From Candidatus Hermodarchaeota archaeon (GTDB lineage Archaea; Asgardarchaeota; Hermodarchaeia; Hermodarchaeales; Hermodarchaeaceae), in assembly GCA_016839365.1 (NCBI GenBank), contig JAEOUH010000069.1, forward strand, positions 1-64,000: DNA of 64,000 nucleotides. Direction: 5' to 3'. The notes under the pieces were generated by a model. It did no database searches, was not told where the DNA came from, and worked only from the letters and a program-made list of their open reading frames with translations. The translations under genes and the position numbers were made by a program. How positions within the stretch are numbered: the first letter of the stretch is position 1; every line of letters begins with the position of its first letter. Shown one piece after another: positions 1 to 64,000 of the stretch.

Positions 1-192
1 ACAATTGGAATTGGGGGGTGGCTATTAATTACCTTAAGCTATTTTTGCCTCTCAGTTCTGTTTGCTTATTTCTGGCTCCCTTTCAAGAAACGGCGTTCAT
101 CTTATTGGGATATTGTTCTAACCTACCTCATCCTTTTCTTTGCATTAGGCGGACGATGGATGTTTGCTCTACTCGGACTATGGGGATTCTAA
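1..192 (+). CDS. C-terminal end of an integral membrane protein (truncated by window edge)
   Basis: The reading frame is open from base 1 and ends at TAA 190-192, giving 63 visible residues. Two strongly hydrophobic stretches are separated by a basic loop (PFKKRRSSYW), as expected for the last two membrane helices of a polytopic protein. It lies 71 bases ahead of an NMT1/SsuA-like binding protein on the same strand, so an ABC permease is possible, but nothing in the visible part identifies the family. Confidence 0.6.
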   Translation, partial: TIGIGGWLLITLSYFCLSVLFAYFWLPFKKRRSSYWDIVLTYLILFFALGGRWMFALLGLWGF

Positions 193-263
193 CGGGATAA
201 CGGTGTGCAGACTTTATGCGTGGATAATAATTAAGTGGCACAAACTCGACAACTCTCAGTGTC

Positions 264-1208
264 ATGCCTACTCTTCGTATCGGTCATCTTTCAACTGCTT
301 ATCATACTGCCTTTGTTTTAATGGGGTCACATTGGGTAGAGAAGAAAATGGGGATCAAATCCGAGTGGACGCTTTTTCCGACTGGACCCTCCATGGTTCA
401 AGCCTTCAAAAAAGGAGTTCTGGATGTTGGATATATCGGTCTCCCTCCGGCAATGATAGGCATTGAACAGGGATTAGATATTCTCTGTGTCGCAGGAGGT
501 CATGTTGAAGGTACAGTGGTAACTGGGCTAGCAGGATATAAAACTCTCCAAGAAACTGGCTCCGTGGAAGCAACCTTACAACAATTTAAGGGAAAAAAGA
601 TCGGGACACCATCGGAGGGGTCGATTCATGATGTCATCATCCGAAAACTCGTTGCTGATGCTGGACTAGCTATGTCCGTTACTATCGAAAACTTCCCTTG
701 GGCTGATTTTATTCTGGAAGCTATGGAAGATGGAGGCGTCGCTGGTGGATGTGGGACGCCTCCACTTGCTGTTCTCGCAAACAAGTATCTGGAAGCCCCA
801 CTTGTTCTACCGCCCAGTGCTATCTGGCCCTACAATCCTAGTTATGGCATTGTGGCAACAACACAGATGATTTCAGAATCAGCGAATCTTGTAAACGGCT
901 TCTTAGAAATCCATGAAGCTGCGTGTAACCTTATGCGCGAAAAACCTGGAAAAGCTGCAGCAATAGTCGCAAAAGAGATCGGTATTGTGGATGAAGCCTT
1001 TCTCCAACAAGTCTTTCGCGTGTCGCCAAAATACTGTGCTAGTCTTCCTCCCGAGTACATCCAATCCGCCCTGGCTTTTGTTCCTGTACTTAGAGGGATG
1101 GGATACATCAAACGAGATCTCTTAGAAGCTGAGGTGTTTGACACAAGCCTAATTAAACAAGTTCATCCCAACCCGCATCACTACGACAATCCAGGTAATC
1201 TTGTGTAA
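264..1208 (+). CDS. NMT1/SsuA-like ABC substrate-binding-type protein without signal peptide
   Basis: A 314-residue protein of the COG0715-like periplasmic binding fold (nitrate/sulfonate/taurine and THI5/NMT1 relatives). The opening RIGHLSTAYHTAF and the segment GVLDVGYIGLPPAMIG are typical of this fold, in which a small anionic or pyrimidine-like ligand sits between two lobes. No signal peptide or lipobox is visible at the ATG start, so it may act in the cytoplasm, as an enzyme or sensor, rather than as a transport receptor; alternatively the true start or signal is missed. The upstream membrane-protein tail on the same strand could be a partner. The ligand cannot be told from sequence. Confidence 0.75.
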   Translation: MPTLRIGHLSTAYHTAFVLMGSHWVEKKMGIKSEWTLFPTGPSMVQAFKKGVLDVGYIGLPPAMIGIEQGLDILCVAGGHVEGTVVTGLAGYKTLQETGSVEATLQQFKGKKIGTPSEGSIHDVIIRKLVADAGLAMSVTIENFPWADFILEAMEDGGVAGGCGTPPLAVLANKYLEAPLVLPPSAIWPYNPSYGIVATTQMISESANLVNGFLEIHEAACNLMREKPGKAAAIVAKEIGIVDEAFLQQVFRVSPKYCASLPPEYIQSALAFVPVLRGMGYIKRDLLEAEVFDTSLIKQVHPNPHHYDNPGNLV

Positions 1209-1213
1209 ACCAG

Positions 1214-1498
1214 CTAGCCACCCGCTACTGGCGGGATAATTACGAGTTCACTTTCATCATTTACCGCAGTTTTGAACCCGTCCAAATTTGCGATGTTTTT
1301 TCCATCAATAAAATAGATGATTTGTAATCCTCGAATGTCACGACCAGAACGAATCATTCGATCAAAGGATTTTCCATATTTTTTTGACAGCATTTTCAAG
1401 ACGTCTTCGACCGTTGCGCCATTATCCACTTCGATAACCTCTTCCCGGGTGCCTGTAATTTCACGGATGACGCTAAGATATCGAATAGTGACATACAT
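1214..1498 (-). CDS. MoaD/ThiS/SAMP-family beta-grasp protein ending in Gly-Gly
   Basis: A 94-residue ubiquitin-fold protein starting MYVTIRYLSVIREITG and ending in IPPVAGG. The terminal diglycine is the site adenylated by an E1-like enzyme in MoaD, ThiS and archaeal SAMP proteins. It could carry sulfur for molybdopterin or tRNA thiolation, or act as a protein modifier. No MoaE or molybdopterin gene is next to it; its stop is 5 bases from the convergent binding-protein gene. It is distinct from the ubiquitin-like protein at 42.6-42.9 kb, which lacks GG. The only complete E1-like gene in the window is at 38.7 kb; whether that enzyme charges this protein is unknown. Confidence 0.85.
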   Translation of the reverse strand: MYVTIRYLSVIREITGTREEVIEVDNGATVEDVLKMLSKKYGKSFDRMIRSGRDIRGLQIIYFIDGKNIANLDGFKTAVNDESELVIIPPVAGG

Positions 1499-1664
1499 GC
1501 TGGCTCAGCTGTTTCTCTGCGGGTATATGGGTTATAAACGTCACGATGATTCTATGGTTTTTCCCTCGTCCTAATGGTGAAAAAAATTAGCAGTAACACT
1601 AATTAGGTTCTCAGAAATGGTGTTCAACTAGACTTTGAGGTGTGGTGGAAAGGTGAAGTACAAT

Positions 1665-3086
1665 ATGATTCCCACCCGTTCTAAAATTGTCTGCACCATC
1701 GGCCCAGCTTGTGAAAGTAAAGAGAAGATACTCGCGATGGCGAAGGCTGGGATGGATGTTCTCCGCCTGAACCTGTCACATGGCACAATTGCTGATCATC
1801 AAGCACGGTTTGAACGAATTCGGAAGCATCTGCCAAATCATCCGATCCTCATGGACCTTGAAGGACCCCGGGTACGAATCGGACAAGTCAAAGAAGCCTT
1901 CAACCTAGACGAAGGTGACCATATTACCCTAACTACTGAAGACATTGAGGGTGATGCTACTCGAGTTAGTGTGTCGTTAAAAACACTTCCCAAACTAATT
2001 GAAGCTGGTCAAAGCATCTTCATCAACGATGGTATTGTCGAACTTCGGGTTGATAGAATCAAAGGTTCAGAAATCCACAGCTCCGTCTTGACAGGAGGAG
2101 AAATCAGTGCCAACAAGGGCGTAAACGTCCCTGGTGTCAATCTCGGAATGGCCGTGCCCACAGCACAAGACATTGAACACCTCAAGTTCATTTCAAAACT
2201 CAGCCCCGAGTTTGTGGCGATTTCAGCTGTCAAACAAAGAAGCGAGGTTGAAAAGGTTCAAGAGTTCCTCCGGAATGAAGGAACAGATATACCCATCATT
2301 TCTAAAATCGAGCACATCAAAGCTATTGAAAACTTTGACGAAATCCTCGATGTCAGTTACGGCATTATGGTGGCACGGGGCGATTTAGGGGTTGAAATCC
2401 CTCCTGAACAAGTACCTCTTCTTCAGAAAGAAATCATCCACAAGTGCAATCAAGCGGGTAAACCCGTTATCGTTGCCACCCAAATGCTTGAGTCCATGGT
2501 GCGCAACTCGCGCCCTACGCGAGCTGAAACGAGTGATGTAGCTAACGCTATCTTAGATGGATCTGATGCCGTCATGCTTTCTGCTGAAACCGCTGTTGGT
2601 CGTCATCCTGTTGCCGCAGTCAAGGCCATGGAAACAATTGGAAGACAAGTCATTCCCTCTTTCCCCCAACGAGATTTGACCTACTACGATTCCGGGCAGC
2701 ATTTGATTGCTGAAGAACTTGGCCGATCAGTGGTTTCCATCGTAAGGAACTTGGATGTCCAGACGGTTCTGGTGTTCACCATGGCTGGATATACTGCCCG
2801 CATGGTATCCAAATATCGACCGTTCGTTCGGATAATTGCCAGTACTCCCCATCTTCGTGTGCAACGACAACTAAAACTTCTCTGGGGTACTGAATCCCTC
2901 CTTATCCCACATTGTGACAACATGGACGAATTATTACAACTGGCAATCAAACACCTTCATACTGACGGTATCGTAAAGCCAAAGGAACGTATTGTAGTCG
3001 TTCGTGCTTCAGCTTTGGTGCCAGGAAAAACGAACGTCCTTGAAGTGTTTACCGTCAAAGATGTTCTTGAAGCAAAAGTACTCTAA
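1665..3086 (+). CDS. pyk: Pyruvate kinase
   Basis: Converts phosphoenolpyruvate and ADP to pyruvate and ATP in glycolysis. Family hallmarks include RSKIVCTIGPA at the N terminus, the substrate loop ISANKGVNVPG, and the signature around MVARGDLGVEIP containing the active-site region. The 473 residues match the usual length, including a C-terminal allosteric-type domain. I chose ATG 1665, which follows GGAAAGGTGA by about ten bases, over an in-frame TTG at 1635 that would add a non-homologous ten-residue extension. A hairpin overlaps the stop codon. Confidence 0.97.
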   Translation: MIPTRSKIVCTIGPACESKEKILAMAKAGMDVLRLNLSHGTIADHQARFERIRKHLPNHPILMDLEGPRVRIGQVKEAFNLDEGDHITLTTEDIEGDATRVSVSLKTLPKLIEAGQSIFINDGIVELRVDRIKGSEIHSSVLTGGEISANKGVNVPGVNLGMAVPTAQDIEHLKFISKLSPEFVAISAVKQRSEVEKVQEFLRNEGTDIPIISKIEHIKAIENFDEILDVSYGIMVARGDLGVEIPPEQVPLLQKEIIHKCNQAGKPVIVATQMLESMVRNSRPTRAETSDVANAILDGSDAVMLSAETAVGRHPVAAVKAMETIGRQVIPSFPQRDLTYYDSGQHLIAEELGRSVVSIVRNLDVQTVLVFTMAGYTARMVSKYRPFVRIIASTPHLRVQRQLKLLWGTESLLIPHCDNMDELLQLAIKHLHTDGIVKPKERIVVVRASALVPGKTNVLEVFTVKDVLEAKVL

Positions 3087-3106
3087 TCAGCCGAAAAGCG
3101 GATTAG
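3083..3106 (+). terminator. Hairpin overlapping the pyk stop codon
   Basis: CTAATC at 3083-3088 pairs with GATTAG at 3101-3106, with an inner GC/GC pair after one mismatch and a CGAAAA loop. The stem includes the TAA stop. No T-tract follows, so it may be an mRNA 3' structure rather than a terminator. Confidence 0.4.
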
Positions 3107-3147
3107 GAATGATTTCTTCAATAGTTCAACAAAAGGAGGTTATATTC

Positions 3148-3723
3148 TTGGAGTTTGATGACTTGGTAAAGATGCGTCGAAGTATTCACTATTTCACGGA
3201 TGAAGCTGTCTCCAATCAAGATGTTTATTATATTTTGGAAGCAGCTCGATGGGCCCCGTCTGCAGGCAACAATCAACCCTGGCGGTTTATCATTGTCCGA
3301 GACCCAAAGACTATTGAACGAATCTGGGAAACTACCACGGGGATAGAGGTGCCCATCTCATCACGCCGTTCAATTACGGTTACTCCCCAAAATTTCATTA
3401 AAAAAGCTCCTGTGATCATTATCGTGTGTACAGATACCCAGGCCTACAAAGGTAAACAGAACAGCATCTATTCTGACCGATTTTGCGTTCAGGACTCCGC
3501 TATCGCCACAATGAACCTTCTTCTCGCAGCAGCTAATAGGGGTCTTGGTGCATGTTGGGTTGGTATGTATCGGGAAGACGCCCTAAGTGAGGTTATCAAA
3601 TTACCCTCCACAATTCGCCCCATGGCCATTATCCCATTAGGGCATACCACATCTAAAGAGAAACCCCGCCCTCGGAAACCACTTGAAGAACTCATTCACT
3701 ATGAAAGTTATGGACTAAACTAA
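3148..3723 (+). CDS. Nitroreductase-family FMN-dependent oxidoreductase
   Basis: A 191-residue nitroreductase fold protein expected to bind FMN and reduce nitro- or quinone-like substrates with NAD(P)H. The MRRSIHYF segment near the N terminus (Arg-Arg-Ser phosphate contact), WAPSAGNNQPWRF, and the C-terminal GLGACWVGMY are classical family motifs. TTG at 3148 is chosen because AAGGAGGT (3133-3140) lies seven bases upstream and homology starts right after. The gene follows pyk by 61 bases on the same strand. The substrate is not predictable. Confidence 0.9.
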   Translation: MEFDDLVKMRRSIHYFTDEAVSNQDVYYILEAARWAPSAGNNQPWRFIIVRDPKTIERIWETTTGIEVPISSRRSITVTPQNFIKKAPVIIIVCTDTQAYKGKQNSIYSDRFCVQDSAIATMNLLLAAANRGLGACWVGMYREDALSEVIKLPSTIRPMAIIPLGHTTSKEKPRPRKPLEELIHYESYGLN

Positions 3724-3744
3724 TTGTTGGGGGGGATTGCCGGG

Positions 3745-4218
3745 TCATCCGCTTTGTGTTAAATCAAGATGATCCGGATATTTCCCTAGCATTTGAAGGG
3801 CTAAAACAACTCGATTTCTCACAGACTCGGTAGGATCATGCAAAGCCTTCGTCAAAGCCGTAACAGCTCGAAAATCACCAAGCAACCCTAAGGCTAACGC
3901 TACCTGCTCACGTACTGTATAATCACTATCACCAAGTGCATCAATTAACGGTTCAACAGCCCGTTGATCACCAAGTAATCCCAAAGAAAGTGCCGCACAA
4001 CTCCGCACACCAAAAGCTTGATCCTGCAATGCGCTAATGAGAGGATCCACAGCACGCGAATCACCGAGCTTACCCAAGGTTAATGCGGCCTGGCGGCGTT
4101 TCCCAGCCACCCTACTGCGTAGTGCCTTAAGATGGCGTTCCACTCTACCAGCTTTGTGAGGCAGTGGCTTCGTATCCCTTGGTTTCAAGGTGATCGTTGG
4201 CTTCTCTTGTTGCTCCAA
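3745..4218 (-). CDS. HEAT-repeat (PBS-lyase type) protein
   Basis: A 157-residue protein with at least three consecutive helical repeats of about 31 residues carrying the pattern ALG.LGD.RAV.PLI.AL.D, typical of PBS-lyase HEAT-like repeats that form short solenoids for protein binding. The N-terminal 40 residues are basic and proline-rich (MEQQEKPTITLKPRDTKPLP). It is convergent with the nitroreductase gene. A scaffolding role is likely, but no partner can be named. Confidence 0.85.
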   Translation of the reverse strand: MEQQEKPTITLKPRDTKPLPHKAGRVERHLKALRSRVAGKRRQAALTLGKLGDSRAVDPLISALQDQAFGVRSCAALSLGLLGDQRAVEPLIDALGDSDYTVREQVALALGLLGDFRAVTALTKALHDPTESVRNRVVLALQMLGKYPDHLDLTQSG

Positions 4219-4378
4219 TCTGATAGCTCCGCTGGACGATGTGGCAGTATTAGCGCAATTCGACTTTATATTTCCTACGACAATTTAAGTCGGTTCAGAT
4301 TTTCTTGTCAAAACGGTGGGAAGCCTTTTATCACATCTAGATACCCTTGATTGTGAAATTAATTTTCGGTGAACACCC

Positions 4379-5290
4379 TTGACTGAAGCTGCAATAGAAG
4401 ACAAACGCATCACACTTGAGGAAGTCACCAAAAAGGTCCCTGATGGAGCGCACATTGCCTGGGGTGGTTTTGGATACCAACGTCCCCCCGAAGCATTTGC
4501 CATGGAACTCATTCGACAGAAGAAACGTGGAATCCGTGTATACACCTGCGGTTCAGAACATGACTTGGATATCCTTGTCGGTGCCGAAGTGTGCCTAGAG
4601 TTTGAAGTAGCCTTTTTTGCCATTGAAGCCTTGGGCCTTGCGCCAAATCTCCGACGCCGTTCTCAAGAGGGCAAGGTCAAGTTTGAGGATTATTCGAATC
4701 TGGCAATGGCGTTGCGATTTCTGGGTGGTGCCTTGAATGTGCCGTTTATGCCGATTCGCCATATGATTGGTACGGACATGATGGAGAAGACCCGGCTCCG
4801 GAAGGATAAGGCCAAAGTGATTGACTGTCCTTTCACCGGTATGTCGATTACGTTGTTGCCTTCAATCCAAGCGGATTTCGGGGTGATTTGTGCCCAGAAA
4901 GCCGACCAGGCAGGGAATGTCCAGATTTTCGGGATAAAAGGTGAAGACAACGAAATCACCAGATGCGCTAAAAAATCGATTGTCTTCGTTGAAGAAATCA
5001 TTTCCAATGAGGAGATTCGACAACACCCAGATATGACGATGATTCCCGGCCTCTACGTCGATTATGTCGTTGAACTGCCTTTTGGAAGCTGGCCGATGCA
5101 AGTATTTGGCATTTACGACTATGACTTGGCCCACCTGCAATATTATGTGCAAGAATGTAAAACGGAAGAAGGCTGGCAGAAATACTTGGATGAATGGATT
5201 CTTGGTGTGGAAAACCATGAGGGGCTGTTGAAAAAGATTGGCGAAAAACGGTTGAAGGAGTTACGAGCAGATCCCAAATATGGGTATTAG
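4379..5290 (+). CDS. CoA-transferase subunit A (glutaconate CoA-transferase type)
   Basis: A 303-residue alpha subunit of a family I CoA-transferase, similar in layout to GctA. The opening THLIEEVT-like segment (ITLEEVTKKVPDGAHIAWGGFG) and FTGMSITLLPSIQADFGVI are typical. It should pair with the beta subunit encoded seven bases downstream to move CoA between carboxylic acids. The start is TTG 4379, after GGTGA; there is no better ATG. The acyl substrate cannot be inferred; glutaconate is only the name of the best-known relative. Confidence 0.88.
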   Translation: MTEAAIEDKRITLEEVTKKVPDGAHIAWGGFGYQRPPEAFAMELIRQKKRGIRVYTCGSEHDLDILVGAEVCLEFEVAFFAIEALGLAPNLRRRSQEGKVKFEDYSNLAMALRFLGGALNVPFMPIRHMIGTDMMEKTRLRKDKAKVIDCPFTGMSITLLPSIQADFGVICAQKADQAGNVQIFGIKGEDNEITRCAKKSIVFVEEIISNEEIRQHPDMTMIPGLYVDYVVELPFGSWPMQVFGIYDYDLAHLQYYVQECKTEEGWQKYLDEWILGVENHEGLLKKIGEKRLKELRADPKYGY

Positions 5291-5299
5291 GAAGAAGTG

Positions 5300-6079
5300 A
5301 TGGAAATGACAGAATATAGTTCAACAGAAATGATGGCTGTCTGTGGTGCGCATGCGGTCAAAGATGGTGAACGTGTCTTTGCAGGAACTGGGCTTCCCGT
5401 ACTTGGAGCCATGTTAGCAAAGGTAACCCATGCCCCGAATGCGATCATCATCTATGAAGGAGGTTACGTTGATACGCAAAACAAAGACCTAGCCTTATCA
5501 GTGGCGGATTCACGATTGGGTTATCGCGCAGCAGCATCCATCGGGCTTATCGAAACCCTCGGATTCCTAATGATGGGTGGACGCGTTGATGTGGGCTTTC
5601 TTGGCGCGGCACAAATCGACGAATATGGCAACATCAACACCTCCTACATCGGAGAGTTCGAGAAGCCCAAGGTTCGATTACCCGGTAGCGGTGGTGGAAA
5701 TGACATCGCTAGTTCAGCAGGACGCATCATCCTCATGTTCACCCACGATGCACGCAAGTTTGTGAAAAAACTCGATTACCTGACTAGCCCTGGACACCTT
5801 TCCGGTCCGGGAAGTCGCGAAAAACTGGGATTAATTGGTAAAGGTCCAGCATTGGTGGTCACAGATAAGTGCCAGATGGATTTCAATCCGGATACAAAAC
5901 GGATTCGATTAAAGTCGGTCCATCCTGGCGTGACACCAGAATGGGTAAAAGAGAACGTGATGTTTGACTTAATCATTCCCAACGATATTCCCACTACTGC
6001 TGAACCAACAGCCCAGGAATTGGAGACGCTCCGCACCCTCGATCCTCAAGGGATCTATCTCGGAAAGGGGCAGAAATAA
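5300..6079 (+). CDS. CoA-transferase subunit B (glutaconate CoA-transferase type)
   Basis: A 259-residue beta subunit of a family I CoA-transferase. The glutamate in IIIYEGGYVD (about residue 53) sits where the family's catalytic glutamate forms the gamma-glutamyl-CoA thioester. LGFLMMGGRVDVGFLGAAQID and GSGGGNDIA are further family motifs. The ATG at 5300 is five bases after AGGAAG; a GTG at 5297 is also possible. It forms a two-gene operon with the preceding alpha subunit. Confidence 0.9.
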   Translation: MEMTEYSSTEMMAVCGAHAVKDGERVFAGTGLPVLGAMLAKVTHAPNAIIIYEGGYVDTQNKDLALSVADSRLGYRAAASIGLIETLGFLMMGGRVDVGFLGAAQIDEYGNINTSYIGEFEKPKVRLPGSGGGNDIASSAGRIILMFTHDARKFVKKLDYLTSPGHLSGPGSREKLGLIGKGPALVVTDKCQMDFNPDTKRIRLKSVHPGVTPEWVKENVMFDLIIPNDIPTTAEPTAQELETLRTLDPQGIYLGKGQK

Positions 6080-6086
6080 CCACGCC

Positions 6087-6509
6087 TTAGGTATCTCCAA
6101 CAGCTTGCACGATGAGTTGGCGTGAGCGTGGTCGAACATCCAAATCCAAGAACGCGATCTGCTGCCAAGTGCCCAAAGGCATCTTCCCATCTAAGATGGG
6201 TATCGTGAGGCTTGGACCAATAATGGCAGCTCGGACATGGCTGTGTCCGTTACCGTCCTGCCATCGCAGATGATGCTCATAGACCGCATCTTTTGGCGCA
6301 AACCGTTCCATAGCCGTTGGTAAATCTTTGAGAAGTCCAGGTTCATATTCGATAGTGGTCACCGCTGCTGTTGACCCGGTGCAGAAAACATTAATCAAAC
6401 CAGACCGGATTTTGCTTTTCTCGACATGAACTTTGACCTGTTGGGTGATGTTAACGATGTCAGGTTCTCCTTGTGTTTCCAACTGGATTATACCGGAATA
6501 GGTAGGCAT
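6087..6509 (-). CDS. YjbQ/UPF0047-family protein
   Basis: A 140-residue beta-rich protein of the YjbQ family. Conserved features include FCTGSTAAVTTIEYEPG, the histidine pair in YEHHLRWQDGNGHSHVRA, and GTWQQIAFLDLD near the end. Some bacterial members complement thiamine-phosphate synthase defects, hence 'secondary thiamine-phosphate synthase', but the true role is unsettled. The gene is convergent with the CoA-transferase operon, leaving only seven bases between stops. Confidence 0.9.
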   Translation of the reverse strand: MPTYSGIIQLETQGEPDIVNITQQVKVHVEKSKIRSGLINVFCTGSTAAVTTIEYEPGLLKDLPTAMERFAPKDAVYEHHLRWQDGNGHSHVRAAIIGPSLTIPILDGKMPLGTWQQIAFLDLDVRPRSRQLIVQAVGDT

Positions 6510-6609
6510 GAAATCACCACACTGATGAGTTAGGGCATACCTTGTAAAAAGTCTGTGTTGTTAATGGGAAAGGTAAAATGGAGGAAGACAAGAGGGAAGC
6601 CGACCTTTG

Positions 6610-7518
6610 ATGATAGTGATTGGTGTTATTGCAGCCCTTATTGCTGCGTTTTCCTGGGCAGTCAGTGCTGCTTTTTATAAAACTGGTGCAAAAGATGTGT
6701 CGCCACTCACAGCGAATTTGGTTCGCATCTTACTCCCACTACTCATCCTCATCATAATGGTTGCCGCACTAAACTTGTTCCCACAAATATTCTTGATGAC
6801 TCCACTGGAGTGGTTTCTAATCTTCGGGAGTAGCTTGTTTGCTTTCGTTATCGGGGATGCTCTCTATTTTGTGACAATTCAAAATATCGGCGTAAGTCGG
6901 GGGGTACCAATCACGGCCACCTATCCACTGTTTGTTCTACTTTGGCAAATTCTCTTCCTGGCCCAACCGATACACCTGTTGATGATTCCCGCTGCACTGA
7001 TTACCGTAGGAGGGGTAGCGCTGCTTAGTCGCCAATTAAACATTTCTACGCAATCTAATGAAATCTTCACCCGACGGAGGATTTGGATTGGGATGTGTGC
7101 TGCACTTGGTACTGCATTCAGTTGGAGCATCAGTATCCTCTTGCTTTCCACAGTCTTGCAGACAACCAACCTTGTGTTAATCGCTGTCATCCGATTAATA
7201 ATCGCACTAGCCATCCTCAGCCCACTGGTTGTTGGTGAACAACTTACAAAACCAGAAACTACACTTAGTCGTCGTAAACTCCTGTTCCTGAGCGTTGGAG
7301 GGCTTTTCGCTCTCATATTGGGCTACTTAACATTCGCACTGGCTTTGCAACTTATGGACACAACCTCAGTGGCCCTCCTATCCTCGCTAACTCCACTGTT
7401 TGCTGTGTTCATCGGATGGAGGAGTCTCCAAGAACGCTTTGATTTAAAGACCTTGATTGCAATCATTGCCTGTGTCATAGGAATCATCCTCATCACAATT
7501 GCCGTTGGTATTGTCTGA
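6610..7518 (+). CDS. EamA/DMT-superfamily permease
   Basis: A protein of about 302 residues with ten predicted membrane helices arranged as two EamA repeats (first half around IGVIAALIAAFSWAVSAAF, second around IWIGMCAALGTAFSWSISI). Members export metabolites such as amino acids or nucleobases; the cargo is unknown. ATG 6610 follows a GAGGGAAG motif; a TTG three bases earlier is possible. Confidence 0.88.
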   Translation: MIVIGVIAALIAAFSWAVSAAFYKTGAKDVSPLTANLVRILLPLLILIIMVAALNLFPQIFLMTPLEWFLIFGSSLFAFVIGDALYFVTIQNIGVSRGVPITATYPLFVLLWQILFLAQPIHLLMIPAALITVGGVALLSRQLNISTQSNEIFTRRRIWIGMCAALGTAFSWSISILLLSTVLQTTNLVLIAVIRLIIALAILSPLVVGEQLTKPETTLSRRKLLFLSVGGLFALILGYLTFALALQLMDTTSVALLSSLTPLFAVFIGWRSLQERFDLKTLIAIIACVIGIILITIAVGIV

Positions 7519-7587
7519 TGAAGGACCGCGTTAAAGCGAATGCTTTTAGGTCAACTTGACGCCTTTCTTCCACTTGGAGGATCGCCG

Positions 7588-8820
7588 ATGAAATATGAGG
7601 ATTTTTACAATCCCAAATACAATCCCTCAGCGACGGATACCATCTGTACGTTTCGCATTGAACCACGAGATCCAAAACGCAGTATGAAATGGCTGGCTGG
7701 GGGTGTGGCCGCCGAAAGTTCCATCGGCACATGGACTGAATTGACCACCGAAAAGCCGTATATGAAGAAACTAGCCGCAACAGTCTTCGAGCTCGCCGGA
7801 AACAGTGCCCAAATTGCTTACCCCATTGAACTATTCGAACCCGGCAATTTACCAAATATTATGAGCTCTGTGGCTGGGAATGTCTTCGGACTTGGAGATC
7901 TTCGGTACCTTCGCTTGCTCGATATCCACTTACCAAAAGAACTTGTGAAAAGTTTTCTAGGACCCGCCTACGGCATTTCGGGCATCCGAAAAACCATCAA
8001 AGTCACCAAACGACCTCTAGTTGGGACCATAGTGAAACCCAAACTCGGGTTACGCACCAAAGACCACGCAGCAGTAGCATACGCCGCCTGGGCAGGAGGC
8101 TGTGACATCGTGAAAGATGACGAAAACCTATCCAGCCAAGCGTTCAACCCCTTTGAAGATCGAGTCATCACTACACTTGACCAGCGGGACCGCGCCGAAG
8201 ATGAAACCGGTGACAAGAAGGTCTATTTGATTAACGTAACAGCCGAAACCCAAGAGATGCTCCGCCGGGCCCAGTTCATCGAAGATCATGGGGGGCGGGT
8301 AGCGATGATTGATATTCTCACCTGTGGGTATTCAGCCGTATCCACCCTTCGAAACCATGGATTCAAGCTAATTCTGCATGGCCATCGGGCTATGCATGCC
8401 GCATTTACGAAACTGCCCAACCATGGGATTGCAATGCCTGTGATTGCAACTGTTTCTCGCTTGCTGGGCATTGACCAGCTTCATGTGGGCACCGCCGTAG
8501 GGAAGATGTCTGAGGATCGTGAAGAGGTAGAAACTAATATTCGGAAATGCAAAGAGCCCCTTGGAGATTTGGAGCCCACCCTGCCTGTTGCTTCAGGAGG
8601 TCTTCATCCACGTCATGTCCCTGCCCTCATCGACATTTTTGGGATAGATTTCGTAATTCAAGCTGGCGGTGGTATTCATGGTCACCCAAAGGGCACTCGT
8701 ATCGGTGCTACTGCCATGCGCCAGGCGGTGGATGCAACCCTGGCAGGACAGACTCTTGAAGAGTATGCGGCATCACATTCTGAACTCGCCGAAGCACTCC
8801 AACATTGGCCTACGGGGTAG
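7588..8820 (+). CDS. rbcL: Form III ribulose-bisphosphate carboxylase, large-chain type
   Basis: A 410-residue RuBisCO. Active-site groups are intact: GTIVKPKLGL, the carbamylated lysine and metal ligands in GGCDIVKDDEN, HGHRAMHAA, loop 6 GTAVGKM, and SGGLHP and QAGGGIHGHP phosphate-binding loops. In archaea form III usually works in AMP/nucleoside salvage, turning ribulose-1,5-bisphosphate plus CO2 into 3-phosphoglycerate, rather than in a Calvin cycle. The partner genes (AMP phosphorylase, ribose-1,5-bisphosphate isomerase) are not in this window. ATG 7588 follows GGAGGATCGCCG; an upstream in-frame TTG/ATG extension (7540) is not homologous. Confidence 0.93.
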   Translation: MKYEDFYNPKYNPSATDTICTFRIEPRDPKRSMKWLAGGVAAESSIGTWTELTTEKPYMKKLAATVFELAGNSAQIAYPIELFEPGNLPNIMSSVAGNVFGLGDLRYLRLLDIHLPKELVKSFLGPAYGISGIRKTIKVTKRPLVGTIVKPKLGLRTKDHAAVAYAAWAGGCDIVKDDENLSSQAFNPFEDRVITTLDQRDRAEDETGDKKVYLINVTAETQEMLRRAQFIEDHGGRVAMIDILTCGYSAVSTLRNHGFKLILHGHRAMHAAFTKLPNHGIAMPVIATVSRLLGIDQLHVGTAVGKMSEDREEVETNIRKCKEPLGDLEPTLPVASGGLHPRHVPALIDIFGIDFVIQAGGGIHGHPKGTRIGATAMRQAVDATLAGQTLEEYAASHSELAEALQHWPTG

Positions 8821-8942
8821 AGCCTTTCACTTTATTGAGGATGCAATTGCTAAGGCTAAGCTTGTTCAGTGAAAGAAACCGTAGGCATTTAATAAACAGA
8901 GGAAATTCATCACTCATCTATTAATAAACCAGTTAACATTTT

Positions 8943-9809
8943 TTAGAAGCCTAAACTAGCTAGAACTTCAAGGATGATACCAGGAATCCAAGGGATGATC
9001 CCGAATAACACCACAACGAGTCCTGGGATTGGTTTTTCGATGCGTCGTGAGAAGAGAATGACTAAGACTGCGACACCAACCAGGAGCATTAATCCTGAGG
9101 CCAATCCATAGACGAGCCCAAAATAGACTAAGGAATGGGCTACGATGGCTGAATATGAAACAATATCACCGACTCCCATGAATGTGCCACCTAGCATGGT
9201 TCCAAGAAAGTCCATGCCATCGACACGCTTCCGCCAGTCTGATTTCACAGCTTGAGCTGTGAAAACATCCATGGCTGCCAGGGCCAAGAAAAGGACAAAT
9301 AGGGGCAAAGTGGGCATAGCCACACCTAGGAAGGCGCCGATACTGCCACCATACCAGATGACCATAACCTGCTTCCCCCAGTTAGGAAGCATATCAAGGA
9401 TAATGAAGAGGATGGCAAACATGGAGAAATAAATCGAAGCGAAGGCCACAATGCTGTAGAGGAAGAGGTTTTCAACTCCTTGTAAAAAGAATAACAAAAT
9501 GATATGACCAACCAATAATGTGGCCAGGAAGAGTAGAGGGGACAGGAGTACCGAGACGAAAAGACGGTCAGGTCGAAGGCTGGAAAACCGGAAAAACAAG
9601 TTCAATATGAAAACGATTCCTAACCCAATAACCGCATAGATGAGAATCATGTAGACATTCAAGGGGAAGGGATACACAGCTGTTAATGAGATATAGGCAA
9701 GATCAGTGGTTGTGAGGAGAATAAAGGCCAAGGCGCCTCCAAAAAGGGATGCAATGCTGACTTGGGCGGCGATTGTGAGAAACCGGTGTTTGTCGAAGTC
9801 AACTGTCAT
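8943..9809 (-). CDS. Presenilin/signal-peptide-peptidase-like aspartyl protease
   Basis: A 288-residue protein with about nine membrane helices. It has the two intramembrane aspartates of the A22 family: Asp181 in ALAAMDVFTAQ (usually YD; here Met-Asp) and Asp215 in MGVGD, the GxGD motif. PIPGL at 260-264 stands in for the PAL motif. The enzyme should cleave membrane-spanning peptides within the bilayer. The start at 9809 follows AGGTGAATACA; a longer frame upstream overlaps the binding-protein gene and is not homologous. It lies just downstream of the peptide transporter's binding protein, so peptide turnover is a plausible link. Confidence 0.85.
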   Translation of the reverse strand: MTVDFDKHRFLTIAAQVSIASLFGGALAFILLTTTDLAYISLTAVYPFPLNVYMILIYAVIGLGIVFILNLFFRFSSLRPDRLFVSVLLSPLLFLATLLVGHIILLFFLQGVENLFLYSIVAFASIYFSMFAILFIILDMLPNWGKQVMVIWYGGSIGAFLGVAMPTLPLFVLFLALAAMDVFTAQAVKSDWRKRVDGMDFLGTMLGGTFMGVGDIVSYSAIVAHSLVYFGLVYGLASGLMLLVGVAVLVILFSRRIEKPIPGLVVVLFGIIPWIPGIILEVLASLGF

Positions 9810-9838
9810 TGTATTCACCTGAAAAAAAGAAAGAGGGG

Positions 9839-9856
9839 GTAGGGCCGAAGCCCTAC
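9839..9856 (-). terminator. UUCG-tetraloop hairpin with T-rich tail after the binding-protein gene
   Basis: On the minus strand GTAGGGC and GCCCTAC form a perfect seven-base-pair stem around a TTCG tetraloop, followed by a pyrimidine tract ending in a run of T. It lies 12 bases past the stop of the solute-binding protein and just before the presenilin ribosome-binding site, so it can end or attenuate the transporter transcript. Confidence 0.7.
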
Positions 9857-9867
9857 ATACGTTTAGG

Positions 9868-11793
9868 CTACTTTCTGATTCTGAAGAAGTAGACACCAGC
9901 GATGATGATGATAACAATCACCACAACGGCAATGCCTACCCAGAGCAGCGGGTTCGGTGGGGCTGGACAAGGTGTTCGGGCCGGTTGCGTCATAGCAAAG
10001 TGCCATGTTGGGTTGCGGTCCAGAATGATGTATTGTTCAGTCACACGGGTGACCCACTTGTATGCACTGGTACCAGTCATGTCGTATGGAGTCGCAGGGC
10101 TCCAGGTGAAGTTATCAGCTTCATATGGCTCCCAGATGTGCTTGGGCAGAATCTGCACCTGAGTAGCACGGGTGAACTCCATGTATCCAGGATTGTTGGA
10201 ATAGATTTCCACAGTGTAGTCATCCGGGGTATCAACCCGGTACACACTTTGCACGTTGACTGAGGTGTAGGTGCCAAATGGGTGAATGTTCATCAAGCTG
10301 TATTGGACGTCTTCAGAGGTGAAGGGTGTGCCATCGTGCCAGGTGATGTTTTCATACAGGCTGAAGGTGTACAACAGTCCATCTTCAATATCACCAGAGG
10401 CAACGGTGGGTGTGATGGTCCATTCGTAGGCCAGGTTGGGTCCAATCCCAAGATCCTCATCGAGGGGATCAACAGCCCAGAGACCGTCGTAGATGAGTCC
10501 CATGATGGTCTGTGTGTAGCCCGATGAACTCAAAATGGTATTGGTAAAGTCCATACCTTCAGAGAGCACCGTGACATATTCGGTTGGGAAGCAACCGAAG
10601 GGACCACCAGCTGACTCCTTCAGACGAATCTGATGGTATGTGTAGGATTGACCACTCATCACGTTGATACCAACTTGTGGTACATAGCCTTCCCAGATAT
10701 CAGTTCGATAGGCGTGAGTGTATTCGTCGTTGTAGCAGACAATCATGGGCATTTCTTCCATGAGTATCGCACAAGCGTTCCACGCCCAGTTTCGAGCCTC
10801 TAATCGGGTCTCGGCGGCCAGCATCATTGAGGAGTTATAGTCGAATTCAGTGTTGTTGTAGCGGTAGAAGAAGGCATTGTTGTCACCAGCTGTGTGGAAG
10901 AAGTCGTACAGCAGGAATGGTTCACCTGGAGGATTGATGTTCCAGCTGAAACAACCAAGGCTGTATTCACCAGTACCAAGGCCTGCAATCAGAGCATCAA
11001 AGTCGACTTCAACAACTGAACCTTGGAGACCACACAATTCCATACCAGCAACCTGAGCGGTTACCGCTTGGATAGCTGGGTCATAACCCGCAGAAGCCCA
11101 TAATTCGATGGCCATTCCGTCGGGAGCAGCAATGTCACCACGCTTATCGATGCCAACATCATAGTTGCCGTCCTCGTTAGCGTCATAGTAACGCCAACCT
11201 GGGTGGGGCGAGTCGGGAGTATCAATGATGTGTGCCGCATCAAGAGTGGCGTTCGCTAATGCAATGTCTTGGGTGTAGAAGTGCTCACTCATCTGGTCCT
11301 CGTAGGTCCAGAATGTATAGGGGAGGGGAATGGGGTTGTCCATGGGTTGGGCAAATCCACCCCGGGCGTTGGCAACGACTAAAGTTTTATCCAACGCATA
11401 GGAAAGAGCAACACGATACCCGGTAATGTTGGTGGGGAATCGTGAACATTGCATGGTTAACTGTCGATAAATAGCTCCAGGGATAGAGCTGACTGTGATG
11501 GCTGGGTTAGCCTCAAGCTCAGCGACGGATTGGTGTGGGATTCGCTCGTCATAAGAATAAACTTCGCCAGACTGGAGTGCAAGCAGTGCTGTTGCAATAT
11601 CCTCAGATGGATAGACGATGAAAGTTAATCGATCAACGTAGCCACCGTGAGGATTGTAACCGCTTGGATAAGTCCAATCAGCTTGGACCGAAGCGTTTTG
11701 GGGAGCGATGTACGCAAGAGATAGGAAGAGGCCCACTAGTGCGATAGCAGTCACTAAAGAGATTTTTTTAATTTTTGTCAATTCGGAATTCAT
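9868..11793 (-). CDS. Family 5 (peptide-type) ABC solute-binding protein, apparently circularly permuted
   Basis: A 641-residue exported receptor. Residues 1-38 form a signal peptide or anchor (ISLVTAIALVGLFLSLAY), and residues 615-636 a C-terminal membrane helix followed by FRIRK, which is a common archaeal surface anchor. Between them the SBP_bac_5 fold is present in swapped order. Residues about 50-390 resemble the usual second half (VDRLTFIVYPSEDIA..., ending PMIVCYNDEYTHAYRTD). Residues 394-605 resemble the usual first half (IMGLIYDGLWAVDP, then TWHDGTPFTSEDV, then ILDRNPTW). It should deliver peptides or similar solutes to the DppB/C/D/F genes nearby. Confidence 0.85.
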   Translation of the reverse strand: MNSELTKIKKISLVTAIALVGLFLSLAYIAPQNASVQADWTYPSGYNPHGGYVDRLTFIVYPSEDIATALLALQSGEVYSYDERIPHQSVAELEANPAITVSSIPGAIYRQLTMQCSRFPTNITGYRVALSYALDKTLVVANARGGFAQPMDNPIPLPYTFWTYEDQMSEHFYTQDIALANATLDAAHIIDTPDSPHPGWRYYDANEDGNYDVGIDKRGDIAAPDGMAIELWASAGYDPAIQAVTAQVAGMELCGLQGSVVEVDFDALIAGLGTGEYSLGCFSWNINPPGEPFLLYDFFHTAGDNNAFFYRYNNTEFDYNSSMMLAAETRLEARNWAWNACAILMEEMPMIVCYNDEYTHAYRTDIWEGYVPQVGINVMSGQSYTYHQIRLKESAGGPFGCFPTEYVTVLSEGMDFTNTILSSSGYTQTIMGLIYDGLWAVDPLDEDLGIGPNLAYEWTITPTVASGDIEDGLLYTFSLYENITWHDGTPFTSEDVQYSLMNIHPFGTYTSVNVQSVYRVDTPDDYTVEIYSNNPGYMEFTRATQVQILPKHIWEPYEADNFTWSPATPYDMTGTSAYKWVTRVTEQYIILDRNPTWHFAMTQPARTPCPAPPNPLLWVGIAVVVIVIIIIAGVYFFRIRK

Positions 11794-11864
11794 TCCTTCC
11801 GTTTACTACCCTTGCGGCCTTGCAGTTTAGCACTGCCGCTAAAGGTCAGACTTCAATCCTCAAT

Positions 11865-11879
11865 GTGATATATATACAC
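11865..11879 (-). promoter_or_regulatory. TATA-box-like element for the binding-protein gene
   Basis: On the minus strand GTGTATATATATCAC is a near-perfect archaeal TATA box, centred about 79 bases ahead of the ATG at 11793. This leaves room for a leader of about 50 bases that contains a small hairpin (GCAGT/ACTGC stem near 11821-11836). Confidence 0.55.
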
Positions 11880-11986
11880 TGTGGTATAGGCTGAAACACC
11901 TACATCAAAACCCCATTCAGAAAAAGAGGATGGCTTGAAGACACATTCTGGAAATGGTTCAGCAATCAATCCTTCTGGTTATCTTC

Positions 11987-12259
11987 TTAATCCTCTTCTT
12001 CCAAATCCTCGCTTAGTGGAGGTGGAACAGGGCGTTGTGCTCGAAGTGCACGTGTACTGATTTCGAGGGATAGGATTATTGCCAGCAGAATTCCAAGTGT
12101 AAGGACACCGATAAGCAACAGCATACCTCCAAAAAGGGCGACTAGCCCATTAGTCGTCCAAAAAACAAACAAGAGTACAGATCCTATTGCCAATAACAGA
12201 ATGGGAACTAGAATCGTCCATCGCCGATAGACGACTTTTACTTTACGCTTTTCTGTCAT
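11987..12259 (-). CDS. Small two-helix membrane protein
   Basis: A 90-residue protein with a basic N terminus (MTEKRKVKVVYRRW), two hydrophobic helices (about 15-37 and 40-65) and an acidic tail (LSEDLEEED). No family is recognised. It is in line with the permease and binding-protein genes on the minus strand and could be an accessory transporter subunit. Confidence 0.6.
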   Translation of the reverse strand: MTEKRKVKVVYRRWTILVPILLLAIGSVLLFVFWTTNGLVALFGGMLLLIGVLTLGILLAIILSLEISTRALRAQRPVPPPLSEDLEEED

Positions 12260-12305
12260 TTTGTAGTTCCTTCATGATATGAATAATCAAATGGGATGCT
12301 GGTGA

Positions 12306-12725
12306 CTAAATTAAATCCTTTGTTCGGGGTTCTAGGACGAATTCGTTGAAGATAAGCCCTGCAACAGTTCCTAGTGAATACGATATGACCAAGGGAAAGA
12401 AAAGCGGGGCAGAAACCGCAAATTGGGAGATAATGAAGAAGGTCGCGTCTTGGGTGACGATTCCTAAGAAAACGGGCGCTGCTCGGGCGAGGGCGATGGC
12501 AAAGACCGAAAGGAGCATGGTCGCTACCATCGCAAGGATTGCGTCCTTGAATTCAAGGCATATTAATCCGAGGAAAAATGCGGGAATGAAGAGGAGAAAA
12601 ATGGCATACTGGGTAAGGAGAGGAAAAAGGTTAGTATAGGTGGTGTGCAGAATTGCCGTGGTGATGATTACTGCACCAGCTATACCATAAGCTGTGAATG
12701 CTATGCGGTATTTTGTATAGGACAC
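12306..12725 (-). CDS. Four-helix membrane protein of unknown family
   Basis: A 139-residue, strongly hydrophobic protein with about four membrane helices and short basic ends. It sits between the DppB-type permease and the small two-helix protein on the same strand, with short gaps, suggesting co-transcription with the importer. No motif identifies its role. Confidence 0.6.
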   Translation of the reverse strand: MSYTKYRIAFTAYGIAGAVIITTAILHTTYTNLFPLLTQYAIFLLFIPAFFLGLICLEFKDAILAMVATMLLSVFAIALARAAPVFLGIVTQDATFFIISQFAVSAPLFFPLVISYSLGTVAGLIFNEFVLEPRTKDLI

Positions 12726-12761
12726 TGCAAGAGCCTCTAATGTATTTTTGGATTAAGATTC

Positions 12762-13784
12762 TCAACCATATTTAATCCGTGGATCGAGAACACCATACAG
12801 TATATCTGCGATGATATTCGCTATAATGACTGTGGCGGCTATCATGAAGAATATCCCTTGTGCAACGGGCCAATCATTTCCAGTTAACGACGCATACAGA
12901 AGCCGTCCCATTCCAAGCCAGATGAACACAGTTTCAGTGAGGATTGCTCCACTGATAATGAATGCGAAGTTAATTGCAATTAGGGAGATAAGGGGTAAGA
13001 AGGCGTTGCGAACCCCGTGCTTGTATAAGACGGTGCGCTCTTCTAGTCCTTTTGCTCTTGCCGTAAGAATGTAATCTTCTGTTAAGACATCGACAAGCGT
13101 GTTCCGCATGAGCAACATGTATCCACCAAAGAACGCTAATGTCAAAGTCAACGCAGGTAACACAAGGTGCCAAGCTACATCAAGGGAATATGATATAGGG
13201 TCATTTGGTACTTGACCTGGTGGGCTAGTTGTGTGACCTAATGGGAATATTGGAAATCCAAAGTAAAGCATGGGAAGTACGGAGAACAATAGGAGAAAGA
13301 GCATTCCTAGCCAAAAGACAGGAACGCTGTAAAGGGTCAGGCTAGCTGTAATGAGGCCCGTGTCGAGTGCTCCACCATGGCGGCTTGCAGCGATGATACC
13401 CGTGACCACACCCAGGATTACGGCTAGAATCGTTGAAGTGCCCATAAGGAGTAAGGTATTGGGTAACCGTTCCAAAATATCTTGAGCAACAGGATTACCT
13501 GAACTGAAGCTTATGCCCCATTGGAGCGTAAACATGTTCCGCATATAAGCAAGAAAATGGAGCCACCAATCATACCAGGTTGCATTTGCAGGTGGAAGCT
13601 GGTATAGTGCTCGAATTCGCTCAATGGCTCGAAGATCCATACCTGGTTGAATATACAATATTGCTGGATCGATGCCAAAAATGAAAACGGGCAAGCGGAA
13701 CAAGAAGAAGTTGAAGATGACAATCGCAATGAACAGAGCAATTGCAATAAGAATCCGCTTTATCAGGTAATTACGTAATCCCAT
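12762..13784 (-). CDS. ABC transporter permease, DppB/OppB type
   Basis: A permease of about 340 residues with six membrane helices. The first (RILIAIALFIAIVIFNFFLF) is followed by an external loop of about 70 residues, as in DppB. The coupling helix EAA-type motif is present near the C-terminal third (ILTARAKGLEERTVLYKHG). It should pair with the DppC-type permease at 14.9 kb and the ATPases at 16.4-18.5 kb to import peptides or similar solutes. The partner permease is divergently encoded, so the importer is split across two operons. ATG 13784 or GTG 13793 can start it. Confidence 0.9.
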   Translation of the reverse strand: MGLRNYLIKRILIAIALFIAIVIFNFFLFRLPVFIFGIDPAILYIQPGMDLRAIERIRALYQLPPANATWYDWWLHFLAYMRNMFTLQWGISFSSGNPVAQDILERLPNTLLLMGTSTILAVILGVVTGIIAASRHGGALDTGLITASLTLYSVPVFWLGMLFLLLFSVLPMLYFGFPIFPLGHTTSPPGQVPNDPISYSLDVAWHLVLPALTLTLAFFGGYMLLMRNTLVDVLTEDYILTARAKGLEERTVLYKHGVRNAFLPLISLIAINFAFIISGAILTETVFIWLGMGRLLYASLTGNDWPVAQGIFFMIAATVIIANIIADILYGVLDPRIKYG

Positions 13785-13919
13785 TATTACCACATCAGTT
13801 GGAATATATCGTGGAATCTGAAATACTAAGACTAATAAAATTAACTGAAGAGGTATTTTGTTAGATGTGTTCTATGGATTAGAACACGAATAAGCTAGAA
13901 TATGGGTGAGAATACGATA

Positions 13920-14162
13920 ATGTCTGGTCAAATAGGGTATCGTGCTCTGATTGAAACAAGATCCACGTTAAAATGGTTCATTGTCATTGGAATCATTTTA
14001 ATCGTCATTGGTGTCTTGGTTTCCTTTGTAAGTCCATTAGCAATATTGATTATCTGGTTAGGGATTGCCCTCATTGCACTTTCCTTTATCATTCTGCTCT
14101 ATATTTGGTTAACCGATAAGCTTCTCCCGCAACCTAGTATGGATCGGGTTACTTCGGTTTGA
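13920..14162 (+). CDS. Small two-helix membrane protein
   Basis: An 80-residue protein with two membrane helices (FIVIGIILIVIGVLVSFVSP and LIIWLGIALIALSFIILLYI). GGTGAG lies ten bases before ATG 13920; an in-frame ATG at 13902 is less well placed. It is located between the two transporter permease operons. No family recognised. Confidence 0.55.
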   Translation: MSGQIGYRALIETRSTLKWFIVIGIILIVIGVLVSFVSPLAILIIWLGIALIALSFIILLYIWLTDKLLPQPSMDRVTSV

Positions 14163-14180
14163 AAACTGGTTGATTCTTTG

Positions 14181-14684
14181 TTAAGGAGGAATGATTCGTA
14201 CACCCTCAAAGGTGTTGATGCGTATTACTTCAAGACTTTCAAGGAAGCCAGCATTTACATATGGCTCTTGATATAAGAACCAACTCCAAGTGTCTGTGTC
14301 TTGAGCTTCTTGTAGTAGTTCCCAGTCGTCTTCTGGAGTGGGATAATAGAAGCTAAAGGTTCGATTTTCACCAGGCTGAAGATAAAATGAGGAACCCTTA
14401 ACCCCCCAACCGTACCTAAGGGTTTCGTTATTTAACCAAATCCGGGTATCTGTGTGTACAAATTGAAGTGGTGTGTTATGTGAGGGATTATCGATGTTCA
14501 CGGTCACTTCAACTCGGTGGAACCGTCCACTAGTTTCGTTTTTGATCACACGAATATCTGTGATTTCCATATTGAAGCTGAAGGCTCGATAAGTATCTCC
14601 CTGATAAAGCATGGAGATACTAAGGATGAAACTAAATCCGATGATGATTGCAAGGAAAATTATGCTGCGGCTTCGTCGTATCAT
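14181..14684 (-). CDS. Membrane-anchored extracytoplasmic beta-sandwich-like protein
   Basis: A 167-residue protein with an N-terminal membrane anchor (SIIFLAIIIGFSFILSISML after MIRRSR) and a beta-rich external domain. The pattern of strands around RFHRVEVTVNIDNPSHNTP and LQPGENRTFSFYYPTP resembles LEA14/Ig-type domains. It is convergent with the small two-helix gene and lies inside the transporter region. Function unknown. Confidence 0.6.
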   Translation of the reverse strand: MIRRSRSIIFLAIIIGFSFILSISMLYQGDTYRAFSFNMEITDIRVIKNETSGRFHRVEVTVNIDNPSHNTPLQFVHTDTRIWLNNETLRYGWGVKGSSFYLQPGENRTFSFYYPTPEDDWELLQEAQDTDTWSWFLYQEPYVNAGFLESLEVIRINTFEGVRIIPP

Positions 14685-14870
14685 ATCAAAATCATCTTTC
14701 CATTCATTTTTAGAATAAACGCAAATCGTTTTAAACCATTGGTAAAGGCATTTGGTGTTTTCCTGCTCATACCGTCAACTTAATATAACTTTTAAGTAGG
14801 TTCGGATTCTGATTATACTCATTCAAAATCTTGGGCACCTATCTTCAGGGGTTTCCTGGGTGATCAACTT

Positions 14871-16382
14871 ATGAGTGAAAAAAGATACAAACACCGGTTA
14901 TCGATTTTTGAACGGGCTAAAGGCGTTTGGAGTCGATATAGAGAGGTTAAACAAGGGCTTTTTGGCCTGATTGTTGTAATCTGGTTTTTCTTAATGGCTG
15001 TTTTAGCCCCCACCTTGTTTCCAATTTACCCTGGAGTATTGGTGAGGTCGGGACCAGATTATGCTGCTCCGCAGTGGATGTCTTGGACTTCCCCTGCTGA
15101 TTTAGGTAATAATATCGCAAGCCCACCTGCGCAAAACTTTATTCCAGACCCCTTTTTTGATTTTGATAATGGTTGGGTTATTAACGATTCATCTGCTCAG
15201 GCTTCATATTATTACGATAATGTTGACTTCGTTGGGAGTAATACTGGGAGAAATCGATCTCTCGTATTGCAGTTAACCGATACTTCCAATAATGAGACAT
15301 TCTATGGTGAAGCAGTTTCTGCTGAAATAACATTTAACTGGCCACATATACCGCCAGCACTTGCGTATTTGTACTTTCAAACACAAGTGGCAATAACCGG
15401 GAATTTAACTGAAAATGCCGTGCAAATTTACTATCAAATCCGGAATGAGGCACTATTCACTGGTGTAATTTCTCCAACCCAATACACCTTCATCGTGTAT
15501 CCTCGATATCCGCCCACTTGGCGGTTATATACTAACATTTTAACAAGCCAGGTGATGAACCGGGCGTTTCAAGCAGGTGAGGAAGTCACGATTCGAATCT
15601 GGATGGAATTCCGCGCTCCATCTGGAAACGCAAATCAGGTTGGAACGGTATCGCTTTGGTCCGATGATATTCAGCTCCAAGGCTATAGCCATTTCTGGGG
15701 TCCCTTGGGAACAAGTGATGTCGGTCAGGATGTCATGGCGCAGTTGTTCTGGGGCGCACAGGTTTCGCTGTATATCGGAATTATTGCCACCTTCATTGGA
15801 GTCGCAGTGGGTCTAATCTTAGGTCTTGCAGCAGGATATTTTGGTGGTGCGGTCGATGAAGCAACAATGCGGGTCACTGATTTCTTTATCATTATACCAA
15901 CACTTCCTGTGATGATGATATTATCTGCGATATTGAATCCGAGTCTTGGAATTACGGTTTTCGTGATAGCGCTATTCGCATGGCCGGGTCCGGCTCGGAT
16001 CATTCGTTCTCAGGTCCTAGTGGAAAAGGAGAAAGCTTATGTCGAAGCAGCGAAAGCCGCTGGAGCAGGCGATGTCTATTTGGTCTTTCGCCATGTCTTT
16101 CCGAATGTTCTCACTATCGTTTTTGTACAACTCGCCACAGGGGTATCAGGTGCAATCCTTGCAGAGGCTGGATTAAGCTTCCTCGGACTCACCCCGCAAA
16201 ATCTTGTATCCTGGGGTCGTATGTTACAAGCGGCGTATAACCAAGCAGCCCTCACACAGATTCCTCCAGCCTGGTGGTTCTTCGTTCCACCTGGGCTCTG
16301 CATTGCCTTGCTTTCCATGGGCTTTATATTCATAGGATATGCAGTTGACAAAGCACTTAATCCACGACTTCGAAGACTGTAG
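14871..16382 (+). CDS. ABC transporter permease, DppC/OppC type, with large external insert
   Basis: A 503-residue permease. After the first membrane helix (about 28-50) it carries an extra 200 or so residues (about 60-275) rich in aromatic, Asn and Thr residues (NPDFF-like start FIPDPFFDFDNGW), resembling a jelly-roll or carbohydrate-binding-type beta-sandwich. The usual DppC core with five helices then follows, starting GTSDVGQDVMAQLFWGAQVSL, with the coupling motif EAAKAAGAGD. DppC proteins are normally about 300 residues. The gene heads a run with both ATPases, the first only 11 bases downstream. Confidence 0.9.
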   Translation: MSEKRYKHRLSIFERAKGVWSRYREVKQGLFGLIVVIWFFLMAVLAPTLFPIYPGVLVRSGPDYAAPQWMSWTSPADLGNNIASPPAQNFIPDPFFDFDNGWVINDSSAQASYYYDNVDFVGSNTGRNRSLVLQLTDTSNNETFYGEAVSAEITFNWPHIPPALAYLYFQTQVAITGNLTENAVQIYYQIRNEALFTGVISPTQYTFIVYPRYPPTWRLYTNILTSQVMNRAFQAGEEVTIRIWMEFRAPSGNANQVGTVSLWSDDIQLQGYSHFWGPLGTSDVGQDVMAQLFWGAQVSLYIGIIATFIGVAVGLILGLAAGYFGGAVDEATMRVTDFFIIIPTLPVMMILSAILNPSLGITVFVIALFAWPGPARIIRSQVLVEKEKAYVEAAKAAGAGDVYLVFRHVFPNVLTIVFVQLATGVSGAILAEAGLSFLGLTPQNLVSWGRMLQAAYNQAALTQIPPAWWFFVPPGLCIALLSMGFIFIGYAVDKALNPRLRRL

Positions 16383-16393
16383 GTGAAATCAGA

Positions 16394-17401
16394 ATGTCAT
16401 TAAAGGTTGAAAATCTAGTTGTCTACTATTGTATGCGTCGAGGTGACTGTAGAGCTGTCGAAGATGTTACCTTCGAAATCGAGTCGGGTGATTCCGTCGG
16501 TTTAGTCGGTGAATCAGGATGTGGCAAGAGTACGGTTGCGTTTGCTATTCTGCGCATGCTTCCTGAACCGGGGGAAATCATGAGTGGGCACATCTATTTT
16601 GATGGTGAGGATATCGCTCTGTTAGGTGTCGAGGAGCTGCGGAATTTCCGCTGGACAAAAATAGCCATGGTGTTCCAAGGTGCCATGAATGCACTCAATC
16701 CTATTCTCCGAGTCAGCGACCAAGTTAGTGAAGCCATGCTCAGACACGATGAGAACCTCACCAAAGAGGAAGCTAAGGATAAAACCAGGGAGCTGTTCAA
16801 ACTTGTGGGAATGGATCCAGAACGAATCGACCATTATCCATTCGAATTCAGTGGAGGCATGAAACAACGAGCCATGATCGTAATGGCTCTTGCCTGTGAT
16901 CCCAAGTTTCTCATAGCTGATGAACCTACAACTGCCTTGGATGTCACTGTTCAAGCCCAGATTATGGAATTGTTAAAACGCCTCGTCAAGGACTTGGGGA
17001 TTACACTCATGTTAATCACCCATGACCTCTCCGTCGTGGCTGAGACCTGCAACAATGTTATTATCATGTACGCAGGCAAAATTGTTGAAACTGGATCTGT
17101 TCTTGAAATCTTTCAGAAACCCTGGCATCCATACGCTCAAGGCCTCATCTCATCGATTCCGTCCATTGAGAAATCCAGTGATCAGACTCTCGCCTCAATT
17201 CCTGGCTCCCCTCCGAATCTCCTTGATCCACCGCTTGGTTGCCGATTCCATCCACGATGCATGTATGCCCAGGATCTCTGCAAGGTTGAAGATCCCCCAT
17301 TGCTAGAGGTTAGCCGAAAACACAAAGCTGCCTGTCACTTAGCCAGTGGTCGAATCAAAGATGATAAATGGTCACCGGGTAAAATGGAGGTAGAAAGATG
17401 A
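16394..17401 (+). CDS. Peptide-type ABC transporter ATPase, DppD/OppD type
   Basis: A 335-residue ATPase with Walker A GESGCGKST, signature FSGGMKQRA, Walker B FLIADEPTTALD and the H-loop LITHDLSV. The C-terminal oligopeptide-transporter extension has its cysteine cluster (GCRFHPRCMYAQDLC). It powers the DppB/DppC permeases together with the next gene. The final codons overlap the start of the DppF-type gene by four bases (ATGA), implying translational coupling. Confidence 0.95.
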   Translation: MSLKVENLVVYYCMRRGDCRAVEDVTFEIESGDSVGLVGESGCGKSTVAFAILRMLPEPGEIMSGHIYFDGEDIALLGVEELRNFRWTKIAMVFQGAMNALNPILRVSDQVSEAMLRHDENLTKEEAKDKTRELFKLVGMDPERIDHYPFEFSGGMKQRAMIVMALACDPKFLIADEPTTALDVTVQAQIMELLKRLVKDLGITLMLITHDLSVVAETCNNVIIMYAGKIVETGSVLEIFQKPWHPYAQGLISSIPSIEKSSDQTLASIPGSPPNLLDPPLGCRFHPRCMYAQDLCKVEDPPLLEVSRKHKAACHLASGRIKDDKWSPGKMEVER

Positions 17402-18450
17402 GTAAATCGCAAGAACCCATCGTATCCTGTCGTGGTCTGAAAAAATGGTTCTCTGTCAGTGCTGGATTCTTTGCTCAGCTAGTTGGCGGTGAAACGTATC
17501 TCAAAGCCGTAGATGGTGTAGATCTTGACGTCTATCCTGAAGAACTCTACTGCCTTGCTGGCGAATCGGGGTGTGGCAAAACAACCACCGGAAAACTCCT
17601 TGTCGGGCTCCTGAAACCAACCGGTGGTGAGGTCACATTTGTTGGTGAGAACCTCGACAAAGTTAGCCGTCGTAAACTTCGAAAACTGAGGGCTAAGATG
17701 CAAACGATTTTCCAAGATCCCTATTCTTCACTGAATCCACGGCTCAGCCTCTATGATACAATTGCTGAACCCCTTCGATTAAACAAAATCGCTCAAGATG
17801 GAGCAGACGAGGAAGAAAGGGTGGTTCGTGCACTGGAGGCTGTTCAACTTGTACCTGCCGCAGACTTTACCTTTAGGTACCCCCACGAACTCAGCGGTGG
17901 CCAACGTCAACGTGTGGCAATCGCTCGCGCAATAGTGGTGAACCCCGAATTCATCGTAGCTGATGAACCCGTCTCAATGCTCGATGTATCCATTCGTTCC
18001 GAGATTCTCAATCTACTTGAAAAAATCCGAAGAGAATTCCATATTGCTTACGTGTACGTTACCCATGACCTGTCAGTTGCTAGCTATATTGGCGACCGTA
18101 TCGCGATCATGTACCTCGGTAAGATCATGGAGAAAGGGACCATCAAGCAAGTGATTCATGGTTCGATTCATCCCTATAGTCAAGCATTGATTTCCGCCGT
18201 TCCCTCACCGGACCCAACGATTTCAAGAAAACGGAAAGTACTCCCCGGTGAACCTGGGAGTCCAATTAACACGCCACCAGGCTGTCTATTTGCCCCCCGT
18301 TGTGAATTTGCCCAGGACCAGTGCCGTCGTGAAGAACCTCCACTAGAAGAGCTCGAACCTGGTCATTGGGTTTCCTGTTGGTTCCCTCGACCCCCATTAC
18401 TGCTAGGATTTGATCCTGCGGATGCTTTGAAGGAAAAGGCTAAAGCCTAA
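17398..18450 (+). CDS. Peptide-type ABC transporter ATPase, DppF/OppF type
   Basis: A 350-residue ATPase with Walker A GESGCGKTT, signature LSGGQRQRVAIARAI, Walker B FIVADEPVSMLD and the C-terminal cysteine segment GCLFAPRCEFAQDQC. It forms the second nucleotide-binding subunit of the importer and is translationally coupled to the DppD-type gene. Confidence 0.95.
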   Translation: MSKSQEPIVSCRGLKKWFSVSAGFFAQLVGGETYLKAVDGVDLDVYPEELYCLAGESGCGKTTTGKLLVGLLKPTGGEVTFVGENLDKVSRRKLRKLRAKMQTIFQDPYSSLNPRLSLYDTIAEPLRLNKIAQDGADEEERVVRALEAVQLVPAADFTFRYPHELSGGQRQRVAIARAIVVNPEFIVADEPVSMLDVSIRSEILNLLEKIRREFHIAYVYVTHDLSVASYIGDRIAIMYLGKIMEKGTIKQVIHGSIHPYSQALISAVPSPDPTISRKRKVLPGEPGSPINTPPGCLFAPRCEFAQDQCRREEPPLEELEPGHWVSCWFPRPPLLLGFDPADALKEKAKA

Positions 18451-18470
18451 TCGCCCGCATTTGTAGCTGG

Positions 18471-18887
18471 TTGTGCATCCAGTTGGGTCAAGACCCAATC
18501 CTCAAACAATTACGCCATATCATCGATTTGCTTAATCGTATCCTCGAACTACTTGATGAAATTAATCGACCAAAGAGCCGGTATGTATTTTGGCGGCTTT
18601 TCTTCCCTTATGGTGAATTTTCAGGGCAAAAGAATGCGGCCAAGCAAGCTTCCTTGCTTATGCTTGATGTACAGATACGAATGGATGATATGGAAGAGAC
18701 CCTTCATAAACGCACCCATCCTCTTGCCACTTCTATTCGTGAGCTGAATTATCTCGATCTGAAAGAGTTAGGGATTCAGCTTGTGGAACTACCCACACGT
18801 GCTCAATATATGGGTGATCAGATTGAGGAGTATGGTAAGAAAATTAAGTCTCTGATCAAAGAACTTGAACAACCAGGCAAAACCTAG
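18471..18887 (+). CDS. Small helical/coiled-coil protein of unknown function
   Basis: A 138-residue protein made almost wholly of amphipathic helices (LKQLRHIIDLLNRILELLDEI, then IRMDDMEETLHKR, and a lysine/glutamate-rich tail). It starts at TTG 18471, 20 bases after the DppF gene, and may be the last gene of that operon. No family recognised. Confidence 0.5.
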   Translation: MCIQLGQDPILKQLRHIIDLLNRILELLDEINRPKSRYVFWRLFFPYGEFSGQKNAAKQASLLMLDVQIRMDDMEETLHKRTHPLATSIRELNYLDLKELGIQLVELPTRAQYMGDQIEEYGKKIKSLIKELEQPGKT

Positions 18888-18943
18888 GTTAGGCAGTTCT
18901 GATTATGTAGTGGTGCCGTCTTTGGTTGAGACTTACTCTCTTG

Positions 18944-20269
18944 TTATTCGAGTTTCAGTGGTTTAGCATAAGCTTGCATATCCAAGAAGCCGTGTCCTGA
19001 AACATTGAAGGCAATCACAGCATCTTCGCCTTTTTCCTTGAGTTCGAGGGCCTTATCTATGGCTCCAGCGACGCCATAGGAAGATTCTGGTGCTGGGATG
19101 AAGCCTTCGGTTTGAATAAACCGTCGCGCTTGGCTATATACATGAACTTCATCAACAGGATACGCAATTGCGTCTAGCAGGTCAAGGTTCCTTACAGCAC
19201 TCATAATGGGTGCGGCGGCTGAATATCGAATCCCTTCAGCCCAAATTTCGGGCATTTCTACATCATGACCTAGTGAATACATTTTCAGCAGGGGTGTGAG
19301 TCCTGCGTGGTCTCCATGGTCATACATGTATTTGCCTTTGACGAGGTTTGGTGATGCTTCACTTTGTGCGGCAAGGAAGTTGCATTCGCGTTTACCTTGG
19401 AGGACTTCACCGATGAAGGGAAGGCTAAATCCACCAAAATTGCTTCCGCCTCCAAAACATCCGACTAGGAGTGTGGGATTATCCTCTGCAATTTTAAATT
19501 GTTCAATGGTTTCTAATCCGATGACTGTCTGGTGTAACAATACGTGGCTAAGCACGCTCCCCAAACAATAGATGCTTCCATCCCGATTCAGTGCGTCTTC
19601 GATGCCTTCGCTGATAGCAATCCCTAGACTTCCAACATGTTGTGGATTCTCTCCAAGGAGCTTGCGCCCAAACTCTGTTTCTTTACTAGGGGAAGCAAAG
19701 ACATCAGCGCCATACAGGTTCATGAGGGTCCGTCGACCCGGTTTCCAACGATACGCTGCACGCACCCAAAAAACTCGGCATTTTAGCTCATTTAACGAAG
19801 CGGCATAAGATAACGCTGATCCCCATTGGCCTGCACCCGTCTCGGTAGTGACCTCTGAATAACCTTCCTTTACCGCATAGTAGGTTTGAGCTAATGCTGT
19901 GTTGACTTTATGGGAGCCTGTGGGTGAAAGGTCTTCACGTTTGTAATACAGACGAATATTGTCAGGGAGTTTCAACGCTTTTTCTAAGCGTAACGCACGC
20001 ATAAGGGGGCGTGGACGACCAGCTTGAATATAGAGTTCGCGAATTCCTTCAGGTATGTCTATCCATCGGTCCGTGGAATTCTCTTGGTCTAGTACTGTCT
20101 TCAGCAGAAATTTCGGAAGCATTTCGAGGCGTGAGGGCCCGTCCTTTGGGTCCATCGGTGGTGGTAGGGGTTCAGGTAAATCAGCTGCGAGATTGTACCA
20201 ATGTCGAGGAAGCTGATCAACAGGTAAGTTGTATTGATTAATCATTTCAGGCATCATAACCGCCATCAT
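18944..20269 (-). CDS. trpB2: Tryptophan synthase beta chain, TrpB2 type
   Basis: A 441-residue PLP enzyme that makes tryptophan from indole and serine. TrpB2 hallmarks are the extended N terminus with PRHWYNL, the PLP lysine in SPTGSHKVNTA, ETGAGQWGSAL, and the phosphate loop GGGSNFGG. TrpB2 proteins are common in archaea, where they often lack a dedicated TrpA partner and may salvage indole. No other trp genes are adjacent. The exact start is uncertain because four ATG codons lie close together (20254-20269). Confidence 0.93.
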   Translation of the reverse strand: MMAVMMPEMINQYNLPVDQLPRHWYNLAADLPEPLPPPMDPKDGPSRLEMLPKFLLKTVLDQENSTDRWIDIPEGIRELYIQAGRPRPLMRALRLEKALKLPDNIRLYYKREDLSPTGSHKVNTALAQTYYAVKEGYSEVTTETGAGQWGSALSYAASLNELKCRVFWVRAAYRWKPGRRTLMNLYGADVFASPSKETEFGRKLLGENPQHVGSLGIAISEGIEDALNRDGSIYCLGSVLSHVLLHQTVIGLETIEQFKIAEDNPTLLVGCFGGGSNFGGFSLPFIGEVLQGKRECNFLAAQSEASPNLVKGKYMYDHGDHAGLTPLLKMYSLGHDVEMPEIWAEGIRYSAAAPIMSAVRNLDLLDAIAYPVDEVHVYSQARRFIQTEGFIPAPESSYGVAGAIDKALELKEKGEDAVIAFNVSGHGFLDMQAYAKPLKLE

Positions 20270-20482
20270 AAACTTCTAGGATTGTAACCCTTGTACTGCA
20301 ATCTTACTCCCAAAAGGGCTTTCGCTTCCAACTAGAAATTTAATTTTCAGAAAGAGTACACGGCTCTCGGGCTTATTTCGTTGTAGATACCCTAAACTTC
20401 AGCCCTTGCGCTGATTTCAACACGAAGCACTTAAAGGCATGTCAGTGAGTGATAAATTAGGAACCCAGAGGGTGAAACCTGG

Positions 20483-21034
20483 ATGGAAGAACTAGCTGAA
20501 GTTGTCTACAAAGTCATAGTTGTCGGCGACGCAGGGGTCGGAAAGACATCACTTGCCCGCCGTTACACCACCGGTCAATTTGATGAAAGTTATCTCTTCA
20601 CATTAGGTGTTGATTTTTTCACCAAGCAGATCAAGCTCAAAGATGACACGAATATTAAACTTGTCATCTACGATACTGGTGGACAAGAACGCTTCGATTT
20701 CATTCGCGGCTTATACTTTGAAGGCGCTGCTGGAGCAATCATCGCCTATGATGTTACCGATCAGCAATCCTTTGATCGAGTTGACCATTGGATGCAGCAA
20801 GTCTATCAACGATGTGAGGGTATTCCACTCCTCCTGGTCGGATGCAAAACTGATTTGAAAGACCAACGGGTCGTAGAAGAATCGGAAGCCAAAACCGCGG
20901 CAAAACAATTGAAGATGGACTTCATAGAAACAAGCGCAAAAGATGACCTTCACGTGAACGACGTTTTTGAATCCCTCGCAAAGAAGATTTATTCCTCATA
21001 TGAAAAATCTGGGAAACCCTGGGATAGAATTTAG
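20483..21034 (+). CDS. Rab/Ras-family small GTPase
   Basis: A 183-residue GTPase. G1 is GDAGVGKT (15-22), G3 is YDTGGQERF and G5 is ETSAK. G4 reads GCKTD, where the usual Asn of NKxD is Cys, which may weaken guanine selectivity. Asgard archaea carry many such eukaryote-like GTPases. There is no C-terminal prenylation cysteine. It is convergent with a gene for a putative longin-like zinc protein, a possible partner. A GAGGGTGAAACC sequence precedes the ATG. Confidence 0.92.
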   Translation: MEELAEVVYKVIVVGDAGVGKTSLARRYTTGQFDESYLFTLGVDFFTKQIKLKDDTNIKLVIYDTGGQERFDFIRGLYFEGAAGAIIAYDVTDQQSFDRVDHWMQQVYQRCEGIPLLLVGCKTDLKDQRVVEESEAKTAAKQLKMDFIETSAKDDLHVNDVFESLAKKIYSSYEKSGKPWDRI

Positions 21035-21048
21035 GTTGGTATGGATTA

Positions 21049-21948
21049 CTAATCGGATGTTTCTTCTTCAACTTTCTTAATGAGTCCTTCAGCGATGGGT
21101 TGATTCAACACTAGTCGATCCATGTTTCGATAAGCTGCTTCATCTGGTTGGAATTGAGACCCACACTCTGTGCATAATAGGGTTACTACAGGTTCACTTG
21201 TAGTGTGTTGACAGGTCAGACATGAATAGAAAAGTTCCATTGGTTTGCCAGAGGTGTTCGCTTTTTGTGAACCTCCTTCCTTAGAGGTTGGATATCGGAC
21301 AACATCAAGTGCTGTGACACTACATTGAGGGCAGGCCAAGCGGCTTACCACCTTGAATCCCAAACAGATGGGGCAATGCGTAACTCCAATCACAGGCTCA
21401 CTGGTAAAAATGCCTGCTAAGGTGAGCTTCTCTAAGAACAGTCGAGTATCATAGCTGTTCAGACCAGTAAGATGGTCAGCTGCAGGATAGGTGGCTCCGA
21501 TTTCGAAGCTGAAGTGGGGATCAAAATACAGGATATCCAATTCAATCATCTCCTTGAGGAAATCCGTGGTCTTTTTTGATGTCAACAAATCTGCGACAGG
21601 AGAGCTCTGAATTTCAACAAGGAGATCATGGTAGAGGTTTTTCCACTCTTCTGGCTTGGGCTCATCTGGGAGACTACTTGCATTGAGGATTTTTTTCATG
21701 GGTTCTCGAAGTGGTCCAATGGGTTCATCGGGTCCTAGAAGCAGCGCAATTATCCAGGGGGGAAACACATAGGTAGCCCAAGTCCGGTTACTCACATGGA
21801 CACCGCGAAAACCTTCACGGAACAAGTTATGGGTGGCAAAAATCGCGAGGACCTCTTGATGAGTAACTGTCTCAATCGTGTCGCTCTGATAGACATATTG
21901 GGGTCCGATTTTCGGGTCCATGCGAAAGACGGCAAAGCCTTTAATCAC
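21049..21948 (-). CDS. Longin/roadblock-like N terminus with C-terminal zinc-ribbon domain
   Basis: A 299-residue protein. The N-terminal 110 residues (MIKGFAVFRMDPKIGPQYVY) have the alternating pattern of longin- or roadblock-type alpha/beta domains. A central helical winged-helix-like part follows. From about residue 200 there are paired zinc knuckles (CPIC/CPQC, then CLTC/CTEC), resembling the metal-binding TackOD1 type. Longin and roadblock folds often regulate small GTPases, and a Rab-like gene ends 15 bases away convergently. The fold assignment is by eye and tentative. Confidence 0.55.
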   Translation of the reverse strand: MIKGFAVFRMDPKIGPQYVYQSDTIETVTHQEVLAIFATHNLFREGFRGVHVSNRTWATYVFPPWIIALLLGPDEPIGPLREPMKKILNASSLPDEPKPEEWKNLYHDLLVEIQSSPVADLLTSKKTTDFLKEMIELDILYFDPHFSFEIGATYPAADHLTGLNSYDTRLFLEKLTLAGIFTSEPVIGVTHCPICLGFKVVSRLACPQCSVTALDVVRYPTSKEGGSQKANTSGKPMELFYSCLTCQHTTSEPVVTLLCTECGSQFQPDEAAYRNMDRLVLNQPIAEGLIKKVEEETSD

Positions 21949-22107
21949 GGTCTATCTTCCCCTGGGCCGTGTACTCCTTTTCTAGACACTTGTGCAGGTT
22001 GTAATAAAGAGTCTTTCGTCCCACGGGATGGAGCACCGGAGAAACCCAATTTTCCGATAATCGAGTAATTTTATCTCGCTAGTTTACATTTATAGCAAGG
22101 AAGTTTG

Positions 22108-23436
22108 ATGCTACCACAGATAACTCATCGGAAAAGGTGCTCTGTGGTGTCCTTGAATTTATGTTCCCTGGCAGAAACCGACGATTTGTATCGCCCGGAT
22201 TATACCCAAAATATCTATCGAGTCTTACCCACTGCACTACGATGTATGGGAGTAGCTCTTCCCCGGGGTGATCTCTTTGGAAATCAGAAAACTCTGAGGC
22301 ATCTAAAAGCAAACGACGCTACAAACGCCCATCGAGTCATTGTCTGCATTGTCGATAGTGTAGGTATACAGAATTTTCAGGGAACTAAACTTGCAGGGTT
22401 CTTCGATGAACTCGGAGGGGTGAGTCTAAGCAGTACTTTCCCTTCGATTACCTCAGCAGCAATTTCCAGTATCTATATGGGACTTCCACCAACCGCCCAT
22501 GGAATTCTTGGGCATGTAATTTACTTCAAGGAATATGGGGCTCTTATCGATACACTCAGAATGTCTGGTGCAACGACCCACTTTCGTGATGCCATTACTC
22601 AAGCAGGAATTGATGTTAGGGCACTTCTATGGGAAAAAGGAATTTCAGAACTTATCAAAGGAACGCATCCTGATCTTATATATGCTCAAGGATTACCCCG
22701 TGAAATTCCTGGTACTGGATTAGGGCGATTCTATGTACTTAGAGAAGATGTCATTTCCTATTATGGCTTCATTGACGGTTTCGGTATGGTTAATCGAGTG
22801 TTAGAAGAATATCCTTCGACTCCCCTTCTTTGCACAGTCTATTTTCCCCTCATCGATACACTTGCCCACAAATATGGTATCAATTCACCACAATATCGGT
22901 CGGGTTGTAATACCTTCTTTCATCATCTTCGAGAGTTCATCGAAGCTATTCCCTCCTCTGAGGCAAAGAAAACCACGATTGTATTCTGCAGTGACCATGG
23001 GCAAAATTCATTCAACGAAGACCGAGCTATTGTCATCACCCAAGAGGAATTTAATGAGGTCCGGGACACCATTAAGGTGCCCCCTGGCCACTCTGGAAGA
23101 GTGGCTCATTTCTACTGCAAAACTTCACAAAAAAGGCGTAAACTGAAGAAATGGTTACAATCACGTTCTGAAGATCGGGGTATTATCCTAGATCCCAAGG
23201 AACTCGATCAAAGTGGACTCCTGCCCACTCCCATTAATCGAGGGATAATTCAACGACTTGGCGACCTACTTTTAATTGGTCGAAGTGGTGTAAGCCTTCG
23301 GATTGATCGGGAAGATTACACCTTTGATTCTTCAGCGCTTCTTCCAAGAGCCGATCTCAAAGGGAACCATGGCTCGATTACCATTGAAGAATTGGAAACA
23401 CCATTTCTGGCATTCAAGGCAAAGAATATTCAATAA
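22108..23436 (+). CDS. Alkaline-phosphatase-superfamily phosphodiesterase/nucleotide pyrophosphatase-like protein
   Basis: A protein of about 442 residues of the type I phosphodiesterase fold. The first metal aspartate is in VIVCIVDSVG, the catalytic Ser/Thr in TFPSITSAAISSIYMGLPPTAHGI, and later ligands in YFPLIDTLAHKYG and FCSDHGQNSF plus PPGHSGRVAHF. These are consistent with a two-metal hydrolase acting on nucleotide or phospholipid headgroup diesters. ATG 22108 follows AAGGAAGTTT. No signal peptide is visible. Confidence 0.85.
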   Translation: MLPQITHRKRCSVVSLNLCSLAETDDLYRPDYTQNIYRVLPTALRCMGVALPRGDLFGNQKTLRHLKANDATNAHRVIVCIVDSVGIQNFQGTKLAGFFDELGGVSLSSTFPSITSAAISSIYMGLPPTAHGILGHVIYFKEYGALIDTLRMSGATTHFRDAITQAGIDVRALLWEKGISELIKGTHPDLIYAQGLPREIPGTGLGRFYVLREDVISYYGFIDGFGMVNRVLEEYPSTPLLCTVYFPLIDTLAHKYGINSPQYRSGCNTFFHHLREFIEAIPSSEAKKTTIVFCSDHGQNSFNEDRAIVITQEEFNEVRDTIKVPPGHSGRVAHFYCKTSQKRRKLKKWLQSRSEDRGIILDPKELDQSGLLPTPINRGIIQRLGDLLLIGRSGVSLRIDREDYTFDSSALLPRADLKGNHGSITIEELETPFLAFKAKNIQ

Positions 23437-23643
23437 TTGGGGTCACATCCCAGTTAATCATAATCGACGATTTTATGGTTTGCTTTGTCCAACGAACTAA
23501 CATCCCTCACCCTTGTAGCTTCTTTATCAATTTGAGATTTTCAAAGTACAAAACTCTAAAGGTATAAAGTGTTAATAACTGCACAAGAGAATATCTCTTT
23601 TGATACCTTGTTCCATGCTACTTGGCTTTAGGAGTAGCAATGC

Positions 23644-24642
23644 ATGACCAAATACGATACTCAAAGCTTCATTAAACTCATCGGTGAAAATGATGAAATC
23701 TATTCAAGATTGAAGCTAATCGAAAAGACAATCCGCTATCATATCAACGCTGATGCGACACAACCGAAAAAGCTCCGTGAAGCTGCTTATCACCTCATCC
23801 GAGCGGGTGGAAAACGGTTTCGTTCCCTGATAGTCTTACTATCCTGCGAAGCAGTTGGTGGCAAAATAGAAGGCGTTTTGCCTCTGTGTGTGGCAACCGA
23901 GTTCCTACAGACCGCTAGTCTAATCCATGACGACATCATCGACCACGATGACATTCGCCGCGGTGTCCAATCCGTTCACAATAAATTCGGGGCTGATCTC
24001 GCAATCCTTGCCACTGATTTTCTAATCTTCAAAGCCTACTCAATCATAAGTGAATATGGCAATCCAGAACTGGTTAACGTCATTAGTAAAGCAGGTGAAG
24101 CAATCACCTGTGGTGAGGCTGCAGAACTTTTCATGTTTCCTAAAGATTCAACGATCCACAACCGAAATGAATACCTAGCAATGGCTCAGGAAAAAACGGG
24201 GGCGTTTATCAAAGGCGCAGCTCATGCTGGTGCTCTAATCGGAAATGGTGATGATGACCAAATCAAAGCATTAGTCACCTATGGGCGGTTTATTGGATTA
24301 GCATTTCAAATCCGTGATGATATCTTAGATATCACAGAAATCCATCAGCTTCCAAAAACGGCAGTGAATTCAGATTTGAAATTCAAGCGAGCGAACCTCC
24401 CCTTGATTCTAGCCCTTGAAGGCTCAACTGAAAATCAAGTACAAAGATATATTCAAGCCCTGGAAAATCATGACTACTCCTATATCCACGATTTGCTTGT
24501 TGAAACGGATGCAATAGCCAAAGCCATGACAATCGCACATTCTTACATCAAACAGGCACAAGCTGCTCTAGAAGGAATAGAGCTTAAGCATCGGTCTACT
24601 TTAGACCACCTCGCTGAGATGGTCCTCACTCGGATTATCTAG
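23644..24642 (+). CDS. Polyprenyl (geranylgeranyl-type) diphosphate synthase
   Basis: A 332-residue trans-prenyltransferase. The first aspartate-rich motif is HDDIIDHDD (around residues 95-103) followed by IRRG, and the second is QIRDDILD. It condenses isopentenyl diphosphate with allylic diphosphates, in archaea mainly to supply C20 or longer chains for ether lipids and quinones. Chain length cannot be set from sequence alone. Confidence 0.92.
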   Translation: MTKYDTQSFIKLIGENDEIYSRLKLIEKTIRYHINADATQPKKLREAAYHLIRAGGKRFRSLIVLLSCEAVGGKIEGVLPLCVATEFLQTASLIHDDIIDHDDIRRGVQSVHNKFGADLAILATDFLIFKAYSIISEYGNPELVNVISKAGEAITCGEAAELFMFPKDSTIHNRNEYLAMAQEKTGAFIKGAAHAGALIGNGDDDQIKALVTYGRFIGLAFQIRDDILDITEIHQLPKTAVNSDLKFKRANLPLILALEGSTENQVQRYIQALENHDYSYIHDLLVETDAIAKAMTIAHSYIKQAQAALEGIELKHRSTLDHLAEMVLTRII

Positions 24643-24708
24643 CCTAATTTGCATTAGAGGTTTTGGAACATTAATAACAAAATAAATCACCACAACTGAA
24701 GTGATCTC

Positions 24709-25176
24709 ATGAAATATCTTGTAGCCTACTATTCTCGAACAGGACATAACAAAACCATTGGCGAAGCTATCGCCAAGGCACTTTCAGCTGACGTCGATGA
24801 AATCATCGACAAGAAAAAACGATCTGGACGGATTGGCTGGTTACTCGCAGGCCGAGATGGCACGTCTGGGAAAATGACCGAAATTCAAACCGCAAAGAAT
24901 CCCCAAGACTATGATATCGTCATTCTTGGGACACCCCTCTGGGCTGCTAATATGACCCCTGCGATTCGCACCTATCTGACCCAAAATAATCTTACTGGCA
25001 AAAAGGTGGCTTTTTTCATCTGTTCCGGTGGGGATGGGTATACGAATATTTTCCCCAAACTGATGGAGCTCGCATCTGGAGCTACGCAACTTGCCACCTT
25101 GGGCATTACCGAAGAGCAATTCAAGAATAATGCTTACCAGTCACAACTTGAGGCATTCATTGCAAAGCTCAAATAA
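24709..25176 (+). CDS. Flavodoxin-family protein
   Basis: A 155-residue flavodoxin-like protein. The FMN phosphate loop is YYSRTGHNKTI near the N terminus, and a second FMN-contact region is ILGTPLWAANMTPAIR, with FFICSGGDGYTN after it. It probably acts as an electron carrier or NAD(P)H-quinone-type reductase. It follows the prenyl synthase gene by 66 bases. Confidence 0.9.
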   Translation: MKYLVAYYSRTGHNKTIGEAIAKALSADVDEIIDKKKRSGRIGWLLAGRDGTSGKMTEIQTAKNPQDYDIVILGTPLWAANMTPAIRTYLTQNNLTGKKVAFFICSGGDGYTNIFPKLMELASGATQLATLGITEEQFKNNAYQSQLEAFIAKLK

Positions 25177-25196
25177 CCCATACTTGTCTGTCTAAT

Positions 25197-26525
25197 TCAA
25201 GTGTAGATGGGTTCAATTCCAAGAATTTCGCAAAGATCGTAGAGCTCATCCACTAAGTCTCCATACACCATATGCAGATGATTGGATCGCAGGTGTTGAA
25301 CGAAAAGGTCCGGATCACCTTCAAGGTTAATGAAGGCATGTGGCCACCGCTCCCGCGCCTCCTTGAAGGTCTCCTTGTCTTGGACAAAGGCTTCACCATT
25401 GGCGATTTGCATCACATACTCACCACCCACACGAGCCAGTCGTGCCAGGGTCACCAGTCCCTCTTTGCAACAGAATGTTGGACAGGCACCGCTGGCTTTG
25501 CCCATATACTCGTACTGTGGATTCCACTCCACATCCTTGGGTGAAGGAGCCATGTCTGTGGCGATGGTTCCACAATTCACTAGCCGCAGGGTGCCAGAAT
25601 TCATATCCAAATCATTGACATCAGCAAAGAGCACAGGTTGCCCACTCAACAGATGCAGGATACGCATCGTAAATGCGGCGTTCATATCGGCTTCACAGGA
25701 TATCATGATACCCTCATTAATCAACCAGGAAATGGGCAAACAGCCACTAACATAATTATCGATGAATTCCGGCTGACACTTAAACCCTCCAAAGGCATAT
25801 CCTTCTGATTCCATCACCTCTTTCATCGCAAAATAGAGGCGGACGCTTTTTTCAAGCACTTCATCTGAGACATTCACCGATCCATAGTTCTTTTTTGCCC
25901 AGTCCATTTTTACCTTCACTTTTTTTGCGGGTACTTTTTCAGCATTAAGGTATAATCGGAGCATGTCAACGTGTTCAATTTCTGTTCCAAAGATATCTTT
26001 CATCTGACTAAAGTCAACGGCTGAGGTTACCATACCCATGGTTTTTCCACCAATAACCACTGCCTTGCTGCGGCTGAGGTCATCAAATGCCATGGCGGCT
26101 CGAGAATAGCTTGTGATAGCTGTCAGAATCTCGGGTGAATCCGGCTCGCCATAGATGAAGCGGTGTTGGAGGTCGAGTTCATCTAAACTTCCGTGTGTGA
26201 TAGCTGCACCTACCAGGCTGAATGCTGTGGGGCTACGGTAACCATATACGATGCTGGGTAATCCTGTGACCTGAACTGCAGAGACAACCATCGGCGCATA
26301 AATCCATGACCCGATGTTGTAGATGATACATTGGATATGGTTGTGAACCATATCTTCGGAGATTCGCACCGAATCTTCCATTGTCAATACTAACCCGTCA
26401 TGGGGTAGGACATCGAGGGGTTGCGTTTTCAGAGCCTTAAGAAGCTCCTTGTGGGCTTGTTCAGCGATATCAGTTCGTTCCCGGGCTAGCGACAGGGTAA
26501 TGAGTCCGACTTTGGGCTGTTGCAT
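25197..26525 (-). CDS. L-fucose/L-arabinose isomerase-family protein
   Basis: A 442-residue protein with the FucI/AraA-like architecture, here lacking a clear canonical sugar-isomerase assignment. Metal-ligand type residues appear in MISCEADMNAAFTMRIL and FADVNDLD, and the C-terminal part has HLRSNHLHMVYGD. It may isomerise a ketose/aldose pair or be an archaeal relative with another substrate. It is convergent with the flavodoxin gene. Confidence 0.8.
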   Translation of the reverse strand: MQQPKVGLITLSLARERTDIAEQAHKELLKALKTQPLDVLPHDGLVLTMEDSVRISEDMVHNHIQCIIYNIGSWIYAPMVVSAVQVTGLPSIVYGYRSPTAFSLVGAAITHGSLDELDLQHRFIYGEPDSPEILTAITSYSRAAMAFDDLSRSKAVVIGGKTMGMVTSAVDFSQMKDIFGTEIEHVDMLRLYLNAEKVPAKKVKVKMDWAKKNYGSVNVSDEVLEKSVRLYFAMKEVMESEGYAFGGFKCQPEFIDNYVSGCLPISWLINEGIMISCEADMNAAFTMRILHLLSGQPVLFADVNDLDMNSGTLRLVNCGTIATDMAPSPKDVEWNPQYEYMGKASGACPTFCCKEGLVTLARLARVGGEYVMQIANGEAFVQDKETFKEARERWPHAFINLEGDPDLFVQHLRSNHLHMVYGDLVDELYDLCEILGIEPIYT

Positions 26526-26600
26526 TTTCTTCCCTCAGGTAGATAGAATGTATGCTATCTCCTCAAATCGTGAAGATAAAAGCCTTTCATCCCGACTTGG

Positions 26601-26942
26601 TCAATGAGGGATAATTTCAAATGAGACTGAACCAGGAACCGACCGGTTAAGCATGAACTGCAAGGCAAACGAGGCTACATAGAATCTAGCCGCTTCATCT
26701 GTATTCCACTCATAAATCCATTGAGTGAAACCTGTGGATTCGTTTACCATTCAAAGCTTAGACCGGAATCCTGAAAGACCTATGATGGGAATTGGGATCA
26801 AAGAAAAGCGAATATTTTGTATGAGTGTCATGCCTGCCACCTTAAACTGCACGTAAAAAATCACCTTTGGGATTGTGTGCTGGTTTGATCTTGGTTTGAC
26901 GATAACTTGGCAGAATATAGTCAACTCTTCACCATCATCCAT
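26601..26942 (-). pseudogene. Probable decayed small gene with in-frame TGA
   Basis: Between the isomerase and LarE genes (26526-27086) no intact gene longer than 63 codons is convincing. On the minus strand a frame from ATG 26942 runs to TGA 26751-26753 and continues in the same frame for 49 more codons to TGA 26601. The continuation (FTQWIYEWNTDEAARFYVA) looks protein-like. A further similar-looking stretch upstream lies in another frame. I read this as a broken gene of unknown family; two separate tiny genes are the alternative. The rest of the gap shows nothing recognisable. Confidence 0.35.
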
Positions 26943-27086
26943 GATGAAGTGCTCAACTTTTCAATGTCGGAGGAATTGCAATTGACCTTGAAAGAGGAGG
27001 GATAATGCTCTAAATGCAGAAAGGAATAGGGAGTTGTTCATACCAATAATCCCTACCTGCTTATCTCCTAGCTATCCTCTTATTCG

Positions 27087-27833
27087 TTATGAACTCTTTT
27101 CATCAAAACTTCCAAAGCGGTAACCTCTCAAATCCACCGTGACAAACTCATATCCCAAGGTTTTCAGCTGCTCGATTACTTGTTCAGAAATATGAGGTTG
27201 AAGCAGTTTGAGCACATCATTTGATACAACTTCAATTCGGGCTAATCGACCATGGTCACGTACTCGTAGGATTCCAACGTCGATGATTATTCTAATCGCT
27301 TTCTCAGCCGCCGCTACCCTAGCAAGGCGCTCCTCAGTGAGCTCTTCTCCATAAGGGATGCGAGTCGCTAAGCAGCTGTTTGACGGTCGGTCCGCCACTG
27401 GAAGCTTTAGCTCTCGGGCGATTTGACGTGCTTCGCTCTTTGTAATTCCTGCATCCAAAAGCGGACTGATTACCGCTAGCTCCTTGATTGCCTGGAGTCC
27501 TGGCCGGTGCTCTCCCAGATCACTGACTGACGTTCCATCCACTACTGCGCTCAGTCCCAGTTTGACTGCAAGCACCTTAGCTTCGCGAAAACGGTGAAGC
27601 TTGCAATGATAGCATCGATCGGATGGATTCAGGGTAATAGAGGATACCTTGAGTTCATTCAGGGATTGAATCTGATGACGAATCCCAATCATTTTGGCTA
27701 CTGCACGCGCATCTTCAATTTCTTCAGGAACGATAAGGGGGGAATCAAACGTAATAGCCACAGCATTCTCGCCAAGGGCTTCATATGCCAGTGCTGCGAC
27801 CAAGGCGCTGTCAACGCCACCAGAAAGCGCCAC
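27087..27833 (-). CDS. larE: LarE-type sacrificial sulfur transferase (nickel-pincer cofactor synthesis)
   Basis: A PP-loop ATPase that adenylates the carboxylated pyridinium precursor and inserts sulfur. The PP motif is SGGVDS at the very N terminus. Further features are the cysteine pair CYHCK, and NSCLATRIPYG, which contains the cysteine that donates sulfur in family members. GTG 27833 is the only canonical start in the frame, yet homologous-looking sequence (RARAISHLKELGSVLVA) continues about 20 codons upstream, to an ATA at 27905 that overlaps the LarC stop. Thus the real protein is probably about 272 residues. It is in an operon with LarC. Confidence 0.85.
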   Translation of the reverse strand: MALSGGVDSALVAALAYEALGENAVAITFDSPLIVPEEIEDARAVAKMIGIRHQIQSLNELKVSSITLNPSDRCYHCKLHRFREAKVLAVKLGLSAVVDGTSVSDLGEHRPGLQAIKELAVISPLLDAGITKSEARQIARELKLPVADRPSNSCLATRIPYGEELTEERLARVAAAEKAIRIIIDVGILRVRDHGRLARIEVVSNDVLKLLQPHISEQVIEQLKTLGYEFVTVDLRGYRFGSFDEKSS

Positions 27834-27901
27834 TAAAACGGAGCCTAATTCTTTAAGATGAGAGATGGCTCGAGCACGTTTTCGCTGTAATGAACGACTT
27901 C

Positions 27902-28723
27902 CTATCGAGATGATGACTCACCTTCCTGTGGAGTGGATGTTAATGATGATTTTCCTAGCACAAATCGGAGAAGATTAGGAACTCCGGGGATTTCTCCAGT
28001 GCCTGCTCCATAGCCAACTGCTATCGGAACGAGCTCAGGAAACACCTGGGTCGAAACGGGATTCAAGGCTGCGAGAAGTGAGATGCCTGTCGGAGTTGCC
28101 ATCTCATGGGTATGGGGTCCACCTTTGAAAGTGAGTTTATACTTGGTCAGTATATTTGTCACTGCAGGTCCAGGAGCAGCTAATTGGCCATGGCCACTCA
28201 TGAAAGTTCCTCCACCAACTGCAATGGGGAGTGTATAATATTTTGTCGAATTTGCGTCAGCGATGCCAAGATTTTCAAGCGCGGTGGCTGCTCCGATAAT
28301 ATCAAGAACTGTATCCACTGAACCGGCTCCGTGCAGATGGACTTTTTCTGGAGGATGTCGATGGACCATGGCTTCAGCATCCACAAGAATTTGAATAGCT
28401 CGTTTAGCATACACTGCCGCAGGCTTTGAAAGCCTGAGGTCTTTGGTCATCGTTTGAACCGCGTTGAGGAGGACTTTCCCAGGGCGGGTCGTATAGGTTT
28501 CTTCTATGTGGATGTCTAAGAATAAACCACCGATATGACTTCGAGCAATGGGTTGGGGCTTTACAGTCACTGTGTCACAGTTGGGGACGTAGTTGACTGA
28601 CGCTTCCATTGCAGCCACGACCGCATTAATATCTGCTCCGAGGTCCATGAGTGCTGCTACAAACATGTCGCCTGCGATGCCAGCAAGCTGGGGGTCAATG
28701 ACTAGAATTTTCTGGTCAGTCAC
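27902..28723 (-). CDS. larC1: LarC N-terminal part (LarC1-type), nickel-insertion protein
   Basis: A 273-residue protein matching the N-terminal portion of LarC, the CTP-dependent cyclometallase that inserts nickel into the pincer nucleotide cofactor. Motifs include PQLAGIAGDMF, VHLHGAGSVDTVLDI (histidines likely for metal) and ATPTGISLLAAL. Full LarC is about 400 residues; the C-terminal LarC2 part is absent here and the next frame is LarE. In some bacteria larC1 and larC2 are separate frames, so LarC2 may be encoded elsewhere. GTG start at 28723. Confidence 0.88.
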   Translation of the reverse strand: MTDQKILVIDPQLAGIAGDMFVAALMDLGADINAVVAAMEASVNYVPNCDTVTVKPQPIARSHIGGLFLDIHIEETYTTRPGKVLLNAVQTMTKDLRLSKPAAVYAKRAIQILVDAEAMVHRHPPEKVHLHGAGSVDTVLDIIGAATALENLGIADANSTKYYTLPIAVGGGTFMSGHGQLAAPGPAVTNILTKYKLTFKGGPHTHEMATPTGISLLAALNPVSTQVFPELVPIAVGYGAGTGEIPGVPNLLRFVLGKSSLTSTPQEGESSSR

Positions 28724-28792
28724 AGAGAAATCCCACCGTTGAGTTGTGAAATCTTCAAGCTTTAATATGCTTGGTCCTTCTATGAGAAACTG

Positions 28793-29581
28793 GTGGTAGC
28801 AGCAATGACCGAGCTTCGTGATATTCTAGAAAAGGTGGCTTCTGGTGATTACACCGTGAAAGAAGCAGAAACCAAATTACGTATCTTCAACATCATCGAG
28901 GTCGCCCGGATGGCAAAACTGGACGTCCAACGTGAATCCCGAAAGGGCATCCCTGAAGTAATATTTGCTAAAAATAAATCCATATCTGATTTATTGGAAA
29001 TCATCAAAGTAGGCATGAAGGAAAAGAACCTCCTCATCCTTAGTCAACTCTCTGAAGAAAAAGCCCAGAAGATTAGGGAAACCTGTGGAGATAAATTCGT
29101 ATTTGAGCTCTCATCTGCTGGAGAAATTGCTACCATTCGGAAACCCGATTATCAGATTCCACAAACAGGAGGAAAAATCGGGATTATTTCAGCAGGAACA
29201 TCTGATCGCCACATTGCTGAAGCGGCACGTATGATGGCAGAAAACATGGGCTGCCAGGTCTTTTCTGCCCATGATGTGGGTGTTGCAGGTGTGCATCGGC
29301 TGTTTCCTGAATTAGCTGAAATGGTTGAACAAGGGATTGATGTTCTTATTGTCGCCGCTGGAATGGAAGGTGCTCTCCCCTCCCTCGTCACTGGGCTAGT
29401 GGATATCCCAGTAATTGGTCTACCAGTCTCCACAGGCTATGGATTGGGAGGTGAAGGACTCGGTGCACTCATTTCTATGCTCCAATCCTGCTCACTTGGC
29501 CTAGCAGTCGTGAATATTGATAATGGTATTGGCGCTGGAGCCATAGCTGCTCTAGTTGCCAATCGGATTGCTCAAAAATAG
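28793..29581 (+). CDS. larB: LarB-type nicotinate adenine dinucleotide carboxylase/hydrolase
   Basis: A protein of about 262 residues catalysing the first step of the nickel-pincer nucleotide pathway, C5 carboxylation of the pyridinium ring and phosphoanhydride hydrolysis. The C-terminal half is PurE-like (GIISAGTSDRHIAEAARMMAENMG; VSTGYGLGGEGLGALISMLQ). It diverges from the larC1-larE pair, with 69 bases between. ATG 28805 is an alternative start. No lactate-racemase (LarA) gene is in the window. Confidence 0.92.
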   Translation: MVAAMTELRDILEKVASGDYTVKEAETKLRIFNIIEVARMAKLDVQRESRKGIPEVIFAKNKSISDLLEIIKVGMKEKNLLILSQLSEEKAQKIRETCGDKFVFELSSAGEIATIRKPDYQIPQTGGKIGIISAGTSDRHIAEAARMMAENMGCQVFSAHDVGVAGVHRLFPELAEMVEQGIDVLIVAAGMEGALPSLVTGLVDIPVIGLPVSTGYGLGGEGLGALISMLQSCSLGLAVVNIDNGIGAGAIAALVANRIAQK

Positions 29582-29715
29582 GCAAGATTCAAGATTATAG
29601 AAAATCGCAACTTTCCCCCTTAAGGTACGATTTACACGAGAGCTTTTAAGAGGGACCTCAACGGTTTTTCTACCTGTGCTCATCGAACCGGCTACACCTC
29701 ATTAAGGAGGAGACG

Positions 29716-29775
29716 ATGAGTAAGGAACCAGCGGCATCAAACACTAGGGTAACCGTAAGAATCAGTGGGGTATGA
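29716..29775 (+). CDS. 19-codon leader ORF coupled to the downstream GTPase
   Basis: AAGGAGG at 29704-29710 is the best ribosome-binding site in this stretch and sits five bases before ATG 29716. The frame encodes MSKEPAASNTRVTVRISGV and stops at TGA 29773-29775, overlapping the GTPase ATG (ATGA). It may be a leader peptide controlling GTPase translation, or an artefact of a frameshift near the GTPase N terminus. Confidence 0.4.
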   Translation: MSKEPAASNTRVTVRISGV

Positions 29776-30368
29776 TCGAGTTGCAGTCAAACCCAGTCGG
29801 ATGGATATCTACAGGAGATGCAAGTCTACCCAGGAAAGCAGTTCTGAAATTGATTGTCGTTGGAGACGGAGGTGTGGGAAAAACCACCCTCATCCATCGA
29901 TACTTGACCGGCACTTATCTGGACCAACGCATGACGGTTGGTTCTGGCTTCGCCACCTGCGACCTTAATATGGAAGGGGTAACTATCACCTTAGCAATTT
30001 GGGATTTCGCAGGTGAAGAACGGTTCCGCTTCCTTTTGCCCACCTATTGCCGGGGAAGCCTCGGCTGTATTCTAGCATTCGATTTAACACGCCCTCCCAC
30101 TTTCTACCACCTGGATCAATGGCTAACTTTAGTTCGCAGCAATACTGATGATATACCAATTTTACTCGTCGGAAACAAAAGTGATGCTGGGGATAAAAAC
30201 AGCGATTTAGCAAGAGATTACACTCAAATAAATAATTTAGCTGATTACTTGGAAACAAGTGCTAAGGAAGGCTATAATGTGATCAAAACCTTCGAAACCA
30301 TAGCCACTCTCATGTGGACCCGGACAACCACAGCAGCGCCCCAATCTCTACTCACTACTGCAACCTGA
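29772..30368 (+). CDS. Ras-superfamily small GTPase
   Basis: A 198-residue GTPase with G1 GDGGVGKTT, G3 WDFAGEE, G4 GNKSD and G5 ETSAK, all intact. An N-terminal extension of about 24 residues precedes the core, and the C terminus is Thr/Ala-rich without a prenylation motif. Its own start lacks a Shine-Dalgarno sequence except for the one serving the short leader ORF that overlaps it. It differs from the first GTPase in switch and G4 sequence. Confidence 0.9.
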   Translation: MIELQSNPVGWISTGDASLPRKAVLKLIVVGDGGVGKTTLIHRYLTGTYLDQRMTVGSGFATCDLNMEGVTITLAIWDFAGEERFRFLLPTYCRGSLGCILAFDLTRPPTFYHLDQWLTLVRSNTDDIPILLVGNKSDAGDKNSDLARDYTQINNLADYLETSAKEGYNVIKTFETIATLMWTRTTTAAPQSLLTTAT

Positions 30369-30380
30369 TTAGCTCTCTTC

Positions 30381-30406
30381 TAATCCCCCCATTAGAGTAG
30401 GGATTA
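30381..30406 (+). terminator. Hairpin after the GTPase gene
   Basis: TAATCCC (30381-30387) pairs with GGGATTA (30400-30406) across a 12-base loop, followed by TTTC. It lies 12 bases after the stop codon. Confidence 0.45.
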
Positions 30407-30517
30407 TTTCGTAACCATAAGCCCAACAATCCAAGGAGTCAGACTTGACTGTTCAATACGTAATAATTGAAGCAATTACTCAAGGTTCAAGTTACAACAG
30501 GTTTGGCTAAAACGTCC

Positions 30518-32335
30518 CTACTTGTTCGATACTTGATTCAAGAAAAACTCGATTACCTTTCCATACTGTTTCTTTAAGTGATCCGCTTTTTGAGCTCCAT
30601 GTCCTGCTTCCTGTTCAACATAGATACCAACTGGTTTGTCAAAGGAGACTGCCTTACCCACGAAAGTATAAATGGGTTCAACGGGGCACCGCGAATCGTT
30701 GGCCCGATGAACAATGAAGAGGGGCTCGTCAAGTTGATTTACATAATTAATTGCAGATCGATCAAGGTAGAGCTCGCTATTCTCTTCCGGTTTTCCAAAG
30801 AAGTGTTCTGTGAACGCTTTGAATACTGCATCACCCAGGCGATGCATTTCAAACCAATCTGTGATACCGACTATGGCGGCGCCTGCATCAAAGGTCCCTG
30901 GATACTTGGTTAAGCCCAGGAATGTAATGAATCCACCATAACTGGCTCCTGTCAGGAAGATTTTGTTGCTAGCTGGATACCTCTTTCGCAAATAGTCGCG
31001 AGCCGCTACAACATCCTTTAAATCTGCTCCCCCTAAATCTAAGATATTTGCTTCGAGGAATTCACGTCCATATCCAGTGCTTCCACGAATATTAGGACAG
31101 AATACACGAAAACCTGAAGCCGCATATGCCTGTATGATAATCCCCATTGCCCCCCAATCATACGAGAACTCCCATGATGGACCCCCATGAATCAAGACTA
31201 TTATTGGATTACCTGGGAGTTCTGGGGCATCTTCGGTTGGGGGAACATCAAAACCCGGAATTGACCAATTATCAACACTAGGATACCAAGTGAGTTGTCC
31301 TTGTGATAACTTAGAAATGACTTTGGGTTTGGAATCTGCCAAGACTTTGAATTGACTTTTTTCAGGTAAATACTCCCCGATTTGAGTTGGTGTATCAAAA
31401 CTTGACCATGCAAGAAAAAGGCGTCCAGTTTTTTTATCAATTCGGATTGCGCTGACCCAGCCTGGGTCTAATGGCAACTCGACAGGGGGACTGGAGGCAT
31501 CAAGCGGTTCCCGATATAATCGTGTTTGTCCTTCCTTCTTTGCCGCGTAAAGAACCTCCTTACTTTTCGGAATGACCTTTACATCCACATAGTCCAACGC
31601 TAGTCCTAGTTGAGTGGCCTGAAGATAGTGAATATTATGGTTTTTTCGATTCCAAACTGCTAATGTCGGCTCTCCTGGCTCATTCGTACTAAACACCAGA
31701 TTATCTCCGGTTTCGTCCCATACCCTGTGATAATTTTCGCTCGTTTCAGACACAGAGATGGTATTAACGAGATCGCCAGTGCGATAGTCCATCATCTTGA
31801 TCAACGTCGCTGTTCGAGATCCCTCACGATACTCAGTCCATGCCACAAGGGGCTTGTTTGGGTTGACAGGTCCAATTTCACCCAGCTGCTGTGTCTGATA
31901 GATTTGTGAAATCGCCTGCTCAGAGAGATTATATTTCCATATCCCATATTTCTCTGGTGAAGAGCCCGCAAATAGAATAACATCATCTGGCGTCCATTTT
32001 AGGCCACTGACTCTCATCGAATCTAATTGCTTGAAGACCGTGGTTTCATTCTTTCCAAAATCATACAAGTATAAATGGTGCTTTTCACTCCCACCACGAG
32101 CCATGGGAAAGAGGAATTGCGAATCATCCTTCGACAATGCTCCCTCTAGCACTCGGTCCTCTCCTAACGTAATCGGATGCCAGCTTTCGGGCTCATCAAG
32201 TGGGATTTGGTAAACGTGATGAACATTCTCTTTGTTACTCACAAATAGTAAAAACGATCCATCATGTGACACGTCTAACAAACTTAAATCTGGGATACCA
32301 AAAATTTTCGCAACATTCTTACTAAATGCTACCAT
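30518..32335 (-). CDS. S9 prolyl-oligopeptidase-family serine peptidase
   Basis: A 605-residue protein with an N-terminal beta-propeller (about 1-350, WD-like blades) and a C-terminal alpha/beta-hydrolase. The nucleophile is the Ser in GASYGGF, the acid is the Asp in HRANDSRCPV, and the base is the His in EAGHGAQ. HGGPSW forms the oxyanion region. Similar to acylaminoacyl-peptidase/dipeptidyl-peptidase relatives that cut short peptides. No signal peptide, so cytosolic. Confidence 0.92.
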   Translation of the reverse strand: MVAFSKNVAKIFGIPDLSLLDVSHDGSFLLFVSNKENVHHVYQIPLDEPESWHPITLGEDRVLEGALSKDDSQFLFPMARGGSEKHHLYLYDFGKNETTVFKQLDSMRVSGLKWTPDDVILFAGSSPEKYGIWKYNLSEQAISQIYQTQQLGEIGPVNPNKPLVAWTEYREGSRTATLIKMMDYRTGDLVNTISVSETSENYHRVWDETGDNLVFSTNEPGEPTLAVWNRKNHNIHYLQATQLGLALDYVDVKVIPKSKEVLYAAKKEGQTRLYREPLDASSPPVELPLDPGWVSAIRIDKKTGRLFLAWSSFDTPTQIGEYLPEKSQFKVLADSKPKVISKLSQGQLTWYPSVDNWSIPGFDVPPTEDAPELPGNPIIVLIHGGPSWEFSYDWGAMGIIIQAYAASGFRVFCPNIRGSTGYGREFLEANILDLGGADLKDVVAARDYLRKRYPASNKIFLTGASYGGFITFLGLTKYPGTFDAGAAIVGITDWFEMHRLGDAVFKAFTEHFFGKPEENSELYLDRSAINYVNQLDEPLFIVHRANDSRCPVEPIYTFVGKAVSFDKPVGIYVEQEAGHGAQKADHLKKQYGKVIEFFLNQVSNK

Positions 32336-32520
32336 ATATAATCCTCACTAATCTGAAGCTTACCATACTCTTCTTCTCATCTTCTTCAAATAAGTAACAG
32401 TATTTTCATTTCTCCCTTGTGACCAACCAAACATCGAAGAAGGGAAATACACTTAACTGACTCACCGAACCGTCCTAACCCCAACTGGAGGGGAAATAGA
32501 CATTATCGAGATGCACGTTA

Positions 32521-33882
32521 ATGACCCAAGCTGAACGCCCCCCAACCAAAGAAGAGCTCCTCGAAAAGGCCAAACAACCGGCCAAAGAAGCTATGCAACT
32601 CCACCCCTACTACAAAGGCAAAATCCAAACCATCCCCAAGTGCACAATCCGGGGATTCGACGACTTTGCTATCTGGTACACTCCAGGTGTCGCTGCTCCA
32701 TGTCGCGATATCCAAGCAAATCCAGACAAGGTCTGGGAGCACACCAACAAAGCCAATATGATCGCTGTTGTTACCGATGGTAGCCGAGTACTCGGATTAG
32801 GAAACATCGGTCCCGAAGCCTCATTACCAGTTATGGAAGGCAAATCATTAATCTTCAAGTATCTGGGCGGAGTTGATGCGATTCCGATTGCCTTGAATAC
32901 CCAGGATCCCGAGAACTTCATTCGCGCGACTAAGCTTCTGGAACCCGCTTTTGGTGGAATTAACTTAGAGGATATTGAGAAACCCAAATGCTTCAACATC
33001 TTACACCGATTGAAAACGGATATGAAAATTCCCGTCTTTCATGACGATCAGCAAGGAACTGCGACCATCATTCTAGCTGGTTTAATTGGTGCATTACGCT
33101 TCGTAGGGAAATCACTAGACCAGGTTCAAATCGCCATGCTCGGTGTGGGTGCAGCGAACACTTGTACTGCGGAGCTACTAATTGAGGCTGGTGTACCCGC
33201 TGGTAACATAATCCTCTGTGACCGTGATGGGCTGCTTTACAAGGGTCGTGAGGATTTGAAGGCAATGAAAGAGGATGAGCATGAGAAATATGACCTGGCC
33301 ATCCTGACTAACGAGGAACAACGCTCCGGTGATTTTGGTGAAGCCCTTCGTGGTGCTGATGTCTGTATCAGCGCCTCCGCACCTACTCCAGGTCTAATCA
33401 AGAAGGTGTGGGTTGAAAAGATGGCTAAAGACGCCATCGTCTTTGCTTGTGCCAATCCGCTTCCCGAAATCTGGCCTTGGGAAGCCAAAGAAGCTGGCGC
33501 TAAGGTGGTTGGAACAGGTCGCAGCGACTTTGATAACCAAATCAACAACAGCCTCGGATTTCCCGCCATCTTTCGTGGAGCCCTCGATGTCCGAGCCATG
33601 GAGATTACCGATGAGATGTGCATCGCCGCAGCAACCAAACTAGCTGACCTCGCTGAACAACGTGGATTACGAGAAGATTATGTGATTCCCAGTATGCAAG
33701 AATGGGAACTCTATCCTGCTGAAGCAGTTGCAGTTGGCATGAAGGCTATTGAACAGAAGATTGCCCGTAAAGAGTGGGAAGAGAATGAACTCCTTGCACA
33801 TGCTACTAAGATCATTAAACGCTCCATCGATGTGACTCAGTCCCTCATGGACAACGGGTTCATTCCCAAAGCACCCTTCTAA
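32521..33882 (+). CDS. Malic enzyme (NAD(P)-dependent, decarboxylating)
   Basis: A 453-residue enzyme converting malate to pyruvate and CO2. Key motifs are YTPGVAAPCRDI (Tyr acid), VVTDGSRVLGLGNIGP, FHDDQQGTA (metal aspartates), and the Rossmann loop GVGAANT. The short length fits the prokaryotic type without an acetyltransferase tail. A clear terminator follows. Confidence 0.95.
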   Translation: MTQAERPPTKEELLEKAKQPAKEAMQLHPYYKGKIQTIPKCTIRGFDDFAIWYTPGVAAPCRDIQANPDKVWEHTNKANMIAVVTDGSRVLGLGNIGPEASLPVMEGKSLIFKYLGGVDAIPIALNTQDPENFIRATKLLEPAFGGINLEDIEKPKCFNILHRLKTDMKIPVFHDDQQGTATIILAGLIGALRFVGKSLDQVQIAMLGVGAANTCTAELLIEAGVPAGNIILCDRDGLLYKGREDLKAMKEDEHEKYDLAILTNEEQRSGDFGEALRGADVCISASAPTPGLIKKVWVEKMAKDAIVFACANPLPEIWPWEAKEAGAKVVGTGRSDFDNQINNSLGFPAIFRGALDVRAMEITDEMCIAAATKLADLAEQRGLREDYVIPSMQEWELYPAEAVAVGMKAIEQKIARKEWEENELLAHATKIIKRSIDVTQSLMDNGFIPKAPF

Positions 33883-33898
33883 ACCAGGGCGCTTTTTT
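33868..33898 (+). terminator. Intrinsic-type terminator overlapping the malic enzyme stop
   Basis: AAAGCACCCT (33868-33877) pairs with AGGGCGCTTT (33886-33895), with one A-C mismatch, around an eight-base loop that holds the TAA stop. It runs straight into six T residues. Confidence 0.75.
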
Positions 33899-33999
33899 AC
33901 TCCTATACGAAAACTATAGACTCTACAAGGACAAACCTTTAACCGCTTGATTTCGAACTCGTGCTAGACTAGCTTGTTATTTCATGGGAGACCTATGCC

Positions 34000-34674
34000 A
34001 TGCCAATCTTGGTATCAGATTTAGATGGAACCCTTCTCGATGTCCGAGACCGGTTCATCCATGCACAGATCAATGCGCTAGCGGATTTCGGATACACAGT
34101 GACAATTGAGCAGGTCAGTCCACTCACAGAATTTACGATGGATTACAAACAATTCCTCGGAGGATTAGATGTCCAACTTTCCCAAGAGGACCTCATCCAC
34201 TATTTCCTACGTATCGAACAGGAATTCTACAAAGGCTGGCAATACTCCTATGTGTTTCCTGGCGTCATCGAAGCCCTTAAGGAGATCCGTCCTCGCGTCG
34301 ATGCTCTACGTTTGATTACATCACGGGCGTGGGTTGAGGAGACACGGGACGAAGTCAATCATTTTGGATTGGATATCCTCTTTGATCGTCAAGTGGTTAC
34401 TCGCGGTGACTTGGCTCGTGCCGAGGGCGTCCAAGAAGTTCCGCTCTACCCATTTTTAGATCATCGGCAACGACTAATCCAACTTGCCATTGCTGACCTG
34501 GAAACACCAAATGATGTCTGGGTAATCGGTGATTCACCCAATGAAATGGAAGCAGCACAGAGACTAGGATATACCTCGGTTGGGGTATTAACTGGTTTCT
34601 ACACACCTGAAGCCTTGGACCCGTATTGCACCCACGTCCTCAATTCAGTAGCAGATATCGACACCCTTCTCTAG
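34000..34674 (+). CDS. HAD-superfamily phosphatase (phosphoglycolate-phosphatase-like)
   Basis: A 224-residue HAD hydrolase. Motif I is SDLDGTLLD (nucleophile Asp), motif II is ITSRAW, and motif IV is WVIGDSPNEMEAA. A helical cap lies between residues 20 and 90. It is a close paralogue of the next gene, so a local duplication is likely. ATG 34000 is preferred although another ATG lies five bases earlier in a different frame. Substrate unknown. Confidence 0.9.
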   Translation: MPILVSDLDGTLLDVRDRFIHAQINALADFGYTVTIEQVSPLTEFTMDYKQFLGGLDVQLSQEDLIHYFLRIEQEFYKGWQYSYVFPGVIEALKEIRPRVDALRLITSRAWVEETRDEVNHFGLDILFDRQVVTRGDLARAEGVQEVPLYPFLDHRQRLIQLAIADLETPNDVWVIGDSPNEMEAAQRLGYTSVGVLTGFYTPEALDPYCTHVLNSVADIDTLL

Positions 34675-34739
34675 TTTGTGTTCAGTTCCTGACATAGTCA
34701 AGCTTATAACCGAACTAAACCTCCATCCCCCCAGTCACA

Positions 34740-35417
34740 ATGAAGTTGAAAGCATTCCTTTCCGACCTCGATGGCACCCTCATCGATACCCGAGAAAGAG
34801 CTATCCACGCCCACGCTAGCGGTCTGCACAGTATAGGTTATGATGTAACAGCCGAACAGGTACAGAGTCTATATCGATACTCCTTTGATACACGAGATCT
34901 CCTCAACCGCTTAAACATTCAGCTCTCAGAATCCGAGTTCATCCACTATATCATGGGTTTCCGTGAATTCTTCTTTTCACATTCTGAACTCTCCCATATC
35001 ATTCCAGGCACCATCGAAGCGCTCGAAAAGCTTCAACCGCAAATCGAACACATGCGAATTATCACATCACGACAAGACAGTGACCAAACTCGCCAAGAAA
35101 TCCGACGCTTTGGATTCCACAAGTGGTTCGAGGACATTTTCACTCGTGGTGACTTGGCCCAAGCTGAGGGCAAAGATCGCATTCCCCTATTCCCATATCT
35201 CCCCCACCGTCGCGGACTTATACGATTGGCTGTACAAGATGTCAAGACCGAAGGTGACGTCTGGGTGGTCGGTGATTCGGCGGGTGAATTGGAAGCCGCG
35301 AAAAGCCTCGGATGCTTCACCATCGGTGTCCTCACGGGATTTGGTACTAACGACGATTTAGCCCCCTTCGCTAGTCGCATATTCGACTCTTTCAAGGAAA
35401 TTGTGCAACTTATCTAA
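34740..35417 (+). CDS. HAD-superfamily phosphatase, paralogue of the preceding gene
   Basis: A 225-residue HAD protein with motif I LSDLDGTLIDT, motif II ITSRQD and motif IV VVGDSAGELEAA. Aligns over its full length with the previous protein, for example in the shared TRGDLA.AEG and IGVLTGF segments. It is encoded 65 bases downstream. Substrate unknown. Confidence 0.9.
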   Translation: MKLKAFLSDLDGTLIDTRERAIHAHASGLHSIGYDVTAEQVQSLYRYSFDTRDLLNRLNIQLSESEFIHYIMGFREFFFSHSELSHIIPGTIEALEKLQPQIEHMRIITSRQDSDQTRQEIRRFGFHKWFEDIFTRGDLAQAEGKDRIPLFPYLPHRRGLIRLAVQDVKTEGDVWVVGDSAGELEAAKSLGCFTIGVLTGFGTNDDLAPFASRIFDSFKEIVQLI

Positions 35418-35435
35418 GACACTACAATATGGTTT

Positions 35436-36905
35436 GTGGACATGTCTCCCACACCCTCTCAACCCACCAACTGTGACACCGATTCCACACGATTTGACAC
35501 CCGACAGTATCAAGAACATATCCTCCGACGAATCAAGGAAAACCGGAACCATAACATCTTGGTAGAATTAGACTGTGGGCTAGGCAAACGCGTCCTCACC
35601 TACAAATTAGTCACCGAGCAGTTTCCACAAACCCGGTTCATCATCACAGTCAACTCGTCATCCTCACTTCAAGAAACCGCCCAATATCTGGAAAAAGAAT
35701 ACGGCGGTGTTGAAGGCTTAGGTATCCTGGCTCCCAACGTTCAAGGACCTCATCGTGAACAACTCTTGCGAGAATCTCGGGTAGTCTTGTGCACACCTCG
35801 AGTGCTAGCCAACATTCTTAAAAAAGGCAATCTGACGCCAACCAACTTCGACGGCTTGATGATCAACGAAGTAGACACTATCATTAGGCGGGTTGGACAG
35901 GAGCGGGTGCTTATCCAACCGTGGAGTTATCTCCTCGAATTCTTTAAAGACAATTGGATTATTGGGCTCAGCGGTACCCTTCGCGACGATCATGTAGTGT
36001 TCACTGAAGAGCAGCTCCAGATCCGTAATGAACTCCAAACCCTTGCAGTGTTTCTACCTAACGTCGAACTGATCAGCATGAACGAATTGGCCGACACTGA
36101 TTTGAGCGAGTTCATCAAACCCACAATCTTGGATGCGGTTCCAGTCACCAGTCCAGTGATTCGAGCCACCTCCCTGGTCATCGACGACCTCATCCAATCC
36201 ACCCGGGAAGAAATTCACCAAAGGGTTCGCGAAGAAACCGGTCAGTCGATAGGGGAACTTCCAGAATCCACACGTATTCTACATTTAATCCTCCACGAAC
36301 TCCCCATCTCAGAAGAACTCGCTCAAAAATACAGCGGACTCCTAATGACCCGGAAATATTTGTACGGCATGGCATCTAAAAGCTTCCGCCGCTACCTCCA
36401 CCACCCCACCCTCAAATCTAACATCGATGTTAACCGCATGATGCAGGATTGGCCTAAAATCACTCCCAAATCACTGAAAGCCCAAGAGCTTGCATTAAAC
36501 GCTGACAAAACCGTCATCCTTACCTCATACCTCAACGTCGTCAGTGAAATAGACAGCTTGCTCAAAGTGAGGGGAGTAAATACTTTTCAACTCACCGGAC
36601 GCACCCAAGACAAACAAGCAGTGCTATCACAATTCAAACAGGCCAAACCACCTGCCGCAGTCATTTTATCTCCGGTCGGTGAGCGTGACCTTGACTTACC
36701 CGATGCCGATTTGCTTATAATTTGTGATACCGTCAATACGACGAAAACGGTCTATCAGAAAATGAAGCGTAGCCGTGGTGGACGAGTTGTTTTCTTGGTG
36801 TATGCAGACACCTCAGAAGTGGAGAAACTCCGACGCCTCCTAGATAACATCATGGAGCGGTATCCCTGGTCATCACGACTCGGCGATATGAAAGATTTGC
36901 GCTAA
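35436..36905 (+). CDS. Degenerate SF2 (Hef/FANCM-like) helicase domain protein
   Basis: A 489-residue protein with an SF2 helicase layout: RQYQEHIL (Q-like motif), Walker A position VELDCGLGKR, Walker B position MINEVDT, motif III LSGTLRD and motif VI region YQKMKRSRGG. The layout resembles archaeal Hef, but key residues are altered: Walker A ends GKR rather than GKT, and the DExx Asp is Asn. No nuclease domain is present. It may bind nucleic acid without active unwinding. A start at ATG 35442 is also possible. Confidence 0.7.
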   Translation: MDMSPTPSQPTNCDTDSTRFDTRQYQEHILRRIKENRNHNILVELDCGLGKRVLTYKLVTEQFPQTRFIITVNSSSSLQETAQYLEKEYGGVEGLGILAPNVQGPHREQLLRESRVVLCTPRVLANILKKGNLTPTNFDGLMINEVDTIIRRVGQERVLIQPWSYLLEFFKDNWIIGLSGTLRDDHVVFTEEQLQIRNELQTLAVFLPNVELISMNELADTDLSEFIKPTILDAVPVTSPVIRATSLVIDDLIQSTREEIHQRVREETGQSIGELPESTRILHLILHELPISEELAQKYSGLLMTRKYLYGMASKSFRRYLHHPTLKSNIDVNRMMQDWPKITPKSLKAQELALNADKTVILTSYLNVVSEIDSLLKVRGVNTFQLTGRTQDKQAVLSQFKQAKPPAAVILSPVGERDLDLPDADLLIICDTVNTTKTVYQKMKRSRGGRVVFLVYADTSEVEKLRRLLDNIMERYPWSSRLGDMKDLR

Positions 36906-36930
36906 CAAAATACCCTGATATTGCCCTCCC

Positions 36931-37455
36931 CTACCAGGTCAGCCATCGAAACCAGACCATAAGGCTCACCATGATAATATAAACCAATACTACAAAATTC
37001 AGGCCCATCAGAAGAAGAAGTGAATTAACGATACTGCGAATATCAACGAGAAGAGAGGATAAAGTAGAGAAATACCCAAGAATGAAAGTTGTCCATTGGA
37101 TCCAAATTGCTGCCACCATGATAGACGCAATCGCACTTGCGAAGAACCATCGAGTATTTTGTGGGACATTCGTAGGATGCGAACAAACGCTGACCAATAC
37201 GCTACAAAGCCACGGTCCGAAGACAATAACACCAAAGGAAAGAGGAAAGTGAACCAGACTCAACTGGTTAAAAAACAGAAGCCCTCCCCCAGGTGTAGGA
37301 TAATATCCTATCCGAGTAATTAAGTCAAGTGAAATAATCATCTGGGCGAATACAATGATGAACTGTGTAGCTACAGCAACTGAGAGACCAACGAACACCA
37401 ATCGCCAAGCTAGATTACTGCCCAGGTATTCATCGTAATCGTATACAACACCCAA
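36931..37455 (-). CDS. Four-helix membrane protein (paralogue of the neighbour)
   Basis: A 174-residue protein with about four membrane helices. It resembles the next protein in layout: an acidic or basic head, a paired helix, a loop with GPW and HP, then two more helices. Unknown function. It is encoded 26 bases downstream of its relative, on the same strand. Confidence 0.55.
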   Translation of the reverse strand: MGVVYDYDEYLGSNLAWRLVFVGLSVAVATQFIIVFAQMIISLDLITRIGYYPTPGGGLLFFNQLSLVHFPLSFGVIVFGPWLCSVLVSVCSHPTNVPQNTRWFFASAIASIMVAAIWIQWTTFILGYFSTLSSLLVDIRSIVNSLLLLMGLNFVVLVYIIMVSLMVWFRWLTW

Positions 37456-37481
37456 ACATGTTCCCTCGCTCCAATCCTGTT

Positions 37482-37997
37482 CTAAGGGTTATTTAAAACC
37501 TCAGATACAGGCTTTAGCCACTTCCACCAAAAAACCACACTTATCCCAACAATGGTGAACCCCACGATCCCATAGAGGATAGATGTGGTGACCAACTCAA
37601 ACAACACAAATGGATCCGGTGGGTAAGGCCAGGTAACATGGTTGTATAACAGGATTAACTCTCCCCAACACATACCGATAAACGTCATAATCAAAAATCC
37701 CTGGCCTAGCCATTGCCAATACTGGGATCCGTATTTTGGATGTGTGCTGCCAAAAATCACAATCATACCAAACCATGGGCCAATAAGCGTGGTGATTATC
37801 AGAGTAAATATCAAACTGAAGAATTGCATAGTCCCACCAAACGACCAATTCGATAGGAGAAAAGCTTGGCGTGTCAATTCAAATAACACGATTTGACTCA
37901 CGATCAGGCATAGGCTAGCACTTGTTAGAATAATGAATCCCCACCGCCATGCCCGTTTTGAACCAGGATAAACTTCAACAGACTTTTTCAATTCCAT
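37482..37997 (-). CDS. Four-helix membrane protein
   Basis: A 171-residue protein with about four membrane helices, including GPWFGMIVIFGSTHPKYG between helices two and three, similar to GPWLCSVLVSVCSHP in its neighbour. ATG 37997 is chosen because GGAGAGG lies eight bases upstream; an upstream in-frame start (38051) has no such site. Function unknown. Confidence 0.6.
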   Translation of the reverse strand: MELKKSVEVYPGSKRAWRWGFIILTSASLCLIVSQIVLFELTRQAFLLSNWSFGGTMQFFSLIFTLIITTLIGPWFGMIVIFGSTHPKYGSQYWQWLGQGFLIMTFIGMCWGELILLYNHVTWPYPPDPFVLFELVTTSILYGIVGFTIVGISVVFWWKWLKPVSEVLNNP

Positions 37998-38112
37998 ACA
38001 TTTTCCTCTCCATAAAATAGTAACCAAGGCACCCAGAGGGCTTGTATCCAATTAATTCTTAGTATTACAAGGATTTAACAATTCAGAACAATGTTTCAAC
38101 TTGTGAAACTGA

Positions 38113-38736
38113 ATGACCACCCACAATCAGCATTCCAAAGAAGAATCAACAGCTCCTACGGTCTTTCCTGTCTACGTCTTTGAGAGAACTAGCAAATCAA
38201 TCTTCAACTATTGTCTCAACAAAGCCACAGGGTCATCTCCGCGTGAAGCCCTGGGCGTCGTTCTGGGCTTTCGTCGACAATGGCAGGGAGAGAAGTATAT
38301 CCGTATCACCGATTGGGCCACCGGACACGTAGAAGCCAGTATTGCCCATGCCCGGTTCACTCCAGAAGGTATCCTCGAATATCGGCTTACCCTGCACGAT
38401 CGGTATGGCAATAATCCCCATTCTCCTCGCGTCGTCGGCCTCTGGCACTCCCATCCCTTTGGTGGCGATCCGCAGTTCTCCTCAACGGATTTACGTACAT
38501 TCTTCAACACGCCTTTCTGTGCTGAGGGCAACGTCTTCTTTTTGATTGATCCCCTCAGCCGGATCTTCAAAGTGTATATGCTTCGACCACGGCCCGAACA
38601 GCCCGGCTTACAGCTAGAAAGGGTAGAATGGTGTACCTATCGTCCATCAGTCCCCGCTGGGGAACCAATGCTTCAGGATAACTCGCTAATCCATGAGGAG
38701 GAAATGCGTGATGACGAAGAAGCCCACACCGATTGA
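38113..38736 (+). CDS. JAB/MPN (JAMM) metallopeptidase, putative deubiquitinase-like
   Basis: A 207-residue JAB-domain protein. The zinc site is complete: Glu45 in PREALGVVLG, His112 and His114 in WHSHP, and Asp126 in FSSTD. Spacing between the HSH and Ser is eight residues, one more than the usual seven. Such enzymes cleave isopeptide or linear bonds after ubiquitin-like domains, or trim C-terminal tails. The C-terminal tail is acidic (HEEEMRDDEEAHTD). The gene overlaps the E1-like gene by 26 bases and faces the ubiquitin-like/E2 operon, which defines its probable substrate. Confidence 0.92.
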   Translation: MTTHNQHSKEESTAPTVFPVYVFERTSKSIFNYCLNKATGSSPREALGVVLGFRRQWQGEKYIRITDWATGHVEASIAHARFTPEGILEYRLTLHDRYGNNPHSPRVVGLWHSHPFGGDPQFSSTDLRTFFNTPFCAEGNVFFLIDPLSRIFKVYMLRPRPEQPGLQLERVEWCTYRPSVPAGEPMLQDNSLIHEEEMRDDEEAHTD

Positions 38737-39574
38737 TTTAGAGTATTTTGAGAAGGATCAGCATGATCGAACACGACGCTGGTTGGGGGCTACCAATCTT
38801 GAGGCCGTTCGTCAGTCAACGGTACTGATGGTGGGCGCAGGGGCAGTCGGGAATGAGGTCTGTAAGAATCTCGGCTTGTTAGGGGTTGGGAAAATCGTTT
38901 TGGTGGATCCCGATAAAGTGGCCGCCTCCAATTTGAACCGCTGTGTTTTCTTTCGTCCAGGAGACCACGATATTAAGTTCAAAGTCGATGCAGTGGCTGA
39001 GCGGCTCCCTGAACTCGCAACCGATACAGTGGTTGAACCACATGCCATACCGATACAGGTTGCACCGGACGAAGTGTGGGATGTTGACTTAGTGTTGGTC
39101 GGTGTTGACAACCATTATGCCCGCTACCTGCTGAATGCTAAAAATCTCAGCATCGAGCCACCCTTGCCAGTGATAAATGGGGCTATGGGAAAGGACTTCG
39201 TGTCAGTTGAAGTCCTCGCGCCACCAAAGACAGCGTGCTTGGTGTGTTCGTGGAGTAAAGACTTCGTCGATCATGTCATCACCAACGAAGTACGCACACG
39301 ATGTGATCCTTTCTTTGTTGACACTATGCCCCGATTTCCCATGATTAGTTTTGTTACCTCCGTTGTGGGCGCAGTGATGGCGTGGGAAGCCACAAAGATG
39401 CTTGCTGGATTACAGCAGTGGCGTCTAACGGGGCAATGGCAGGAGGGGCTCAAACCAGCACTTGGCCGGTTCATCCAATACGACTTACACAAGCATAAAT
39501 CCATGACAGGACCAATTATGGCAAATCCACGGTGTACAGAAATTTTCTGTCGCGATAAGCGGAAACATCTCTAA
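38711..39574 (+). CDS. E1-like (ThiF/UBA-type) adenylating enzyme
   Basis: A 287-residue enzyme. The Rossmann ATP loop is GAGAVG (42-47), Asp66 ends beta-2, and NLNR (74-77) supplies the adenylation Arg. Lys91 and Asp133 (GVDNHYAR) match other E1 catalytic positions. Cys176/Cys179 (CLVC) and Cys275/Cys280 may bind zinc. Cys198 (RTRCDPFF) is the best candidate for the thioester cysteine. ATG 38711 is nine bases after AGGAGG. It should adenylate and transfer the ubiquitin-like protein encoded at 42.6 kb. It lacks the extra domains of eukaryotic E1. Confidence 0.92.
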   Translation: MTKKPTPIDLEYFEKDQHDRTRRWLGATNLEAVRQSTVLMVGAGAVGNEVCKNLGLLGVGKIVLVDPDKVAASNLNRCVFFRPGDHDIKFKVDAVAERLPELATDTVVEPHAIPIQVAPDEVWDVDLVLVGVDNHYARYLLNAKNLSIEPPLPVINGAMGKDFVSVEVLAPPKTACLVCSWSKDFVDHVITNEVRTRCDPFFVDTMPRFPMISFVTSVVGAVMAWEATKMLAGLQQWRLTGQWQEGLKPALGRFIQYDLHKHKSMTGPIMANPRCTEIFCRDKRKHL

Positions 39575-39578
39575 CCCG

Positions 39579-41180
39579 TTAGATTAAACCAATGGTCTTC
39601 TGCCAGACCGTTGAAGTCGGTTTCTGATCAGCCCACAAGCGTAGGTTCAGAGTTACTTTGGGGGCTCCATTTGGCATAGGGAGGTTCATCCAAATATTCA
39701 CAGGGGAATCTAATCGAGGTGCGAAGGGTTCAATAGCCACTACCTGGTCCATAAGGCCGTCTGAAACGGTTGCTGTCATCACCATTTGGTCTAACGGATG
39801 GGCACTGCTTGGTTTTGGAATCAATGAGACCTTCAAGGGCAACGTACTCCCACGTGGGACAGCATCAGGGGCGTTAACCTCTAATTCTGCGGGGGCTTCT
39901 CTCAACCGGGCGGGAACCGATTCGGGGACACCCACCACTCGTTTTACTTTCCACCCGGTCTCAATCTTGGGCTCAGAACGCTCTCCCTTTTTTCCATCAA
40001 TGGCAACAGTATCAGAGTACCAACTGACTTTGAATTCTTGGCGGACGCGAGTATCCATCCAGTTTCCGATGATAAGGGGAATATGACGGTTTGTCACTCC
40101 TAACAATCCCATGGCCCCATGCCAGGTCGGATCAACAGGGATCCATTGACCCCGAATCCAAATTTCACTCCAAGCATGACGCTCCCAGGACTGCCCATTA
40201 TAAGCATAACCCGCTTCCAATCGGGCTGGTATTTTGTTCGCGCGACACAACGCCGCAAATAAAGCGGCATATTCAGTGCAATCACCAACCTGCTTTTCGA
40301 TAGCATAAGCTGCTCCTCTTTCATACTCTTGACGAACATACCGCATCTTCTTTGTAACTGCCCTCATCGCTGCTTGTGCAAATTGTATCGGTGTTGAATG
40401 ATCTTTAGCAATATCTCGGGCAAGATCTTTGATGAGGTGGTGGTGTGATTCTATGAAATTTTCTGGTTGGGTGAACTTAACGATATTGGATGGAAAGGCT
40501 GAGTTGCGAGTTTCTGGCGGAATATTATACCGTAGTGCGCGATTCCGAATGAGAGCTGTGTACCCACAGGTAAAGGCTTCTCCAACAGCAAGACTAGCTT
40601 GATGAAATCGTATCCATTGATTTCCGATTGTATCATTCTGTTGTTGTCCATCCTTCGGAGAGAACTGGATATCAAGTACCGTTTGCCGAGGAGGCAGCGA
40701 AGGCGGAGCAGCTATTATAACTCGAACATTGCTGATTCGAGCACGTGTAATGTTCTTCACAGTCGCTGAATAATTGACCCTGTGCACTACAATTGGTGGA
40801 TGTCCTCCTTCAAAGCGAAAGCATCCCATGACATAATGATCGTCGGGAGGTCCTCGATAGGGATACTTATCGATTGCGGCTTTGATGCGGGTTTCCTGCA
40901 ATGCAACAACGATTGTATAGAATCCAGACAGCAGATTTGCCGTCAGTGGCACACTAAATTCACCTGTATTAGTCTTACCAAAATGAAACGGGACCTTACT
41001 CACCATTCGCCCGAAGGGATCAATGATGTAGACGATCCCATTGTCAACCTTTACATTCGATTTTGCTTGACCCTTTCGTTTCAACTGAATAGAAATCCGT
41101 TGACCGGCTTTAACACTCGGAACACCATCTTGCCTCGTAGGGGCGATAATTTTCAAAGACACGGGAAGATTACTCGTCAT
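39579..41180 (-). CDS. Transglutaminase-like cysteine protease with N-terminal Ig-like domain
   Basis: A 533-residue protein without signal peptide. The N-terminal 110 residues look like a beta-sandwich (VKAGQRISIQLKRKGQ). The transglutaminase-like core has the triad Cys in VGDCTEYAALFAAL, His in RHAWSEIWI and Asp in VDPTWHG. A C-terminal beta domain follows. Transglutaminase-fold proteases recur near prokaryotic ubiquitin-like genes as putative processing or deconjugating enzymes. It is the last gene of the Ubl operon and overlaps the RING gene by 11 bases. Its stop lies five bases from the E1 gene's convergent stop. Confidence 0.88.
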   Translation of the reverse strand: MTSNLPVSLKIIAPTRQDGVPSVKAGQRISIQLKRKGQAKSNVKVDNGIVYIIDPFGRMVSKVPFHFGKTNTGEFSVPLTANLLSGFYTIVVALQETRIKAAIDKYPYRGPPDDHYVMGCFRFEGGHPPIVVHRVNYSATVKNITRARISNVRVIIAAPPSLPPRQTVLDIQFSPKDGQQQNDTIGNQWIRFHQASLAVGEAFTCGYTALIRNRALRYNIPPETRNSAFPSNIVKFTQPENFIESHHHLIKDLARDIAKDHSTPIQFAQAAMRAVTKKMRYVRQEYERGAAYAIEKQVGDCTEYAALFAALCRANKIPARLEAGYAYNGQSWERHAWSEIWIRGQWIPVDPTWHGAMGLLGVTNRHIPLIIGNWMDTRVRQEFKVSWYSDTVAIDGKKGERSEPKIETGWKVKRVVGVPESVPARLREAPAELEVNAPDAVPRGSTLPLKVSLIPKPSSAHPLDQMVMTATVSDGLMDQVVAIEPFAPRLDSPVNIWMNLPMPNGAPKVTLNLRLWADQKPTSTVWQKTIGLI

Positions 41181-41565
41181 TATCTCGACCTACTTGGTCG
41201 GCTTCAGAGCGGGATTCGATTCCTTCTTCTTCTGGAAGAATAACTACTTTTCCACCCAGTGGTTGAGGTGAGCGTCGGGGGACATCGCCCAATATTCTCA
41301 CAGATGTTCGTATCTCCGTAGGTTGGCTTCCTAAATCCAATCGGGGACCCAAAAACCGAGTAAAGTGTGGAGAGTGGGCTTCACCGCCACGAACGATTGC
41401 TCCGGGACAGGTGCCTTGCCCTGATTCTAAGAAGAGGGCACGACACGAAGGACAAATATAGCTACCACAGACTGTACAAATCCACCATTGGCTCCGTGCA
41501 TTTTCAAGTGAAACTTGAGTGGCACAAGCCGCACACCGCATTTGGGATGCACCATGTATACTCAT
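41170..41565 (-). CDS. RING-like zinc-binding protein (putative E3)
   Basis: A 131-residue protein. An N-terminal zinc domain has seven cysteines at 11, 14, 30, 33, 38, 41 and 53 in a cross-brace-compatible pattern. A disordered basic/acidic tail follows, carrying two SIM-like motifs, VRILGD (89-94) and VVILPEEE (107-114). The domain is homologous to that of the 153-residue protein in the SMC operon. By position it could be an E3 adaptor, like the small RING protein in the Caldiarchaeum ubiquitin cluster. ATG 41565 overlaps the previous stop (ATGA) and follows AAGGAG. Confidence 0.75.
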   Translation of the reverse strand: MSIHGASQMRCAACATQVSLENARSQWWICTVCGSYICPSCRALFLESGQGTCPGAIVRGGEAHSPHFTRFLGPRLDLGSQPTEIRTSVRILGDVPRRSPQPLGGKVVILPEEEGIESRSEADQVGRDNDE

Positions 41566-41780
41566 GATGGTCTCTCCTTAAGCTCACGTCGTTTCTTTTT
41601 ACCATGAATTCTAATGGAATAATAAGGCGAAAAGTTGGGAGGTCGTTCTTCTTCAAAAGGGATGTCTCTCTCTCGGAGAATCTGAATCCGGGTTTCCCTC
41701 TCAGATTCATTCGTTGATTTTTCAGGTTCTTCCTCATACTCGTCGGGGCTTTCTTTCTCCTCTGAAGGTGGATCCGACAT
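41562..41780 (-). CDS. Small acidic protein of the ubiquitin-like operon
   Basis: A 72-residue low-complexity protein: acidic and Ser/Pro-rich in the first half (EYEEEPEKSTNESERET), basic at the end (KKKRRELKERPS). It contains IQILRERD (32-39), a SIM-like hydrophobic core next to charged residues. ATG 41780 follows GAGGTG; GTG 41789 is an alternative. It lies between the E2-like and RING-like genes with overlaps, so it is a component of the same operon. No homologue recognised. Confidence 0.55.
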   Translation of the reverse strand: MSDPPSEEKESPDEYEEEPEKSTNESERETRIQILRERDIPFEEERPPNFSPYYSIRIHGKKKRRELKERPS

Positions 41781-41794
41781 AATTGACACCTCGT

Positions 41795-42547
41795 TTATCT
41801 CTCATCATCAAGAATCCGAACCGATGTACGTCTACTTGGTTTATCCAAAACGCGGGGCGCCCTTCGAACAGATTCCGCGCTTGATGATGAGGACTCAAGT
41901 ATGCGTACACGTCCCTGCCGTGAAGCCGCAGCTGGCCCATCCTTGTGCTGGGCTTCCCAGAGCTGATCAAGGGTTTCAACGATTCTGTCTGCATCTTGCT
42001 CATACCATGCCATAGCCGCCATATTTAGACCATGATCGGATTGAAACTGAGATGGTGGTTCTACTCGGTCTGGTTTTAACAATACAAAAAAGGGGAGATC
42101 TTCAAGGATACGATCTAATTCTCCACGAACCGAGTAGCAGGCATGTCCAGTCCCGCTCGCCGCCAGTCTGGGGTGATACAGGGGCGTTTCTGCTACAGGT
42201 CGAATGGCGCCTATGTTCTGAGGGTACTCTCGGGGCAAATCAAAGATGAATCGATGCTCATAACGTATGGCGCTTGTATCCTCAAGGTTTCTGGGTTTAC
42301 GAACGAAGCCGGGGAGATTACGCATAGTAAAGCGAATCCGTTTAAAAGCTCCATCGCGATATCGGGCGATGGTGGAAACGGTGAAATCGCGATTGCTCCA
42401 AGCTGTGTCTTCGCGGTGCGGAGGATCTGGATCCCACCCTCGTCGTCCAAAGAGATTGTTCATAGTGTCAAAAAATGTCTGAATCTGGGTTTCCACTCTG
42501 GCGTTAAACAGCTCAGTAGAGAATACTGGTCGGGTCACGATTATCAC
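41795..42547 (-). CDS. E2-like ubiquitin-conjugating-fold protein
   Basis: A 250-residue protein. Residues about 15-200 have the UBC layout: strand/helix start, FIFDLPREYPQ, then LYHPRLAASG (the HPN position; Asn is Arg), then GHACYS with the candidate catalytic Cys137, and a following long helix pair ending WYEQDADRIVETLDQLW. The C-terminal 40 residues are a flexible tail holding two SIM-like motifs, VRILESS (214-220) and VRILDDE (243-249). Loss of the HPN Asn, which helps isopeptide formation in canonical E2s, is a difference seen in other prokaryotic E2-like proteins. GTG start. Confidence 0.78.
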   Translation of the reverse strand: MIIVTRPVFSTELFNARVETQIQTFFDTMNNLFGRRGWDPDPPHREDTAWSNRDFTVSTIARYRDGAFKRIRFTMRNLPGFVRKPRNLEDTSAIRYEHRFIFDLPREYPQNIGAIRPVAETPLYHPRLAASGTGHACYSVRGELDRILEDLPFFVLLKPDRVEPPSQFQSDHGLNMAAMAWYEQDADRIVETLDQLWEAQHKDGPAAASRQGRVRILESSSSSAESVRRAPRVLDKPSRRTSVRILDDER

Positions 42548-42591
42548 CCTCAGTTCCTGTATTCGTCTCGGGTGTGTGAAGATTTTTTTTG

Positions 42592-42912
42592 TTATTGTCC
42601 GACTTCAGGGACTACATCGAGGAGGAAGAATTCATCATCGGTGATTTTTGGTTCTAGCTCCCCGAAGGTTATACCTGGACTTAGCCGGGTGGGTTCAGGG
42701 GCTTTACGGATGAGCACAAATTCTGCACGCTGGTCCCCGATTTTCGCTTTAGCCCAATCGTCAATACTGACGCCCTCATCACGGGCCTGGGTGACAAGAG
42801 TGCGGATGACTTCATCGACACGGGTATCTTCATCAATGCCGATTCGGAATTCCTTTTGACGGGGCTCAACATCGACGATGATTGAGCGCCAAAATCCTTC
42901 ATCTTTACTCAA
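42592..42912 (-). CDS. Ubiquitin-like beta-grasp protein (YukD-like) ending in Gly-Gln
   Basis: A 106-residue protein with a beta-grasp pattern: strands SIIVDVEP and EFRIGIDED, helix RVDEVIRTLVTQARDEG, then EFVLIRKA, LSPGITFGEL and EFFLLDVVPEV. It aligns with ubiquitin in this order. It ends PEVGQ, with one glycine before a terminal Gln and no diglycine, so a JAB peptidase could expose a single Gly. TTG 42912 follows AGGTGA by eight bases. First gene of the minus-strand operon. Confidence 0.78.
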   Translation of the reverse strand: MSKDEGFWRSIIVDVEPRQKEFRIGIDEDTRVDEVIRTLVTQARDEGVSIDDWAKAKIGDQRAEFVLIRKAPEPTRLSPGITFGELEPKITDDEFFLLDVVPEVGQ

Positions 42913-43154
42913 GACTGTTCACCTACAAAGGGAGGGTCACAGCACGCACTTTAACTTTACTCGAATCTTAGACGCAAGCTCGCCCTTCTTTAATCGTGAA
43001 AGAGAATAGGTCGGCTCAAAATCACAGACTGATGGCGCTTTGTCTTTGGTTGGTGTGAAAGTTTAAGAGTGATGGACTATTGTGACTTAATGTACTTGGG
43101 CAATACTGAACATGCTAGCTGCTCAGGATAATCCGCGGGAGTGCACTCGAGATA
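42913..43154. promoter_or_regulatory. Shared divergent promoter region of the Ubl operon and the SMC operon
   Basis: A 242-bp noncoding region separates the ubiquitin-like gene (minus strand) from the SMC gene (plus strand). No convincing TATA box could be fixed by eye; AT-rich patches lie near 42950 and 43065. Position alone argues for both operons being controlled from here. Confidence 0.5.
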
Positions 43155-46049
43155 ATGACCACTAGGCACAAGCCATCCTTATCAACTTCACCAATCGTGT
43201 TTCGTAGTATCCGTCTAGTGAACTTTGTCATTCACCGTGATACCACAATCCAACTCGATCAATCCCCTGTCATTCTTATTACAGGCTCCAATGGAAGCGG
43301 AAAAACCTTGATTCTCGACGCCCTGTTGCTCGCAATTGGCGTTGAATCTCGAAGAGCCCAACGTCAACGCAATTCGGCTTTCATCGGTCGATTCGAGAAA
43401 TATGCTGAAGTCATTCTAGAACTTAACAACTACCAACTCAATGGGCGACGAGTCTTAAGAAGCCCCGATCCTACCATGTCTGCGCTTCTTGATAAGGACG
43501 TTGTGTCGATCCGGCTACGAGTCGATGAAACAAACCGAATATCCTATTGGTTGAATGAAAAACGATCAGTGAATGGCCATCAGATTGCTCGTAAAGATAT
43601 TCGGAAACTCTTCCAAGCTGCTGGACTCTTTGGAGATTCTCCCTTAGCTGTTACTGAGGCTGAGACTTTAGACCACTTTGCCTCCCAATCTCCACGACGA
43701 AAGTTCGAGACTCTCCTGAACGAAACTGGGCTCCGTAATTGGATGGAAAAACTCGAGGAAGCCCGTCTCCTCGTATTACAGGCAAGAGCCAATGTCAAGC
43801 CCCTCGAATACCGGATCCGCCATGAAGAACAGCGCCTCCAGGTTCTGAAGGCAGCCTATGAAGCTTTTCAACAAAAACAGCAGCTCCAACAGAGACAGAA
43901 GGATCTCGACGTTGAAGCGGCCTGGGCTGAAGTGGCTTATCGTGAGGAGCTTGCTAGCCAACTCCAATCACAAGTTACCAGTCTGGAAACCCAACTCTCC
44001 GACCAAAATGAGAAATTGGACAAGTTAGACCAAAGGAAAACCAGCTTGAAAGAGAAGTGCGAAGCGATTGAAGCAAAACGGGAAAAGCTCCTAACAACCA
44101 TGGACTCGCTACACGATGAGCGGTTGCAAGCACAAGGCCATCGGCGAGGGCTAGAGAATGAACTCAAAGGCATGCTAAATCGAACAGAACGATATACCAA
44201 GCGTCGGAAGCCCGCAACAGGCAAAATTGACGCCATTCAGAAGGAGTTAGCAACGATTATCCAGGATCGAGATGGCATCGATGATCAACTCGCTCAGGTC
44301 CGACAAGATATTGCCTCAACGGAAGAGTACCTCTTTACCAAACCCCAACGGTATCCACATTTTGAAGAGACAATACTTCGGGGCTGCCTCCGATACCGGT
44401 CTGAACTTGATAAACTCGCACTCTCTGATGCAGTGATTGGGCCCCTTTTTGCGCTCATTCGTATGAAACCGGAGTATGCACAGTACGAAACCGCGGTCAA
44501 ACTGGCCTTGGGACGCTACTCCTATGCATTCATTGCTCTGAATCGAGAGGTCTTCGTTGAGGCTAAAAACTTGTATGATCATCTCTGGCCACATGAAAAG
44601 CCAGATCTGGTGGTCGCCCGGACAAATCCCACGACCGCGATAACGCGAGATCGCCCAACGGTTTCTTTACCCGTGATTGGTTGGGCAGCTGATCTCATTG
44701 AAGGGGATATATATGCCATTAGTTTCCTAAGCCGTGTCATAAACACAGCTATCGCGGAGGAAGGAGCCGATCCCAACACGCTAGTCGATGCCTCTCAACA
44801 ACTCAATTGCAACATCATTACTAGTGAAGGAACAAGTCATTATCTCCGAATCGGCGCCTTTGCCCGACCACCCCGACCCGTTACGGTAAGTTTGGATGTC
44901 TCTCTCAACGATTTGGGACTAGCCCAGGATGGCGCTGATACACGCATTCAACTCCGTGAACTTCGTGAACAAGAAGCTAAACTGATGCGAGACCGAATGC
45001 GCATCAATTCTGAAATAAGTCAACTTCGGGCAACCCTCCAAGACCTTCAGCAAGTGCACATATCTCATCTTTCTGATGGGGAAAGAACAGCCCTGGTCAC
45101 TAGTTCTGAACATCGAGTCGCTGAATTACAACAACTGATTCTTGAACTGGAAACTGAATGCGACAGGCTTAGCCAAGATTATCAGGAATATAACTTAGAA
45201 TTATCACCGATCCATTCCCGACAGCAAAAACTATCCGAACAACTCCAAAACCTTGACCTTCGACGATCACGCCGTCAGGTTGAAATCAACCACCTCGTTG
45301 CAGAGCTCAAGCAACGCGAAGATGAATATGAGCATCTCATTAAACAAACCAAACATTTCCGTAAGGCTGCCACAGCACTGGGAGAACGCCCTCAGGCTGT
45401 TCGAAACCCTACTGCGATTCGTGATGAACAAATCCAAATCCAGGCGATGATTGATACTATCACCGCCACAGCAGACGATCGGCAAGCCTTTGAAGACCAG
45501 GAACAAGTCGTCTCCCAACTCCAAGACTACCTCAAACAACGTCAGCTCCACTTAGAAAATCTGATGACGGACGTTGATCGAAGACTTCTCGAGTGGAGAC
45601 GGCAACTCCAAGAGACGGTTGAAATCCTCAACCACCGTATGAACCAATTACTCAGCCACTTCCTCAAGCAAGTCAAACTGCTTATTCGATTCCCCGATGA
45701 ACCCAGTCGTGCGGAGCTCCACCTTCAACTTGCCATTAACCGCAAAGGCGACTGGCGGACCTATCAAGAAATGTCTGGGGGCGAACGGGTCCTAGCCACC
45801 CAGACTTTCATTTTAGCCCTACACACTCTCGCCAAGAGTCCCCTCCATGTGATTGATGAATTTACCCAACGCCTCGATGAAGCAAGCCGTGCAGCTATTC
45901 TCAGTGTTGTTCAACGCGCCCTCGATTTAACCCAAAAAGACTCACTAATTCATCCACAGTTTCTTCTAATGGCTCCCTCCACGGTCGGACTCGAGATCCC
46001 AGAGACTATGCACCACGTCGTGCTGATCAAAGGACAGGTGAAAGTCTAA
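43155..46049 (+). CDS. SMC-family ATPase of Smc5/6 type
   Basis: A 964-residue SMC protein with Walker A GSNGSGKT (44-51), a first coiled coil (about 200-400), a hinge (about 410-590), a second coil (about 600-850), the signature MSGGER (873-878) and Walker B HVIDE (898-902). The C-terminal segment SPLHVIDEFTQRLDEASR and QFLLMAPS...IP match the Smc5/6 pattern (DEF..MD..NRR; QF.L.TP) rather than canonical SMC or Rad50. The Q-loop region reads AVTEAETL, with Gln apparently replaced. Length is shorter than eukaryotic Smc5/6. It probably forms a homodimer for DNA tethering or loop extrusion with the next genes. Confidence 0.88.
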   Translation: MTTRHKPSLSTSPIVFRSIRLVNFVIHRDTTIQLDQSPVILITGSNGSGKTLILDALLLAIGVESRRAQRQRNSAFIGRFEKYAEVILELNNYQLNGRRVLRSPDPTMSALLDKDVVSIRLRVDETNRISYWLNEKRSVNGHQIARKDIRKLFQAAGLFGDSPLAVTEAETLDHFASQSPRRKFETLLNETGLRNWMEKLEEARLLVLQARANVKPLEYRIRHEEQRLQVLKAAYEAFQQKQQLQQRQKDLDVEAAWAEVAYREELASQLQSQVTSLETQLSDQNEKLDKLDQRKTSLKEKCEAIEAKREKLLTTMDSLHDERLQAQGHRRGLENELKGMLNRTERYTKRRKPATGKIDAIQKELATIIQDRDGIDDQLAQVRQDIASTEEYLFTKPQRYPHFEETILRGCLRYRSELDKLALSDAVIGPLFALIRMKPEYAQYETAVKLALGRYSYAFIALNREVFVEAKNLYDHLWPHEKPDLVVARTNPTTAITRDRPTVSLPVIGWAADLIEGDIYAISFLSRVINTAIAEEGADPNTLVDASQQLNCNIITSEGTSHYLRIGAFARPPRPVTVSLDVSLNDLGLAQDGADTRIQLRELREQEAKLMRDRMRINSEISQLRATLQDLQQVHISHLSDGERTALVTSSEHRVAELQQLILELETECDRLSQDYQEYNLELSPIHSRQQKLSEQLQNLDLRRSRRQVEINHLVAELKQREDEYEHLIKQTKHFRKAATALGERPQAVRNPTAIRDEQIQIQAMIDTITATADDRQAFEDQEQVVSQLQDYLKQRQLHLENLMTDVDRRLLEWRRQLQETVEILNHRMNQLLSHFLKQVKLLIRFPDEPSRAELHLQLAINRKGDWRTYQEMSGGERVLATQTFILALHTLAKSPLHVIDEFTQRLDEASRAAILSVVQRALDLTQKDSLIHPQFLLMAPSTVGLEIPETMHHVVLIKGQVKV

Positions 46050-46840
46050 TGATAACTAATGATACTTCTACATTTCTCCGTGCCTTTCCGCGCCGCAAGG
46101 CCTGGTATGACACTTTCCAATACAACTACAAGCGAACACGACTATCATCTTTTGGAACCAAAGGGATAGTAATTACGCTATGGAATCTGACCAAAAAGTA
46201 TGAGGTTGCCCTAAAACAGCACGATACGTTCCCGATTAAGGAAGCGGAGATTGACCGTGAAGAAGTTGCCGATGCATACCGCGTCCTTGATACCCCCTGG
46301 GAACGAACTCTCGATGGGCGTTTCTACTATAATCTCGCTTCAATGCAACATCACCGGGATTCTCAATTGGCTGCTCCTGAAATCGCTCCCGAGGAATGGA
46401 TTTCCCAATTTGCCAATGAGGTCAAACGACGCGCGACTCCGGTACTCTTTTTAATTAATCAAGAGCGGACCATCCCACCTTTCCAATTGCCTCCTGCTGA
46501 TTCGCCGGTCGCAATGGACGATGCCCCTACCCAAGATGATAAACAGGCTATGCGCAAACACCGTATCTCTTATGAAGAGATCTCCATAGACGCTCTCGGC
46601 GCTAGAAGGGCGGATATCCTGAAACGGCTACAAGGCAAACGATACAACTATGCAGCCCTATCCGAAATCCTAACCAACTGGGAACTCGATTTACTCAGCC
46701 AGATGATTCGGGATAACATCTGTCCTGCAACGTTCGAAAAAACGGCTATCATTTTTCGACACCCTCCACCTAAAACAAATCCTGCTTTCACTGCTGTTGC
46801 CATTACCGCACAAAACCATGAGGAGGTTCCTCGAAAGTGA
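46049..46840 (+). CDS. Candidate kleisin-like subunit of the SMC complex
   Basis: A 263-residue protein whose ATG shares a base with the SMC stop. The C-terminal part (about 175-245, RADILKRLQGKRYNYAALSE and onward) looks like a winged helix, as in kleisins, where it binds the SMC cap. The middle (145-165) is Pro/Asp-rich and flexible. The N-terminal part is alpha/beta-mixed and does not clearly show a kleisin neck-binding helix, so the assignment rests mainly on operon position. Confidence 0.45.
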   Translation: MITNDTSTFLRAFPRRKAWYDTFQYNYKRTRLSSFGTKGIVITLWNLTKKYEVALKQHDTFPIKEAEIDREEVADAYRVLDTPWERTLDGRFYYNLASMQHHRDSQLAAPEIAPEEWISQFANEVKRRATPVLFLINQERTIPPFQLPPADSPVAMDDAPTQDDKQAMRKHRISYEEISIDALGARRADILKRLQGKRYNYAALSEILTNWELDLLSQMIRDNICPATFEKTAIIFRHPPPKTNPAFTAVAITAQNHEEVPRK

Positions 46841-47484
46841 CCTCAGATCCAATACCTACTGACACCATCTCTTCCACAAGCGAGGATTCAGAAGAAGAGG
46901 TGTTAGAGCAACGTCATCTCATTGGTCAGCTCTTTGCCGCCCTCACAGCAAGGTTTCGGAATGAGGAAGGCCAACTCAGCATCGGGGTCAAACGGCAAGA
47001 TCTTTTAGAAGCCCTTCATATCAATAAGACTGGCTTAGTCCGCCTCCTCGATTTACTCCGCCAGCAAATATCTCCCCTGGGGCTAGAATTGGTTGAATAT
47101 CGAATGGGACGGGACACGCTCTATTGTGTTCGAACCATTTACGGAGTTCCTGGCGAGCTCACTGATCCTGAATACGCCGTATTAGGAGTCATCATTTCCA
47201 CTGTAGAACAGGTGAGTAAACTCCATCGTCCACGCCGGGTGGCCACAAAAGACATCGAAACAATCCTTGTAGCCCGTGGGCGCCTCTCCCGCTACCAACT
47301 CGATCGTATTTTACGACGACTAACCGAGCTAGGCTATATTACGCGAACCGCACGACGAATTACTTACGGTCCACGACTCGAATTGGAATTTGATGCTGAA
47401 CGCCGTGAAGCCATCGCCAGCGCAGCAACCCTGTATCTCGCAGGGGCTACAGCTGATTCGGAGGAAGACCTGAATGAAACTTGA
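46837..47484 (+). CDS. Tandem winged-helix (KITE: ScpB/Nse3/MukE-like) protein
   Basis: A 215-residue protein with two consecutive winged helices: about 35-105 (VKRQDLLEALHINKTGLVR then GLELVEYRMGRDTLYCV) and about 110-190 (LTDPEYAVLGVIIST then LDRILRRLTELGYITRTARR). This layout is that of KITE proteins that bind kleisins: ScpB in bacteria, Nse1/Nse3 in Smc5/6. GLELVEY is close to the ScpB wing. The termini are acidic. GTG start overlaps the upstream stop (GTGA). Confidence 0.75.
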   Translation: MTSDPIPTDTISSTSEDSEEEVLEQRHLIGQLFAALTARFRNEEGQLSIGVKRQDLLEALHINKTGLVRLLDLLRQQISPLGLELVEYRMGRDTLYCVRTIYGVPGELTDPEYAVLGVIISTVEQVSKLHRPRRVATKDIETILVARGRLSRYQLDRILRRLTELGYITRTARRITYGPRLELEFDAERREAIASAATLYLAGATADSEEDLNET

Positions 47485-47935
47485 TCTCTCCACCGTTGGC
47501 ATCAGTTGTGTAGCCTGTGGAACCCGAATCACACTTGAGGAGGCAATCCAGAAGGAATGGCACCAATGTTTACGGTGTCAGTTCTTCATTGATCCCCATT
47601 GTCTTGGAATTGTCCAAAACACCATGGGTGGGGTCTGCCCCTCATTTAGCCAAGGAGTGACCCGTCATTCCTTGCAAGCTGCTGATATTCCTACAGAACA
47701 GATCCTCATATTCGTCAAAGATCAATATCAGAAAGGTCACGGAGGTGCTCTCATCGACTCCTTATTTTATACCAGACCTTCAGCTTTAAAGAAACCACAA
47801 CACCCAAGTCAAATGGAATCGAACTCTGAAGAACCTCTCACCCGAGAAGAAATCTGGCAACGCTTTGGACTCGTTTTAGTGCAGCGGTCCCAAGGTAAAT
47901 GGAAAACTTGGGAAAAAGTTGGCAGTACTAGCTGA
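47474..47935 (+). CDS. RING-like zinc-binding protein of the SMC operon
   Basis: A 153-residue protein. The N-terminal zinc domain has Cys12, Cys15, Cys32, Cys35, Cys43 and Cys55, with His42 and Asp40 nearby, and aligns closely with the RING-like protein at 41.2-41.6 kb (spacing C-x2-C-x16-C-x2-C-x7-C-x11-C, ending CP). The C-terminal part (LTREEIWQRFGLVLVQRS) may form a small helical domain. In eukaryotes the Smc5/6 subunits Nse1 and Nse2 carry RING-type ligase domains, so this is a candidate equivalent. It overlaps the KITE gene by 11 bases. Confidence 0.7.
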   Translation: MKLDLSTVGISCVACGTRITLEEAIQKEWHQCLRCQFFIDPHCLGIVQNTMGGVCPSFSQGVTRHSLQAADIPTEQILIFVKDQYQKGHGGALIDSLFYTRPSALKKPQHPSQMESNSEEPLTREEIWQRFGLVLVQRSQGKWKTWEKVGSTS

Positions 47936-47937
47936 TA

Positions 47938-48369
47938 TTGTCCAAGGGACATAAACTATTTACCTATCAACCACTCATGCCTTCCTATACGAATTGGCTT
48001 GCATCATTTTTGGAGTTGATGGGTTTGGGTGACGAAAAGGCTCCCAGTTGGGTAAAACACGCCGTTCGGCGTTGGAAGCAATTCTATAATGAAATTCAGT
48101 TCATCGATGGACAAATTGATACTGCAAATCCGTTGAGTGTAATTTTCCGAAATGAAGCTCTCTTAAATCAAGTAGTATCCCAATCACAGGCTGTCACCTC
48201 ACCCATTGAACCAACCCTTTCAAAGAAAGAAGAATCAGCTCCATCTCAACCTGAAAAGACTCCTTCGCCAAATCCCGAAAAAAAGCAGCGCAAAGGATGG
48301 TTCATTTCTAAACTCAAAGACCTCCAATACCTATTCAATCGCCCTCTTTGGTCCTGGGATTCTTTCTAG
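47938..48369 (+). CDS. Small protein, last gene of the SMC operon
   Basis: A 143-residue protein from TTG 47938, two bases after the RING-like gene; ATG 47974 is an alternative. The N-terminal 75 residues are helical and aromatic-rich (YTNWLASFLELMGLGDEKAPSWV), followed by a Ser/Pro/Lys linker and a basic-aromatic end (KGWFISKLKDLQYLF). No family recognised. It ends overlapping the convergent HDAC-like gene by four bases. Confidence 0.5.
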   Translation: MSKGHKLFTYQPLMPSYTNWLASFLELMGLGDEKAPSWVKHAVRRWKQFYNEIQFIDGQIDTANPLSVIFRNEALLNQVVSQSQAVTSPIEPTLSKKEESAPSQPEKTPSPNPEKKQRKGWFISKLKDLQYLFNRPLWSWDSF

Positions 48370-49346
48370 ATGGGATCATCCAAACCCATTTTGGAACGAA
48401 TCTTCTCGATGACATCTTCTCCCATCCGCTTCGTTTCTGCTGACTCCGTCGTAGGCTCATCCTGCACATCCTCAGACAGTTGAGGGAGACCCGCTAGTTT
48501 TCTCACGATACCAGAAATTGCATGCTTTGCCACAGAAACCTCAGAACCGCCAGAGAGTAGCACCACCAACCGTCCCTCACAGACTTCTTCCGCTGCCTGC
48601 ATCAAAATATCTGTCATTGCAGGAAAGGCACGCAACGAAAGATTAAACCCACCATAGTCTAGGGCATGGGCATCATGACCCATGTTCCACAAGATCATCT
48701 CAGGGCGAATCCGCCTGGCCCAAGGCAGCGCTAAACGACGTACGGCTTCGACAAAGGAGTCATCACTACTCGAACTTGGGAAAGGGACATCCACATGCCG
48801 ATGTGTCACCGTATCCAGGCTTTCCCGGAAACTCGCCTCGAAGTTTAAATGGTATACTCCTTCATCATCCCCAAGGACATCACGAGTTCCATCCCCTGGA
48901 TGAGGATCCGTATCAACAATGAAAAAACGATTAACTCCATGCATATGTTGCAAATTTCGAACAAGTAAAGCAGAGTTGTTGTAATAGCAAAAACCCCAGG
49001 ATGAACCACGACTAGCGTGGTGCCCAGCACAGCCAGTAAAGGCAAAAGCATTGGCTGCCTCGCCAATCCAAACCGCCTCACCTGCTCTTACCGCGGATCC
49101 CCCCGACACGAGTGAAGCAGAATCATATCCTGATCTTCTAACATGTTGAATGTGATCAGGGGTGTGCACCTGCAGGAGTAAATCCTCACCTACTCTGGGC
49201 GCTTCTTCCAAAATAACCTGAGTAGTCTCCAATGTTCCCGAATCGCGTAAATAGTCAAGTGCCGGTTGTACACGACCAGCTAGCACCGGGTACCCTTCAA
49301 CTGCCATTAAAGGATGGTAGAGTACGAGTGTTGGCTTCTTTTTCAT
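48366..49346 (-). CDS. Histone-deacetylase-family (arginase-fold) protein with altered active site
   Basis: A 326-residue protein of the HDAC/AcuC/acetylpolyamine amidohydrolase family. GHHAS (109-110 His pair), FCYYNN, Asp147/His149 in VDTDPHPGDGT and GHDAHALDYGG give the zinc site. The usual GGY catalytic tyrosine near the end is replaced by Ser (LSGGSEVS). It may deacetylate proteins or polyamines with altered chemistry. It is convergent with the SMC operon and its neighbour is an acetyltransferase on the other side. Confidence 0.85.
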   Translation of the reverse strand: MKKKPTLVLYHPLMAVEGYPVLAGRVQPALDYLRDSGTLETTQVILEEAPRVGEDLLLQVHTPDHIQHVRRSGYDSASLVSGGSAVRAGEAVWIGEAANAFAFTGCAGHHASRGSSWGFCYYNNSALLVRNLQHMHGVNRFFIVDTDPHPGDGTRDVLGDDEGVYHLNFEASFRESLDTVTHRHVDVPFPSSSSDDSFVEAVRRLALPWARRIRPEMILWNMGHDAHALDYGGFNLSLRAFPAMTDILMQAAEEVCEGRLVVLLSGGSEVSVAKHAISGIVRKLAGLPQLSEDVQDEPTTESAETKRMGEDVIEKIRSKMGLDDPI

Positions 49347-49420
49347 TCTTATTCACTGCTTGGCATATTGGAGCAAAAAAGGATTTAACAGCATTTATCA
49401 TTTTACTCGAGTAGCCTAGG

Positions 49421-50632
49421 ATGGATATTCTGATGATAGAAATTCGGAAAATTACTAAAAATGAACGCCCCGCCATCATGGATCTTTACCGATATGCGTA
49501 CACAAAATGGACAGATCGGGAGGTTAAGAACGAAGAAATTGATGACATTATTGAGGATGAAACTCTGGGCCTGTTTGAACAAGGGCGCCTGGTCTCTTCT
49601 TTAAGGGTCCACGAATTCCAGCAATCAATCCGTGGTGTACTCAAGGATTGTGGAGGGGTAGCCGGGGTTGCCACATACCCGGAGGCACGACGGAAGGGAT
49701 ATGTACGAAAATTAATGCAGGAAGGTTTCAAGATGATGCGTGAGAAGGGGCAATCGGTCAGTATGCTCGATCCCTTTAAGCAAAGTTACTATGAAAAATT
49801 CGGGTACGTTGCTGCAAATACTGCCTATATTGTTGAAGCCCCACTCAAACAGCTACGCATATCAGACACGACGCCTCAGAATGTGGATTGGACCTTTGAA
49901 AGGGTTCGCGCAGTAAATGCCAAAGACGAATATCTAAAGTTTGTCCGCGAAGTAGGTCCTAAACAGTATCATGGTTACATCATTTTCAAAACCTTTCCTG
50001 ATGCTATGTGGAGACAGCGTACAAAAGAAAGTCTCATTGTCTTTGTCAAACATAAAGGAAAAATTCAGGCTTTAGGCCGGTATCGGATTAAAGGGGAACG
50101 AATCAAGGCTGAATTCCGCACAAATATGCAAGTGATCGATCTCTTATGGCGAACCCGAGAAGCTCGTGACAAACTCTTTTTCTTCTTCAGACAACACTGG
50201 GACCAAATCCATAATATCAGCATACATGCTCCCTTCGATACTAAGGTCGAACATTGGTTCAAAGATGCACGTTTGAAGATTGAACGTAAAACTCCTTGGA
50301 TGGTTCGCATCATCGACGCAAAGAACGCAATCCAGAATCTTCCAGGCCTTGGAGAAGACATCGTCACCCTTGAAATCACAGATCCTAATTGTCCCTGGAA
50401 TAATGGAACTTACTCCCTTCAATCAGAAAAAGGGCGTTTACACCTAACTAAAAGCTCAGGGCATCCTGAAGTAAAAGCTACTATTCAAGCGCTCTCAGCC
50501 TTAGTCTATGGAACACAACTAGTAGAGGAATTAGAGTTTCAAGAGGAACTATCAGTCACAGAAGAATGGGCTAGACATACTCTTCAACGGTGGTTCCCGC
50601 CTCTCCACCTATATAATGTCGTGTACTTCTAA
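49421..50632 (+). CDS. Eis-type GNAT acetyltransferase
   Basis: A protein of about 400 residues with the Eis architecture: an N-terminal GNAT domain (GVATYPEARRKGYVRKLM with the acetyl-CoA loop), a second degenerate GNAT region, and a C-terminal SCP2-like domain (CPWNNGTYSLQS, ALSALVYG). Eis relatives acetylate amines or protein lysines. A close paralogue is at 60.7-61.9 kb. By comparison with that paralogue the start is probably ATG 49433. Confidence 0.9.
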   Translation: MDILMIEIRKITKNERPAIMDLYRYAYTKWTDREVKNEEIDDIIEDETLGLFEQGRLVSSLRVHEFQQSIRGVLKDCGGVAGVATYPEARRKGYVRKLMQEGFKMMREKGQSVSMLDPFKQSYYEKFGYVAANTAYIVEAPLKQLRISDTTPQNVDWTFERVRAVNAKDEYLKFVREVGPKQYHGYIIFKTFPDAMWRQRTKESLIVFVKHKGKIQALGRYRIKGERIKAEFRTNMQVIDLLWRTREARDKLFFFFRQHWDQIHNISIHAPFDTKVEHWFKDARLKIERKTPWMVRIIDAKNAIQNLPGLGEDIVTLEITDPNCPWNNGTYSLQSEKGRLHLTKSSGHPEVKATIQALSALVYGTQLVEELEFQEELSVTEEWARHTLQRWFPPLHLYNVVYF

Positions 50633-50706
50633 TGAAAACCGAAACACGAGCCTTTTTTAGGCAGATATTGCATTGAATTGACTCCTAACTCACTGAGGGT
50701 TCAAAA

Positions 50707-51099
50707 ATGGGCTTTGAAATCCCCTTTGATAAAATCCGTGATGCGATTCAACAATACTTAGCATTTAAAGCTGACTCGACGACCCGGACTATTACCTTGG
50801 AATTTAAAGGATCTATTTACGAAGAGATGCCATTTGGGGATATGCTCGAAGATGAAGAGGGACTAAAACGCATGGCCAAGAACTTAATGGACCAAGACAT
50901 CGAATACACCGCAGAGCCATTACCTGAAGGTAAAGGCGTTATCCTTCACTTCGAAACAGATGAGGATTATCAGAAGATGTACAACTTCATTGATGGCATT
51001 GTCAATGGGAATCTTATCCAAGAACTCATGGCAAAGGTTATGCAATCCATGTTCTCTGCAATAGACAATGATAGCTCCGAATTCGATAATACGACCTAG
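50707..51099 (+). CDS. Small acidic protein of unknown function
   Basis: A 130-residue acidic protein with strands in the first half (TTRTITLEFKGSIYEEM), acidic loops, and two C-terminal helices (MYNFIDGIVNGNLIQELMAKVM). ATG 50707. It overlaps the convergent membrane-protein gene by four bases. No family recognised. Confidence 0.6.
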   Translation: MGFEIPFDKIRDAIQQYLAFKADSTTRTITLEFKGSIYEEMPFGDMLEDEEGLKRMAKNLMDQDIEYTAEPLPEGKGVILHFETDEDYQKMYNFIDGIVNGNLIQELMAKVMQSMFSAIDNDSSEFDNTT

Positions 51100-52856
51100 C
51101 CAACTTTATCGCACGACCGATTATGCTCCCTCTTTAGGAAAAATCGCTCCACTTCCTGGTTAATGATTGCCCGCATTTTACCCCGGTCAATGTTCGGATT
51201 GTCGAATTCCGCGGCAACACTCAATAAGTAGCTATTCCGAGCATCATATGTGATAGATAAGGTGGGTTCCTCACCTAACCATCGGTCTTTGTCGGTTTCA
51301 GACCAAGTTACCTTGAGAACATCCGACACACCATCCTGCTTGCTAATGCGGCTTTTCACAGGTCTACTATCAAGGTAGGATTCGAGTTGGGATACATTGA
51401 TGGGTTGATCAAATCGTACATTCATGGAAAGATGGGGTTCACTCTTCCTCGTTAGATATCGCATCATAAAAAACAGACCTGCAGCAACAACTGCCCAAGC
51501 ACCTAATGCGAGTAGGAATACAATGCCCATTCCTAGGAGGAATAGGCCTTCAAACAATCCCATGATACTAAGAATTTCAAAAAAGGCCAGTGCCAAAGTG
51601 CCTGCCACAATAACTTCAATAATAGTCAACGCATGACTTGACCGCTCACTGGCTACGAGAACCTCCTCAGTGGAACGGGAACTGTCTTGGAGCGCCTCAT
51701 ACATACGTTTCATCTGTTTATCCGCTAAGGTGCCCACGACACTTTGTAAACCTTCCACTTCACGCTTCAATCCCTCCACAACCTTCTCAGCGTCGTCAAT
51801 TCGGCTCTCCACACGATCAAAGAAACGGCGTATATGTACCTTCTCAGCAAATTCACGTTGGGCTGGACTTGCCTGCTCGTACAAATGGTTCACTTGTTTT
51901 TTCGTAAAACAAACGGTTTCTATCAGATACTGTTTCAGTGTTTCAAGAATCACGCCGTCAGCACCTACTCGTGACAGGGCTTCTTTTGCCTTCGTCACGA
52001 TAGTCGGATCACGTTCTGACTGCTCGAGAATCATCCGACGGATATGCAACGATTCGTCCCATCCAAGCCATAGCCGAGCGAAGTATTCGTCCATGAACAA
52101 ATCTAATGCCCGAACCAACGCATAAAGGCCAACAAAATCCTCGAAATCCTTTAGATTTTGGGTGACCAGGATTGAACCCAAGGTCCCAACAAAAATGAAC
52201 GATCCATCCTTGAGGGTTTCTGCTTCCTCAAGGGTACCGATGATCTGCTCGAGCTCGTTCTGATAATCTTCCCCATCCCTGTACTCGGAAGCTGATTTCA
52301 GGTGGGGCGCGATGTCTTCTCCAATCGCCATAATGAATTTTCCACGATTATGAGATTTCCCACGATACATCGCATCAAGAATACGAATCTGATTATGTGT
52401 AAGGAGGGTATCTAGAATAGTCGAGGAATCCACAACAAGGTCAGCGTTGACCCGTGTTAATTTATCTAATGAGACGGTATTGGCGATACCATCGACTTCA
52501 ATCAAATCAAGGGCAAACACTACAAGACCTTGCTCGGAGATATGCACAGCAAATTCCTCTTCCTGCACGATTCCTTCGGCTTCAGGAATATCAACTTGAG
52601 CTACAAACTCTACAAATCGGGTCATATCAAAATCATTAACGACAATTCGTGAATGCACAGGATCAGATTCGAAGATGGCATTCTGTGGGAACTCATCAAC
52701 TAGTGCAGTCAATAAGGTGCTCTTTAGCCGTTCAAGCGACCCAAGTTTGTGATTGAGTGCAGCAATCTGATTATTCCCAAAGGGAATCCATTCCGAAATA
52801 ATAATCGAAGGGGTCTTGAGAAAAAGGATTTCTTCCAGTTCATCTCTGATAACCAT
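51096..52856 (-). CDS. Large membrane protein with coiled coil
   Basis: A 586-residue protein. Residues about 1-330 are a soluble alpha/beta region with acidic stretches. About 340-400 form a coiled coil (VESRIDDAEKVVEGLKREVEGL). About 405-470 hold two or three membrane helices (IIEVIVAGTLALAFFEILSIM and GMGIVFLLALGAWAVVAAGLFF). The C-terminal 110 residues are a second soluble domain. It shares an operon with the winged-helix gene upstream, which ends three bases before. No family recognised; a sensor or surface-tethering role is only a guess. Confidence 0.65.
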   Translation of the reverse strand: MVIRDELEEILFLKTPSIIISEWIPFGNNQIAALNHKLGSLERLKSTLLTALVDEFPQNAIFESDPVHSRIVVNDFDMTRFVEFVAQVDIPEAEGIVQEEEFAVHISEQGLVVFALDLIEVDGIANTVSLDKLTRVNADLVVDSSTILDTLLTHNQIRILDAMYRGKSHNRGKFIMAIGEDIAPHLKSASEYRDGEDYQNELEQIIGTLEEAETLKDGSFIFVGTLGSILVTQNLKDFEDFVGLYALVRALDLFMDEYFARLWLGWDESLHIRRMILEQSERDPTIVTKAKEALSRVGADGVILETLKQYLIETVCFTKKQVNHLYEQASPAQREFAEKVHIRRFFDRVESRIDDAEKVVEGLKREVEGLQSVVGTLADKQMKRMYEALQDSSRSTEEVLVASERSSHALTIIEVIVAGTLALAFFEILSIMGLFEGLFLLGMGIVFLLALGAWAVVAAGLFFMMRYLTRKSEPHLSMNVRFDQPINVSQLESYLDSRPVKSRISKQDGVSDVLKVTWSETDKDRWLGEEPTLSITYDARNSYLLSVAAEFDNPNIDRGKMRAIINQEVERFFLKREHNRSCDKVG

Positions 52857-52858
52857 GC

Positions 52859-53455
52859 CTACTCCTCCTTGACGCTATTGTGGTCATTTCGGTACGGCAA
52901 TCGTAGAAATTTTGCTTTTGATATGTAACTGACATCTTCAATATCGAAAATCCTAATTTCCCGGATACAGTTACAGACAGGACATCGGAAGAAATACCGC
53001 TCGAAGTTCTCACACTCAATCTGCATCAACTCCCCCTCACAGTCACTGCACCGAATAATCGCATTAACGCCTTCTCGCTCGCTATTTGGAATAGTGGCAA
53101 GAACTTCACGGCCCTTGTCCGTTAACCGATAACCCGTCACCGTTCCATATTGACTTGTGCTGATCTTGAGGTGGTCGAGTAAGCCCATCTCCCGAAGGTC
53201 GTTCAAATCATCAACACCCTCACGCGAGATATTCATGAAACGTCGATAGCCATCTAAACACAGAATGGACATTGCCGCATAATCATAGGTTTCGAACACG
53301 CCTTCAACAGTGAGTACATACATCACAGCAAGTAATGGCCCATCCTTGAACCAATGTTCTTGATCATCGGAGGTCTGTTTTTCATGAGCATAAGACCCGA
53401 TGAGAAACACTAATTTCTGCTGGTCCTTCGTAAGTTCCACTTTGTCCACCGTCAT
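52859..53455 (-). CDS. Winged-helix protein with C-terminal zinc knuckle
   Basis: A 198-residue protein. A central winged helix (GVDDLNDLREMGLLDHLKIS and YGTVTGYRLTDKGREVL) resembles archaeal transcription regulators. It is followed by a zinc ribbon (CSDCEGEL ... CPVCNC). ATG 53455 follows AGGGGAT; a longer in-frame start (53494) lacks that site. It is co-transcribed with the membrane-protein gene and may regulate or signal from it. Confidence 0.7.
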   Translation of the reverse strand: MTVDKVELTKDQQKLVFLIGSYAHEKQTSDDQEHWFKDGPLLAVMYVLTVEGVFETYDYAAMSILCLDGYRRFMNISREGVDDLNDLREMGLLDHLKISTSQYGTVTGYRLTDKGREVLATIPNSEREGVNAIIRCSDCEGELMQIECENFERYFFRCPVCNCIREIRIFDIEDVSYISKAKFLRLPYRNDHNSVKEE

Positions 53456-53572
53456 ATCCCCTAAACGCAACAGTAAACAACAATTTCTGACCATAGTTAA
53501 AAAGCTTCATAGTGCTTAACCACTTGGGCTGCAAAGTGTTTAGGAAACCTTAGCGAAAGGAACCTGAATTGG

Positions 53573-54943
53573 ATGATTCGTAACATCCCAGAACTCATCA
53601 AAGGCCCTCCTCTGACTCAATATGCACGACAGCGCGCTCTAGCACTCCTTAATGTCGCCCTCAATGCGGCAAATCCCCACGTCCTCGTTGAAAATACAAT
53701 CAAAGTCACCAGCCGCACGATTCGGTTTGTCGATAACGAAATAGGGTTTAATGATTTCGACGGAATTTATGTCATCGGCGCTGGAAAAGCGGCAGGTCGA
53801 ATGGCCGAAGCCATCGAAAATCTTCTCCAGAATCACCTGGTTGATGGGCTCATCATTGTTCCCGAAAACACCCTCACTACCTATACGCTACACAAGATAT
53901 CCTTGCAAGCTGGTGGGCATCCCGTACCCACCGAATCCAGTATCACTGCCACTCACCAACTGCTTGATCTCATCGACCAATCCCCCAAGGATGCCCTAAT
54001 CCTTAGCCTCTTTTCTGGCGGCGGATCCGCCTTACTCGCCGCTCCCACTCCACCACTTACCCTTGAAGACCTCCAACACACAACACGCTTACTCCTACAA
54101 GCAGGCGTACCAATACACCAACTCAACACGGTTCGCAAACATCTTTCCCAAGTCAAAGGCGGCTATCTCGCACAACACATTCATCCCCGTCGACATTGGG
54201 GGCTACTCATTTCCGATGTACCTGGTGATCAACTCAACATGATTGCCAGCGGTCCCACTCTCCCCGATCCCACCACATTCGCCAATGCAGTGCAAGTCTT
54301 GGAAACCTATGGGGTTTGGGAACAAGTGTCAGCGCAGGTACGAGAGCACCTCGCTGCAGGTCGTGAAGGGAAACTCAAAGATACACCAAAGCCCCAGGAG
54401 CCAGTTTTTGACCATTCGATTCATCAGCTCATCGGGAGTAACCAACTAGCCTGCCAGGCAGTCCTTGAACAAGCTCAACACGAAGGCTTCACCACCCGTA
54501 TTTTAACAACCGACTGTGAAGGCGAAGCCCGTGAAGTTGGCGACCAACTCGGCGCCCTCGCAAGAAAATTAACCCAACACCCCGAATCTCATGTGCTAAT
54601 AGTTGGTTCGGAAACCACTGTCACCGTCCGGCATGAAGGAAAAGGAGGTCGAAACACCGAGCTCATCACCGCTGCGCTCTCTCATCTCAAAGGAACGGAA
54701 GGTCTTGTCATCGCAAGCCTTGCCACCGATGGGATCGATGGACCCACTAACGCTGCTGGTGCAATAGCTGATGGTGACTCGGTTAATCGGGCTGAAGACC
54801 TTGCTCTCTCTCCTGTTCAGCTCCTCGAGACCAACTCAACCTACAACCTCTTCTACGCCCTCGAAGATCTGATTATTACCGGACCCACGCACACCAATGT
54901 CCGCGATGTCACCGTGATCCTCTGGACAGGCACTCCACCCTAA
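53573..54943 (+). CDS. gckA: Glycerate 2-kinase (MOFRL family)
   Basis: A 456-residue kinase that phosphorylates glycerate at C2, feeding a non- or semi-phosphorylative sugar pathway. The N-terminal domain has GAGKAAGRMAEA, the central part LFSGGGSALL (phosphate binding) and SDVPGDQLNMIASGPT, and the C-terminal MOFRL domain contains GGRNTE and ATDGIDGPTNAAGA. ATG 53573 follows AAGGAACC. Confidence 0.93.
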   Translation: MIRNIPELIKGPPLTQYARQRALALLNVALNAANPHVLVENTIKVTSRTIRFVDNEIGFNDFDGIYVIGAGKAAGRMAEAIENLLQNHLVDGLIIVPENTLTTYTLHKISLQAGGHPVPTESSITATHQLLDLIDQSPKDALILSLFSGGGSALLAAPTPPLTLEDLQHTTRLLLQAGVPIHQLNTVRKHLSQVKGGYLAQHIHPRRHWGLLISDVPGDQLNMIASGPTLPDPTTFANAVQVLETYGVWEQVSAQVREHLAAGREGKLKDTPKPQEPVFDHSIHQLIGSNQLACQAVLEQAQHEGFTTRILTTDCEGEAREVGDQLGALARKLTQHPESHVLIVGSETTVTVRHEGKGGRNTELITAALSHLKGTEGLVIASLATDGIDGPTNAAGAIADGDSVNRAEDLALSPVQLLETNSTYNLFYALEDLIITGPTHTNVRDVTVILWTGTPP

Positions 54944-54968
54944 ATGCCACTCATCATTATTTTGGAAA

Positions 54969-55109
54969 GAACATTGGGAAAAATGGCGGATTAGGCACCT
55001 CCATAAAAAGGACATTTGTCCTAATAGGACACAATTGGAGGGGAGAGGGAATGGTTTTCTAGGGGGAGATTTTGGGAAGTGCCATTATCTTTCGCCAAAC
55101 CCAATGTTC
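54969..55109. repeat. Long imperfect inverted repeat in the glycerate-kinase/acyl-CoA synthetase gap
   Basis: GAACATTGGG (54969-54978) is the exact reverse complement of CCCAATGTTC (55100-55109). Further in, AATGGCG and GGCACCTCC on the left match CGCCA and a GGAAGTGCC on the right, with small bulges. The whole could fold as a stem of about 30-45 pairs. The inner part holds GGACATTTGTCC. It may be a structured RNA or a miniature mobile element. The rest of the gap (54944-55235) shows no gene. Confidence 0.45.
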
Positions 55110-55235
55110 CCACTTAATGCGCTCAAATGTCTTATTTAAAGATTTCATTTAACGCTGAAACTATAAATCACCTTACGGTCATAAAAATTTGCGTAAATCG
55201 GCATTCTGTTGATTCATTCCAACTTTGTGGACAGC

Positions 55236-56735
55236 TTATCTCCGGTGTAAATAGGGAGGTTCGGGAAGGTTGGGGTGTCGTTGGTAGTGGTGGTAAATGA
55301 GATTGAGGATATCGGCGGCTTCGGCGATGTTGGAGAAGACGGGAAGATTGGCGTCGCGGAACTGATTACGGGTTTCCAAGTTTTCTTGTGGATAGCTAAC
55401 AGCAGGGACTGCGACAAAGAAGGGTTTTCGGAGCTCACGGACACAATATTGACCGGCTTGAATCATCATGTCCCAATAAGTGGTGGCCATGCCCTGCAAG
55501 TCCATATGGTTAGCCATAAAGTTGACATAGTGAGGGGCGGCTTCGACGATGATGGCGTCGATATTTTTGTCTTCTGCGACATGTCGGATGGTCTTTACCG
55601 TGTTTTCGGGATAGAAGTAACTGGAAGCCATATCCACGGGATTTCTGATATTCGTGCCCACGGCATTGATGACATCGGATAAAGCTTCAATGGTTTCTGA
55701 ACTTAGTCGGGGCACTTCAAAGCCAAAATGGGCAAGTGAATCAGTGCCTGCAACACCTGCTCCGCCACTGATTGCGATAAGAGCAACTCGTTTACCTGGC
55801 GGACGTGGGCAGCGAATAAATGTGACAATTGTGTTCACCAGACGCTCAAAGCTGTCCACGGAAACTGCGCCTGTTTGACGGAGTAAGGCATTCCAGATGT
55901 CAGTGGATCCAGCTAAGGCTGCGCTATGGCTGGACACAGCTCGTTGACCTTCTTCTGTCACTCCGGATTTCCAGATAACGATGGGCTTGTCGGGAGCACA
56001 AGTAGCAATAGCCTTGCGTAGACGAGGTCCATCTCGGACACCTTCGATGTAGATGCCGATCACTTGGGTTTTTGGATCTTCGTGAAGATATTCGACCAGT
56101 TCCCAACTGCTGATATCGGCCTCATTGCCATAACTGAAGACTTTACTGCATCCAAGCTTGGTTTCTGTTACCGCAAGATATGCATCAATAGCTTTTCCAC
56201 CAGATTGGGAAATGAATCCCACAGGTCCTGGATTCCGTTTTAAATCAGGCCGAAATGCAAAATACGATTCAGGGCATGTCAAACCCATGCAGTTTGGACC
56301 AAAGGCCCGCATGGGGCTAGCATGTATTTTCTCAGCAATCGCTCGTTCACGTTGCCAGCCTTCTTCTGTGCCAAGTTCACTGAAACCACTAGTAAAGATA
56401 GTGACACATTTGACACCCTTCGCGATGCATTCATCCAACACCTGCAACACGCTCTGGGCTGGAACCCGTAAAATGGCATAATCCACGGGGTCGGGGATCT
56501 CACTCAGAGACTTGTAGAACTTGTATCCGAGGGCTTCATCGACCCGTGGGTTCACCGGGTAGAGCTTTCCTGGAAATCCAAAATTGAGAAAGGACCTGAA
56601 CCAGTAGAAACCAGCTGAGCGGCTTGTTCCAATTAAAGCGACGGATTTGGAGTGGATGAACTCTTCGAACTGCTGAAAGGTCTTGGCATCCATAGGCATC
56701 CCTGAAAGAGACTCGTTCGGATAGGCGAAGGGCAA
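55236..56735 (-). CDS. Acyl-CoA synthetase (NDP-forming) alpha-type subunit
   Basis: A 499-residue protein with a CoA-binding Rossmann domain (SVALIGTSRSAGFYW), two succinyl-CoA-ligase-like domains and the phosphohistidine region VSSHSAALAGS. It matches the alpha part of ADP-forming acetyl/acyl-CoA synthetases, which in archaea make ATP from acyl-CoA. The ATP-grasp beta part is not fused and not adjacent. Several ATGs near the start make the exact N terminus uncertain. Confidence 0.88.
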   Translation of the reverse strand: MPFAYPNESLSGMPMDAKTFQQFEEFIHSKSVALIGTSRSAGFYWFRSFLNFGFPGKLYPVNPRVDEALGYKFYKSLSEIPDPVDYAILRVPAQSVLQVLDECIAKGVKCVTIFTSGFSELGTEEGWQRERAIAEKIHASPMRAFGPNCMGLTCPESYFAFRPDLKRNPGPVGFISQSGGKAIDAYLAVTETKLGCSKVFSYGNEADISSWELVEYLHEDPKTQVIGIYIEGVRDGPRLRKAIATCAPDKPIVIWKSGVTEEGQRAVSSHSAALAGSTDIWNALLRQTGAVSVDSFERLVNTIVTFIRCPRPPGKRVALIAISGGAGVAGTDSLAHFGFEVPRLSSETIEALSDVINAVGTNIRNPVDMASSYFYPENTVKTIRHVAEDKNIDAIIVEAAPHYVNFMANHMDLQGMATTYWDMMIQAGQYCVRELRKPFFVAVPAVSYPQENLETRNQFRDANLPVFSNIAEAADILNLIYHHYQRHPNLPEPPYLHRR

Positions 56736-56838
56736 GGATGTTCTACTATTTTATGCTGTCGTTTATCAGAACTACGTAGCTATGCATCTGTATAGAAGTC
56801 GTCACGTTTTATTGATAGCTGTTCACGCTTCGTTAAAG

Positions 56839-57342
56839 TCAGGATTCCTTCGAGTTGACGAAGATTTGGGGTAATGCCCTTTTAACGGCAAACATCACGG
56901 CGACGCCAATGGCACACAGGATGGCAGTGCTAATGAGGATGCCTGGCATCAGGAGAATGTAGGGCGTGAAGACCAGGAACTGAAGATAGGCTGGGACGCC
57001 TAACCCGATGATAAGAGTGGGGTATAACCAGGCGAGGAACCAATAGGGACAGGTTTTCCGGTTCATCACTAATACACCCGCTAGCAGATTGAGGAGGCTC
57101 CCAAAAACAACATCAATGGCTCCTAACCCACCGAAGATATTGGCAACGAAGCCCCCGATAAACAGGGCTAAAGCCATTGGCCAGCCAAGGATGTAGGGAA
57201 AAGGTAACAGCATATCAGCAACGCGAAATTGAATGCCATAATAACTGAGGGATCCTAACGCAATGGTGACCGCTGCATATACAGCAGCCATAATTGCCAT
57301 CACGGCAATACCTTGAGTACGATTTAAATTAGTTCGTTTCAT
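56839..57342 (-). CDS. QueT-family ECF transporter S component
   Basis: A 167-residue protein with about six membrane helices. YGIQFRVADMLLPFPYI and FIGGFVANIFGGLGAIDVVFGS match the QueT family, which binds queuosine precursors or other vitamins for ECF transporters. ATG 57342 follows GAGGTG; an upstream frame start is not supported. No ECF ATPase or EcfT gene is adjacent, so the module may use a shared energising complex. Substrate assignment is by family only. Confidence 0.82.
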   Translation of the reverse strand: MKRTNLNRTQGIAVMAIMAAVYAAVTIALGSLSYYGIQFRVADMLLPFPYILGWPMALALFIGGFVANIFGGLGAIDVVFGSLLNLLAGVLVMNRKTCPYWFLAWLYPTLIIGLGVPAYLQFLVFTPYILLMPGILISTAILCAIGVAVMFAVKRALPQIFVNSKES

Positions 57343-57378
57343 GACAATGACACCTCGCAGCCCGGGATTTATTTGAAT

Positions 57379-57411
57379 GAGCGGAACTCGGCACGAGGAA
57401 CCCACCCGCTC
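57379..57411 (-). promoter_or_regulatory. Structured leader upstream of the QueT-like gene
   Basis: GAGCGG (57379-57384) pairs with CCGCTC (57406-57411), and CTCG (57387-57390) with CGAG (57394-57397) inside. On the minus strand this hairpin lies about 35-70 bases ahead of the QueT ATG, where a riboswitch would be expected. It does not match a preQ1 aptamer that I recognise. Confidence 0.35.
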
Positions 57412-57562
57412 GGAAATCGCCACGTTTTTGCTCCTTATAACTGCTTTGTCAAATCAACCAACATTCATAAAAGGGATGAGTATCTGTGCTTGGAGTCTCA
57501 CGAACTTGAAGTAAACTTCTAATTATAAAAGGAGTTACACACGAAACCAATAGACTGCAAGG

Positions 57563-59497
57563 GTGGGCAACACGATGCCGATACACATCGAAGATGAGTT
57601 GTACCTTGATGAAAAGCAGGTCTTTTACAACCCAAACGACCAATGGTTTGTCGAATACCTCAAACTGTACTATGTCCACACCATAGATGGACAATATCTC
57701 TTTGGCAACACCCAGGCGGGTCGACGACCCGATCGTGCTTTCTACATTATCCCCGAAGGGTATAAACTGGGAAAAGGTCAACGCAGCTTCGACCGGAAAA
57801 TCGGACTCCAACTCTTTGAAGTTGTTCTCCAGTATCTCAAAACCGCCAAAGTCATCGTCCAGGATGGAATCCAAGGGGAAAGTGGATATAAGACAGGGCT
57901 TCGAATTGTACTCAGCGTAGAGAACCCCCATACAGCTTATATCACTTGGTTTGGCCGTTTGATGATTTATCCACCGGAAGAGAACATGAAAATCAATTGC
58001 TGGAACTATGTTGTACAGGAACGCTTACCCGGTGACTTAATCCGGGAAATTCAATCTTTCTGGCCCGCTTTTGACCCCGATGAGCCCCTTACGTTGTATG
58101 ACTTGACTCGTATGGACGAGGATCATCGTCGGGTGATGAGTCTACGGGTCGATTATTTTGGCGGAGCTTTTAAGAAACCCAACCTAACCATGGTCTGGAA
58201 TCGTGGGGAAGCTGATGGGTGCATATCCTATCACGCTGGTTGCACTAGTAGCCGTGTGCTTAAAGGCCTCTCAGGCACTGGCAAAACAACTCTTACTGTA
58301 GGCCCTCAACTTGAACAAGATGATGCTGTGCTTGGATTACCCAAACATAATGCTACGTCCAGGATAAGAGAGGTGCAACTAATCGGACTTGAAGCTGCAT
58401 CTTATGCGAAGAGTGAAGGCTTGGTGCCAGATAGCCCTGAATGGCCAGGGCTCATGAAGTCGAAGTATATCCAGCCTGATGGAACCAGACCAGTTGTTCT
58501 TGCCCAAAACATTGACTGTGAAGGAATTGAATATCGGATAGAAGAAATCGCCGGATATCACGTCAAGGTTCCTCGAGTGCTCCCTGGTCAACAGGTGGGC
58601 CACCTCCAACCAACACGTTACGAACAATCAGGAACTACCAATGGCCGGTTCGTCTTCCGTTTCTATGACCTGAATCCTGACTGGAAACCGGGATTACCCA
58701 AGAATCTACACACAGAAATGTTGTCATTTCGGCGATTTGACATCTTTCCCTTAGTCGTTCGCATCACTGACCCAGTCATGGCCGTCGCCCTTGATTCCGC
58801 CTGTGAATCAGTGATTACCTCCGCTATCGGCGGGAAGATACCTGGGACCCGAGTCCGCTCTTATGCCGCAACCGATTTCATGGCCCGTGAACAAAGCCAC
58901 CAAGCACTCCTCAAACTGGATATGTACACCGACATGAACCTTGGCCTTGATGGACAACTCGTATTCGCCATCGTAAATTCGGGATATGTGGGCGAATATG
59001 CCCTCGATGGGCAACAACGTCGGCGCCTTGATGAGAAAGGGCAACCTATACCAAAAATCGATGAAGCTACTGGAAAACCCTATCTAAACGCTCAAGGAAA
59101 ACCTGAATACCTGGGTTTAGGTGAAAAAATTAAAGTTGGCGACACCAAACTCCTTGTAACACTAACAGAAACCCGTGCAATTAAGACATGGCACCCGCAC
59201 CCAGTCTTCGGTGACGCCTACCTGATCCCAGACCCCACTGAACTAGAAGAAACCCATGGGCTCTCCAATTACCGGGAACGGTTCAATCCCCTCCGCTTCT
59301 ATTCACCCAAAGAATACTTGGCATTCTGCCTACATGATATTGATGAACGCAGCACCTATCTTAACGACCTGTTTTCCGGACAGGAACACGCAGACAAATT
59401 ACAACCAATCATCAACGTGTGGCGTAAGGTGACCCTTCCATCAGAAAAAACAATCCAGACCTTTTATGAAACCCACTTCGGGAAAATCAGCCCATGA
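57563..59497 (+). CDS. PEPCK-like (ATP-type phosphoenolpyruvate carboxykinase fold) protein with altered metal site
   Basis: A 644-residue protein with the ATP-PEPCK fold. NTQAGRRPDRAFYI stands at the substrate loop, GLSGTGKTTLTVG is the P-loop, and FNFEGGCYAKT-like IGLEAASYAKSEG follows. The metal-binding DDEH position reads GLPKHN, so the Asp that binds the metals is missing. It is also about 110 residues longer than usual PEPCKs. The real reaction is uncertain: a divergent carboxykinase or another kinase. It overlaps the methyltransferase gene by four bases. Confidence 0.75.
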   Translation: MGNTMPIHIEDELYLDEKQVFYNPNDQWFVEYLKLYYVHTIDGQYLFGNTQAGRRPDRAFYIIPEGYKLGKGQRSFDRKIGLQLFEVVLQYLKTAKVIVQDGIQGESGYKTGLRIVLSVENPHTAYITWFGRLMIYPPEENMKINCWNYVVQERLPGDLIREIQSFWPAFDPDEPLTLYDLTRMDEDHRRVMSLRVDYFGGAFKKPNLTMVWNRGEADGCISYHAGCTSSRVLKGLSGTGKTTLTVGPQLEQDDAVLGLPKHNATSRIREVQLIGLEAASYAKSEGLVPDSPEWPGLMKSKYIQPDGTRPVVLAQNIDCEGIEYRIEEIAGYHVKVPRVLPGQQVGHLQPTRYEQSGTTNGRFVFRFYDLNPDWKPGLPKNLHTEMLSFRRFDIFPLVVRITDPVMAVALDSACESVITSAIGGKIPGTRVRSYAATDFMAREQSHQALLKLDMYTDMNLGLDGQLVFAIVNSGYVGEYALDGQQRRRLDEKGQPIPKIDEATGKPYLNAQGKPEYLGLGEKIKVGDTKLLVTLTETRAIKTWHPHPVFGDAYLIPDPTELEETHGLSNYRERFNPLRFYSPKEYLAFCLHDIDERSTYLNDLFSGQEHADKLQPIINVWRKVTLPSEKTIQTFYETHFGKISP

Positions 59498-60264
59498 AAA
59501 GGTTCTCAAATGTGAAGATTTATGGCAAATTTGCACAGTTGTACGCATCAGGAGATTTTCCAGAATTCAGCGCACATATGGCACAGCTCCTTCCATCACT
59601 ATTAGACAAGTTTCAGATGCAACCTAAGACTATCTTGGACTTAGCATGTGGTGAGGGAACTTTCGCAGTTGCCATGGCAAAAGCGGGATTCAAGGTTTCT
59701 GGTATTGATCGATCATCAGAGATGCTCGACCTTGCCCGCAAGAAAGCCCAAGCCGCAAGCGTAACAATTCATTTTTATGAAATGGATATGCGACACCTTG
59801 AACTCAACACCACCTTTGATTTAGTTACGTGCTGGTTTGACAGCCTCAACTACCTCCTCGCCCTTGATGACCTTGAGAGTGTCTTCAACAGAGTGGCACG
59901 GCATTTAGAGCCTGGTGGTCATTTTGTCTTCGATATGAATACGATCTATTGGTTGACTACTCTCGCCCAACGCTATGCAGTAACACTTGAACGGGAAACG
60001 GAGAGCATTTTCCAAGTTCATCGCCATTCCTATGATGAGAATGCTCGTATCGCTACCTTTGAAATCACTGGTTTCATTAAGGATAATAGCTGCTGGAGGC
60101 GTCAAGTTGATGAAACGCATCATGAACGCGGATACACAATTGAAGAAATTCGTTCCTGTTTGAACAATGCCGGGCTCACTGAAATCGCCTGTTATGGGAA
60201 CCTTGAAGAAAGTCTCCCATATGCTCCTGAGAGTAAACGCGTATGGTTCATCACCCAAAAATAA
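59494..60264 (+). CDS. SAM-dependent class I methyltransferase
   Basis: A 256-residue methyltransferase. Motif I is ILDLACGEGTFAVAMAKAG, followed by GIDRSSEMLDLARKKA and the post-motif FDLVTCWFDSLNYLL. The substrate is unknown. Its ATG overlaps the PEPCK-like stop (ATGA), so the two proteins are translationally coupled and may act in one pathway. Confidence 0.9.
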   Translation: MKRFSNVKIYGKFAQLYASGDFPEFSAHMAQLLPSLLDKFQMQPKTILDLACGEGTFAVAMAKAGFKVSGIDRSSEMLDLARKKAQAASVTIHFYEMDMRHLELNTTFDLVTCWFDSLNYLLALDDLESVFNRVARHLEPGGHFVFDMNTIYWLTTLAQRYAVTLERETESIFQVHRHSYDENARIATFEITGFIKDNSCWRRQVDETHHERGYTIEEIRSCLNNAGLTEIACYGNLEESLPYAPESKRVWFITQK

Positions 60265-60269
60265 CTCAA

Positions 60270-60650
60270 CTATTTCTCCAAAACGAGCGCGTTCTGATAA
60301 CTTTTCATAACCCAGGGCATTACTTTCTTTAGTGCAAATCTATTCTTGACCAGGAGCTGTACCCATTTTTTCATCATGCGCTGGTCGGATTCAAAAGATT
60401 TCGCCCCGGGAAGCTCATAGGCCTCTGCCCTTTCGTTTTCCGATAAACGAGTTAGAACAACACCATCTGTTACAATGAAAGCAAACAGCTTCCCGCCAGC
60501 CTTGTAACACGGACAGCCAAACATCTTCTTAGTAGACAGATGGGGATGCTGCAAAATTTCTGCTTCGAATTCTTCGCGAATCGCTTTCATTTTCTCTTCA
60601 GAGTAAAATTTCAAAGCCACCAACTCCGATTCGACTAGAACCTTTCCCAT
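60270..60650 (-). CDS. TfoX-N-terminal-like small protein
   Basis: A 126-residue protein. TKKMFGCPCYKAGGKLFAFI resembles the TfoX_N/YjbR-like beta core (RRMFGG.G....GK.FALI), and MMKKWVQLL follows in the C-terminal helix. ATG 60650 is chosen from homology; an upstream start (60776) would overlap the Eis-like gene. No ribosome-binding site is obvious, so it may be leaderless. Function unknown. Confidence 0.7.
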   Translation of the reverse strand: MGKVLVESELVALKFYSEEKMKAIREEFEAEILQHPHLSTKKMFGCPCYKAGGKLFAFIVTDGVVLTRLSENERAEAYELPGAKSFESDQRMMKKWVQLLVKNRFALKKVMPWVMKSYQNALVLEK

Positions 60651-60729
60651 ATGGCTTATAGATAATTTTAACAAGCCACTCCATATAAGACATCTGAAAC
60701 CAACACATACGTGAGAACAGGTGGTACAA

Positions 60730-61929
60730 ATGGAAATCCGAAAACTAACCAAAGAGGACATGACTAAAGTTATCAAACTCCATCAATACAGCTACGGATT
60801 CTGGACCGACCATGATGTCCGTGACGAAGACCACAACTATATGATTCCTGAAAACAGCATCGGGCTCTTCGAAAACGATAATCTCGTTTCGGTTGCCACC
60901 ATTATGCATACCCAGCAATCAATTCGTGGTATCCTCAAGGGCATGGGCGGAATTTCCATGGTCTGCACCTATCCAGAAAAACGGATGAAAGGCTATGTCC
61001 GATCAATCATGCAAAGTGCCTTTCTTGAAATGAAAGAAGCTGAACTCTCAGTTAGCATGCTTGAACCCTTCCGGGAATCCTTCTACACAGACCTCGGCGA
61101 TGTCCCTGCCCATGACAAATACCGATTGAAAGCCCCTCTGAACGGCTTACGTGTACCACCAGACATTAGGATTGGTGATGAATGGACAGTTGAACGTATT
61201 CCAGGACACGAAGCTAAAGAACGCTATATGGCTTTCATCAAAGCCTTCGCACCAACCAAGTTTCATGGATTTGCCTACAACCCTTCAATCCGGGATGAGG
61301 AATGGCGCCGCCGCAACAAAGACCATCACTACGTCTTCATTAAGAAAGCCGGTCAAGTCGAAGCACTCGCTCGTTACACACTCAAAGGGTACATGCACTT
61401 TGAACAACCAGGAGAACTCATAATCAGAGAAATGTACTGGCGCTCCCTTCCCGCCCAAACTGCCCTCTTCCATTATCTGGGTAAACACCGGGATCAAATC
61501 CAAACCCTTCACATAATCTTGCCCTACGGAACCGATTTTCAACACTGGTTCGAACACCTCCAAGACTGGATTGAAATCAAGGTTTGGCACCCTTGGATGG
61601 TGCGTGTCATTGACGCCAAAGAAGCTCTTACAGGACTCCCCGTATCAACTGACGGCGAACTCACTTTCACACTGACAGATCCTCAGTGCGGCTGGAATAA
61701 CGGCACTTACCTACTCAAATCAAACAATGGTCAACTCGACGTGAGTATGACAAAACGGAGTGTCAAACTCGAAGCCTCAATCCAGGGGCTTAGTGCTCTT
61801 GTCTACGGCACTCATTCCATTGAAGCCCTTGAATATATTGGGTGGATAAAGGGAGTAAGCGACACCACCCGAAAACTCCTACATAACTGGTTCCCACAAC
61901 TACCGCTGTACAATCCCTACACTTTCTGA
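60730..61929 (+). CDS. Eis-type GNAT acetyltransferase, paralogue of 49.4-50.6 kb
   Basis: A 399-residue protein aligned over its whole length with the earlier Eis-like protein: MEIRKLTKEDM, GISMVCTYPEKRMKGYVRSIM and CGWNNGTYLLKSNNG each have close matches. It has two GNAT parts and a C-terminal SCP2-like domain. ATG 60730 follows AGGTGG. The two copies suggest duplication and split roles in amine or lysine acetylation. Confidence 0.9.
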   Translation: MEIRKLTKEDMTKVIKLHQYSYGFWTDHDVRDEDHNYMIPENSIGLFENDNLVSVATIMHTQQSIRGILKGMGGISMVCTYPEKRMKGYVRSIMQSAFLEMKEAELSVSMLEPFRESFYTDLGDVPAHDKYRLKAPLNGLRVPPDIRIGDEWTVERIPGHEAKERYMAFIKAFAPTKFHGFAYNPSIRDEEWRRRNKDHHYVFIKKAGQVEALARYTLKGYMHFEQPGELIIREMYWRSLPAQTALFHYLGKHRDQIQTLHIILPYGTDFQHWFEHLQDWIEIKVWHPWMVRVIDAKEALTGLPVSTDGELTFTLTDPQCGWNNGTYLLKSNNGQLDVSMTKRSVKLEASIQGLSALVYGTHSIEALEYIGWIKGVSDTTRKLLHNWFPQLPLYNPYTF

Positions 61930-61942
61930 GTAGGGATTGTAC
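61908..61942 (+). terminator. Perfect 13-bp hairpin spanning the second Eis-like stop codon
   Basis: GTACAATCCCTAC (61908-61920) is the exact reverse complement of GTAGGGATTGTAC (61930-61942). The nine-base loop holds the TGA stop (61927-61929). No T-tract follows directly, so it may protect or process the mRNA end rather than act as a classic intrinsic terminator. Confidence 0.6.
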
Positions 61943-62180
61943 CTTCGCCATAATCATCGCCACACGCTCCATTACCTTCCTTCTCACCATCCCCGGCATT
62001 GTTCAATCTGTCTTCATCACTTTCTATCCAGGTGGCATCTTGTCCTTCATCCTACTACCCATATAGGAGCCACAAAGTGGATTTGGTAAAAAAAGTCGAC
62101 AACCATCACTTATGGATGACACTCCGCAAAAATCATAAAGTCTAATACGCTTCCTCAAAGCTGGGAGGTGCGACGAACAA

Positions 62181-64000
62181 GTGGCCACTTCACGTACATT
62201 CGAACTCAACCCAGATTATACCCCAAGTGGTGATCAACCCAAAGCTATCCAGAAGCTCATCAAAGGCTACAAAGAGGGTAAACGCCAACAGACACTGTTA
62301 GGCGTGACAGGATCTGGCAAAACCTTTACAGTGGCCTATATTGTAGAAGCCCTCCAAAAACCGACGCTGGTCATTTCACCTAACAAGACCCTTGCTGCAC
62401 AACTCACAAGCATGTTCCGGGACTACTTCCCTGAAAACGCGGTAGAATATTACACCTCTTATTACGATTACTTTCAACCCGAAGCGTATATGCCCACATC
62501 AGATACCTACATCGAGAAAGATGCCTCAATTAACGAAGAAGTAGAACGGATGCGATTATCAGCGGTTGCCTCTCTTGCTGTCCGAAGAGATGTACTCATC
62601 GTTGCCACCGTCTCCTGCATCTACGGCATTGGAGCCCCTGGCTCCTATCGAAACCTAGTCGTAGAGCTTGCACAGGGTCAAGAGATTCCACGTGATGAGC
62701 TTTTCGCCCGGTTAGTCCATATAAACTATACCCGGAATGACTTTGACTTCCACCGAGGAACCTTCCGCGTTCGTGGTGACGTAATCGAGGTCTTCCCGGC
62801 CTATGCCAATCATCCAATTCGCCTTGAAACATTTGGTGATACCATTGAACGCATCGCCGACATTGCCCCAATCAAAGGAACAGTGCTCTACGAGCGCGAA
62901 AAAATCAAAATCTTCCCGGCAAAACAATTCACCACCGACCAGCGAATCCTTCCTGAAATCTTGGAACAAATCGAAGATGAACTCGAGGAACGGCTGAAGG
63001 AACTCGAGACTCAAGAGAAAATCCTGGAAGCTGACCGATTGCGACGACGTGTGAAATATGACATCGAAATGATGCGCTCTGTTGGATGGACCGGTGGCAT
63101 CGAGAACTATTCACGCTACTTTGATGGACGGAAACAAGGACAGAAACCCTACTGTCTATTAGATCATTACCCTGAGGACTTCCTCCTTGTAATTGATGAG
63201 TCCCACATCACTGTGCCACAAATTGGAGGGATGTATTATGGTGACTTATCCCGAAAACGAAACCTCGTTGATTACGGCTTTCGACTACCCTCCGCCTTTG
63301 ACAACCGTCCCCTAACCTTTGAAGAATTTGAACCCTATATGCGTACCGTTCTCTACACGTCTGCCACCCCCTCAAGTTATGAACGAAAGCATTCAGACAA
63401 GGTGGTAGAACAAATCATCCGCCCCACCGGGCTAGTGGACCCTAAAATCATCGTGCGACCTACCGAAGGACAAGTCGAAGACCTGCTAGGAGAGATCCGT
63501 ATTAGAGCCAAAAAAGATGAACGCGCCTTGGTGACTACTCTAACAAAACGCATGGCTGAAGACTTAGCTGATTACATGGTCCATGCTGGAGTCAAAGCCG
63601 AATATCTTCACTCCGAGGTCGGCACCCTTGAACGTATCGAGGTACTACGCAACCTACGTCAAGGTAAACACGAGGTAGTCGTTGGTATTAATTTACTGCG
63701 GGAAGGTCTGGACTTACCAGAAGTATCACTCGTAGCGATTCTCGATGCGGATAAGGAAGGCTTTCTCCGCTCCGATACCAGCCTAATTCAAATCATGGGA
63801 CGGGCAAGCCGAAATGTCAACGGAACAGTAATTCTGTATGCGGATCGGATGACTGATTCTATGACTCGGGCGATCACTGAAAACAATCGACGCCGAGCCA
63901 TGCAACTCAAGTACAACAAGGAACACGGCATCACTCCCACAACAATTGTGAAATCAATTACTGATATTGCTGAAGGAGTGGAACGTGTAACCGCGAGTTC
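62181..64000 (+). CDS. uvrB: UvrB excinuclease subunit (truncated at right edge)
   Basis: The frame opens at GTG 62181, ten bases after GGGAGGTG, and stays open to the window end (606 residues seen of about 660). Nucleotide-excision-repair helicase-like hallmarks include PSGDQPKAI, Walker [11 protein letters not shown], the beta-hairpin DNA-loading region [12 protein letters not shown], Walker B VIDESH and the C-terminal motif [20 protein letters not shown]. UvrB works with UvrA and UvrC to cut damaged DNA. This bacterial-type repair gene is scattered in archaea by horizontal transfer. The C-terminal UVR motif lies beyond the window. Confidence 0.95.

What the first reader, a model, noticed from the sequence alone, without database searches (positions are those of the whole stretch)
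38113..48369. Ubiquitin-like conjugation island divergently linked to the SMC operon
JAB and E1 converge on an operon of Ubl, E2-like, acidic protein, RING-like protein and transglutaminase-like protease. That operon shares a 242-bp divergent start region with the Smc5/6-like operon. In eukaryotes the Smc5/6 complex carries ubiquitin and SUMO ligases, so the linkage suggests a functional tie between Ubl conjugation and DNA-tethering in an archaeon.
Basis: partly seen in the sequence, partly recalled or inferred. Interest (0 to 1): 0.95.

Follow-up and report, generated by a model that had tools for sequence, protein, structure and literature searches.

The report
SMC complex with own ubiquitin-like cascade
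In an uncultured Asgard archaeon the genes of a chromosome-handling machine of the Smc6 type lie back to back with the genes of a predicted ubiquitin-like protein-tagging system, and the same gene partnership recurs in other Asgard archaea and in some bacteria, so the tagging likely acts on that DNA-bound machine, much as eukaryotic Smc5/6 works with ubiquitin and SUMO.

Summary
The window (Hermodarchaeota) encodes JAB and E1, a divergent operon Ubl–E2–acidic protein–RING-like–transglutaminase-fold protein and, 242 bp away, SMC–kleisin-like–KITE–RING-like. The divergent Ubl/SMC pair is in 8 of 8 genomes held of its class. In a Heimdallarchaeota family the genes form one co-directional cluster SMC–kleisin-like–KITE–RING–JAB–E1–Ubl–E2–acidic (9 of 9 genomes consistent, 6 on one contig); a Planctomycetota bacterium has the same order. 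All 28 genomes found with this E2 also encode this SMC; of 392 sampled Planctomycetota the SMC is in 8 of 8 with the E2 and 1 of 384 without. The SMC profile matches eukaryotic SMC6 best; the modelled KITE matches Nse1–Nse3–Nse4 entries best; the Ubl is modelled as beta-grasp with a Val-Gly C-terminal end. A hydrophobic, SIM-like motif recurs in tails of E2, RING-like and acidic proteins. Best reading: an Smc6-type complex with a dedicated Ubl cascade, a RING-like subunit likely being its E3. Conjugation, targets and motif binding are untested. The SMC also occurs without the cascade (26 of 45 Asgard genomes), and in 4 of 8 Planctomycetota the two sets lie apart.

The parts
38113..38736 (+). 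JAB/MPN+ metalloprotease, predicted Ubl-deconjugating (and perhaps Ubl-maturing) enzyme
   Evidence: PF14464 1.3e-08; E45 and HSHPFGG....FSSTD at 112-126; these residues invariant in 12 aligned sequences
38693..39574 (+). E1-like adenylating enzyme (alternative start 38711)
   Evidence: PF00899 1.5e-34; glycine loop, two Cys pairs and candidate catalytic Cys204 (in 39290-39307) invariant in archaeal and bacterial relatives
39579..41180 (-). Transglutaminase-fold protein with Cys301, His335, Asp350; possible Ubl-processing protease or crosslinker
   Evidence: PF01841 4e-24; residues located; also beside E2 in Heimdallarchaeota f10 (L092, L093) and, with a RING-like gene, about 7 kb from it in L094
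41170..41565 (-). RING-like protein of the Ubl operon, with two tail motifs (VRIL 41290-41301, VVIL 41236-41247)
   Evidence: CxxC-x15-CxxC-x4-CxxC-x11-C-x10-H; homologous to the RING-like protein 47474-47935 by profile-profile comparison, 97.7%, 1.5e-12
41562..41789 (-). Small acidic protein with conserved motif IQIL (41676-41687) and a PPN..P block
   Evidence: conserved in Hermod- and Heimdallarchaeota; related small frames beside the Ubl/E2 genes in Planctomycetota and Coatesbacteria
41795..42547 (-). E2-like enzyme, candidate catalytic Cys137 (ACYSV 42128-42142); tail motifs VRIL at 41897-41908 and 41810-41821
   Evidence: family profile: top PDB matches are E2 enzymes aligned over the HPx...C region, weak, best E 0.0037 (0.017); Cys invariant across archaea and bacteria
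42592..42912 (-). Ubiquitin-like modifier ending ..PEVGQ; predicted mature end ..VG
   Evidence: AlphaFold2 model pLDDT 87, beta-grasp; Foldseek top EccD5 Ub-like, ubiquitin, SUMO1, ISG15; V104 and G105 each in at least 90% of 48 aligned sequences
42913..43154 (.). 242-bp divergent region with one archaeal-promoter-like box per operon (42950-42958 on -, 43058-43066 on +)
   Evidence: AAAGTTAAA / AAAGTTTAA, similar in most of 7 aligned genomes; reading them as promoters is inferred; no shared operator recognised
43155..46049 (+). Smc6-type SMC ATPase
   Evidence: Walker A 44-51, SGGE 874-877, IDEF 900-903; profile best match SMC6 1.1e-47, prokaryotic Smc 1.6e-29, SMC5 3.8e-28
46049..46840 (+). 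Predicted kleisin-like subunit
   Evidence: conserved in sequence and position between SMC and KITE in archaea and some bacteria; no family or PDB match; identity inferred from position
46837..47484 (+). KITE (tandem winged-helix) subunit, nearest in fold to chains of Nse1-Nse3-Nse4 entries
47474..47935 (+). RING-like protein of the SMC operon with a conserved C-terminal block; candidate equivalent of the Nse1 RING, encoded separately
   Evidence: follows KITE in f1, f5, f6, f7, f10, f11 and in Planctomycetota G232, G233, G238; profile of both RING-like groups hits the RNF4 RING, 3.8e-04, 0.0077 with a wider alignment; one Cys is Asp in Hermodarchaeota
47938..48369 (+). 143-aa frame after the SMC operon, not conserved; membership doubtful
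   Evidence: no homologue in the other class loci; no Pfam match above cut-off

Best explanation
The locus encodes an Smc6-type SMC complex together with a predicted ubiquitin-like conjugation cascade whose genes travel with it, and the cascade likely attaches its Ubl to that DNA-bound complex or to proteins beside it. Proposed steps: (1) the E1 would adenylate the Ubl at its Val-Gly end, after JAB or the transglutaminase-fold protein trims the 1-3 extra residues seen in Hermodarchaeota; (2) the E2 would take the Ubl on its invariant cysteine; (3) the RING-like protein that follows the KITE gene would act as E3, standing in for the RING of eukaryotic Nse1, with the RING-like protein of the Ubl operon as a second E3; (4) the kleisin-like or KITE subunit, or a neighbour on DNA, would be the target, as the kleisin Nse4 is for Nse1; (5) V/I-x-I-L motifs in the tails of E2, RING-like and acidic proteins would bind the Ubl non-covalently, as SIMs bind SUMO; (6) JAB would remove the mark. 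Shown here: gene content, order, recurrence, co-occurrence, motif conservation. Predicted: folds and active sites. Untested: conjugation, E3 role, targets, binding.
For: Linkage through rearrangement: divergent in 8 of 8 Hermodarchaeota held; one cluster SMC-kleisin-like-KITE-RING-JAB-E1-Ubl-E2-acidic in Heimdallarchaeota f11, 9 of 9 genomes consistent, 6 contiguous; same order in Planctomycetota G233; SMC to E1 in G238, SMC to JAB in G232, SMC to JAB in f10 genome G060. Co-occurrence: 28 of 28 E2-bearing genomes have the SMC; Planctomycetota 8 of 8 versus 1 of 384 (Fisher 7e-16, or 4e-5 without the 6 genomes already known; relatedness not corrected). SMC closest to SMC6. KITE closest to Nse1-Nse3-Nse4 entries. 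The RING-like proteins of the two operons are homologous. Ubl modelled as beta-grasp. E1, E2 and JAB active-site residues invariant. E2 tail motif 37 observed versus 4.9 in shuffles (related sequences, pattern chosen after seeing the tails).
Against: The SMC occurs without the E2 in 26 of 45 SMC-bearing Asgard genomes and in Planctomycetota G351, so the cascade is dispensable for the complex. In 4 of 8 E2-bearing Planctomycetota and in Coatesbacteria G230 the two sets lie apart; in those 4 no kleisin-like, KITE or RING partner was recognised beside the SMC and no E1 or JAB beside Ubl-E2. In f10 the Ubl-E2 genes lie on another contig; in G061 E1 is unlinked, in G060 no close E1 was found. The RING assignment is weak: 3.8e-04 with one alignment, 0.0077 with a wider one, and the SMC-side RING of Hermodarchaeota has Asp at one Cys position. 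The E2 match to PDB E2s is weak (0.0037). The kleisin is assigned by position only. The Ubl end is VG, not GG. No biochemistry exists.
Confidence: 0.6

Rival explanations
1. It is an immune system against mobile DNA: the SMC complex would sense foreign DNA as Wadjet or Lamassu do, and the Ubl cascade would tag the intruder's proteins or trigger an effector, as in Bil or CBASS-type systems.
For: Patchy in Planctomycetota, 8 of 392 in an enriched sample; the E1 partly matches PADLOC E1-E2 and BilD models, and the SMC shows partial similarity to LmuB and JetC models; the cassette is absent from 26 of 45 SMC-bearing Asgard genomes.
Against: Present in 8 of 8 Hermodarchaeota and 9 of 9 genomes of a Heimdallarchaeota family, more like a core gene set; the neighbours examined are not known defence genes (histone-deacetylase-like, subtilase, aromatic lyase); no PADLOC match at E 1 for E2, Ubl, either RING-like protein, kleisin-like, KITE or transglutaminase.
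Confidence: 0.25
2. Two independent modules that are merely co-regulated: both answer the same stress through neighbouring promoters or one transcript, without physical contact.
For: The divergent region holds one promoter-like box per operon; in 4 of 8 E2-bearing Planctomycetota the modules lie apart.
Against: Tight single-strand cluster in Heimdallarchaeota and in Planctomycetota G233; homologous RING-like domain on both sides; the cascade was not found without the SMC.
Confidence: 0.12
3. Chance neighbours without any functional tie.
For: None beyond the possibility in a single genome.
Against: Recurrence in archaeal families and in bacteria with different flanking genes.
Confidence: 0.02

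Closest known systems
Eukaryotic Smc5/6 complex (Smc5, Smc6, Nse4 kleisin, Nse1/Nse3 KITEs, Nse1 RING, Nse2 SP-RING)
   Same: SMC6-type SMC, KITE nearest to Nse1-Nse3-Nse4 entries, a RING-like partner next to the KITE, ubiquitin-type chemistry at hand. PMC8750328 (passages): Nse1 ubiquitinates the kleisin Nse4. PMC8636563 (abstract and outline): SIM-like motifs in Nse2 bind SUMO.
   Different: One SMC and one KITE gene in the operon; the RING-like domain is a separate gene; the whole E1-E2-Ubl-JAB cascade is encoded with the complex; the modifier ends in VG; an SP-RING was not searched for.
Archaeal 'SMC5/6-related' SMC (Yoshinaga & Inagaki 2021, known to me here only through passages of PMC9389158; the original is not held)
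   Same: Archaeal SMCs grouping with SMC5/SMC6; the present SMC is likely one of these (inference).
   Different: The passages seen speak of the SMC alone; kleisin has 0 occurrences in PMC9389158.
Asgard/Aigarchaeota ubiquitin operon (Caldiarchaeum type; PMC5654768, passages)
   Same: Ubl, E1, E2, RING and a JAMM/Rpn11 protease encoded together in archaea.
   Different: Hermodarchaeota carry ubiquitin and UQ_con genes on another contig; the window's Ubl and E2 match neither family; SMC has 0 occurrences in that paper.
Bacterial Bub, Bil and CBASS ubiquitin-like systems (Bub from passages of PMC13373217; the rest recalled)
   Same: E1, E2, JAB and Ubl-type proteins in compact operons.
   Different: E1 and E2 are separate genes here, while the PADLOC models matched are E1-E2 fusions; an Smc6-type complex belongs to the set; SMC has 0 occurrences in PMC13373217.
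Wadjet (JetABCD) and Lamassu (PMC10586767, passages)
   Same: Wadjet has SMC, kleisin and KITE in one operon; JetABC chains are among the KITE fold matches.
   Different: No JetD-like nuclease seen in the operon; a Ubl cascade instead; SMC closest to SMC6.

Membership tests
Smc5/6 complex | SMC of the Smc5/Smc6 clade | tested here: met
   profile best match SMC6, 1.1e-47 over profile 8-943; SMC6 first also with bacterial members; no tree with eukaryotes was made
Smc5/6 complex | heterodimer of two different SMCs (Smc5 and Smc6) | tested here: inconclusive
   one SMC gene in the operon; a second match in this genome was not characterised
Smc5/6 complex | KITE subunits of the Nse1/Nse3 kind | tested here: met
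   one KITE gene; Nse1-Nse3-Nse4 entries rank first, with ScpB, MukE and JetABC chains close behind
Smc5/6 complex | RING on the same chain as the Nse1 KITE | tested here: not met
   the RING-like domain is a separate adjacent gene; none of 56 KITE relatives is longer than 243 aa (candidates up to about 376 aa were allowed)
Smc5/6 complex | Nse4-type kleisin | tested here: inconclusive
   conserved subunit in the right position, no sequence match
Smc5/6 complex | Nse2 SP-RING SUMO ligase | not tested
   not searched for
Ubiquitin-like conjugation cascade | E1 with nucleotide loop and candidate catalytic Cys | tested here: met
   that this Cys is the catalytic one is inferred
Ubiquitin-like conjugation cascade | E2 fold with catalytic Cys | tested here: inconclusive
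   Cys invariant; profile matches PDB E2s only weakly, 0.0037; fold not modelled
Ubiquitin-like conjugation cascade | beta-grasp modifier with a C-terminal Gly | tested here: met
   model and fold search; Val-Gly with 0-3 extra residues in the loci aligned, longer in some relatives
Ubiquitin-like conjugation cascade | JAB-type deconjugase | tested here: met
   Pfam over cut-off and invariant metal-site motif
Ubiquitin-like conjugation cascade | RING E3 | tested here: inconclusive
   RNF4 RING top at 3.8e-04 or 0.0077
Ubiquitin-like conjugation cascade | covalent conjugation of the modifier | not testable with these tools
   needs biochemistry
Asgard ubiquitin operon (Caldiarchaeum type) | PF00240 ubiquitin and PF00179 E2 | tested here: not met
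   window proteins match neither; both families lie on another contig of the same genome
SUMO / SIM system | hydrophobic SIM motif binding a groove of the modifier | tested here: inconclusive
   motif conserved in tails; binding not tested; SUMO is not set apart from ubiquitin, TmoB and EccD in the fold rankings
Bub / Bil / CBASS-type Ubl systems | match to known models of their E1, E2 and Ubl | tested here: inconclusive
   PADLOC-DB 2023: E1 gives partial matches to E1-E2 and BilD models, JAB to JAB models, none for E2 or Ubl; Bub models were not looked for by name

The most novel reading that the evidence does not exclude
Smc5/6 began as a prokaryotic machine that carried its own ubiquitin-like cascade: an Smc6-type complex whose RING subunit conjugated a dedicated Val-Gly modifier, read by SIM-like tail motifs on the E2, RING and acidic proteins, so that the SUMO/ubiquitin chemistry of eukaryotic Smc5/6 and the Ubl-SIM reading principle are older than eukaryotes and shared with bacteria.
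Probability: 0.35. Interest if true: 0.97.

Novelty: new variant of a known kind. Interest (0 to 1): 0.93.

Why it matters
Why eukaryotic Smc5/6, alone among SMC complexes, carries ubiquitin and SUMO ligases is an open question. A prokaryotic Smc6-type complex whose genes are tied to a Ubl cascade, in Asgard archaea and in bacteria, turns that into a biochemical test with a small set of proteins and suggests the partnership may be older than eukaryotes. It would also be a ubiquitin-like system attached to chromosome machinery in prokaryotes, distinct from the ubiquitin and UQ_con genes held elsewhere in the same genome. The conserved tail motif gives a direct test of SIM-like recognition outside eukaryotes.

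Tried and rejected

Limits of the counts. The Asgard sample is 227 genomes, many incomplete; one search scored at most 3 candidates per genome and at most 2, so SMC absences may be overcounted. For the 45 SMC-bearing Asgard genomes I took best E below 1e-30; G176 (6.7e-29) was left out. The Planctomycetota sample of 392 held 6 genomes already known to have the E2, so the frequency 8 of 392 is inflated. The tail-motif pattern was chosen after seeing the tails; the acidic and RING-like tails had no shuffle control. In the paper searches that ran I saw only the listings, at most 20 papers each; none listed was on this gene set, but the library lacks most subscription papers and all bioRxiv preprints. 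Rfam, PHROGs and viral collections were not searched.
Full report
What is there. The window lies in an assembly of 2.2 Mb, 84% complete. Contigs of its same-genus relatives have the same lengths as records titled Candidatus Hermodarchaeota or Hermodarchaeum yapensis, so it is an Asgard archaeon of that group. Pfam recognises JAB, E1 (ThiF), the transglutaminase core and the SMC; it has no match for the E2 and nothing above cut-off for the Ubl, the RING-like, kleisin-like and KITE proteins.

Recurrence in its class. Only 8 genomes of the class are held. In all 8 the Ubl gene is divergent from the SMC gene and the E2 follows the Ubl. Acidic protein, RING-like, transglutaminase, E1 and JAB follow in the same order in the window and in 5 relatives; in the other two (G005, G007) contig ends split the run into consistent pieces.

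Recurrence elsewhere in Asgard. Among 227 genomes of the phylum an SMC of this kind (best E below 1e-30) is in 45, the E2 in 19, the Ubl in the same 19, the close E1 (E below 1e-90) in 18 of those 19. The 19 are f1 (Hermodarchaeota, 8 of 8), f10 (2 of 2) and f11 (9 of 9); f10 and f11 records are titled Heimdallarchaeota, Asgard group archaeon or archaeon. In f11 the order is SMC–kleisin-like–KITE–RING-like–JAB–E1–Ubl–E2–acidic, all on one strand: complete in 5 loci, from the SMC C-terminal part onward in a sixth, and split by contig ends but consistent in the other three. In f10 one genome shows SMC–kleisin-like–KITE–RING-like–JAB up to the contig end, with Ubl–E2–acidic–transglutaminase on another contig and no close E1; in the other Ubl–E2–transglutaminase and E1 lie on separate contigs. 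In f5, f6 and f7 the SMC operon stands without the cascade, and no E2 was found in those families.

Bacteria. A scan of named species genomes with the E2 profile found 24 loci: 17 archaeal, 6 of Planctomycetota (one titled Brocadiia) and 1 of Coatesbacteria. In Planctomycetota G233 (Arabian9_MAG_43) the set SMC–kleisin-like–KITE–RING-like–JAB–E1–Ubl–E2 is one cluster in the Heimdallarchaeota order. All 7 bacterial genomes hold the SMC, E at most 2e-62. In a drawn sample of 392 Planctomycetota genomes the E2 is in 8 and the SMC in 9, namely those 8 and one more; 6 of the 8 were already known, 2 (G238, G509) are new. Fisher gives 7e-16 for the whole table and 4e-5 without the 6 known genomes; relatedness is not corrected. 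G238 has SMC–kleisin-like–KITE–RING-like–JAB–E1 together and Ubl–E2 on another contig; G232 has SMC to JAB near a contig end, and E2 at the start of another contig. G227, G228, G229 and G231 have the SMC without recognised partners and Ubl–E2 on other contigs; G509 is too fragmented to tell; Coatesbacteria G230 has SMC–kleisin-like–KITE in one place and JAB–E1–acidic–Ubl–E2 in another. So the cascade was not found without the SMC, while the SMC is found without the cascade.

What the SMC side is. The SMC family profile ranks eukaryotic SMC6 first (1.1e-47 over nearly the full length), before prokaryotic Smc (1.6e-29) and SMC5 (3.8e-28); with bacterial members SMC6 is still first, 4e-43 over the N-terminal third and 2.5e-37 over the length. 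PMC9389158 (passages) says that archaeal SMC5/6-related SMCs are known from Yoshinaga and Inagaki 2021, so the SMC itself is not new. The KITE model (pLDDT 84) has two winged helices; its best PDB matches are chains of Nse1–Nse3–Nse4 and MAGE-G1–NSE1 entries, then ScpB, MukE and JetABC chains. That 7dg2_A and 5hvq_C are Nse1 chains is my recollection. The next gene encodes a RING-like protein; in eukaryotes the variant RING sits on Nse1 itself (PMC8750328, passages).

SIM-like tails. The C-terminal tails of the E2 carry V/I-x-I/F-L/I motifs, often beside acidic residues, serines or at the very end: 37 matches in 24 tails against 4.9 (sd 2.1, maximum 12 in 2000 shuffles), 22 of 24 tails with at least one. 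The sequences are related and the pattern was chosen after seeing them, so this is no strict probability, but the motif persists between archaea and bacteria where the linkers do not. The acidic protein (11 of 11) and the Hermodarchaeota RING-like protein (7 of 7) carry it too (no shuffle control), as does the f11 RING-like protein in L094. The conserved Ubl stretch VEPRxKEFR runs into the predicted second strand, the strand that SUMO offers to SIMs (recalled); binding is inferred.

A separate ubiquitin. The 8 Hermodarchaeota genomes also hold ubiquitin (PF00240) and UQ_con (PF00179) genes; in this genome they lie on another contig, so the present cascade is a second, distinct one.

Mechanism and rivals. 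I judge most likely that the cascade modifies the SMC complex or proteins at its DNA site, with the SMC-operon RING-like protein as E3 (0.6). An immune role is the main rival (0.25). Mere co-regulation is less likely (0.12). The anatomy does not decide between repair, segregation and immunity.

Novelty. Ten paper searches (listings only) showed no paper on an SMC complex encoded with a Ubl cascade in prokaryotes; PMC11354881, PMC5654768, PMC1779556, PMC13373217 and PMC9192718, searched inside, hold no 'SMC'. The library is partial. I rate it a new variant: SMC complexes and prokaryotic Ubl systems are known kinds, the pairing as one gene set is not known to me.

Noticed in passing
L128:9612-10546, L129:1862-2799, L130:271-1223, L132:4999-5924, L134:9570-10537, L168:7428-8362: In 6 of 6 Planctomycetota loci with a recognised Ubl, the Ubl frame runs past Val-Gly into the E2 N-terminus and the rest of E2 lies in the -1 frame. 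In five the switch falls at a run of 9-10 A, in the sixth (GC-rich) at CCCTTTC just before the stop: likely a programmed -1 frameshift making a Ubl-E2 fusion.
   Followed up: partly
G000:C71, about 37.4-40.7 kb: A second ubiquitin system: ubiquitin (PF00240), two UQ_con matches (PF00179) and a ThiF/E1 match lie together on another contig of the same genome.
   Followed up: partly
48366-49346 (-): A histone-deacetylase-family gene lies directly beyond the SMC operon, also in the five other Hermodarchaeota loci that reach it (L014-L018).
   Followed up: no
35436-36905 (+): An SF2 helicase (ResIII/XPB-like) lies close to the JAB gene in the Hermodarchaeota loci that reach it, in some with small membrane-protein genes between.
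   Followed up: no
47938-48369 (+): A 143-aa frame after the SMC operon without a homologue in the related loci; perhaps not a gene.
   Followed up: partly
L162, L171 (G351): One sampled Planctomycetota genome has the Smc6-type SMC but no E2 match; a second, partial SMC frame lies just downstream.
   Followed up: no
P0030: A relative of the Ubl carries a zinc-ribbon-like extension right after Val-Gly, as a precursor needing cleavage would.
   Followed up: no
L049:17818-19572, L056:16237-17964: Beyond the Heimdallarchaeota cluster sits an aromatic amino acid lyase with a rubredoxin domain inserted in it.
   Followed up: no
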